Shown piece after piece: positions 1 to 42,151 of a stretch of 42,151 nt of DNA (its first letter is position 1; the number at the start of each line of letters is the position of its first letter). The position numbers and the translations under genes were made by a program. This DNA is from a virus. The stretch is from IMG/VR virus record IMGVR_UViG_3300045966_000102, positions 1-42,151 of that record; one strand, 5' to 3'. Under the pieces are notes generated by a model, which saw nothing but the letters and a program-made list of their open reading frames with translations, was not told the origin of the DNA and ran no database searches.

Positions 1-720
1 CCGCTCCGCGCCTATCTGGAGGGCGAACGCCAGCGGGCAGACATTGACAAAATCGCCTGCAATGTGGCGCTAGGCTTCCGGCCTATTGCTGGAGGCATGG
101 CCAGCCGCCACTACTTCAGCAGCTCGCAATGGTGCTTACCCACGCGCAAGCACTACGCCGCCCTGCAGGACCTGTTCAACCGTCAGGGACGCCGCCCTCT
201 CCCCAACGTGCACCCGTACCACCCGGCAGACAGCCCGCTCATGGATGACCCGGACGCCGCTTACAGGTATCTCCCGCGTGACTACAACGCCCTCCTGGCG
301 CACTACCGTTTGCTGGATGCACAGTACCAGGCCCAGCGTGCGCCCGTGCATCGCCCGTTCCAGGTGTCTGCCAGCGTGCCCTATACCGACGTGTGGACGT
401 TTGCCCCGCTCATGGTCTTACCGGGCAAGCACCCGGCTGAGAAACCGCTCTCTCTGCTGCGCCACATGATCCGCACCTCTTCCCGCCCTGGGGATACCGT
501 GCTGGACTGCTGCGCCGGGAGTGGCAGCACCCTGGACGCCGCGCGTGCGTGTGGCCGTCAGGCCATCGGTATCGAACTCCAGGCCCGTTGGTGCTCTATG
601 GCCAGTAGTCGACTGCGCCAGCTTGCCCTCTTCCCGGACGTGGACGAATGCACGTACACCGCCATCGACCGCAGCACGGGGATGCACCCCAGGGGCTTTT
701 TTACCCCGCGTGCACCCTAG
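1..720 (+). CDS. Site-specific DNA methyltransferase (N6-adenine or N4-cytosine), 5'-partial
   Basis: The frame is open from base 1, so this is the C-terminal 239 residues of a gene that begins outside the window; the GTG at 64 is internal. It shows the C-terminal half of an amino-methyltransferase of the DNA_methylase (PF01555) type: a KHPAEKP block (about nt 427-450) followed by the SAM-binding motif I LDCCAGSGSTLDAA (about nt 502-543) and the acidic AIGIEL strand. In this permuted class the catalytic (D/S)PP(Y/W) motif lies N-terminal to motif I, hence presumably upstream of the window. It transfers a methyl group from SAM to an exocyclic amino group in DNA; in phages this usually protects the genome from host restriction. 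No restriction endonuclease is visible beside it. The target base cannot be told from this fragment. The next gene starts 12 bases after the stop. Confidence 0.85.
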   Translation, partial: PLRAYLEGERQRADIDKIACNVALGFRPIAGGMASRHYFSSSQWCLPTRKHYAALQDLFNRQGRRPLPNVHPYHPADSPLMDDPDAAYRYLPRDYNALLAHYRLLDAQYQAQRAPVHRPFQVSASVPYTDVWTFAPLMVLPGKHPAEKPLSLLRHMIRTSSRPGDTVLDCCAGSGSTLDAARACGRQAIGIELQARWCSMASSRLRQLALFPDVDECTYTAIDRSTGMHPRGFFTPRAP

Positions 721-732
721 AGGAGAACCGTC

Positions 733-1110
733 ATGGCCCGCAATACCGAGGTGGGCATTGTCTATAGCCCCAGCGATTTGCGACCGGAGCGCACCTGGAG
801 CATCCAGGCGGTCTTTGACACGGCTGGCGGTGTGGCTGGTCTCACATTGCCGCTGGGAGCGCTTGGTGTGGGACTCTATCCGCGCACAAATGATGTGCGG
901 TTCAGTTTGGACAATCCGCCTGATCCCACGCCCATTGTCACCGCGCTGCCCACGATCCAGGAAGGCATCAAAGCCGCCGAACTCGGACGCGGTGCGATTG
1001 CCAAGGGCAATCAGTGGACGCGGCGCCTTCTGCCGGGAGACAAGCCAGGGTATACGCTCTACGTTCTGGCCGAGAGCGCCAACACCACCGTGGACATTGA
1101 GGTGTGGTAA
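733..1110 (+). CDS. Small phage protein of unknown function (125 aa)
   Basis: I do not recognise this protein. The ATG has a GGAG ribosome site about 8 bases upstream. It is rich in beta-prone segments (AVFDTAGGVAGLTLPLGALGVGLY) and ends TLYVLAESANTTVDIEVW, like a small beta-sandwich. Its TAA overlaps the ATG of the next gene (TAATG), so it is probably translationally coupled to the MuF-like head gene, and a small virion or head-accessory role is possible. There is no signal peptide or membrane segment. Confidence 0.7.
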   Translation: MARNTEVGIVYSPSDLRPERTWSIQAVFDTAGGVAGLTLPLGALGVGLYPRTNDVRFSLDNPPDPTPIVTALPTIQEGIKAAELGRGAIAKGNQWTRRLLPGDKPGYTLYVLAESANTTVDIEVW

Positions 1111-2288
1111 TGGAACACATCCGGCTGAGCCTGGCCACCGACACACCCCCGGACAAGTTTGTCTTGCTGGCCAAGTATTGCCTCACCCGTGCTGGTGTGC
1201 CGTTCGACGCCGCCCCGGAGGCACTCCACAAGGCCACCGGCACCGTGCGCCGCCGCCGTGGTCGACCGCCGACCGGCACCCTGGACGCCGAAGCCAGCCA
1301 CAGCCTGGCCACCCCAGGGCTAGAGGCACACTGGCGCCAGTTGGAAGCGTGGGGCAGGACCTGGCCCACGATCCTGCAGGAGGCGCTCAACCGCCTCATG
1401 ATCGACACGCCTGTCACTAACGAGCTAGTCAAGGCCCGCGTGTTTGGCTGGCTCATACCGTTCACTGGCCAGCAATGGGCGACGCTCCGCTTTACCCTGG
1501 ACGGTGTGGCGAGCATCGCCCTCGACTGGCTCACCGGGAGGAAGCCCGGCCCGGAATCGCGCCCGCGTGTCGACCCACGCGCCTTCCCGCCTGCACTGCG
1601 GGATAGCTACGGGAACGCCGCCCGCGCCGGGATGGAGCACGGCGTCCAGGAGACTCCACCGGCACCCCGACCCAGGGCACTGACGCCCGCCGAGCGCGCC
1701 GCCATCAGGATAGCGCAGCAACACGCTGGCGCCCGGCTACGTCCGATCTTTCGGGGACTGAATGACCGCCTGGAAGCGCGCATCCTGGAGCAGGAACGCC
1801 AGGCCGTCCGTACCCTCATCCCGCAAGCGCTAGAGACCCGGACAGGCCCTATGGCCCTGGCGTCTGCGCTGGCTGACGAAGCCGGAAACTTCGACCGAGA
1901 CTGGCACCGCGTTGCACGCACAGAACTGAGTGAGGCTTTCAATCAAGGTGCCGCTGAGGCACTGATTGCCAGGCATCCGAGCAACCAGGAACGGATAGCG
2001 AGAGGCGAAGCCCCACAGATTCCTAATGTAAAAGTGTTCAAAATAACCAGCGTCAATGCGTGCCTATCGTGCCAACGTATCTGGTTACAGCCCGATGGCA
2101 CACCACGTCTCTATGATCTTCAGGAGGTAGTGAGCAATCCAAGCAATGATGGTAGGCCAGCCGCTGAGTGGACGGCTCAAATAGGACCAATCCACCCAAA
2201 CTGTACAGAGGGAAGTCTCCTTGAGTATAGCCCGGTTGTGGAGCCCACTTTTGAGCGGATGCGCCAAGAGGCTGCCATCAGGCCGTAG
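1110..2288 (+). CDS. MuF / SPP1 gp7-like minor head (head morphogenesis) protein
   Basis: This is a 392-residue protein; I take ATG 1110 (TAATG overlap, GAGG upstream) over the GTG at 1104. The C-terminal part, about residues 255-372, is a Phage_Mu_F (PF04233) domain: an RVARTELSEAFNQG helix (nt about 1905), a CLSC pair (about residue 318) and a terminal HPNC motif (about residue 362), the usual conserved Cys/His set. MuF proteins sit at the portal vertex inside the procapsid and often carry, or are encoded beside, packaged effector domains. Residues 1-250 are Arg/Pro-rich and variable. Base composition drops at about nt 1930, just where the MuF domain begins, so the gene may be a mosaic. The portal gene expected upstream is not in the window. 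Confidence 0.85.
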   Translation: MEHIRLSLATDTPPDKFVLLAKYCLTRAGVPFDAAPEALHKATGTVRRRRGRPPTGTLDAEASHSLATPGLEAHWRQLEAWGRTWPTILQEALNRLMIDTPVTNELVKARVFGWLIPFTGQQWATLRFTLDGVASIALDWLTGRKPGPESRPRVDPRAFPPALRDSYGNAARAGMEHGVQETPPAPRPRALTPAERAAIRIAQQHAGARLRPIFRGLNDRLEARILEQERQAVRTLIPQALETRTGPMALASALADEAGNFDRDWHRVARTELSEAFNQGAAEALIARHPSNQERIARGEAPQIPNVKVFKITSVNACLSCQRIWLQPDGTPRLYDLQEVVSNPSNDGRPAAEWTAQIGPIHPNCTEGSLLEYSPVVEPTFERMRQEAAIRP

Positions 2289-2300
2289 GAGGAAAAAGGC

Positions 2301-2678
2301 ATGCCGTCCAATCTTGTGCACACGAAAGACCAGGAACGCCACTGGCAGCACGCTAAACAACGAGTACAAGAGCAGTATCCAGAGGTAGGGGAAGACAGCG
2401 ACCGCCATTGGGCGCTTGTCACGTCGATCTATAAGAAGATGTCAGGGCTACGCAAGAACCTCATGCATGATATGCATCCTGATCTACAGCAGGCCATCGT
2501 AGACCGGACCTGTGCCAAATGTCAGGACCTCCCGCTAGGCGCCAAGGTGGACTATTTACGCAAGATCGTACAGCGGTATAGGGAGTGCGAGCACGCGCAG
2601 GCATTACAAAAAGCCCGCCCGACAGGCCAGCGACGTTACCGGCTGGTGTTATGCGTACCCCTGAGCGTCAAAGGTTAG
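2301..2678 (+). CDS. Conserved small phage protein downstream of MuF
   Basis: This 125-residue protein has a perfect AGGAGG ribosome site ahead of ATG 2301. Its N-terminus (MP-x-LVHTKxxExxWxxAK ... WALVTSIYKKM) is a widespread phage motif that I recognise from proteins encoded next to head genes or fused to them; its biochemical role is not known to me. The C-terminal half adds a CAKC pair and a basic tail (RPTGQRRYRL). GC content is visibly lower than in the genes before 1930 and after 4060, a feature shared with the MuF domain and the neighbouring homing endonuclease. Confidence 0.7.
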   Translation: MPSNLVHTKDQERHWQHAKQRVQEQYPEVGEDSDRHWALVTSIYKKMSGLRKNLMHDMHPDLQQAIVDRTCAKCQDLPLGAKVDYLRKIVQRYRECEHAQALQKARPTGQRRYRLVLCVPLSVKG

Positions 2679-2695
2679 AGAGAACCAGCGCGATA

Positions 2696-2704
2696 TGTTA
2701 CAAT
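2696..2704 (+). promoter_or_regulatory. Candidate extended -10 promoter for the homing endonuclease
   Basis: TGT followed by TACAAT (2699-2704) matches an extended -10 element (TGn-TATAAT, one mismatch). The region 17-18 bases upstream (TTAGAG) is a poor -35, as is usual for extended -10 promoters. It lies just after the stop of the 2301 gene and about 85 bases before the start of the GIY-YIG gene. This is inferred from sequence only. Confidence 0.4.
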
Positions 2705-2721
2705 TAGGACACATAACGAGC

Positions 2722-2755
2722 GAATCCCGGCGATGCGCCAACACCACCGGGATTC
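2722..2755 (+). other. Inverted repeat / leader hairpin before the GIY-YIG gene
   Basis: GAATCCCGG (2722-2730) pairs perfectly with CCGGGATTC (2747-2755) across a 16-base loop. There is no T-run after it, so it is not a typical intrinsic terminator. It sits between the candidate promoter and the AGGAG ribosome site (2776-2780). Hairpins that limit translation are known in leaders of T4 homing endonucleases such as I-TevI; a similar role here is a guess. Confidence 0.5.
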
Positions 2756-2790
2756 TCGCCATACCGCCATGCATCAGGAGTGCACGCGCC

Positions 2791-3597
2791 ATGACTATTG
2801 TCCATGATAGCATATCGCCCTTTTCTCGCAGCACCGCGCAAGGAATCTACCGCATTGTCCACCGCGCTACAGACCGCTGGTACATTGGAAGCGCGGTCAA
2901 CTTCGCTGCGCGCATACAACTCCATCTGCGACGGTTGCGAGCAGGGAGGCATCACAGCCCAAAGCTCCAAGCCGCCTGGACCATGTACGGTGAGGATGCT
3001 TTTGCTTTTGAGCTAATCGAAGCCGTCCCCGACCGCGATCTACTCAAGGCGCGCGAACAGTTCTACCTGGACACACTCAAGCCGCATTTCAACATCGCGC
3101 TTAGTGTCACGGCTCCGATGCTTGGAAGAAAACAAAGCGCGCGCTTTGCGGCTGTACAAGCTGCCCGTCCGCATCCTTCCCCCTCCCCTGAACTGCGGGC
3201 ACGCATCAGCGCTACGTTGACGGGACGCAAGAAAGGCCCTGTCCCTCTTGAACGACGCCAACGCATTGCCGCCACACTCAAAGGCCATACGGCGAGCGCT
3301 GAGACGCGCGCCAAAATATCCGCCAATCGCAAGGGATTTACACACACTGAGGAAGCTAAGGCCCGGATACGCGCTTCATCCATTGAGCGTGCACGCTTTT
3401 TTGTTCCTGCCCTTGCTGGAGAAGACAACCCACAGGCCAAGCTCTCATGGAGCACAGTACGGACAATCCGTAGCCGATACCGCCCCGGCGTCGTGACACT
3501 CAAGCAGCTTGCCCATGAATATGGCGTGGATGGGACGACGATCAGCCTAATCGTGCGCGGGAAAATCTGGAAAGAGGCAATGCTATGCTCAGACTAG
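2791..3597 (+). CDS. GIY-YIG homing endonuclease with NUMOD3 repeats and C-terminal HTH
   Basis: This 268-residue protein is started at ATG 2791, with AGGAG at 2776-2780; the in-frame ATG 2695 lacks a ribosome site and would read through the leader hairpin. Residues 18-20 are GIY and 31-33 are YIG. A conserved Arg follows in NFAARIQLH, and E89 (AREQFYLDTL) is the expected catalytic Glu. After the nuclease domain come two or three NUMOD3-type DNA-binding repeats (about 128-195: SPELRARISATLTGR, LERRQRIAATLKGH, SAETRAKISANRKG). A helix-turn-helix follows near 218-264 (LKQLAHEYGVDGTTISLIVRGKIW). This layout is that of free-standing phage homing endonucleases, which cut an empty allele and are copied in by repair. 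No intron boundary is evident around it. Its end overlaps the start of the next gene by 13 bases. Confidence 0.9.
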   Translation: MTIVHDSISPFSRSTAQGIYRIVHRATDRWYIGSAVNFAARIQLHLRRLRAGRHHSPKLQAAWTMYGEDAFAFELIEAVPDRDLLKAREQFYLDTLKPHFNIALSVTAPMLGRKQSARFAAVQAARPHPSPSPELRARISATLTGRKKGPVPLERRQRIAATLKGHTASAETRAKISANRKGFTHTEEAKARIRASSIERARFFVPALAGEDNPQAKLSWSTVRTIRSRYRPGVVTLKQLAHEYGVDGTTISLIVRGKIWKEAMLCSD

Positions 3598-3833
3598 GAC
3601 CCCGGCCCTGGTGGATACAGGTGGAGTGGAACATACACGATGCGTGGCTAGGGGTGTACTGGTGTTGGAAGGCCGCGTGCTACGCCACCGCGTATGGCCT
3701 GGTGATGCAGGAGCTACATCTCTATATCTGTGTCCTGCCCTGTGTGCCCGTGCACCTGGTCTTTGGACGCCATGCCCCACGCCCGGACACCCTGGAGGAT
3801 GAGGACTATGGTCACGTTTACGGCCACAGGTGA
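3585..3833 (+). CDS. Small Trp/Cys-rich phage protein, unknown function
   Basis: This 82-residue ORF has its ATG inside the last codons of the homing endonuclease, with GAGG five bases upstream. The middle is aromatic and hydrophobic (WWIQVEW, AWLGVYWCWKAACYATAYGLV, LHLYICVLPCVPVHLVF), compatible with one or two membrane-associated stretches. The tail is acidic. Short proteins of this WIQVEW...WIGVYW look recur in phage head regions, but I know of no assigned function. It overlaps the next gene by 26 bases. Confidence 0.6.
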   Translation: MLRLGPRPWWIQVEWNIHDAWLGVYWCWKAACYATAYGLVMQELHLYICVLPCVPVHLVFGRHAPRPDTLEDEDYGHVYGHR

Positions 3834-4047
3834 CAAGCGCACCTTGATAGGACTCGGACTGACCCGCGCTCATGTGACCCGCCTTATGTCCGGGCAACCG
3901 ATCACGAGCCCCCTGGAGGACGTGGGTATCCGAGGCTGTACGTTGTTCCTGTTCTATGGCGAGAGTGACGAGAGTATCCAGGCCGACCTCCGCAGCCAGG
4001 GCGTGACAATCACCCCCACCGCTGCGCCACACTACCAGCCCGCCTAG
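3808..4047 (+). CDS. Small conserved phage protein (79 aa), unknown function
   Basis: The start at ATG 3808 is chosen because GGAGG lies nine bases upstream; the open frame extends back to 3730 but over the preceding gene. The sequence (TFTATGDKRTLIGLGLTRAHVTRLMSGQPI ... LLFYGESDESIQADLRSQG) looks like a small alpha/beta domain. A function is not assignable. It is followed after 12 bases by the first of the giant genes. Confidence 0.65.
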   Translation: MVTFTATGDKRTLIGLGLTRAHVTRLMSGQPITSPLEDVGIRGCTLFLFYGESDESIQADLRSQGVTITPTAAPHYQPA

Positions 4048-4048
4048 A

Positions 4049-4058
4049 GGAGCGCTCC
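4049..4058 (+). promoter_or_regulatory. Palindromic ribosome-binding site GGAGCGCTCC
   Basis: The GGAG ribosome site of the 986-aa gene is the left arm of a self-complementary 10-mer that ends one base before the ATG at 4060. The same 10-mer precedes the 1769-aa gene. Confidence 0.45.
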
Positions 4059-4059
4059 C

Positions 4060-7020
4060 ATGCGTTTTGTGCTCACCCTCAACCGACTGCGCAGCACCGC
4101 CGACCTGCTCAAAGCCTACGTGCGTGGCCACCGGCGCCACCTGCCCAGCGGGGAAACGGTGTGGGTGGAGCCCTATCACACCTCCGTAGTGGCCCAGCCA
4201 CAACTGACGCTTTTCCACCCCAGGCCCGCCCCCAAAGAGGAGCCCCCCACCCCCGCGCCCCCACGCCCCGCGCTGGAGCCTGCCCGGCCCATGCGCCAGC
4301 AGTCCCTGTTCGACCTGCTCCGCCCGGCGCCGAAGCCGGAAGCACAACCCGAGCCCGCGCCCCGGCCCGTGATCCCGCCGCGCGTGGAACCCGTGGTGCC
4401 GAAGCCCCCAGCCCCGGCCCTGGTGCTCACCCCGCCCGCCGCTGAGCCCGCGCCCGAGCCACGGCCACCGACCACCCAGGACGTGCAGCGTGTGGCGCCT
4501 GTGCACCCGGATGCCAAGCCCCACCCCACCCTTATGGACTGCATTGAAAGCCTGGCTGGCCAGTGTGATGGCGCCCGCACAAAAGACGAGGTGGGCTTTG
4601 CAGGCCCCGATGCCATGTGGGGCAAAATGCTGGCCATGTCTGGGAACGACCGCGACTGGACCGACGACGAACGCCGCGCCGCCTGGGAACGACTGCGCAA
4701 GTACAAGGGGCAACTGGCCCGCAACGGCATTGACTTTGACGCCATCCCCGTGCCCCCACCGATGGACCGCCCAGACGACCGGCCCCGGCGCCAGGCTGCG
4801 ACCACCACAACGACGAGCACCCCGGAGGACGGCCCTGGTGTGTGGCGCTGGATTGACGGGCACGCCGTCTTTATCCCGGAGCATGAGCGGCAGAGCTACG
4901 ACAAAGCCGACATGAGCGCGTCGACCGTGACCGCCTTCCCTGGCCATATCGGGCTGCACTTTAAGTATGACCCGCGCCTTGTGGCCCTGGTCAAGACTGT
5001 CAGAGGCGCCCGCTGGAACCCGATCACTAAAAGCTGGAGCGTCCCCATGGAGCGCTTCCAGGAGGTGATCGACCTGGCCAACGTCGACATGACCCAGAAG
5101 GCCATGGCCGCCTGGCAGGAACACCAGGAGCGCGCTGTAGCCCGCGAGCAGGCCCAGGCCGAAGCCAACGCCCTCCTCAGTGAAGCAGACCGTGGTTTTA
5201 CCCAGGACATTTTGATGCTCACCCCGGAGCAGCTCGCCCAGGTGGACACGCTCGACAACTGGACCCGTGGCACCTTCCTTCCGTCCAATCTGGGGAAGTC
5301 ACGCGACCGCCTGAGCCCCAAGCAGTTACGCATTGTCGACCGGGCACAGGAGGAGCTAGACAACTGGCTCAATGCCAACCCGCACCAGCGCGCCATGTTC
5401 GCCCAGGCGTGGCGTGACCGGGAGGGCCAGCTCAAGGCCGCTGCACAGGCCAAGACTAACGAACTCGACGCCCTCAGCCATGACCAGGACATCAGCAATT
5501 TTCAAATGCCCGCTGGCTTTAATCCGGCTGTGCTCACCGGAGGGGAACTCTACCCGCACCAGAAGCAAGGCGTGGCGTGGCTCATGCGCGCCAAGGCAGG
5601 CATTCTCGCCTTTGCTACCGCGCTGGGCAAAACCAACACGGCTGTGACCGCCGCCGCCAAGCTCCAGGAAGAGGGCAAGGCCAAACGCTGCCTGTTTGTG
5701 GTCCCCAGCGCCCGCAAAATTGGCACGATACGGGACATCAAGGCGTTATTCCCTGGCAAAAAGGTGGTACTGGTCGACGGCACCCCGGCTGAGCGTGCCC
5801 GGCAGTACCGCGACGCGGAAACGGCGGACTTTGTGGTAGCAGGCTACGGGCTTATCCAGCGCGAACCGGAGAAGCTCCATGGCTCAGGCTTTGACATTGT
5901 GATCAATGACGAAGCCGTCCGCCTCAAGGGCAAAAGCAGCCAGACCGCCAAGAACAGCAAGGAGTTTTTCAGCGCGCCGTATACCTGGGACCTCAGCGCT
6001 ACCCCGATCCCCAACAGCCCGGAGGACCTCTACCAGCTCATGCAACGGCTGCAGCCAACCCTCTTTGGCTCCCGTGCCCAATTCTTGCGCCAGCATTGCC
6101 GCACAGACCGCGTCTATGCACAAGGCCGCATGATCACTCGCATAACCGGCTACCAGAACCTGGCCTATACCCGCAGTGTGGTAGCGCCCTATATCCTGGC
6201 CAGGACCTGGCAGAGCCCGGACGTGCAGATTCCCATGCCCGAGCGGCGCAACGCCCGGCAGACGCTCGACCTGCACCCGGCGCAGTCCGTCTACTACGAA
6301 GCCGCGCGGACTGGCGCCCTGGAAGCCCTCAAGCGTGTGAACAACCCTGGCCAGATGACACGGGAGGAGCGCGCCAACATCCTGACCAACATCTTGCGCA
6401 TGGAGCAAGTGGCCATCACCCCGGAGCTGGTCGACCCGTCCTACAAGGGGGAAGCGCCCAAGGTGGCAGAAGCCGTGCAGATGGTCAAGGACCACTTTGG
6501 CGCCGGACACACCAAGGCGTGCGTGATCTATTCCCACTACCTGCCCGTGATCGACATCCTGCAGCGGGAACTCCAGAAGGAAGGCTTGACGAACGGCGAC
6601 ATTGCCACCATCAAGGGTGGCATGACGCCTGAGAAAATCCAGGACATTGTTGACGGGATCAATACCGGCAAGCACAAGGTCCTGATAGCGTCGGACGCCG
6701 CCGCCGAAGGGTTGAACTTGCAGCACAACTCGCAGATGCTCTTGCACATGGACACGCCCTGGCGCCCGGACATCTTAGAGCAACGAGAAGGCCGCATCTA
6801 CCGGCCTGGCCAGACGGCTGACGTGGTGATGATGCGCCTTATGACCAACACCTCTGTGGAGCAACACAAGGACAACCTGGTCAAGCGCAAGGCTGGCGCC
6901 CAGCGCGCGATTGTGCACGGGGAGAGCCCCGCCGATGATCCCGAGATGAGCTACGAGGACTTTTTAGCACTCGTTGGCGCCACCGACAGCGAGAAGAGAG
7001 GCATGCGCCATGCAGCTTGA
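4060..7020 (+). CDS. SNF2-family DNA helicase/ATPase with N-terminal KGHxR module
   Basis: This 986-residue protein begins with a basic module (AYVRGHRRHLPSGETVWVEPY, then QLTLF) related to the KGHWR module of the next giant gene. A Pro-rich linker follows to about residue 150. Next comes a small helical domain (GFAGPDAMWGKMLAMS...AAWERLRKYKGQL) of a kind seen before phage helicases, and a HARP-like segment (HFKYDPRLVALVKTVRGARWNPITKSWSVP). The SNF2 core has Walker A ATALGKT (about 519-525), motif II NDEA (D617-E618, an altered DEAH box), SATPIPN, motif V ASDAAAEGLNLQ and motif VI QREGRIYRPGQ (about 907-917). Such enzymes move along or remodel duplex DNA with ATP. A nuclease domain is absent. 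Its position beside the MuF gene fits polyvalent-protein-type anti-defence cargo, which is inference. Its stop overlaps the next start. Confidence 0.88.
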   Translation: MRFVLTLNRLRSTADLLKAYVRGHRRHLPSGETVWVEPYHTSVVAQPQLTLFHPRPAPKEEPPTPAPPRPALEPARPMRQQSLFDLLRPAPKPEAQPEPAPRPVIPPRVEPVVPKPPAPALVLTPPAAEPAPEPRPPTTQDVQRVAPVHPDAKPHPTLMDCIESLAGQCDGARTKDEVGFAGPDAMWGKMLAMSGNDRDWTDDERRAAWERLRKYKGQLARNGIDFDAIPVPPPMDRPDDRPRRQAATTTTTSTPEDGPGVWRWIDGHAVFIPEHERQSYDKADMSASTVTAFPGHIGLHFKYDPRLVALVKTVRGARWNPITKSWSVPMERFQEVIDLANVDMTQKAMAAWQEHQERAVAREQAQAEANALLSEADRGFTQDILMLTPEQLAQVDTLDNWTRGTFLPSNLGKSRDRLSPKQLRIVDRAQEELDNWLNANPHQRAMFAQAWRDREGQLKAAAQAKTNELDALSHDQDISNFQMPAGFNPAVLTGGELYPHQKQGVAWLMRAKAGILAFATALGKTNTAVTAAAKLQEEGKAKRCLFVVPSARKIGTIRDIKALFPGKKVVLVDGTPAERARQYRDAETADFVVAGYGLIQREPEKLHGSGFDIVINDEAVRLKGKSSQTAKNSKEFFSAPYTWDLSATPIPNSPEDLYQLMQRLQPTLFGSRAQFLRQHCRTDRVYAQGRMITRITGYQNLAYTRSVVAPYILARTWQSPDVQIPMPERRNARQTLDLHPAQSVYYEAARTGALEALKRVNNPGQMTREERANILTNILRMEQVAITPELVDPSYKGEAPKVAEAVQMVKDHFGAGHTKACVIYSHYLPVIDILQRELQKEGLTNGDIATIKGGMTPEKIQDIVDGINTGKHKVLIASDAAAEGLNLQHNSQMLLHMDTPWRPDILEQREGRIYRPGQTADVVMMRLMTNTSVEQHKDNLVKRKAGAQRAIVHGESPADDPEMSYEDFLALVGATDSEKRGMRHAA

Positions 7021-7297
7021 ACGCCCCTGGACCCGCTTACGCCTGGAGGAAGAACTGACGCGCCTGGCCAACCCCGCCGCGCGCGCGGACGCCCAGGCCG
7101 ATGGCAGCGCCCCCGTGCTGTGTATCGGTATCCTGGACGCCTGCAAACGCTATCACGTTTTCCGGCCCTGGTGGTTTGAGCAGTGGGCACGCCAGATACA
7201 CGACCAGGGCACCGCCAGCTTACGGCCCAGGGAGGAGGACCTCCCGGCCAACACCATGACCCCTGAAGCCCGGCGCCAGCTAGGCATGGAGGACTAG
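7010..7297 (+). CDS. Small protein of unknown function between two giant genes (95 aa)
   Basis: ATG 7010 overlaps the end of the SNF2 gene and has GAGAGG upstream; the longer frame from 6974 would lie inside the helicase. The sequence (LERPWTRLRLEEELTRLANP ... VLCIGILDACKRYHVFRPWWFEQWARQI) is predicted helical, with an aromatic FRPWWFEQW patch. I do not recognise it. It is directly coupled to the next gene: its TAG ends at 7297 and the ATG follows at 7298. Confidence 0.65.
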   Translation: MQLERPWTRLRLEEELTRLANPAARADAQADGSAPVLCIGILDACKRYHVFRPWWFEQWARQIHDQGTASLRPREEDLPANTMTPEARRQLGMED

Positions 7298-10200
7298 ATG
7301 CTGCAGTTTGTACTCCTCCTCAACAAGGCCCACGTCAAAGGCCACTGGCGGACCACGCCCACTGGCCAGCGCGTCTATGTCTCACCCCACGAACGCCAGG
7401 ACCAGGAAGGGTACGACCCCTCACAGCTTCCCCTGTTCGGCGCACCCGCTGCCCGGCCACCGGAGCCAGCCCCACCGCCGAAGCCAGAACCAGAGCCCGA
7501 ACCGGAACCGGAGCCAGTACCCACGCCAGAGCCCGAGCCCGAACCGGAACCCGTGCAGGCTGAGACCACACCCGCGACGATCCCGGAGTACGTCAAGGAC
7601 GCCGTGAAGCTCAACGCCGAGCGTATCCATTACTTCAATGAGGAAGTGGAGCGACTACGCAAGCTAGGGCAGCGCTTTGGCAGTCCAGGCCGCTATGAGT
7701 ACGAGTACCGCACCGAGCATGAGCACCAATTTGACGCGAACGTCGACAAGCTCAAATACATTGAGGGACTGGCTGAAAAGAACGGTTTTAGCTTAGAGCA
7801 GCTCTATGCCCATGTGGAGGGTGGACGCCCGGAGAAAATCCCGTGGAGCATGGCCGCCAGCGCGTGGGGACGCCCCAGAGAGCCCAAGACCACGCCGGAG
7901 CCCACACCCCCACCGGCGCCCGCACCAGAGCCCGAGCCCACAGCCACCACACCGGAGCCCTGGCAGATGACGCGCCGGGAGTTTCGACACGCGGAGAATG
8001 CGCCGAAGGTCCAGGCGATCCAGGCCGCCATCCGGGCTGGCAAGCGGATCACGGCAGTGACGCAGCTACGAGTGACGCCGCTCACATCCCCCGAGCATAT
8101 CCGCCTGACCAGTACCGGGCATGTGCAGACACGCGAACGGACCACCTGGGTCAATATGACGGACGACATGGTGGACACACTCGCCGCCCAGGCCGGGATG
8201 AAGCTCCCGGACTTCATGGAGAAGGTCTACCACCGCGCAGAGGTAGCGCAGGCCCTCAAGGAGGGGAAGCCTGTCCCGCCCGAGGTGTTAGCCGAGTACC
8301 CCGAGCTGAGCAGCCAGGAGGACGAGGAACCGGAGGAAGCCCCACCGGCAATACAACATCGCCCCCTCACTGAGGATGCCATCCATAATTGGGACGCTCC
8401 CTATATCCAAAAACAATATGGCGAGCATCCCGAGGAAATCCGCCAGGCGGCCATGCAAGCCATGCGGCGCCACCATCAAAAAGGCACAAGCGCCCGCGAG
8501 GAAGCGCAAGCGCTCAATGCGCAGTTTGGCCTCACGAAGGAACCAGAGCCCACCCCCACGCCGGAGCCGGTCGACACCACCACTGCCCAGCTTGACCAGG
8601 CCGAGCACGATCTAGGGGACCTGGAGGGCGACGTAGCCAGCACCGAGCGTGCGCACACCGCCGACACCGAAGACGAGCAGGACGACGACGCCGAGGGCGA
8701 CGGCGACGAGGGAGAGCAGACTTTCAGCCTGATCACCGGCAGGACCTACCCGCTGCGCCGTGACCTGGTGAGTCTGGGTGCGCGCTGGCATGCCGATGAG
8801 AAGGGCTACATTGTGCCCACCGGCAAGGCAGAACAGGTAGAAGCCTACGCCCGCAGCAAGGGGCTCACCGTGGGGAAGGTCGACCTGCCCGCCGAAGACT
8901 ACCACCGCGAGAAGCTCACCGGCGAAGCCCTCCGCGCCCACCGCCAGGCCGGACTCGACAAGAAAATCACCCGCTGGCGGAGCCAGGCCGCGCGCCTGGA
9001 GAAACAGGCTGCAGCCCTGGAGGCACGGCTCAAGCCCTACGATGATATGCAATTCTGGACGGAGCCCCTGAAGCCCGACCATTACAGCTATAACCGGCAT
9101 CGCAACTTGCGCGAGCGACTCAGGGCCATGATGGACAAGCGTATGGGCATGCTCCGCGACGCCCACGCACTCAGGCAGAAGGCGGACGGCTGGGACCGGG
9201 CTGGCGCCCAGATAGCAGGCGACCGGGAGCGCCAGCGCCAGGCCCAGCGCGAGATGGTCAGCTCCCAGGTGACTGTAGGGAGCCGCATCCATGACGCGAT
9301 CTATGGCAAGGGGACCGTGGTCAAGGTCAACCCCAAGACGTTCACCGTGCGCTATGACAACGGACACACCTCTGCCACCGACAAGAGCCACGCCATGCCA
9401 CTAGGGGAGACTGTGCCCCTGGCAGAGCTGAAAGAGCAGACCAGGCCGAAGTACAAGAAGGGCGACACCGTCCGCTTTAACTCGTTCGGACAGGATAGAG
9501 TGGGGACCATTACGAGCGTAGGCCCACGCTCCTACAGTATTCGTGTCCATGGCGCCGTCCAGACCAGCCCGCTCAAGGTCGACCATCAGCGCGTATTAGG
9601 CCCGGACACCACCCCGGAGCCCGCGCCCGCAGCCGCGCCAAGTGCTCCGCTCAGGCGTGGCCAGTTTGTGCGGTTTACCCATGGGGTACTGAGCAGTACA
9701 CCCCGCTATGGCACCATTACGAACGTAGGACCGGACACCTATACCATTCGCGCGATGGACGGTGGACGGATACTGGAAGTGAACCATAAAGATGTGATGG
9801 CCAAGGCCCGCAACACGCCCCGCCTGGTGCTCCTGCTCAACAAGGCCCACGTCAAGGGCCACTGGCGCACCATCCCGACTGGCCAGCGTGTGTACGTGGC
9901 AGCCCATGAGCGCCAGGACGACCCGCACGCCTGGTCCAGTCAGATGCCCCTGTTTGGCGCCCCGCGTGGGACCCTGGTCACCGTGCACCAGCTCACCCCG
10001 CAAGAGGCACCCGCGTTCGCCTCACCCGAAGCCCCCGCTGTCACGGCCATGCCCGTGAGCGTACCAGCCCCCGTGCGCCCGACGCCGAAAGAGGCGCCAC
10101 ACCTGCCCATGCCCGAAAAGGCCAGCAAACACCCGCGCCGTGCCGAGTCTGCCCCCGCTGAGACCTACGCACTGCGCCCAGGCGGACGGTTTAACTTTAC

Positions 10201-13200
10201 CTCGCAGGAAATCGACCAGATTGTGACCATGATCCAGGAGTACCAGAAGGGCGCCGACCATCCGAGTCTGCGACTCCGCCCGCAAGTCAAGGAGTATGCG
10301 CTAGCCTATAACCTCCTGGAGCAAGCAGACAGGAAGAAGCGCCCCACGTTCAACTTCCGGGGACGCTTTCAGCCCATGCACGACCTCCCCCCGGAAGCCC
10401 TCTGGCGCATTGTGGAGCCCATGCTTGAAGGCCAAAGAAGCCGTGGTGCGTCGATCACCAGAGACCCGCGCTGGACCACCCTGGACATTTACCCGGTAGG
10501 CCATCGCATCCACCGCAACAGCAACATGAAAGAAGTGCCTGGCGCCGAGGGCGAACCTAGCACCTGGGTAGAACAACCGGAGCTGACCGAGCGCAGCGAA
10601 CAGCATGCGATGGAAGCCCAGGCCGAGGTATTAGGGAAGCTCGCCCTGCATCAATACCTGTACTTCCAGCGTGGTGGCAGTATCTGGGACGTGAGCCGCC
10701 ATGAGCGCTACAGCCCACCCATCCAGAAGGCTCACACCTTCACCCTGGGGAAAGCCCGCGTCAAGGGCCACTGGCGCATGCTAGAGCAGGGTCCCGTGTA
10801 CGTGCACACCTACCACCGCCCGGACCGGCCCGGAGGGGTAGCTGAACCGGCGCAGCAGCTTGGCCTGTTTGGTGCACCTGTGAGCAGCCTACGCACCACG
10901 CAACCGGCACCGCTCAAGCATACCCCGGAGCCACCCGCGCCCGTGGTCCCCGAGCGGGCACCCGTGCAGATCGCCAAGCCGGAGCCCAGCCCGCCGCCGA
11001 AGCCGTCCCCGTTTCTGAGCTTTCCCAACGACACGGGCACGCCGACCCCCGAGCAACGCCAGGATGCTATCGACACCGTGTGGAACATGGAGGCACCGCT
11101 GCGCGCCTTTGAGCGCTTCTTTACCCGGAAGGATGCCCCACCCTCCGCCATGCGCACGGCTCTCTTGCTCTACCAGGGCGCCAGGCCCGCCGTGGGCGAA
11201 CGCTTCCGGGAGCGCCTGACCACCCTCACCGACACGACCACGCGCCGCAGTCTGCATGCCGTGGTCGACTTCGCCGCCCAGGACCTGACCAACGTAGGCC
11301 AGCACCTGATAGCCATGGCCATGAAGTACGGCATGCGTGACACCGACCTGCCCGCTGGGCTAGAGCGGGATGCGTTCCAGCGCTACCAGCACAACAACCC
11401 CTATGCGCGGGGGACCCCGCTCCCGCCTGACGTGACCCCGGCGCCCGCCCCAGCACCGGAGCCAGCCCTGACGTTTCCGGCTGACGACAAGCGCCCAAGC
11501 AAAAAGGAGCGCGAACAGGCATACAATGCCGTCTGGGCAGTTGAAGGCCCGCTGCATGACTTTGAGAGCTATTTTACTGGCCCCAATGCCCCGAACACCC
11601 CCTGGCGTGGTGCGCTCAACTTCTACCGTGGCGCCCGCCCTGGGACCGTAGGGACGCACTACCGCGCCGCTGTCCAGGGCATCCACAGCCGCCAGAACGC
11701 CCACCCGACGCCCACCCGTGCCAGCCTGCACCGGGCTGTTGAGCGGGCTCAGCAGGAGATGGAGTCTGTGGGCAAGAAGTACATGGCCGCCATGCGTGGC
11801 ATGGGCATGGACACCCCGGACGTGCCCCCTGGACCACTCCGCGACACGTTTACGCAGTACGCCCGCTTGCTCGACGCCGAGCCCGCCGCTGAGCAGACGC
11901 CCGCTGTCCCACCGGCACCCCCCAGCTACCGCAGTCTGAGCCTCAAGCTCGACCGCACCCAGGACATCCCGGTCACCAGCCTGTATGCGCGCACGGCCAA
12001 GGAGGTAGCCGGTATCTTTGAAGAGATGCGCCAGGGCGAGCGCGAGAAACTCATGGCCGTGCACACCGATGCAGACGGCAGAATCCGCAGCCTGGAATGT
12101 ATCAGCATGGGGACCCTCAACTCTAGCCCTGGGACCATCCGGGAGGTACTCAAGGCCGCCGTGGTCCAGGGCACAAGCGGTATGTGGCTCATTCACAACC
12201 ACCCCTCTGGCGCGTCGGACCCGAGCGAAGACGACAAGGTTCTGACCCGCAAGGTCAACGACTATGGCAAGCGCTTAGGTATCACCCTGCACGGCCATGT
12301 CGTCATAGGCGAGCACGGCTACCACGCCCTGAACCCGGAGGGCCACACCAACGGCGAGAGCGCCTACCCGACCGGCACCGAGACCGAAGGCAAAGTGCCC
12401 ATGGTTGCGTTGCGGCAACACCGCGAAGCCGAACCGATGTTACAGGGCAAGCAGCTCAAGAACTGGCATGAGGTAGCCGACATGGGGAAGCAGCTCCTAC
12501 GCGGGGGAGCCCACCAGACCTATGTCGTGCTCACGGACACGCGGCTGCGTGTCAATGCCGCCATCCCCATCAAGAGCACCGGCGAGGGGCAGGCCCAGCA
12601 GGACGCCCTCAATGAAGTGCTCCGGCAAGCCATCCTGCACAATGCCCATGCGGTGACCCTGGTCTCTGACGTGGAGAAACGCGAGCGCTTTTTTGGGTTT
12701 AGCAAGCGCCTGCATCAGGCCCTGGACCGAACCGGCATGCACTTGATGGACGCCGTGCACCTACGCGGCGATACCTACGCCTCTGCACGCGGAGAGGGCA
12801 TGATTAAAGCCCTGGTGATCGACCTCAGCAAGGCCCGCAAGCTGCACGGACGGCGCCGCTGGCAGGGGATGCAGCTCAGTATTGAGAACCGCAAGGGGAG
12901 CATCCGACGTGGGCACGATCACGACGGCAAGCCGTGGGCGAACAAGATGCAGCACCCCTATGGCTACATCAAGGGGACGGTGGGTATGGACGGCGCCCAG
13001 ATTGACTGCTTTGTAGGGCCACACCCCGGCGCCCCGCATGTCTATGTGGTGACCACCCGCAAAGCCCCGGACTTCCAGGTAGCCGATGAGCAGAAGTGCT
13101 TTATTGGCTTCACCTCCGCGAAGAAGGCCAAGCAAGCGTTTCTCACGCACTACGATGACCCGCGTCATTTCGGCAACATGCTGGAGATGCCCGTAGAGGA

Positions 13201-13258
13201 ATTTAAGGCCAAGGCCAAGGCCACCATGGAGAACCCTGGTGCGATCCAGGCCGTATAG
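7298..13258 (+). CDS. Giant polyvalent-type protein: three KGHWR modules, SH3-like repeats, RadC/JAB and pyrophosphatase-like domains
   Basis: This is a 1986-residue mosaic. KGHWR...TGQRVYV modules start near residues 9, 848 and 1148, the first two followed by PLFGAP and the third by GLFGAP, then Pro/Glu-rich linkers. After the first come an acidic linker, a small domain with a DUF5710-like look (TYPLRRDLVSLGARWHADEKGYIVP), a DUF3560-like helical stretch and three SH3/KOW-like units sharing GTxxxVxPxxxxxR. After the third come two copies of a ~125-residue helical unit (about 1242-1365 and 1393-1525). From about 1543 there is a RadC-like JAB domain with the full H-x-H-x7-S-x2-D metal motif (H1633, H1635, S1643, D1646). 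Residues from about 1846 (HPYGYIKGTVGMDGAQIDCFVGP) match the pyrophosphatase-like domain described in phage polyvalent proteins. A role as virion-borne counter-defence is inferred. SD is GGAGG. Confidence 0.82.
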   Translation: MLQFVLLLNKAHVKGHWRTTPTGQRVYVSPHERQDQEGYDPSQLPLFGAPAARPPEPAPPPKPEPEPEPEPEPVPTPEPEPEPEPVQAETTPATIPEYVKDAVKLNAERIHYFNEEVERLRKLGQRFGSPGRYEYEYRTEHEHQFDANVDKLKYIEGLAEKNGFSLEQLYAHVEGGRPEKIPWSMAASAWGRPREPKTTPEPTPPPAPAPEPEPTATTPEPWQMTRREFRHAENAPKVQAIQAAIRAGKRITAVTQLRVTPLTSPEHIRLTSTGHVQTRERTTWVNMTDDMVDTLAAQAGMKLPDFMEKVYHRAEVAQALKEGKPVPPEVLAEYPELSSQEDEEPEEAPPAIQHRPLTEDAIHNWDAPYIQKQYGEHPEEIRQAAMQAMRRHHQKGTSAREEAQALNAQFGLTKEPEPTPTPEPVDTTTAQLDQAEHDLGDLEGDVASTERAHTADTEDEQDDDAEGDGDEGEQTFSLITGRTYPLRRDLVSLGARWHADEKGYIVPTGKAEQVEAYARSKGLTVGKVDLPAEDYHREKLTGEALRAHRQAGLDKKITRWRSQAARLEKQAAALEARLKPYDDMQFWTEPLKPDHYSYNRHRNLRERLRAMMDKRMGMLRDAHALRQKADGWDRAGAQIAGDRERQRQAQREMVSSQVTVGSRIHDAIYGKGTVVKVNPKTFTVRYDNGHTSATDKSHAMPLGETVPLAELKEQTRPKYKKGDTVRFNSFGQDRVGTITSVGPRSYSIRVHGAVQTSPLKVDHQRVLGPDTTPEPAPAAAPSAPLRRGQFVRFTHGVLSSTPRYGTITNVGPDTYTIRAMDGGRILEVNHKDVMAKARNTPRLVLLLNKAHVKGHWRTIPTGQRVYVAAHERQDDPHAWSSQMPLFGAPRGTLVTVHQLTPQEAPAFASPEAPAVTAMPVSVPAPVRPTPKEAPHLPMPEKASKHPRRAESAPAETYALRPGGRFNFTSQEIDQIVTMIQEYQKGADHPSLRLRPQVKEYALAYNLLEQADRKKRPTFNFRGRFQPMHDLPPEALWRIVEPMLEGQRSRGASITRDPRWTTLDIYPVGHRIHRNSNMKEVPGAEGEPSTWVEQPELTERSEQHAMEAQAEVLGKLALHQYLYFQRGGSIWDVSRHERYSPPIQKAHTFTLGKARVKGHWRMLEQGPVYVHTYHRPDRPGGVAEPAQQLGLFGAPVSSLRTTQPAPLKHTPEPPAPVVPERAPVQIAKPEPSPPPKPSPFLSFPNDTGTPTPEQRQDAIDTVWNMEAPLRAFERFFTRKDAPPSAMRTALLLYQGARPAVGERFRERLTTLTDTTTRRSLHAVVDFAAQDLTNVGQHLIAMAMKYGMRDTDLPAGLERDAFQRYQHNNPYARGTPLPPDVTPAPAPAPEPALTFPADDKRPSKKEREQAYNAVWAVEGPLHDFESYFTGPNAPNTPWRGALNFYRGARPGTVGTHYRAAVQGIHSRQNAHPTPTRASLHRAVERAQQEMESVGKKYMAAMRGMGMDTPDVPPGPLRDTFTQYARLLDAEPAAEQTPAVPPAPPSYRSLSLKLDRTQDIPVTSLYARTAKEVAGIFEEMRQGEREKLMAVHTDADGRIRSLECISMGTLNSSPGTIREVLKAAVVQGTSGMWLIHNHPSGASDPSEDDKVLTRKVNDYGKRLGITLHGHVVIGEHGYHALNPEGHTNGESAYPTGTETEGKVPMVALRQHREAEPMLQGKQLKNWHEVADMGKQLLRGGAHQTYVVLTDTRLRVNAAIPIKSTGEGQAQQDALNEVLRQAILHNAHAVTLVSDVEKRERFFGFSKRLHQALDRTGMHLMDAVHLRGDTYASARGEGMIKALVIDLSKARKLHGRRRWQGMQLSIENRKGSIRRGHDHDGKPWANKMQHPYGYIKGTVGMDGAQIDCFVGPHPGAPHVYVVTTRKAPDFQVADEQKCFIGFTSAKKAKQAFLTHYDDPRHFGNMLEMPVEEFKAKAKATMENPGAIQAV
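7325..7450 (+). repeat. KGHWR module, copy 1 (coding repeat)
   Basis: This encodes NKAHVKGHWRTTPTGQRVYV...HERQ followed by QLPLFGAP. Copy 2 is at about 9838-9963 and is nearly identical in protein and closely similar in DNA. Copy 3 is at about 10745-10880 (RVKGHWRMLEQGPVYV ... GLFGAP). A divergent fourth copy opens the 986-aa gene at about 4105-4220. Confidence 0.85.
9838..9963 (+). repeat. KGHWR module, copy 2 (coding repeat)
   Basis: This encodes NKAHVKGHWRTIPTGQRVYV...HERQ then QMPLFGAP, in the middle of the 1986-aa protein. It follows an SH3-like domain and precedes a new Pro-rich linker, as if marking the N-terminus of a fused gene. Confidence 0.85.
10745..10880 (+). repeat. KGHWR module, copy 3 (coding repeat)
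   Basis: This encodes GKARVKGHWRMLEQGPVYV...YHRP then QQLGLFGAP. It is more diverged than copies 1 and 2 but keeps the same order of elements and is again followed by a Pro-rich linker. Confidence 0.75.
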
Positions 13259-13268
13259 GAGCGCTCCT
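13257..13268 (+). promoter_or_regulatory. Palindromic ribosome-binding site AGGAGCGCTCCT
   Basis: A perfect 12-base palindrome lies directly against the ATG at 13269; its left arm, AGGAG, is the ribosome site. It shares its central 10-mer with the site before the other SNF2 gene (4049-4058). Confidence 0.5.
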
Positions 13269-16200
13269 ATGGTCACCCGCACAGCCCCTACGCCCCTGCC
13301 CGCCGTGGTGTATCTGCACGGCAGCGACCGCCCGCACCCGTGCTACGTGCGCCTCATGCCCCGCCTGGCCAAGGCCAAGGACATCCCGCCTGGTGCGCGC
13401 TGGATTACCGTGCACCCCAACGGCATGGAAGAGAAGGGTGTCCCGATTCTCATAGAGCCCCGAGGCGACGGCTCGTGGAGCGTCACGGCTGGCGCCGGTG
13501 GCAAGCTCAACTATCTCCGCCTGACCAACGTCAAGAGCGAAGCCGAGTACAGACAGACCGCCAGAGAGCGTGCCGAGCAACGCCGGGAAGCCCAGAAGGA
13601 GCGCGAAGCCATCACGCCGCCCGAAGTCAAAAAAGCCCAGCGCGAAGCCCGAACCGCCGTGCAGCAACAGGCCCGCATCGCGCAACGCGCCTTGATAGAG
13701 CGCGTCAGGGCGACCCTGGGTGGGGTGAGTGCGGACCTGCCCCCGGAGCGCCTGGCTGGCCTGACCCTGGGCGCCCAGAGTCTCATAGCATCCCGCCATC
13801 ACCGCAAGCAGCTCAGCGAAGCCCGCGCACAGTTGGCGGAGCAGAAGCGGACCCTGCTCCTTGACGCCGACGCGCGCGCCGCCATTGGTATGGGCGACCT
13901 GCCCCTGCATGGCAAGACGGACGCCGGGCTCTTTGGTGGTCCCACCCTGGGGCTCACCGACCTGGAGCCCGAACCGACCGGCGCCAGCCGTGGCCCCAGC
14001 CGCCGCGAGAAGGCCACCGCCAACATCATTGACGACCTGCAAAAGCTCGACGTAGACGCCACCAAGCAGGCCCTGGAGCAGCTTGACGAGCAGGAGCCCG
14101 ACGCCGACACCGAGCGCGCCCGCGCCAAGTTACAGGCCCAACTGGACGCGCGCGCCCTCCTCGATACCAGCCCGGAGAATCACAAGGCCATTGTGGACCT
14201 GGTGCTCACCCCGGACAAGCAGGCCATGATTGACGACACCGTGGCTGCCCTCAACGCTGAAGGCCGGGACGAGGAAGCCGAGCGCTTACAAAACGGCTCA
14301 GCCGGGTTGCGTGCCTTGCATGCCGAAGTACGCCAGGCGAAGCAGGCCGGACTGACCGACACCGACCAGACCGCTGTGCTGAAGCAGCCCGCTGCAGACA
14401 TTGTCGACATGCTCAAGCAAGAGAAAGAGGTTGCCGCCGCTGAGCAGGACGCCCGCCGCATGAAGAAGACCATAGAGACGGGTGGGGTGGTCGACACACA
14501 AAAAGCCTTCCGGGTGATGACCTCAGAAGCCCTGGACAAGCAGGTGATCAGCGACTTGCAGGACCAGATACGCGCGGACCTGGCACACAGCATGCTGGAA
14601 CACGTCAAGGGCAAGGAAGAGACGGCCTACCGGGCTCCTATTGCCGCTGGCATGCAGAGCGCCATAGATAACTTGTCCCTGGCAGCATTAGGGAGTGCCA
14701 TGCTCAGCCGGGATGTGATCGACTTTCTAGGCCCCAAAAGCTCCGCGCAACTGCTGGCCTGGCACTTGCACAACACCATCCCTGGCGAGATGGAGCGCAT
14801 CCGGGAAGGCGTGGAAGCGCACCACGCCGCAACGGAGAGCAAGCTGGCGGAGGAAGCCCTCAAGGCCGCAGACCCGCTGCTCAAAGAAGCGGAGCGCATG
14901 GCCCAGACCATGACCGATGAGCCGAGCGACCTCAAGGCCGCCCTGGAACAGAACCGCCAGCGCCTGGACCTCCTGGAGCAGGCCCGTGGGCTCATTGGCA
15001 CCACCCTGGGACGCCTGGAAGGCCAGGCCCTCCTTGGGGAAGCGCTGCGCCGCCCGCCTGTGGAGCACCTGGAGGTGAGTCTAGGAACCGTGGGCAATGC
15101 CGACGTACTCATGGCCGCGCGTGCGTTAGGGCTCACCCCGGACGACTTCAGCATGGACCTGGTGGGAGGGACGCGCCTCATGACGATCCACCCGGACGCC
15201 CTCCCCAAGCTGCTCAGTCAGACCCCCAAGGACGCCGTGCAACGCGCGCGCACGGTAGCCGACATCAAGGCCGGGAAGCACGACGAAGCCGACTGGCTCC
15301 CGGACGGCATTGTTGCCAGGCCCCTCACCGAGTTTACAGACCCCGTGCGCCAGGCCCACTATGCCACCACACCGCTGGAACTCACCGAGCAGATGAGTGA
15401 GCCCGATGCAGAGCACGCCATCCAGGCCCACGTTGCCAGCCGTGCCTACCTCGACGGCGCCGAAGATTTTAGAGACATACGCTCTGACCTGCTCAGTGCC
15501 GAGCGCCAGGCCACTATTCCCCCGGCCTTGCTGCCCACCTATCAGCGCATTGTGGAGGATGCTTTCCCCCTGGAGACCCCGCGCGCGCGGGAGCTGACGC
15601 ACGAAATGGCCGGGATACGCCAGCAGCTAGAGGACCTGGAAACCCCCTCGATGTTTGGCCCACCCGCTGAGGGCGACCCCGACGCCTTGAAAAGCCGCCT
15701 GGCCGCCGCTGAGCGCGAACACGCCGAAGAGAGCCTGCCCGAGAAGCAAGAGGCAGCCCTGCACAGCCGCGCCGCGCAGTGGGTCAAGCCCTACCTGGAC
15801 GCGCACCCAGAAATGACACCCCTCGATCACCAGAGTATTCCCGACACTGAAGACACGCGCCGCGCCGTGTTCCGCGCCCTGGCCAGTGTGCCAGAGGGGA
15901 GCGTGGCCTTTAAGAAGGTGGGGGAGCTAGGGGACCACGCCAGCACCAGCATGCTGCAGGAACACTTCTGGAAGCACCACAGCCCCATAAGCAAGGATGA
16001 AGCCCTAGAAGCCCGCCAGCAGCTCAAGGACCTGCCCAACCCTGGCAGAGACTGGCGCCAGTGGCAGGCCCAGCATGGCACGGGAGACGCCGCCTACCAT
16101 GCCATCCAGGCCCATCTGCAAAAAAAGGAAGAGGAGGAAGCTGGAGGGGGACTCTTTGGAGCGGTAGCAGAGCCCAACCTCATGGCCGCTGGCAAGCTCG

Positions 16201-23016: not shown

Positions 23017-23035
23017 GTGCCCGGAGACGGACCCC

Positions 23036-23845
23036 ATGGCCGCAGTGCTCCCGGAAACCACGCGCCACTTCCTGGTGGACTTTGGCCTGGTCAAGGCCGA
23101 ACCCCTCACCCCAGGCCAGCCCTGGATGATCTACATCCAGGCATCCACCCCTGGTGTGGACTACGACGGGGAGCGCGTGCTGCCCCAGGCCATGCAGGAC
23201 GCCCGGCCTTATTTCCTGGCCAATGGGCGTATCAGCTACGAGCACATCACCCCGGACACCCGACATGACCCCAGCGTGCTGATAGGCGAACCCAGGGAGA
23301 TGACCATCACCCCCGATGGCCGGACCCTGGTCAAAGCCGAACTGTACCAGCGCGTCAAGAAGGCCCAGGAAGTCTGGGACATCTTGCAGAGCGGGGGAAA
23401 GATGAAGGCCAGTGTGGGTGGCTCAATCCTGCGCCGTCAGCAGGACGTGACCGGCACCCCCGTGGTCACCAAGCTATTCCTCAACCACATCGCCCTGACC
23501 CCCTGGCCCGTCAACGATGACACCAATGTCCAGCTCACGCCTTACGACTCCTTCATGAAAGCGCTGGGGTACCGCGTCCATAAGGCCCTGGGTGCGACCA
23601 CAGGCACCAGTGCCCAGCCGCTGGTCATGCAGGACCTGGAAGGTCAACGCCAACGCCTCACCCCTGCCTTTGCCACGCGCTGGCAGGCCCTCACCGACAT
23701 CATTCAGCAACTCAGCCAGGAGCGCGGCAAAGCCCTGTCGGACGACGACGCCCGGCAGTGTGCCCTGGCCGTGCTTATCCGCCGTGGAGAAGCGCGGCAG
23801 GCATATGTCGCCGCCAGTGGGAACCGGCTCCCCGGCAGCGTCTAG
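23036..23845 (+). CDS. Prohead (capsid maturation) protease
   Basis: This 269-residue protein starts at ATG 23036, with GGAG ten bases upstream; a TTG at 23015 lies in the terminator U-tract. It has the herpes/HK97-type prohead protease layout: DYDGERVLPQAM, a candidate catalytic His in ISYEHITP (H70), and a candidate nucleophile Ser in MKASVGGSI (S126). The C-terminal part (about 180-269) is helical and probably binds capsid or scaffold. It cleaves scaffold and capsid termini during head maturation. Position directly before the scaffold and capsid genes supports this. It is the first gene of the right structural operon. Confidence 0.78.
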   Translation: MAAVLPETTRHFLVDFGLVKAEPLTPGQPWMIYIQASTPGVDYDGERVLPQAMQDARPYFLANGRISYEHITPDTRHDPSVLIGEPREMTITPDGRTLVKAELYQRVKKAQEVWDILQSGGKMKASVGGSILRRQQDVTGTPVVTKLFLNHIALTPWPVNDDTNVQLTPYDSFMKALGYRVHKALGATTGTSAQPLVMQDLEGQRQRLTPAFATRWQALTDIIQQLSQERGKALSDDDARQCALAVLIRRGEARQAYVAASGNRLPGSV

Positions 23846-23855
23846 GAGGACAGGT

Positions 23856-24629
23856 ATGGCTTTCACCAGTAACACGCTCGAAGACGACCTGAAGGCGTTG
23901 GAGGGCAAGCTCAACGGGTCCCAGGAGGACGATGGCGACCTCAAGAAGGCCCTGGCAGATGTGGCCAAGGGTGCTATCGGGCTGGCCACCAAAACCCTCA
24001 GCAAGGCCCGTGGGGACGATGACGACATGGGCGCCGATGAGGACGAAGGCGACGACGACCGCCCCGGCACCGACGACGACGACACCGAAGAGTGGATACA
24101 GAACCTGCTCCAGAACAAGGGAGGGGAGCCCGCCCAGAAATCCCGCCGCCAGGAGTGGGGAGGGGAGGGACTCTACAAGGCCCTCAGTGCCGACAGCGAT
24201 GTAGGCGCCGTCGACGTGGGAGGGTACCTGCAGGAAGAGTTAGCGATCCGCGAGCGTGACCGCAAAGAACTCCGCCGCTTGCGCAAGCAAAACGGCCTAC
24301 TCCTGAAAGCCATCACCGACCTGCACGCCTCAAGCACCGCCAACAGCCGCGCCCAGCAGCGTGTCAACGCTGTGCTGGCCAAGGGGCTCATGAAGCTCCT
24401 CGACGCCACCGACGACTTGAACAGCCAGCCTGCCACGGGCTCCCGCTTCGCCCTGATGGAGAAGTCTGTCAGCGCCGCCAGGGACCACCTCCGTACTCAA
24501 GGAGGGCAGGAGGTGAAGTACACCAAGGACCACGCCGTCCGCCTGCTCCAGAAAGGCATCATCACCCAGGAACAGCACCGCATCTGGAAGACCACCAACA
24601 TGCTGCCACCCGGCATTGACGCCGCCTAA
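23856..24629 (+). CDS. Scaffold-like head assembly protein
   Basis: ATG 23856 follows AGGAGG; the longer open frame to 23592 lies inside the protease gene. The protein (257 aa) is highly charged: an acidic stretch (DDDDMGADEDEGDDD) near residues 54-75, then a coiled-coil region (EELAIRERDRKELRRLRKQNGLLLKAI) and an Ala/Gln-rich helical tail. Low-complexity, coiled-coil composition and its place between protease and capsid are typical of scaffolding proteins. Sequence identity to a named scaffold family is not evident, so the assignment rests on context. Confidence 0.65.
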   Translation: MAFTSNTLEDDLKALEGKLNGSQEDDGDLKKALADVAKGAIGLATKTLSKARGDDDDMGADEDEGDDDRPGTDDDDTEEWIQNLLQNKGGEPAQKSRRQEWGGEGLYKALSADSDVGAVDVGGYLQEELAIRERDRKELRRLRKQNGLLLKAITDLHASSTANSRAQQRVNAVLAKGLMKLLDATDDLNSQPATGSRFALMEKSVSAARDHLRTQGGQEVKYTKDHAVRLLQKGIITQEQHRIWKTTNMLPPGIDAA

Positions 24630-24656
24630 CCTGCCCAGCAGTAGAGGAGCACGACC

Positions 24657-26141
24657 GTGATAGGTTTTGACTCATTGGTAAGCTCTGGGATGCTCCAGGA
24701 CGAACTGCTCAAGGCGCTGGCGTCGACAGCAAGCGCGGGCACGGACGCATCCCCATTAGTCAAAGAGGACTTGGAGGTAGAAGCCCACACCCAACTGTGG
24801 CTAGAGACCGACCCGGTTGAACTGGTCATATTGAAACACTTGCCACACGTCCAGGCATTCAGCGTGCTGCATGAGTTTGACCAGATCATAGGCTATGGCG
24901 CGCGTGGGCATGACGGTTTTTACGGGGAGAACAGCCTACCCGCAGAAGCCGCGATCCAGTCCAGACGCAAGACCGTCAATATCCGTCTGATGGGTGACAT
25001 CTCTAGCGTGTTCGCGCTGGCCAGCTTCCAGACGCCGATCCAGGCGTTAGGACAGTCCAACCTGGTCGACGAGAACATGGCCAGCACCCGGCTGGACCTG
25101 CTCCACAAGATGGCCGTGGCGGTCTACAACGCCGACGATGGCAGCACCACCCACACGCTGCGCTTTAAGGGACTGCGCCAGCAGATACTAGAGGGCACCA
25201 GCCCGTCCAGTGCTGCGCCGTTCACGATCAACCCGGATTACATCATTGACCTGCGTGGTGCGAAGCTCGACCCGCCAGAAATTAGAAAGCGTGCCCGCCA
25301 GGTACGGGAGCGCTTTGGGGCTATGCGCTGGCTGTACATGGCGCCGTCCGTCTCAGAGTTTCTGGAAGAGAGCCTGGACCCCGCCGAGCGCTTGATGATC
25401 CCGCGCACCCCAGGGGACGCGGTGATTCTGGGGCAAAACATTGGTGGCATGAACACCGCTGGCGGCATTACGCGCTTTGCGGTGGACAACACCCTCACGA
25501 GCAGCCTGTACATGGGCGCTGCCCCACTTGTGGCGGAGACCAACGCCCCGGCGCCGCTCCCGGCTGGCAACATTGCTGCCCCGGTTGTCGCCGCTGACGC
25601 TGCCTCTCTGTGGGGAGCCGCTGACGCCGACGCCGCCGTGGTCTATGACATTACGGCCCTCAATGCCGCTGGCGAATCGACCGCCACGCGCGTGGGTCCT
25701 ATCGCCGTCGCCGCTGGCCAGAAGGTCACCATTGCGATCACCCCGCGCGCCGCAGACACCTCGTACCGCATCTACCGGGGAGACAGCACCCTCAACCCGC
25801 CGCTGTTTATCCGGGAAATCAAAGGCACCGGCAATACCACCGCATTCAATTTTGTCGACCTCAATGAACGCATCCCAGGCACCACGGACGCCTTTGGTCT
25901 CAACATCGCCAGTGCCAACAGTGACGCCATGCGCATGAACGACATGAGCCGCGTCACCTTGCAGAACCCGCCCCGCCCGCGCAATACCGCGTCGCTGGTC
26001 ACACTAGGCCCATGGATGGGCATTTTTGAACTGGCCCATATTCTCCATACCGCCAGCCGTGACCTGCTCTTTTCGGCCTTTACCCCACAGATCACACACC
26101 CCTATCAAAACGTGGTGTGGATCAATGTAGGCGACCGCTAG
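24657..26141 (+). CDS. Major capsid protein with an inserted Ig/FN3-like domain
   Basis: This 494-residue protein has a GTG start at 24657 with AGAGGAG upstream. The first ~300 residues and the last ~75 (ASLVTLGPWMGIFELAHILHTASRDLLFSAFTPQITHPYQNVVWINVG) look like a split capsid fold. Between them, about residues 305-412, is an Ig/fibronectin-III-like domain (VVYDITALNAAGESTATRVGPIAV, then TSYRIYRGDST) that would be displayed on the capsid surface or stabilise it. Gene order (protease, scaffold, this gene, neck genes) and length support the major capsid assignment. Confidence 0.78.
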   Translation: MIGFDSLVSSGMLQDELLKALASTASAGTDASPLVKEDLEVEAHTQLWLETDPVELVILKHLPHVQAFSVLHEFDQIIGYGARGHDGFYGENSLPAEAAIQSRRKTVNIRLMGDISSVFALASFQTPIQALGQSNLVDENMASTRLDLLHKMAVAVYNADDGSTTHTLRFKGLRQQILEGTSPSSAAPFTINPDYIIDLRGAKLDPPEIRKRARQVRERFGAMRWLYMAPSVSEFLEESLDPAERLMIPRTPGDAVILGQNIGGMNTAGGITRFAVDNTLTSSLYMGAAPLVAETNAPAPLPAGNIAAPVVAADAASLWGAADADAAVVYDITALNAAGESTATRVGPIAVAAGQKVTIAITPRAADTSYRIYRGDSTLNPPLFIREIKGTGNTTAFNFVDLNERIPGTTDAFGLNIASANSDAMRMNDMSRVTLQNPPRPRNTASLVTLGPWMGIFELAHILHTASRDLLFSAFTPQITHPYQNVVWINVGDR

Positions 26142-26156
26142 AAAGGGAGGAGCGGT

Positions 26157-26573
26157 ATGGCCTGGAAGATTAGCCGCGTCTCTGGCCCTGGGGACCACGT
26201 ACTAGGAGGGACCACGGTCACCTTTGACGCTGAGGGTGTCTGCATCACCGACAACGCCGACGTGGCCGCCAACGCCCGGCAATTCCCGCGCTATTTCCTG
26301 GTGGAAGACACCAGCGAGACACCTCCCGCCCCACCCGCTGAGGAGGGGGAAGCAGAGGAGCCTGGCGCGAGCCCGGACGCCGTGCCTCCGTCCGAGACCG
26401 CACCAGAGGAGGGCGCCGCCAACCAGACGGCGCCTGGCTTCACGCAGGAGGACCTCGAAAGCCTCACCGTGACCGAACTCCGCGAACTGGCCAGCGCCGC
26501 CGATATTTCCGGCGCCAGCCGCATGACCAAGGCCGAGCTGGTCACCGCCTTGCTCGCCAGCCAGGGAGGGTAG
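26157..26573 (+). CDS. Head protein with C-terminal SAP/HeH-like motif
   Basis: This 138-residue protein has a GGGAGGAG ribosome site. The N-terminal ~50 residues are beta-rich (MAWKISRVSGPGDHVLGGTTVTFDAEG). A Pro/Glu/Ala-rich acidic linker follows, then a C-terminal helix-extended-helix (LESLTVTELRELASAADISGASRMTKAELVTALLA, about 102-136) like the SAP or Rho N-terminal fold, which binds nucleic acid. Similar short proteins follow capsid genes in other phages. A role at the head-tail joint or DNA contact is possible. Confidence 0.65.
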   Translation: MAWKISRVSGPGDHVLGGTTVTFDAEGVCITDNADVAANARQFPRYFLVEDTSETPPAPPAEEGEAEEPGASPDAVPPSETAPEEGAANQTAPGFTQEDLESLTVTELRELASAADISGASRMTKAELVTALLASQGG

Positions 26574-26576
26574 GCC

Positions 26577-27422
26577 ATGCCCGGTGGCTGGCAGATGGGA
26601 CTGAAGCCGAAGCCCGACAACCTCAAGGGCATGCTCATTGACAGCATGGTCCCTGAGTACATCCGGCAGACCTACCTGGTAGGCGTCAACCTGGGTGTGG
26701 CCTGGCAGGGTATGCCCGGCGACATCGCCATGCAGAACATCCTCAACGGCATTATTGCCGACGTACAGAGCAAGCTGGGCATCCGTTTTGAGCGCCAGGT
26801 AGTCAAGACCGACCCGGACGCGGACATGGTGCAGGGCGAAGACTTTGACCTCTTAGGGGAGCGCCTGCACCACTTCCGCGCGCAGCTCACCTCGACGCAC
26901 TACTACATACCCCTGCCCTATAGCAACGTCGTGAGTGTGGAGCGCGTGCGCCTGTTTTACGGCAACCAGCTTGTGTACACCGTACCAGCCGACTGGATTT
27001 ACTTCACCAGCAAGGAGGGGATTCTCCGCCTGACCCCGAGCCTCACCAACTCTGTCTTGCAAGGCAACTTTGGCGGTTTTGACTCTGTCTTTTACACCTG
27101 GACCTATCGCGACTGCATCCCGCATGCCTGGTCTCTCGACTACACCATAGGCTACGACCAGATAGACGCAGATATTGCGCGCTATATCGGCCTGGCAACG
27201 GCCATCCAGGTGCTCTCGACCGCTGGCCAGGGGAGCGACATCTCCGGGGGACTGAGTAACGAAAGCCTGAGCCAGGACGGCATCAGTGAGTCTGTGGGCT
27301 ATGCCCAGGGCAAGTATGGCCCCTACAGCGGGCTCATCCAGATGTACGCGGACGAACTCGACCGCATGGACCTGAAGCAGAAACGGCTGGCCAAGAAGGG
27401 CATCAAGGTAGCCGTGGTCTAG
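26577..27422 (+). CDS. Neck / head-tail connector-type protein (281 aa)
   Basis: ATG 26577 lies four bases after the previous stop, with GGAGGG upstream. The body alternates helical and beta segments (MQNILNGIIADVQSKLGIRFERQVV; YYIPLPYSNVVSVERVRLFYGNQLVYTVPADWIYF). The C-terminal helix is basic (MDLKQKRLAKKGIKVAVV). The N-terminal helical part with KLGIRFE recalls head-completion adaptor proteins. Name and function are inferred from position between capsid and tail genes. Confidence 0.55.
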   Translation: MPGGWQMGLKPKPDNLKGMLIDSMVPEYIRQTYLVGVNLGVAWQGMPGDIAMQNILNGIIADVQSKLGIRFERQVVKTDPDADMVQGEDFDLLGERLHHFRAQLTSTHYYIPLPYSNVVSVERVRLFYGNQLVYTVPADWIYFTSKEGILRLTPSLTNSVLQGNFGGFDSVFYTWTYRDCIPHAWSLDYTIGYDQIDADIARYIGLATAIQVLSTAGQGSDISGGLSNESLSQDGISESVGYAQGKYGPYSGLIQMYADELDRMDLKQKRLAKKGIKVAVV

Positions 27423-27432
27423 GAGCACCCCC

Positions 27433-28107
27433 GTGATCTACACCGGACGGCTGGGCAAGCGGCATTTTACCGTGCAGAAGCAACGGGACATGATCGCCGG
27501 GCACGGCGCTAATGTGCTGGTGATTCCGACCGTCACCTGCCCGTGCCTCACCCTGGAGCAGCTCTTTGACCCGCTCTGCCCGGAGTGCTTTGGTACTGGA
27601 CGCTTCCCCCAGCCCGCCTTGCAGTACACCACCGTGCTGGCCCTCATTCAGGACACGGGCAAGCAAGACTACCACGAAGCAGGCTCATGGACCGAAGGCC
27701 AGATACTGTGTCTCACCCCGCCCGAAATCTCCCTGGCCCTGTGGGACACGGTCACCATGCTGGACGTGCGCGACACCTTCAGTGACGAAGTGCTGCAGCG
27801 TGGTGTCAAGGACCGCGTGCGCTTTTCCCAGGGTGTGGAGGTGGAGCTAGTCCTTGACCGGACCCAGCCGTATATCCTGGGGACAGACTACGTGCTCACC
27901 CCGCCGAACGTGATCACCTGGCAGCCCACCGGCAGCAGCCCGGCCACAGGCACCTATTACAGCATCCGGTATAGCGCCTTCCCCACGTATGCCGTCTTTC
28001 AGGACAACGAGCGGCTCCGCGTGGAGAACCGCACGCGCCAGGCCCAGGAGGTGATGCTCAAGCGCCTGGACCGCATCGACCCACAGCGCCCCTTTCCCGT
28101 GCCCTAG
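27433..28107 (+). CDS. Neck / head completion protein with Cys cluster (224 aa)
   Basis: The GTG start at 27433 follows AGGAGC. Residues about 35-56 contain TCPC and CPEC (CPCLTLEQLFDPLCPECFGTG), a probable zinc-binding knuckle. The remainder is beta-rich and ends in a basic amphipathic stretch (RTRQAQEVMLKRLDRIDP). The family is not recognised with certainty; gene order suggests a neck component. Confidence 0.55.
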   Translation: MIYTGRLGKRHFTVQKQRDMIAGHGANVLVIPTVTCPCLTLEQLFDPLCPECFGTGRFPQPALQYTTVLALIQDTGKQDYHEAGSWTEGQILCLTPPEISLALWDTVTMLDVRDTFSDEVLQRGVKDRVRFSQGVEVELVLDRTQPYILGTDYVLTPPNVITWQPTGSSPATGTYYSIRYSAFPTYAVFQDNERLRVENRTRQAQEVMLKRLDRIDPQRPFPVP

Positions 28108-28119
28108 AGGACCTGGCTT

Positions 28120-28911
28120 ATGGCAGAGATACGCATAGACGTACCCAGGCACACCACCCCGATGCCCCTCACCGAGCGTGCCATATACGACGCCGCGCGC
28201 CTGATTCAAACGGCCTGGGTGGCTGCTGCACAGTCAGGCCGCTACTTCCATCCCGGCCTGGGTGGCTACGTGCGTGGCATTGTGACCGATGACAGCCTGG
28301 TCTACCCCCTGGACGGGGACCCGCTCAGCGCCGCCGTGTTCAACCTGGCACCCTACGCTGGCGTGATCGAAGAGGGCCACCCTGGCTTCCACCTGCCCAG
28401 CGTCATGCACTGGCCGACCCCTGCCAGCAAGCGCGCCAAGGCCGGGCACTACTATATTAACGTCCCATTTCGTCACACCGTCCCGCGTAGTGGCCCTGGC
28501 ATTACTGGCCAGGCTCAGCGCGCCATGATGCCCGCGCCCGTGTACCAGGTAGCGAAGCGCCTGGCACCCGGCGAACGCCTCACCGCAGGCCCGAGCGCAG
28601 GCCGCCGTGTGCATGCCCCTGGACTGACGCCCTACGTGCCCCGCTACGCGCGCAACCGGCGCCCTGGCTACGTGCACGCCTCGATCTATGAGAGCCTGGA
28701 GAAACGGGGAGCGGCCCGGCACACCCGCTACATGACCTGGCGCACGCTGAGCCAGAGAAGCCCTGGGTGGCACATCCCCCCACGCCAGGGCACGCACATT
28801 GCCGCCACAGTGGCCCGTGAAATCGCCCCGCAGCTCATACGCCTGGTGTCCGACGCCGCCCAGCAGGACGTGATCAACTACATACAGAGCCGCATGGGAG
28901 GCACCTTATGA
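28120..28911 (+). CDS. HK97 gp10-like / tail completion protein
   Basis: This is a 263-residue protein. An N-terminal helix (LTERAIYDAARLIQTAWVAAAQSG) is followed by YAGVIEEGHPGFHLPS and KAGHYYINVPFRHTVP, the pattern of gp10-like neck/tail-completion proteins (Y..x.E.G....P......G...Y...PFRH..P). The C-terminal half is Arg-rich. It would close the tail end that meets the connector. Its TGA overlaps the next start. Confidence 0.65.
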   Translation: MAEIRIDVPRHTTPMPLTERAIYDAARLIQTAWVAAAQSGRYFHPGLGGYVRGIVTDDSLVYPLDGDPLSAAVFNLAPYAGVIEEGHPGFHLPSVMHWPTPASKRAKAGHYYINVPFRHTVPRSGPGITGQAQRAMMPAPVYQVAKRLAPGERLTAGPSAGRRVHAPGLTPYVPRYARNRRPGYVHASIYESLEKRGAARHTRYMTWRTLSQRSPGWHIPPRQGTHIAATVAREIAPQLIRLVSDAAQQDVINYIQSRMGGTL

Positions 28912-29768
28912 TGCCCGAACGCATCCTGCAGCTCTGGATACGCAACGCCCTCGCCCTGTATGCCGCCAACCCCATTATGGTGGAGCAGGTTTTCCAGGAA
29001 GAAGACCAGGTGGGCACCCCGTCCCTGGTGACCACAGACACCCTGGAGGACGGCGAAAAGACCTGGGTCCCCAACACCTGGCAAGGGGCAACGCTGCGCT
29101 ACCAGGGCGCTGCGTACCCCATTGCGAGCAACACCCGGCGCAGCCTCACCGTCACTGGCGCCCTGACGCCTACCGAGCTGCCAGAGGACCCCTACCAGAT
29201 TGTCCCCGCTGACGTGCTCCGGCTGCAGACCTATCTCCAGATGCGCGCCGTCACCGTCGACGTGTCTTACAACCGTATCCCGACCACCGCGCCGCTCATT
29301 CATCTGCGCCTGGAGTCTGACCGCCAGGCCAGCCCGTCTATCGGGGAGAGCGTGCTCTATACGGTCGACCCGGCCACACGGGAGGAACGCACCTGGCTGC
29401 AGACCGAGATGGCCGCCACCTATCTGGTCACCATCGCGACGCAGAACCCCCAGGAAACCGTGTGGCTCTATCAGCTTCTGGTGAATGCCTACCTGGGAGC
29501 ACAGCCCTACTTTGCCCGCGCTGGACTGCATGACATCACCCTCAATGGCTCCGATGTGCACCCGGACCTGGCCTACCTCCCGGAGCAGGTGTACGCGCGC
29601 TACCTGGAAATCAGCTTTACCCGGCTCATGCAGGCCGTGCTCCTCGACACGATTGACCAGATTACCGACGTGGAGACCATCCCGGACCCGCGCTATCAGG
29701 ACCTGGACAGCAAGATGGACCCCCCGATGCCGGAGGACCTCAGCCATGGCCGACGCACGCCGCATTGA
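28908..29768 (+). CDS. Tail terminator / neck-type protein (286 aa)
   Basis: The start is ATG 28908 or the adjacent ATG 28911, overlapping the stop of the gp10-like gene. It has an N-terminal helix (ERILQLWIRNALALYAANPIMVEQVF), a long beta-rich middle, then LLVNAYLGAQPYFARAGLHDITLNGSDVHPDLAYLPEQVYARYLEISFTRLMQAV. The position directly before the sheath gene and the alpha/beta pattern suggest a tail terminator or neck protein. No firm family match. Confidence 0.5.
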   Translation: MMPERILQLWIRNALALYAANPIMVEQVFQEEDQVGTPSLVTTDTLEDGEKTWVPNTWQGATLRYQGAAYPIASNTRRSLTVTGALTPTELPEDPYQIVPADVLRLQTYLQMRAVTVDVSYNRIPTTAPLIHLRLESDRQASPSIGESVLYTVDPATREERTWLQTEMAATYLVTIATQNPQETVWLYQLLVNAYLGAQPYFARAGLHDITLNGSDVHPDLAYLPEQVYARYLEISFTRLMQAVLLDTIDQITDVETIPDPRYQDLDSKMDPPMPEDLSHGRRTPH

Positions 29769-29925
29769 CCTGACGGTCTTTAGCCAGGCTAAAAACTTGA
29801 ACGTGATGCAGATCGCCGCCCTCAAGGCCCTGCTCAAGACCCAGCGCCCCCCGTCGACGCACGCCACCATGGCGGAGTGGGAGCGCTGGCTCAAGGACGC
29901 CCTGGAGACGGTGGTCACCACCTAA
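29746..29925 (+). CDS. Small protein before the tail sheath (59 aa)
   Basis: ATG 29746 has GGAGG ten bases upstream and overlaps the preceding gene by 23 bases. The sequence (MADARRIDLTVFSQAKNLNVMQIAALKALLKTQRPPSTHATMAEWERWLKDALETVVTT) is a compact two-helix protein. The function is unknown; it is kept because of its ribosome site and fit in the gap. Confidence 0.6.
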   Translation: MADARRIDLTVFSQAKNLNVMQIAALKALLKTQRPPSTHATMAEWERWLKDALETVVTT

Positions 29926-29940
29926 CCGAAAGGAGGAGCG

Positions 29941-32034
29941 ATGCCAGCCAACCCCTTGCGAGTCACCGACTTTTACGGGAATGGGAGAGTTGAGCCTAGT
30001 GTATTTAGTATTGTAGACATTGACACCCGCGTGCAGCAACGGCTTCAGGCATTCAGGGACGTGGTGCTCCTGTCGACCTTTGAAGGGGGACCCACTGAAG
30101 GCTTGACCGTGTTTGTCGACCCGGAAGAGATGCACAACGTCATGGACCCGGAAGGGACCAACGGCCAGGGCATCCAGCTTGCCGACTATGCCCGCGTGCC
30201 CACCTTTGACGCGAGAATCCCAGGCGCGTACAGAGTCTACACCGGACGGGTAGGCCGCCCGACGCCGTCCACCCTGACCTTACAGGACGACGCCACCACA
30301 CCAGACGACGTGATGCGCGTCGACAGCCGCGACAAGGGGAGCTATGTCAACAAGATCAGCATAGAAGTCATGCCTGGCACGCTCAGCGGCAAACGGGTGA
30401 TTGTGCGCTATGCGACCCAGGAAGTAGTGAGCTTTGACAATCTCAGGAACGCCATCAACCTCTCCTATATCGGCAATGCGACAGCGGCCACCGTCACCAT
30501 TACGCGCCAGGCAGACCAGGCCGTCCGCCTGCAAACCAGCCTCACCGGCGCCACCGATGGCAGTATAAACCTCGACATAGACCTGACCGCTGAGGAGTGG
30601 AATACGTGCGCCGAACTGGCCAACATGATCAATGCCCAGAACGGCTATCGCTGCTCACTCAACCCCTATGCGGACCCGATGCTGCCCCCTACCGAACTGG
30701 ACCAGGTGGTAGCCGACGACATCAAGACCATTGCAGCCTTCACGGTCGAATACACCGGCACCGGCACCGCCTGCACCATGACCATCACCGATACCGCCCT
30801 GACCACCACGGCCACCGGGGGAGCGGCTGGCGACTCGCTCAATCTCGACTTTACCGACGAAGGCACAGCCACCCTGGGACTGCTCGTGAGCGCGCTGAAT
30901 GCCACGAGTGTCTACGTCGCCACCGTAGGCGACCATGCCGACCCGGAGCAGCTCGTAGCTCACGCGCTGGAGCCCGTCACGGCAGTAGACGTGATGACCA
31001 GCCCGGTCACGGTGAGTGCGAAGGAGGGCTTGTATTACTACGTCACGACTGCCGAGCTGGGCACCGTGGTGTATGCCGTGGCCACCCGCAGCACGCGCAT
31101 TACCGCCACCCGCCTCTCTGGCGCCATCACCCCACCGGCTGACCTCGCCCAGACGTTCTTGACCGGAGGGACCAACCCCCAGCCCACCGTGCAGGACTGG
31201 ATAGACGCACTCAACACGGTGAAGGAGGAGGACCTGCTAGGTGGCATGCTGCTCCTCAACACCGCCAGCAGCACCCTGCATGATATAGCGTTAGCCTGGG
31301 TGGTCGAACAACGCAAACTGTACGGCGCCACCTACCGCGCCTTTTTTGGCGCCCCGCCTGGACTCAGCCCGGCGACCTACCGCAGCCTGGCCACGGCGAT
31401 GAACAGCACCTATGTGACCCTCGCCTGCCAGCGCATCCTGTCCCCGGACGGTGTGACGCACCAGGACCCCGTGTACACCGCCGCCATTATGTGCGGACTC
31501 GCCAGCGGTGTCCCCATCGCCCAGACCACCACCAACGTGGCCATCAGGTGTCGCGACCTCATAGACCGCTACAGCCTGGCACAGCGCGAAGAGATGGAAA
31601 GCTCAGGACTAAGTATACTAAAAGACGTAAAGGGCAGGGGCATTGTCACCGCCTTTAGCCTCACCACCTCCCTCAGCGCCGCCCGCATGGAGCGCGTCCT
31701 CTCAGAATCCATGGCCATCGACTACATAGACCAAAATGTCCGACTCGTTTTGTACGAGTTTCTAGGAGCCTGGGGCACAAGGGACCTTATACCGCAAGTC
31801 AAGGGCAGGGTTACGGACGTTTTGAACCAGCTTCTAGCGCAGGGGATTATCACCACCGGCATTGACCAGCACGGCGCCATTCTCCCAGCGTTTACGCCGC
31901 CAGGTGTGGGCTTTAAGGCTGGGGTGTTGTCCGTCGTGTGGCGCTGCTGGATTGGTGGAGAGATAAGCCAGATCAGCGTGCAGGGGTTTGTCCAGTACCA
32001 AACGTTTGAAATCCAGCTCCCCGTAGGGGCATAG
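29941..32034 (+). CDS. Contractile tail sheath protein
   Basis: This 697-residue protein has a full AAAGGAGGAG ribosome site. It opens with strands typical of sheath proteins (VEPSVFSIVDIDTRVQQRLQAFRDVVLLSTFEGGP) and has an expanded variable middle (about 90-400). The C-terminal third carries the conserved sheath core: AALNTVKEEDLLGGMLLLNT, DPVYTAAIMCGLASGVPI, and a final LSVVWRCWIGGEISQISVQGFVQYQTFEI. Being followed at once by a tube-like gene and a tape measure supports this. It shows the virus is a myovirus. Confidence 0.85.
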   Translation: MPANPLRVTDFYGNGRVEPSVFSIVDIDTRVQQRLQAFRDVVLLSTFEGGPTEGLTVFVDPEEMHNVMDPEGTNGQGIQLADYARVPTFDARIPGAYRVYTGRVGRPTPSTLTLQDDATTPDDVMRVDSRDKGSYVNKISIEVMPGTLSGKRVIVRYATQEVVSFDNLRNAINLSYIGNATAATVTITRQADQAVRLQTSLTGATDGSINLDIDLTAEEWNTCAELANMINAQNGYRCSLNPYADPMLPPTELDQVVADDIKTIAAFTVEYTGTGTACTMTITDTALTTTATGGAAGDSLNLDFTDEGTATLGLLVSALNATSVYVATVGDHADPEQLVAHALEPVTAVDVMTSPVTVSAKEGLYYYVTTAELGTVVYAVATRSTRITATRLSGAITPPADLAQTFLTGGTNPQPTVQDWIDALNTVKEEDLLGGMLLLNTASSTLHDIALAWVVEQRKLYGATYRAFFGAPPGLSPATYRSLATAMNSTYVTLACQRILSPDGVTHQDPVYTAAIMCGLASGVPIAQTTTNVAIRCRDLIDRYSLAQREEMESSGLSILKDVKGRGIVTAFSLTTSLSAARMERVLSESMAIDYIDQNVRLVLYEFLGAWGTRDLIPQVKGRVTDVLNQLLAQGIITTGIDQHGAILPAFTPPGVGFKAGVLSVVWRCWIGGEISQISVQGFVQYQTFEIQLPVGA

Positions 32035-32042
32035 GAGGGCCA

Positions 32043-32474
32043 ATGGCCATTATCTACCGCGCCTCATTGGTATCAATCGTAGTGGTGGACGCCAACGGCC
32101 AGGCCAGCCCGCTGGGCATTGCCGAGACGTTCACCCTGCAAAAGAGTTTTGAGACGGAAGCGCTCCGGGAAATTGGTAACTTTTTTGCGCCTGAAATTGT
32201 TGTCCACGGTGTAGGTGCTAGCTTTAGCTGGGGAAAGGCATGGGTAAAAGGTGTCGATTTAGTCAAGCAGGGCATTATCCCCAATGACACCCTCATAGCG
32301 CAATATGAACCTTTCGCCGCGAGGGTGATAGACCAGGAGAGCCAGCGCCTCATTGCGACGCTCTTTAAGTCTGTGCCGAACAGCTATGACATCGCGATTA
32401 CAGCCCATCAAAAACTAATGCAAAATGTACAAGGGATTTGTATATCAGCACTCTTTGAGAGTGAACTACAGTAG
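32043..32474 (+). CDS. Tail tube protein
   Basis: This 143-residue protein sits nine bases after the sheath stop with AGGAGGG before it. It is beta-rich (YRASLVSIVVVDANGQASPLGIAETFTLQKSFETEALREIGNFFAPEIVVHGVGASFSWGKAWVKG), the size and position of a myovirus tube protein. Codon use is more AT-rich than in its neighbours, especially after 32140. Confidence 0.72.
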   Translation: MAIIYRASLVSIVVVDANGQASPLGIAETFTLQKSFETEALREIGNFFAPEIVVHGVGASFSWGKAWVKGVDLVKQGIIPNDTLIAQYEPFAARVIDQESQRLIATLFKSVPNSYDIAITAHQKLMQNVQGICISALFESELQ

Positions 32475-32488
32475 CGAGAGGGCGACGC

Positions 32489-32692
32489 ATGGCGTACCAC
32501 GTCGAACCGTTTGAGGTAGCCGACGACGCCGACTGGCCCGCCGAGCTACAGACCCGGCTGGACGAACTCAGCGCCGAGGGCTGGACCCTGGTCACGCTCT
32601 ACACCCGTGACATGCCTAGCCCACACGTCGGTGGCATGACCGGGCTCAGGCCCGCAGTGCCGTATACGGTTTTGATCCTGCACCAGCCCTGA
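32489..32692 (+). CDS. Small DUF4177-like protein (67 aa)
   Basis: The sequence MAYHVEPFEV...ELQTRLDELSAEGWTLVTLYTRDMP...YTVLILHQP matches the pattern of DUF4177-type small proteins (strand, helix ending in EGW.LV, strand). The ribosome site is modest (GAGAGGG). It occupies the slot where tail assembly chaperones usually lie, between tube and tape measure, but does not resemble them. Confidence 0.6.
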   Translation: MAYHVEPFEVADDADWPAELQTRLDELSAEGWTLVTLYTRDMPSPHVGGMTGLRPAVPYTVLILHQP

Positions 32693-32703
32693 GAGGGTGA
32701 GGC

Positions 32704-35034
32704 ATGGCGGAGAGTAGCAACACCGTCAATGTGCGCATCAATGTTCCGGCTGTCGACCTGAGCGGCATAGATGCGCTTATCCGCCGTGGGGACGCCCTCA
32801 ACACCTCCCTCAGCGACTTGCGCCAGGGCATGCGCGAGACCGGCAAGCAGCTCAGCACCCTCCCCACCGCGCCAGGGGGAGCCGTGCCCGCGCGTCCAGG
32901 CGTGGTGCAGCCTGGAGGGGGAACCCAGCAGGCCGTTGCCACCCTGCAAAACCAACTGCACGACTTGCAGACGCGCCAGGCCCAGATTGACCAGGCCAGC
33001 GCGCCGCAGATTTTCCGGGAGATTGAGCGCAAGCGCCGGGAGCTAGAGCACCAGCTCCAACGCCTGAACGTGGACGACCAGACGCGCCAGCGCGACGACG
33101 CCGCCATGGCCCGGCGCCAGGGACTGCCACCGGCACCCCTTGTCCCCGCCGCTGTCCCCGCTGCGCCCGCTGCGCCTGTCGTGCCTGGTGTTCCGGCGAC
33201 GATCCCGCCCGCCATGGCCCGCGTGGCAGGGCGCCGTCCGTCGTTGCCCATGCCGACTGTGCCCACGGCTCCGGCTCCGGCTGGCGCCCCACCGGCTGCC
33301 GCTCCGGCTGCACCCGCTGCGCCGCTCTCCCAGCGTGACCTGTGGCAGCATCGTATGCAGCTCGCAGCCACTCAGCACCGCCTGGCCAGTGTGCAGGCCC
33401 AGCGCGCACGGGTGACCGCTGGCCAGACCGCCCGCGCAGAGCGACTCGCCCGCGAAGAAGCCGCCCTACAGGCCCGCCAGCAGCGCCTGACGCAGAGCAT
33501 CCAGCAGTCCCAGGCCATCCCCCCTGGACCAGAGGAAGAGGACACCGGGGGAGGCGGAGGGGGAGGCGGAGGACGGCCCCCGCGCCCACCCACCCCACCC
33601 GCTGAGCCACCCAGCCGCGCCATGGGCATGCTCCGGCAAGGCGCCCGCTTCCTGGGTGGTGCGTTCCTGGGTGGCACCCTGACCGGGATCGCCGCGCAGT
33701 CCATCAGTATGCTGGCGACCCCACTCATGGACCGCGTGCGTGTGGCCATGGACCGCTACGAGCAGCGCCTGCGTGGCGTGGGCATGCTCAGCCAGCAACT
33801 GGTGCAGAGCTACGACAGCATCAATGAGCGCCTGGACACCATGCGGGAGAATTACGGCCTACTCGCCTCTGAAGGCTTGGAGGTGATGCAGGGCATTACC
33901 CGTTCGGCCATCAGCACGCCACGCGCCGAGTTTGGCGCCGCCCGCTTTGCCCGTGCCTTTGGGGTGGCTCCGGGTGTCGCTGGCGAGATGCAAGGCCGCT
34001 TTGAGCGACTCCTGACCCCGTATGGCGCCGAGACCAGGACCCCGCTGGCACGCATTGCCCGTGCCATGCACCCAGGCCGCGCCGGGATTCCCAACATTAC
34101 CGAGACGCAATTTGTGGAGCAGGCCCTGGGCATTGCAGGCACGGGTGGGTACAACGTGCCCCAGCTCTCTGGGGATTTTGTCGGACGCATGACAGACTTT
34201 CTGGGCTCCCTTGGCGCCCGCTTCCCTGGCCAGCAGGCGAACGTGTACCAGCAGTTTGCCCAGGGGCTCAGCGCCCCCACCGCCGAGCCCATGCAGGCCC
34301 TCAGAGTGCGTGCCGTGTCCCGGCTGGCAGATCGACTACCGGGTGGCATCCTGACCGTGGGCAAGGGCAAGGACGCTGAGCGTATTGACCTCCGCACCAT
34401 GGAAGGCATCCAGCAGGCCCTCGAACTGGCACCACAGAGCCCCGAGGTGATGGAAGCCATGGCCCGCGAAGCCCAGGAAGCCGGAGGCGGCTATCCCGAG
34501 CTAGAGCGCTATATGTTCCGGGGGATGGTCACGCCGGGCATGGGCATAACCGTGGGCAACCGCATCTACCGCCGACGCGGGGAGCTGGGCAGGCGTGGCT
34601 TTGAAGAGTTAAAAGCCCCTATCCCTGGCGCCCCAGGCGTGGAGAAAGAAGTAGACCTGCGCATCCAGCAACCGGACCCGCTCTACCAAAAGCTCATTGA
34701 GACCAACGCCAAGCTGGAGGGCCAGCTAGAGGACATCGGCAAAAAGTTTGTGGAGGGCAAGCTGGCTATTGAGAAGTGGACAGCGGAGCTGCTCGCCTAC
34801 CTCAAGGATACGAACAAGGACGCGCAAGCCTACCGGGAGCGCGTCGACAAGGAACAACTGGAGGGGCTGCAAGACCTCCGCGAGCACGCCAAAAACGGCA
34901 GCCTCACCCTCAAGGAATTTTTTGACTTTGTCTTTACCGTCATAGGACAACAGGCTCTGGTGGAAGGCGGCTATGCCCCGAAGCCCCAGGGCACGCAACC
35001 GAGTGGCGCCACCACGCCACAGAAGGCGCAGTAA
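32704..35034 (+). CDS. Tape measure protein
   Basis: This is a 776-residue protein. The N-terminal ~140 residues are coiled coil (LSDLRQGMRETGKQL, LQTRQAQIDQASAPQIFREIERKRRELEHQLQ). A Pro/Ala-rich stretch (about 140-215), more coiled coil and a Gly-rich hinge follow (about 280-300). A hydrophobic segment near 312-341 (ARFLGGAFLGGTLTGIAAQSISMLATPLM) could insert into the host membrane during DNA entry. The rest is mostly helical. Tape measures set tail length and leave the tail at injection. The length implies a rather short tail for a myovirus. Confidence 0.8.
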   Translation: MAESSNTVNVRINVPAVDLSGIDALIRRGDALNTSLSDLRQGMRETGKQLSTLPTAPGGAVPARPGVVQPGGGTQQAVATLQNQLHDLQTRQAQIDQASAPQIFREIERKRRELEHQLQRLNVDDQTRQRDDAAMARRQGLPPAPLVPAAVPAAPAAPVVPGVPATIPPAMARVAGRRPSLPMPTVPTAPAPAGAPPAAAPAAPAAPLSQRDLWQHRMQLAATQHRLASVQAQRARVTAGQTARAERLAREEAALQARQQRLTQSIQQSQAIPPGPEEEDTGGGGGGGGGRPPRPPTPPAEPPSRAMGMLRQGARFLGGAFLGGTLTGIAAQSISMLATPLMDRVRVAMDRYEQRLRGVGMLSQQLVQSYDSINERLDTMRENYGLLASEGLEVMQGITRSAISTPRAEFGAARFARAFGVAPGVAGEMQGRFERLLTPYGAETRTPLARIARAMHPGRAGIPNITETQFVEQALGIAGTGGYNVPQLSGDFVGRMTDFLGSLGARFPGQQANVYQQFAQGLSAPTAEPMQALRVRAVSRLADRLPGGILTVGKGKDAERIDLRTMEGIQQALELAPQSPEVMEAMAREAQEAGGGYPELERYMFRGMVTPGMGITVGNRIYRRRGELGRRGFEELKAPIPGAPGVEKEVDLRIQQPDPLYQKLIETNAKLEGQLEDIGKKFVEGKLAIEKWTAELLAYLKDTNKDAQAYRERVDKEQLEGLQDLREHAKNGSLTLKEFFDFVFTVIGQQALVEGGYAPKPQGTQPSGATTPQKAQ

Positions 35035-35046
35035 GGAGGCACACGT

Positions 35047-35493
35047 ATGGTCCCAGCCGCTGCACAGCACCGCTTTGGTTCGCAGCAAGAGTACACCGTC
35101 CAGCGCTACACCCGTGGAGGGGAGCGCCGCATTATGCAAGCCTACGCCCTGGACCTGTCGCTAGAGGGCGTGCTCCCTGGCTTGCTTCAGGCCCTGGACG
35201 GCGACGCGCGCTATTGGGAAGCCGTCCTGAAAGAATGCCTCATTGAGGCGCCCGAGCACTGGTGGGAAGCCGTCCCCCCAGGCCCGAGCCGCAACGGCAG
35301 CCCGTCTCGTACCCTCAGCTTTGAAGCCGTCCCGGTGGAGGAATTTACCGACGTAAGCAAGGAGGTACAGACGTGGTTTGATTCCTTTCGCAGACCTGCC
35401 CCTAGCACAGGCACTGGCGCAGGCCAAGGCGACCCGGCACCGCTGGCTGATCCTGAAGCAGTTTCCGCATCTTTTAGGGGTAGGGCGAGCTGA
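35047..35493 (+). CDS. Tail protein of unknown function overlapping the next frame (148 aa)
   Basis: ATG 35047 follows AAGGAGG. Residues 1-110 look like real protein (QRYTRGGERRIMQAYALDLSLEGVLPGLLQALDGDARYWEAVLKECLIEAPEHWWEAVP). The last ~38 (after QTWFDSF) turn into low-complexity Gly/Pro/Ala, while the +1 frame becomes well formed. So either the true product continues into the 35378 frame by a shift, or this gene simply has a disordered tail. It could be a tail assembly chaperone placed after, not before, the tape measure gene. Confidence 0.6.
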   Translation: MVPAAAQHRFGSQQEYTVQRYTRGGERRIMQAYALDLSLEGVLPGLLQALDGDARYWEAVLKECLIEAPEHWWEAVPPGPSRNGSPSRTLSFEAVPVEEFTDVSKEVQTWFDSFRRPAPSTGTGAGQGDPAPLADPEAVSASFRGRAS

Positions 35494-35839
35494 GGACCTG
35501 ACGCATGAGCAAGAACTCTGGCTGCTGCACCATCTCTTGCTGGACCAGGGCATTGACGTGTGTCCCAAGTGTAGCGCCCTGGGACCCGAGCCGTACTGCC
35601 CGGAGTGTGGCACGCGCCGCGCCGCTGATACGACAGCAGGCCGCCGCTGTAGCGTGTGTCAGGCCGTAGGCGCCACCGCCTACTGTGGCAACTGTGGCGC
35701 CGTGCTCATTACCCCGACCGAGCGCCAGATGGAGCAAGGCACCTTTGACTGGAGCGCCTGGGAGCAGAGCCTGGCGCCGTTCCTGGGTGGACTGAGCCGC
35801 GAAGAAGAGGCACAACTTTTGACCATGGGACCCGGCTAA
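35378..35839 (+). CDS. Double zinc-ribbon tail-region protein, TTG start or frameshift product (153 aa)
   Basis: This frame overlaps the previous gene by 116 bases in the +1 frame. The only early start is TTG 35378, with AAGGAGG at about 35359-35365, twelve bases away. After an N-terminal helix (LPLAQALAQAKATRHRWLILKQF) come two zinc ribbons: CPKC...CPEC and CSVC...CGNC (C-x2-C pairs). The C-terminus is SLAPFLGGLSREEEAQLL. Its TAA overlaps the ATG of the hub gene. The function is unknown; the ribbon pair may bind nucleic acid or protein. Confidence 0.6.
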   Translation: MIPFADLPLAQALAQAKATRHRWLILKQFPHLLGVGRAEDLTHEQELWLLHHLLLDQGIDVCPKCSALGPEPYCPECGTRRAADTTAGRRCSVCQAVGATAYCGNCGAVLITPTERQMEQGTFDWSAWEQSLAPFLGGLSREEEAQLLTMGPG

Positions 35840-37866
35840 TGGAAGTGCTCAGTACCGTGTGCACGGTGGAAATTACCAGCCCCCAGGGGCACCGGCTCAC
35901 CTTTACCAGTGGGGAGCCCCAGGGCGACTTGCTGACGGTCGAAACCCAGAAGGACCTGCAAGGCGCCTGTGGCAGCTTCACCCTGACCTTTGCCCCGCGC
36001 GTGTATGAGGGCAAAACCTGGGACGAAAGAATACCGATGCGCAGCCTGGTAGTCATACGCATGGACCGCCCGGACGTGGAAGGCATGCCCGAGGTGGACA
36101 CCACCGTCATGGTTGGTCTCACCGACGACCACGGCAGAAGCGAGCAGTACCAGGCCGCCAACCCGCAGCGCCGGGTGCAGGTGAGTGGCCGCGAGCTGAG
36201 CTGTGTCTTGCTGGACGCTAACCTCTGGTATCACCCCCTCATGCTGCAACAGAGTGGCGCCCTGAGCCCCACCGAAGCCGCGCTGGGTGCGCTAGGGCTC
36301 ACCCTGGCCTGGAAGCCGGACATGCTGAAAAACGGCGTCGACCCGCGCGACAACCTCAAGATTATCCTGGAGTATTTCCTGCTGGGTGGGAGCACCGCCA
36401 GCGCCAGTGGCACGCTCAAGAACACCATCGGGGAGAAAAAGCCCAGCGCGCCACACAGAGAGGCGGTGATTAACTTGCAACTGCCCAAGATCGACCTCAA
36501 GGACGTGCTGGTCCTCAATGACGCGGCCTGGACCACGTTTGACGAGGTGAATCTTGCCATAGGCCAGAACACCGCGTTTATGGGCTCTATCTGGAACTAT
36601 TGCCAGATTTGCGTTGACCCGGCCTTTCAAGAGTTTTTCTCCAGGGTAGAGGGAGGTGTCAGCAAGCTGCATTTCCGCGCCAAGCCCTTCAAGCAGACGC
36701 GCGTCAGCCAGGGCACCAAGTTTGACGACACCGTCAAGACCTGCCAGACCCTCACCCTGCAACCCGGCTGGCTCCTGGATGCCCGGCTCCGGCGCAGCTC
36801 ACAGAGCGTGTACAACATTTTTTGGGTGATTCCCATGGGCACGATGAACATGCTGGACGCGGCCAGCCTGTCCCATCTGGCCATGCCGCGCGCCATCACC
36901 GACCCCAGGCACCCGTCAAGCCTCAGCCGCTATGGTATCCGGGTGATGAAAGTCTCCAGCCCCTACCTGCCCGCCCGCACCCCGAGCAAGCGCCAGGGCA
37001 GCCCGGCAGGCCCGCTCCCCACGTCCGCACGTATCCCCGCGAATAACCTCAGCACCCAGGCGACGGCCTACGCCAACCAGGCCGCCGTGATCGCCCAGCA
37101 GAACGGTGTCCCCCAGGACATGATTCCCAGCTTTCTGGCCAACATGCAGCAAGAATCGAATTGGGACCCCATGGCGGTGAGCAAAGCAGGCGCCAAGGGA
37201 CTAGGGCAGCTCATGCCGGGCACCATCAAGCGCTATGGGGTGACCGACCCTTTTGACCCCGTGCAGAGCATGACCGCCAGCGCCAAGTATTGGCGGGACC
37301 TTATCAAAATGTTCGGACGCGACCCGGCGCTAGTGGCCGCTGCCTACAACGCCGGAGAGGGCGCCGTGCAGCAGGCCGGGAATCAGGTTCCCAACTTCCC
37401 CGAGACCAAGAAGCATGTGGCCGCTGTGCTGGCCAATACCCCGCGCTATACGGCGACCGGCACCCCGACTGCGACCAGCACCACGCCCCCACCGGCTGCG
37501 CCCGCTGCCAAGCCCGCTGAGGATCGACCCGTACCCCCGCCTGGCAGCATTGTGGCCCTGGCGGAGAAGTGGGGGAAGATTCTAGAAGCCTGGTATGAGC
37601 ATGGCCCGCTGCTCAGTCTGGGTGGGATGCAGGTACGCGGACACCCCGCCTGGAACATCGGCAACCGCCTGGTCACCACGGACACGCGCGGGGAGCGGGA
37701 ATTTTACATTGAAGGCTGCGCCCACAGGTACGACATGCGCACTGGCCTGTATACGACGTTTCTCAGGGTGACCCGTGGCTGGTACCTGGACGGGAAAACC
37801 GACGAGCAGGGCAGCAGTGCGGGGGAGATTACCCAGACCTACTTCTATGGCAAGGGACAGGGCTAA
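35839..37866 (+). CDS. Baseplate hub protein with inserted lytic transglycosylase (SLT) domain
   Basis: This is a 675-residue protein. The first ~380 residues are a hub-like (gpD/gp27 type) beta-rich region (VQVSGRELSCVLLDANLW; GWLLDARLRRSSQSVYNIFWVIP). Residues about 414-525 are an SLT/GEWL lysozyme-like domain, QESNWDP with E439 as catalytic Glu, then AKGLGQLMP and AAYNAGEGAV, which cleaves peptidoglycan. A Pro-rich linker follows, and from about 575 the hub pattern resumes (GMQVRGHPAWNIGNRLVTTDTRGEREFYIEGCAHRYD). So the enzyme is inserted into the hub rather than appended. It would open the cell wall when the tail contracts. Stop overlaps the spike start (TAATG). Confidence 0.82.
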   Translation: MEVLSTVCTVEITSPQGHRLTFTSGEPQGDLLTVETQKDLQGACGSFTLTFAPRVYEGKTWDERIPMRSLVVIRMDRPDVEGMPEVDTTVMVGLTDDHGRSEQYQAANPQRRVQVSGRELSCVLLDANLWYHPLMLQQSGALSPTEAALGALGLTLAWKPDMLKNGVDPRDNLKIILEYFLLGGSTASASGTLKNTIGEKKPSAPHREAVINLQLPKIDLKDVLVLNDAAWTTFDEVNLAIGQNTAFMGSIWNYCQICVDPAFQEFFSRVEGGVSKLHFRAKPFKQTRVSQGTKFDDTVKTCQTLTLQPGWLLDARLRRSSQSVYNIFWVIPMGTMNMLDAASLSHLAMPRAITDPRHPSSLSRYGIRVMKVSSPYLPARTPSKRQGSPAGPLPTSARIPANNLSTQATAYANQAAVIAQQNGVPQDMIPSFLANMQQESNWDPMAVSKAGAKGLGQLMPGTIKRYGVTDPFDPVQSMTASAKYWRDLIKMFGRDPALVAAAYNAGEGAVQQAGNQVPNFPETKKHVAAVLANTPRYTATGTPTATSTTPPPAAPAAKPAEDRPVPPPGSIVALAEKWGKILEAWYEHGPLLSLGGMQVRGHPAWNIGNRLVTTDTRGEREFYIEGCAHRYDMRTGLYTTFLRVTRGWYLDGKTDEQGSSAGEITQTYFYGKGQG

Positions 37867-38705
37867 TGGACGACCGCGAAGCCGGACTGCCGCGCCTGGT
37901 CTCGGACGAAGGCGCCCCGACCAATCTCATGTACATGGCGAAGGGTGTCGTGCGTGCGGTGTACCCGGATGAGTGGCGCGTGGACATTGAGACGGACCAC
38001 GGCGGCATGCTGCATAAGGCCGTGGTGCTCTCGCCCTACCTGCCCCCCGTGCACCAGGACCTGGTGCAACCGTCGCATGTGTACTTTGTGCACGCCTATG
38101 GCCATGCCGCCGACGCTATCTGCTGGCCCCTGACCTTCCGCCGTCTGCTCGACCCGGAGCGCGAACTCACGAAGGAAGAAGGCAAGAACGACCACAGCCA
38201 GCGCGACCGGGGAGACACCAGCGACTCTGAGGGGGAGGGCGATGAGCCCAGCCGACACTTTTACAACCTGCACGTCTACTGCCAGCGCGCCGGAGATATT
38301 ACGATCCGCATCACCGACGACAACAAGTGGGTGGTAGAGAGCGAAGCCGGGGACACGATCCGCTACGACCAGAAGAAGCGCGAAGTGGACGTACTGGCGC
38401 CGACCGTGCGCATTGGCAGCATGGAGCATACCAGGGTTGAGTATGTCAGAGCAGACCATGTGCATGTGGTCATGCCGGACATCCGACTAGGGACCCCCAC
38501 GAGTGAGCAGCAAGTCATTTTAGGCAACCTGTGGCAGCAGTTTTACAACGCCTTTGTGGACCTCTTTAACCAGCACCGGCACCGCAACGTGCAGCCCGGA
38601 GGGGGACTCTCCGGCCCGCCCTTCCAGTTCACCAACCACATGGAAGATGATTTGTTATCCGACATCACCCGGACGCAAAAATCCTTCCCAGAGGAGGATT
38701 TTTAG
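37866..38705 (+). CDS. Baseplate spike / gpV-like OB-fold protein
   Basis: This 279-residue protein starts inside the hub stop codon. Residues about 24-110 form an OB-fold-like domain (GVVRAVYPDEWRVDIETDHGGMLHKAVVLSPYLPP...VYFVHAYG). A charged linker follows, then beta-repeats (DITIRITDDNKWVVESEAGDTIRYDQKKREVDVLAPTVRIGS) like the shaft of a central spike. The C-terminus has LGNLWQQFYNAFVDLFNQHRHRNVQPGG, common in spike and lysozyme-type baseplate proteins. It tips the tube and pierces the envelope. Confidence 0.78.
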   Translation: MDDREAGLPRLVSDEGAPTNLMYMAKGVVRAVYPDEWRVDIETDHGGMLHKAVVLSPYLPPVHQDLVQPSHVYFVHAYGHAADAICWPLTFRRLLDPERELTKEEGKNDHSQRDRGDTSDSEGEGDEPSRHFYNLHVYCQRAGDITIRITDDNKWVVESEAGDTIRYDQKKREVDVLAPTVRIGSMEHTRVEYVRADHVHVVMPDIRLGTPTSEQQVILGNLWQQFYNAFVDLFNQHRHRNVQPGGGLSGPPFQFTNHMEDDLLSDITRTQKSFPEEDF

Positions 38706-41426
38706 ATGCCTGTCCCGCTGACCCAGATCGACAAAAGCCAGCAGACCGCCGCCGATGGGAAGTATCCCAATAAGAGCCGCAGCGCGGGCACCCTGACCCT
38801 GGTCTTTACCATCCGGCACAAGGCCAGCAACCAAGTGGTGAAAGAGCACAGGCTGGTCTGTATGCCCACGACATTTGAACAGTCGACGGAAGGCCGCTCA
38901 CAGCTCTACTACACGCAGCAGGGCATCTATGTAGACCTGCCCCAGCGGGAAGCTATCGGTATCACCACGTTTAACATTTCCGGGCACACCCTCTACCGTG
39001 GACTGATCCGCAACAGTGAGCCAGCCGGACTCACCCGCAGCGGGGAGCCAACCACGATCAGCGCCGCCGTCACCAACCTGGTGGGCGTGTTCAACACGCT
39101 GCGCACAGGCCCCGCTCCGCGCGCGGGCTCGACCATCGACGGCGCCGCTGCCATCAAGGACCTGCAGGACACGATCAGGCAATATTTTTTTGGCAACGAC
39201 AATGCCAACAGCGTCACGAACACCCCCGAAGCCACGCCAGGCGATCTGCAGCTAGAGTTTTTCAATATGAACGCGCCGATTTCCGCCCAGGATTCCGTTG
39301 GCCTGGCTGGCTGGATCATTCACCCTCACCGGGGACTTGTGACGCTGCGCCAGGACGCCCACAAGCCTTTTTTGTGGACCTATTCCTTTCAGTTTGCCGG
39401 TATCCAGCTCCTCAAGGAAGCCACGAAGGTTGACAGCTTTGTCCAAACCTTCACCAACAAGAAAAGCCTCATAGGGACCGTCCTGGACCGCCTGGACAAG
39501 GTGGTCACCGGCGCAAATACCCTCTTTGCCGCCTTTGATCAACTGACCATCAATGTCTTCAAGCCCGTCAGTACCTTTGTCACGGGTGTGGCCAACCTGG
39601 CAGACAGTGCGCAGCGCTTTGTCACCGGCCTGGACGCCAAGATACGCTTTCCCCTCTATGCTGCGCAGAGCCTGCTCCAGAGTGGCAAGACCCTGCTCAG
39701 CCTGCCGAGTCACACCGTCCAGACCTTGCACGCCACGGCGCACGCCCTGCAGGACCTGCTCCACCCGCTCACCGTAGGCCGCTCCCTGGGCGCCGCCTTT
39801 GCGGGCACAAGCCTTACCGCTGGCGTCAATGACCGGCTGCGCATCGCCCTCAATGGCGAGCCCCCGCGTACCCTGACGCTAGGGACGCAGACCAGTGGCC
39901 CGGCGATTGCGCAGACCATCCAGGCCCAGCTCCGCGCCCAGACGCCGACCTTTACGGCCAACGCCAGCGCCTACGCGGACCTGACCTGCGTCTATCAGCC
40001 GGAGGATGGCCGCTATGTCATCACCTCCGGGACGTTTGGCTCCAACAGCGCCAGCGTGGTGGTGTCGACGCCGGAGGACCTGGCACTAGAGCCCAACGAC
40101 GCCAGCCCCGTGCTAGGGCTGGGACCCGCCAACGGCGGCATAGAGCAGCAGGGGAGCGCGGAGCCCTTAGCAGCCCTCGACCTGCTCCGGGAGGTGACCA
40201 TGGCGTGCAGCAGGCTGGAAGCCTTCCCGGAATACTTCGCAGAGAGCCTGCCCGCGCAGACCGCGCTCCTGCAAACGTACCAGCCCGCGCCCGTGCCCGA
40301 TGAAGTCATAGAGGGGGAGCAACGCCTTTCCTATGTGCTCCTCACACGGGGGGACTCGCTGCAAAGCCTGGCGGCCCGCTCTGGTGTGGCGTGGGAAACG
40401 CTCGCCCTGGTGAATCATTTGACCTACCCCTATGTGATGGATGGCCCGGCCACCCTGGCGCAGGGACTGGTCACGGTGACCGGACAAGTACAGAGCCTCA
40501 CCGATACCACCAAGGCATGGCTGGTGCAGGAGTGGCAGGGGCAACGGGTGGACTTGATCAGAGGCGACGGCGCCGGACAGAGCCGCAAGATTGTGGCCAA
40601 CTCCAGCACCACCCTGTACCTCGATGAGCCCTGGACGCTCGTCCCCACCGCCAACACCGCCTATGCCGTGCGCATGGCGGACAATCCCTTTATCCAGACC
40701 AGCACGGTCACCAATGCGAGCCACAGAACCGTGGTCGACAGCAGCCTGCACCTGGTCCCCGAGAGCCAGCGCGGCTATGAGCTACGGCTCCTCAGTGGCC
40801 CTGGCGCCGGACAGCGCCGCCGCATTGAGGAACACACCCCGACCACCTACGTCCTTGCCGACCCGTGGGACGTGATCCCCCACGCGGGCACGCTCTATGC
40901 CATTGTGACGCCCCAGGCCCCGGTGAGGCGCCGGGTGCTCCTCATTGGGGACCCCGTGGCCATCCCGCGCCCCGCGCGCTATCCGAGCCCCCGCAACGTG
41001 CGCTTTGCCTTGCAGGACCTGGCCACCATTACGGGGACCGTGCGCAGCCAGGATACCAAGCTCTTTGGCACGGACCTTGTGCACAGCAAGGGGGACCTGG
41101 TGCTGGACCAGGCCCGGCAGGACCTCCACACCGTCAGCGGGCTCCCGAACTTGCGCCAGGCCGTGCTCAACCTGCTCAATTTGTCGCTGGGTGAGCTGGA
41201 GTACATGCCGACGCTGGGGAGCTATCTCCAGGAACACCTTGGCCGCGTCGCCACCCTCCCGAGCGGCATAGAGCTGATGCACAGCGTTGAGCGCACCGTG
41301 CGCCAGGACGCGCGTATAGCGCAGATCGGCCCTACGTCGCTTGTCGCCAGTGCGGGCACGGTGGAGCTGTATTTTGAGGCGGTGGCAATCAATGGGGAAG
41401 TGGTCGACCGGATAGCGATTCGCTAA
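38706..41426 (+). CDS. Large baseplate protein with LysM and gp25-like domains
   Basis: This is a 906-residue protein; its ATG abuts the previous stop, with GAGGAGG upstream. The N-terminal ~250 residues are beta-rich and resemble baseplate/tail-hub linkers (LTLVFTIRHKASNQVV ... WTYSFQFAGIQLL). A helical region follows. A LysM domain lies near 541-580 (SYVLLTRGDSLQSLAARSGVAWETLALVNHL). Two repeats with GAGQSRKI and GAGQRRRI come next, and then a C-terminal gp25/GPW-like wedge domain from about 785 (LFGTDLVHSKGDLVLDQ...LNLSLGELEYMPTLGSYL). LysM can bind glycan or hold the hub, and gp25-like domains trigger sheath contraction. The fusion joins hub-proximal and wedge functions in one chain. Confidence 0.78.
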   Translation: MPVPLTQIDKSQQTAADGKYPNKSRSAGTLTLVFTIRHKASNQVVKEHRLVCMPTTFEQSTEGRSQLYYTQQGIYVDLPQREAIGITTFNISGHTLYRGLIRNSEPAGLTRSGEPTTISAAVTNLVGVFNTLRTGPAPRAGSTIDGAAAIKDLQDTIRQYFFGNDNANSVTNTPEATPGDLQLEFFNMNAPISAQDSVGLAGWIIHPHRGLVTLRQDAHKPFLWTYSFQFAGIQLLKEATKVDSFVQTFTNKKSLIGTVLDRLDKVVTGANTLFAAFDQLTINVFKPVSTFVTGVANLADSAQRFVTGLDAKIRFPLYAAQSLLQSGKTLLSLPSHTVQTLHATAHALQDLLHPLTVGRSLGAAFAGTSLTAGVNDRLRIALNGEPPRTLTLGTQTSGPAIAQTIQAQLRAQTPTFTANASAYADLTCVYQPEDGRYVITSGTFGSNSASVVVSTPEDLALEPNDASPVLGLGPANGGIEQQGSAEPLAALDLLREVTMACSRLEAFPEYFAESLPAQTALLQTYQPAPVPDEVIEGEQRLSYVLLTRGDSLQSLAARSGVAWETLALVNHLTYPYVMDGPATLAQGLVTVTGQVQSLTDTTKAWLVQEWQGQRVDLIRGDGAGQSRKIVANSSTTLYLDEPWTLVPTANTAYAVRMADNPFIQTSTVTNASHRTVVDSSLHLVPESQRGYELRLLSGPGAGQRRRIEEHTPTTYVLADPWDVIPHAGTLYAIVTPQAPVRRRVLLIGDPVAIPRPARYPSPRNVRFALQDLATITGTVRSQDTKLFGTDLVHSKGDLVLDQARQDLHTVSGLPNLRQAVLNLLNLSLGELEYMPTLGSYLQEHLGRVATLPSGIELMHSVERTVRQDARIAQIGPTSLVASAGTVELYFEAVAINGEVVDRIAIR

Positions 41427-41558
41427 CGGAGGGTGACCACGAGCCACCCCCCGACGAAGCGAGCAAAGCAACGATGCGCCGAGAGAGAGCGCACAGTTGA
41501 TTAGGGCTGAGACTACCATGCAGGACGGACAACCTCAACAGCGAAAAGGAGCCCCACC
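41427..41558 (+). other. 132-base intergenic gap in the baseplate operon
   Basis: This is the only sizeable gap within the right operon. It holds a small imperfect hairpin (TGCGC...GCGCA around 41474-41493) and an AAAGGAG ribosome site for the next gene. A short ATG frame at 41518 has no ribosome site. I see no clear promoter or terminator. Confidence 0.4.
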
Positions 41559-41951
41559 ATGGGCGAAATTTCCTACTTAGATCGACTCTTACCGGGCTTT
41601 CATGCGATGGGCTTTGCAGGCCAGCTTAACGCGCTCCTCAAGGCCGCCAACTCCACCAGCGTGCGTGCCAACCTCCCGGCGCTTGTCGCGGCGCTGGGTG
41701 CGGACGGCGTGGTAGTGACGGCGGACGCCAGCCAGCCGGACCTGCTCGCCACCTGGAACGACCTCTGCGACCAGCTCAACGCGGACGTGGCCATCATCCT
41801 CAAGGACTATGACAACTGCAAAGTGGCCACCCTGGAGGACTTTGGTGTCAAGTGGAATCAGTGCTGTGTGGCCTTGGACCGTGAGGCGGCCCTCAGTGGC
41901 ACCTATGCGGCAACATTCGGGTACCTGGTGTGCCCCTACACCTATCAATAG
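41559..41951 (+). CDS. Small baseplate-region protein, unknown function (130 aa)
   Basis: ATG 41559 follows AAAAGGAG. The protein has a mostly helical N-terminus (YLDRLLPGFHAMGFAGQLNALLKAANS) and Cys residues in DYDNCKVATLEDFGVKWNQCCVAL and YLVCPYTYQ. I do not recognise the family. Its position between the gp25-like and gpJ-like genes suggests a wedge component or accessory. Confidence 0.6.
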   Translation: MGEISYLDRLLPGFHAMGFAGQLNALLKAANSTSVRANLPALVAALGADGVVVTADASQPDLLATWNDLCDQLNADVAIILKDYDNCKVATLEDFGVKWNQCCVALDREAALSGTYAATFGYLVCPYTYQ

Positions 41952-41960
41952 GAGCGGGGA

Positions 41961-42151
41961 ATGCCCCCACCTATCCGGCCAGAGAGTGTGATCCTGGACG
42001 AACTGCTTGCGGCCATCACGCGCAGTGGCCTGGTCACCGATATTGCGCCTATCTCTGTGCTGCGCCAGTTTACCAGTGGCGTCAGCATGACGATAGCGGA
42101 GCTGTATTACGCCCTCTATACCCTGTACAAGTCGTTTTTCCTCACCGCTGC
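41961..42151 (+). CDS. gpJ-like baseplate assembly protein, 3'-partial
   Basis: ATG 41961 follows AGGAGCGGGG and the frame stays open to the end of the window. The 63 residues seen (ITRSGLVTDIAPISVLRQFTSGVSMTIAELYYALYTLYKSFFLTA) resemble the N-terminus of baseplate J-like wedge proteins (PF04865), and the order after a gp25-like domain is the usual one. Confidence 0.65.
   Translation, partial: MPPPIRPESVILDELLAAITRSGLVTDIAPISVLRQFTSGVSMTIAELYYALYTLYKSFFLTA

What the first reader, a model, noticed from the sequence alone, without database searches (positions are those of the whole stretch)
4105..10880. A KGHWR...TGQRVYV...PLFGAP module recurs four times in two adjacent giant proteins
The module opens the 986-aa SNF2 protein (divergent copy) and the 1986-aa protein, and occurs twice more inside the latter, each time followed by a Pro/Glu-rich linker and a new set of domains. 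A short N-terminal tag plus flexible linker in front of different payloads is what a sorting or packaging signal would look like. In the 1986-aa protein the internal copies look like former N-termini left after gene fusion. A role in loading proteins into the capsid next to MuF is a testable guess.
Basis: partly seen in the sequence, partly recalled or inferred. Interest (0 to 1): 0.78.

Follow-up and report, generated by a model that had tools for sequence, protein, structure and literature searches.

The report
Cleavable head-loading tag on phage cargo
The repeated 45-residue module looks like an N-terminal tag for loading many unrelated enzymes into the phage head; each copy starts at what appears to be a cutting site of the phage's own head-maturation protease, so the 1986-residue protein may be a polyprotein that is cut into separate injected proteins inside the capsid.

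Summary
In detail: four copies, at the stated places. AlphaFold2 models the core as a small beta-hairpin; no Pfam, NCBIfam or PDB match to it was found. Relatives in PHB04/ST4/Dolphis/fHe-Yen8-01-like phages and IMG/VR contigs carry the same element mostly at the N-terminus of unrelated cargo (NUDIX, HD phosphohydrolase, InPase, methyltransferase-SNF2, unknowns), sometimes internally, as here.

This is the inferred site of this lineage's prohead protease. The Lys aligns with the annotated A511 capsid-protein maturation site (Lys in 18/18 major capsid proteins). The motif is about eight-fold denser in portal, protease, scaffold and capsid proteins than in tail proteins, marks N-termini in the PHB04 head region (Fisher 4e-5), and is depleted inside single-tag giants (17 vs 37). 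Eight of ten internal copies have a second site just upstream (background 8%).

Best reading: a T4-CTS-like packaging and cleavage tag, with internal copies as processing sites of a packaged polyprotein. Cleavage and packaging are inferred, not shown. A QLxLF peptide after each window copy resembles a beta-clamp-binding motif and may be a second function.

The parts
4060..7020 (+). 986-aa SNF2/Helicase_C protein; tagged cargo 1
   Evidence: Pfam PF00176 E 8.4e-25, PF00271 3.6e-15
4102..4221 (+). divergent module copy: DLLK|AYVRGHRRHLPSGETVWVEPYH...QLTLFHP; putative cut after K18
   Evidence: E 1.8e-4; site list; coordinates
7298..13258 (+). 1986-aa polyvalent protein (DUF3560, RadC, InPase); putative packaged polyprotein
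7313..7447 (+). module copy 1: LLLNK|AHVKGHWR...QLPLFGAP, putative cut after K10
   Evidence: hairpin model
8954..9229 (+). DUF3560 domain (aa 553-644)
   Evidence: E 7.4e-8
9797..9964 (+). internal boundary: MAK|ARNTPRLVLLLNK|AHVKGHWR...QMPLFGAP (K836 and K849)
10721..10879 (+). internal boundary: IQK|AHTFTLGK|ARVKGHWR...QLGLFGAP (K1144 and K1152)
11999..12337 (+). RadC-like JAB domain (aa 1568-1680)
   Evidence: E 5.9e-30
12800..12841 (+). start-like double site without hairpin: MIK|ALVIDLSK|ARK (K1837, K1845), just before InPase
12845..13216 (+). InPase domain (aa 1850-1973); a separate protein beginning VGAVVLLK|ADA in PHB04 (gp28)
   Evidence: E 7.3e-37
13356..18578 (+). giant helicase-like protein, probable start MPRLAK|AKDIPPGARW (homologue of PHB04 gp25 MKPILFLK|ASKIPAGARW)
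   Evidence: PHROG 62 E 3.8e-90
23015..23845 (+). head maturation protease, with motif sites GLVK|AEP, TLVK|AEL and SFMK|ALG
   Evidence: phrog_1028 E 1.3e-16; sites
23853..24629 (+). acidic scaffold-like protein with seven [LFM]xK[ASG] sites (0.7 expected)
24657..26141 (+). major capsid protein; DELLK|ALAST aligns with the annotated A511 Cps maturation site
   Evidence: phrog_752 E 5.7e-37; A511 tblastn 2e-7; alignment

Best explanation
The module is a portable N-terminal head-loading and maturation element. It has (i) a short, mostly hydrophobic leader ending in [LFMIV]-x-K-[A/S/G], the inferred cut site of the phage's Lys-specific prohead protease; (ii) a beta-hairpin (AHVKGHWR...GQRVYV...H); and (iii) in the window, a QLxLF peptide and a Pro-rich linker before the payload. 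The leader, perhaps with the hairpin, directs cargo into the assembling prohead. The prohead protease then trims the leader while it matures the capsid protein, the scaffold and itself, leaving a mature protein that starts AHVKGHWR. In the 1986-aa protein the internal copies and the start-like segment before InPase are former gene starts that still carry cut sites, so the chain would be divided in the capsid into about four parts (residues 11-836, 850-1144, 1153-1837, 1846-1986, the last being InPase) to be injected with the DNA. Shown by computation: the recurring tag, the site consensus in capsid proteins, its enrichment and avoidance, and co-occurrence with this capsid lineage. Inferred: actual packaging, actual cleavage, and which part of the element binds the prohead.
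For: Tag on unrelated cargo and sometimes several per contig. [LFMIV]xK[AGS] precedes the hairpin in 53 aligned copies (the search pattern required K). Head proteins hold 61 motif sites against 11.9 expected by shuffling (0 of 2000 reach it), 10.6 versus 1.3 per 1000 residues in tail proteins, with [LFM]x[R/E][ASG] and [LFM]xK[DEN] controls not enriched. The A511 Cps mature peptide is annotated to start after ...EDALK|SFTTG, and this Lys aligns with Lys in 18/18 major capsid proteins, P1' A or S in 18/18. PHB04 proteome: motif in the first 25 residues in 7 of 16 head-region proteins versus 4 of 107 others, p 4e-5. Single-tag giants have an N-terminal site in 9/9 and internal sites depleted, 17 versus 37 +/- 5.7 (1 of 400 shuffles), while tail proteins show no depletion, 22 versus 22.4. 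8/10 internal copies have a second site within 27 residues upstream versus 41/507 background windows. fHe-Yen8-01 gp129-gp131 are labelled particle associated. In 397 bacterial genomes the full module and this capsid protein occur in the same two genomes, about 17 kb apart. Precedent: 30 N-terminal residues of P1 DarB, a methyltransferase-helicase polyvalent protein, suffice to package a reporter (PMC9024508).
Against: No virion proteomics or N-terminal sequencing for the window phage or for any tagged protein. In fHe-Yen8-01 the 'particle associated' label is broad (52 of 136 proteins) and only weakly linked to the motif (p 0.037 at 40 residues, not significant at 25). Window and A511 capsid proteins are only about 25% identical. 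The copies are related by descent, so counts are not independent. One of the two co-occurring genomes was the seed. Copy 3 and the SNF2 copy are divergent, and 2 of 10 internal copies lack the second site.
Confidence: 0.68

Rival explanations
1. The module is mainly a replisome-tethering element: the QLxLF peptide after the hairpin binds the host beta sliding clamp and brings the SNF2 and RadC/InPase proteins to replicating phage DNA; the N-terminal Lys site is incidental.
For: All four window copies end in QLPLF/QMPLF/QLGLF/QLTLF, and PHB04 gp49 has QLALF after its copy; 5 of 51 downstream regions have QxxLF against 0.16 expected by shuffling. The peptide lies in a less confidently modelled tail before a Pro-rich linker. 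The match to the bacterial clamp-binding consensus QL[SD]LF is from general knowledge.
Against: Most tagged relatives, including the NUDIX cargo, lack QxxLF after the hairpin, so it cannot be the shared function. It does not explain the Lys-site statistics or N-terminal placement.
Confidence: 0.2
2. Internal copies are neutral relics of gene fusion: the tag loads the intact 1986-aa protein and the internal sites are not cut.
For: Start-like segments (MAK, MIK, MTK, MHK) precede internal copies or domains. The InPase is a separate gene in PHB04.
Against: Internal start-like segments keep a good protease consensus while sites elsewhere in single-tag giants are avoided (17 vs 37), which suggests that a site in an accessible linker is cut.
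Confidence: 0.25
3. The hairpin is a generic binding or folding unit of bacterial and phage proteins with no packaging role.
For: Similar GYxRxDGTYVxPHxR hairpins occur in small signal-peptide proteins on Xanthomonas and Alteromonas plasmids and in two genomes of the order sample, and at the end of a zeta-toxin protein.
Against: Those lookalikes lack the [LF]xK[AGS] leader, and the two lookalike genomes lack the phage capsid protein; the full module was found only with this capsid lineage in that sample.
Confidence: 0.1
4. The hydrophobic N-terminal segment is a membrane or secretion signal.
For: Leaders such as LQFVLLLN and KPILFLK are hydrophobic.
Against: They are too short (5-8 hydrophobic residues) for a usual Sec signal, several leaders are not hydrophobic (MSEDLAK, MDLMK), and the payloads are DNA and nucleotide enzymes.
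Confidence: 0.03

Closest known systems
T4 capsid targeting sequence (CTS) of the internal proteins, trimmed by the prohead protease
   Same: A short conserved N-terminal element on otherwise diverse injected proteins, with proteolytic trimming in the prohead (PMC3012670; PMC9024508).
   Different: Inferred P1 residue is Lys ([LF]xK|[ASG]) rather than T4's Glu (from general knowledge); a beta-hairpin follows the site; copies also occur inside fused chains; sufficiency for packaging untested.
P1 DarB N-terminal packaging signal
   Same: N-terminal signal on a giant methyltransferase-helicase polyvalent protein; 30 residues suffice for a reporter (PMC9024508).
   Different: No shared motif: [LFM]xK[ASG] is absent from the P1 DarB N-terminus, portal and protease; the P1 study found no consensus among Dar proteins, whereas here one element is shared by many cargo types.
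SPN3US/phiKZ head protein propeptides
   Same: Several head and ejection proteins are cut by one prohead protease at a short consensus (A-X-E in SPN3US, PMC10052503).
   Different: Glu-specific, propeptides mostly long (111-254 residues); no common tag with hairpin in the passages read.
Polyvalent proteins (Iyer et al. 2017)
   Same: The 1986-aa protein combines unrelated domains, including InPase (PMC5512222).
   Different: That paper proposes processing by a built-in zincin metallopeptidase; none was found here, and the prohead protease is the proposed cutter. RadC is listed there as confined to polyvalent proteins of conjugative elements.

Membership tests
T4-type capsid targeting sequence | One short N-terminal element shared by non-homologous head cargo of a phage | tested here: met
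   PHB04 gp27, gp32, gp49 and contigs with 2-4 copies
T4-type capsid targeting sequence | Element contains the cut site of the phage's own prohead protease | tested here: inconclusive
   Matches the consensus inferred from capsid, protease, scaffold and portal proteins; cleavage itself not observed
T4-type capsid targeting sequence | Cleavage after Glu as in T4 | tested here: not met
   Lys at the site in 18/18 major capsid proteins
T4-type capsid targeting sequence | Sufficient to package a foreign protein | not testable with these tools
   needs reporter fusion
Polyvalent proteins (Iyer 2017) | Two or more domains with disparate activities in one phage protein | tested here: met
   DUF3560, RadC and InPase in the 1986-aa protein
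Polyvalent proteins (Iyer 2017) | Associated zincin-like MPTase domain (common, not obligatory) | tested here: not met
   no such Pfam match at E <= 1
Beta-clamp-binding proteins | QL[SD]LF-like peptide in a flexible region | tested here: met
   QLPLF, QMPLF, QLGLF, QLTLF; lower model confidence after the hairpin
Beta-clamp-binding proteins | Physical binding to the sliding clamp | not testable with these tools
   needs a binding assay

The most novel reading that the evidence does not exclude
In this phage lineage, giant multidomain proteins are capsid-processed polyproteins: a portable N-terminal tag, repeated inside the chain, both loads the cargo into the prohead and marks Lys-specific cut sites, so that the maturation protease releases several separate effectors from one chain inside the head before injection.
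Probability: 0.45. Interest if true: 0.85.

Novelty: new variant of a known kind. Interest (0 to 1): 0.74.

Why it matters
How polyvalent proteins enter phage heads is an open question; for P1 no common signal was found among the Dar proteins. Here one readable element and a matching protease consensus predict, from sequence alone, which proteins of a phage lineage are packaged and where they are cut. That gives a direct list of candidate injected effectors and a possible tool for loading proteins into capsids. It also makes a practical point: cuts after Lys look the same as trypsin cuts, so ordinary tryptic proteomics would miss them.

Tried and rejected
Single-sequence scans of viral contigs for the module, SNF2 and InPase returned only two near-identical records. 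Low-scoring tblastn hits in LCK69 (opposite strand to its annotated gene) and in Paraburkholderia, Rhizobium and Rhodococcus plasmids were set aside as chance. InPase-bearing phages PB1, vB_Eco4M-7, FoX7 and Kyle showed no module in the regions read. A tag-to-MuF link was not supported by any domain hit. Papers searched gave no published description of a Lys-specific tag. The fHe-Yen8-01 particle label proved too broad for a strong test. P1 Dar proteins do not carry the motif as an N-terminal tag. PDB sequence search with the module profile: nothing.

Full report
Observation. The window is a 42,151-base virus record of a contractile-tailed phage (tail sheath; virus record). The first protein is an SNF2-type ATPase; the second carries DUF3560, RadC and InPase. 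No Pfam or NCBIfam family and no PDB sequence matches the module. One PHROG of unknown function (phrog_10678) matches residues 10-33 of the 1986-aa protein (E 1.7e-6).

Relatives. The tail sheath is closest to Aeromonas phage ST4, Bordetella phage PHB04 and Pseudomonas phages Dolphis, Jeremy and Touem01. Their N-termini showed the same element in diverged form: ST4 NUDIX protein MDLMKAHVKGYSRKDGTYVPPHER; PHB04 gp49 MSTVILFLKSHVAGYMRAGRYVKPHER...QLALFPAP. Profile searches over viral contigs brought the total to about 50 copies, mostly N-terminal, on NUDIX, HD phosphohydrolase, PBECR3-InPase, ART/WGR and many unknown proteins, with up to four copies per contig. Internal copies occur elsewhere too (L046, L049, L050, L066, L069, L073, L079), so the window's arrangement is not unique.

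The overlooked part. Every copy begins with a hydrophobic residue, any residue, Lys, then Ala, Ser or Gly. Giant proteins without the hairpin in the same gene region begin in the same way (PHB04 gp25 LFLK|ASK, gp28 VLLK|ADA; ST4_109 LLLK|STK). The same pattern recurs in the capsid, scaffold, portal and protease proteins. The window's capsid protein is homologous to Listeria phage A511 Cps (E 2e-7), whose record annotates the mature peptide as starting after residue 23...EDALK|SFTTGYG. That Lys aligns with a Lys in all 18 capsid proteins examined, P3 being Leu in 17 and P1' Ala or Ser in 18. The protease carries a copy of the same substrate segment near its own end.

Tests. In portal, protease, scaffold and capsid proteins of four phages the motif [LFM]xK[ASG] occurs 61 times against 11.9 +/- 3.3 in shuffles; in 17,107 residues of tail proteins it occurs 22 times against 22.4; control motifs with Arg, Glu or an acidic/Asn P1' are not enriched in head proteins. 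In PHB04 the motif lies in the first 25 residues in 7 of 16 proteins of the head region and 4 of 107 others (Fisher 4e-5). Nine giant proteins with a tag at the start all have the N-terminal site, while sites elsewhere in them are depleted, 17 against 37 +/- 5.7: what one expects of proteins that must survive the protease. Eight of ten internal copies have a second site within 27 residues upstream, often Met-x-Lys-[Ala/Ser], as at an old gene start; background 41 of 507. In 397 genomes of one bacterial order the module and this capsid protein occur in the same two genomes, 17 kb apart; two further genomes have only a short hairpin lookalike in a secreted protein and no capsid match. A phylum sample added only the seed genome.

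Structure. AlphaFold2 on 43 natural copies gives a beta-hairpin (strands 16-19 and 25-28, pLDDT about 93 around the turn) flanked by less certain ends that hold the Lys site and the QLPLF peptide.

Mechanism. The most economical account is a head-loading tag with a maturation cut, like the T4 capsid targeting sequence in logic but with a Lys-specific protease. The nearest experimental precedent is P1 DarB, where 30 N-terminal residues carry a reporter into the capsid (PMC9024508); P1 itself lacks the motif. For the 1986-aa protein the sites fall outside all Pfam domains and would release four parts, the last being InPase, which in PHB04 is a separate protein with the same kind of start. Whether the leader, the hairpin or both bind the prohead is unknown. 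A second function is possible: the QLxLF peptide that follows all four window copies and PHB04 gp49 resembles a beta-clamp motif and is far above chance, but most relatives lack it.

Limits. No packaging or cleavage has been observed. The A511 mature end is as annotated in the record; that it was found by N-terminal sequencing is from memory. Counts of copies come from related phages, and the copy search required the Lys. The fHe-Yen8-01 particle labels (gp129, gp130, gp131 among 52 of 136) are as deposited and broad, and their link with the motif is weak.

Noticed in passing
window 19500-21500: About 2 kb between the 1779-aa gene and the protease gene is strongly C-rich (GC 0.71, GC skew about -0.39), made of degenerate GCC/CCTGCC-like runs with no assignable gene.
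   Followed up: partly
window 2695-3597: A GIY-YIG-type homing endonuclease-like gene (PHROG 314, E 7e-19) lies between the MuF-like region and the SNF2 gene.
   Followed up: no
window 7424-7447, 9941-9964, 10856-10879, 4201-4221: QLxLF peptides resembling beta-clamp-binding motifs follow all four copies; QASLF also follows the copy in L081, and several NUDIX cargo proteins end in LF or IF.
   Followed up: partly
L028 19624-20517 and 17423-18925 (PHB04): The protease C-terminal region and the capsid protein N-terminal region share a homologous substrate segment (K|ALxAxY...GGxAL..QSL), also seen in A511.
   Followed up: partly
L132, L133, L034, L036: Small signal-peptide proteins of bacteria and plasmids carry a GYxRxDGTYVxPHY hairpin followed by GNVNPYTG or similar; the Xanthomonas one has no Pfam match.
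   Followed up: no
L049 5352-7103: In this relative a short domain ending IYKKMGG, which in the window is a separate small ORF (2301-2678, IYKKMSG), is fused in front of the tag and InPase.
   Followed up: no
L027 39423-42956 and L031 4768-8436: ADP-ribosyltransferase polyvalent proteins use a different hairpin-like start (GYYLxxGRWH) after the same LxK[AS] site, with similar NGRWH segments inside the chain.
   Followed up: no
window 4837-4893: A second, weaker hairpin-like segment in the SNF2 protein (GVWRWIDGHAVFIPEHERQ, aa 260-278) without a Lys site.
   Followed up: no
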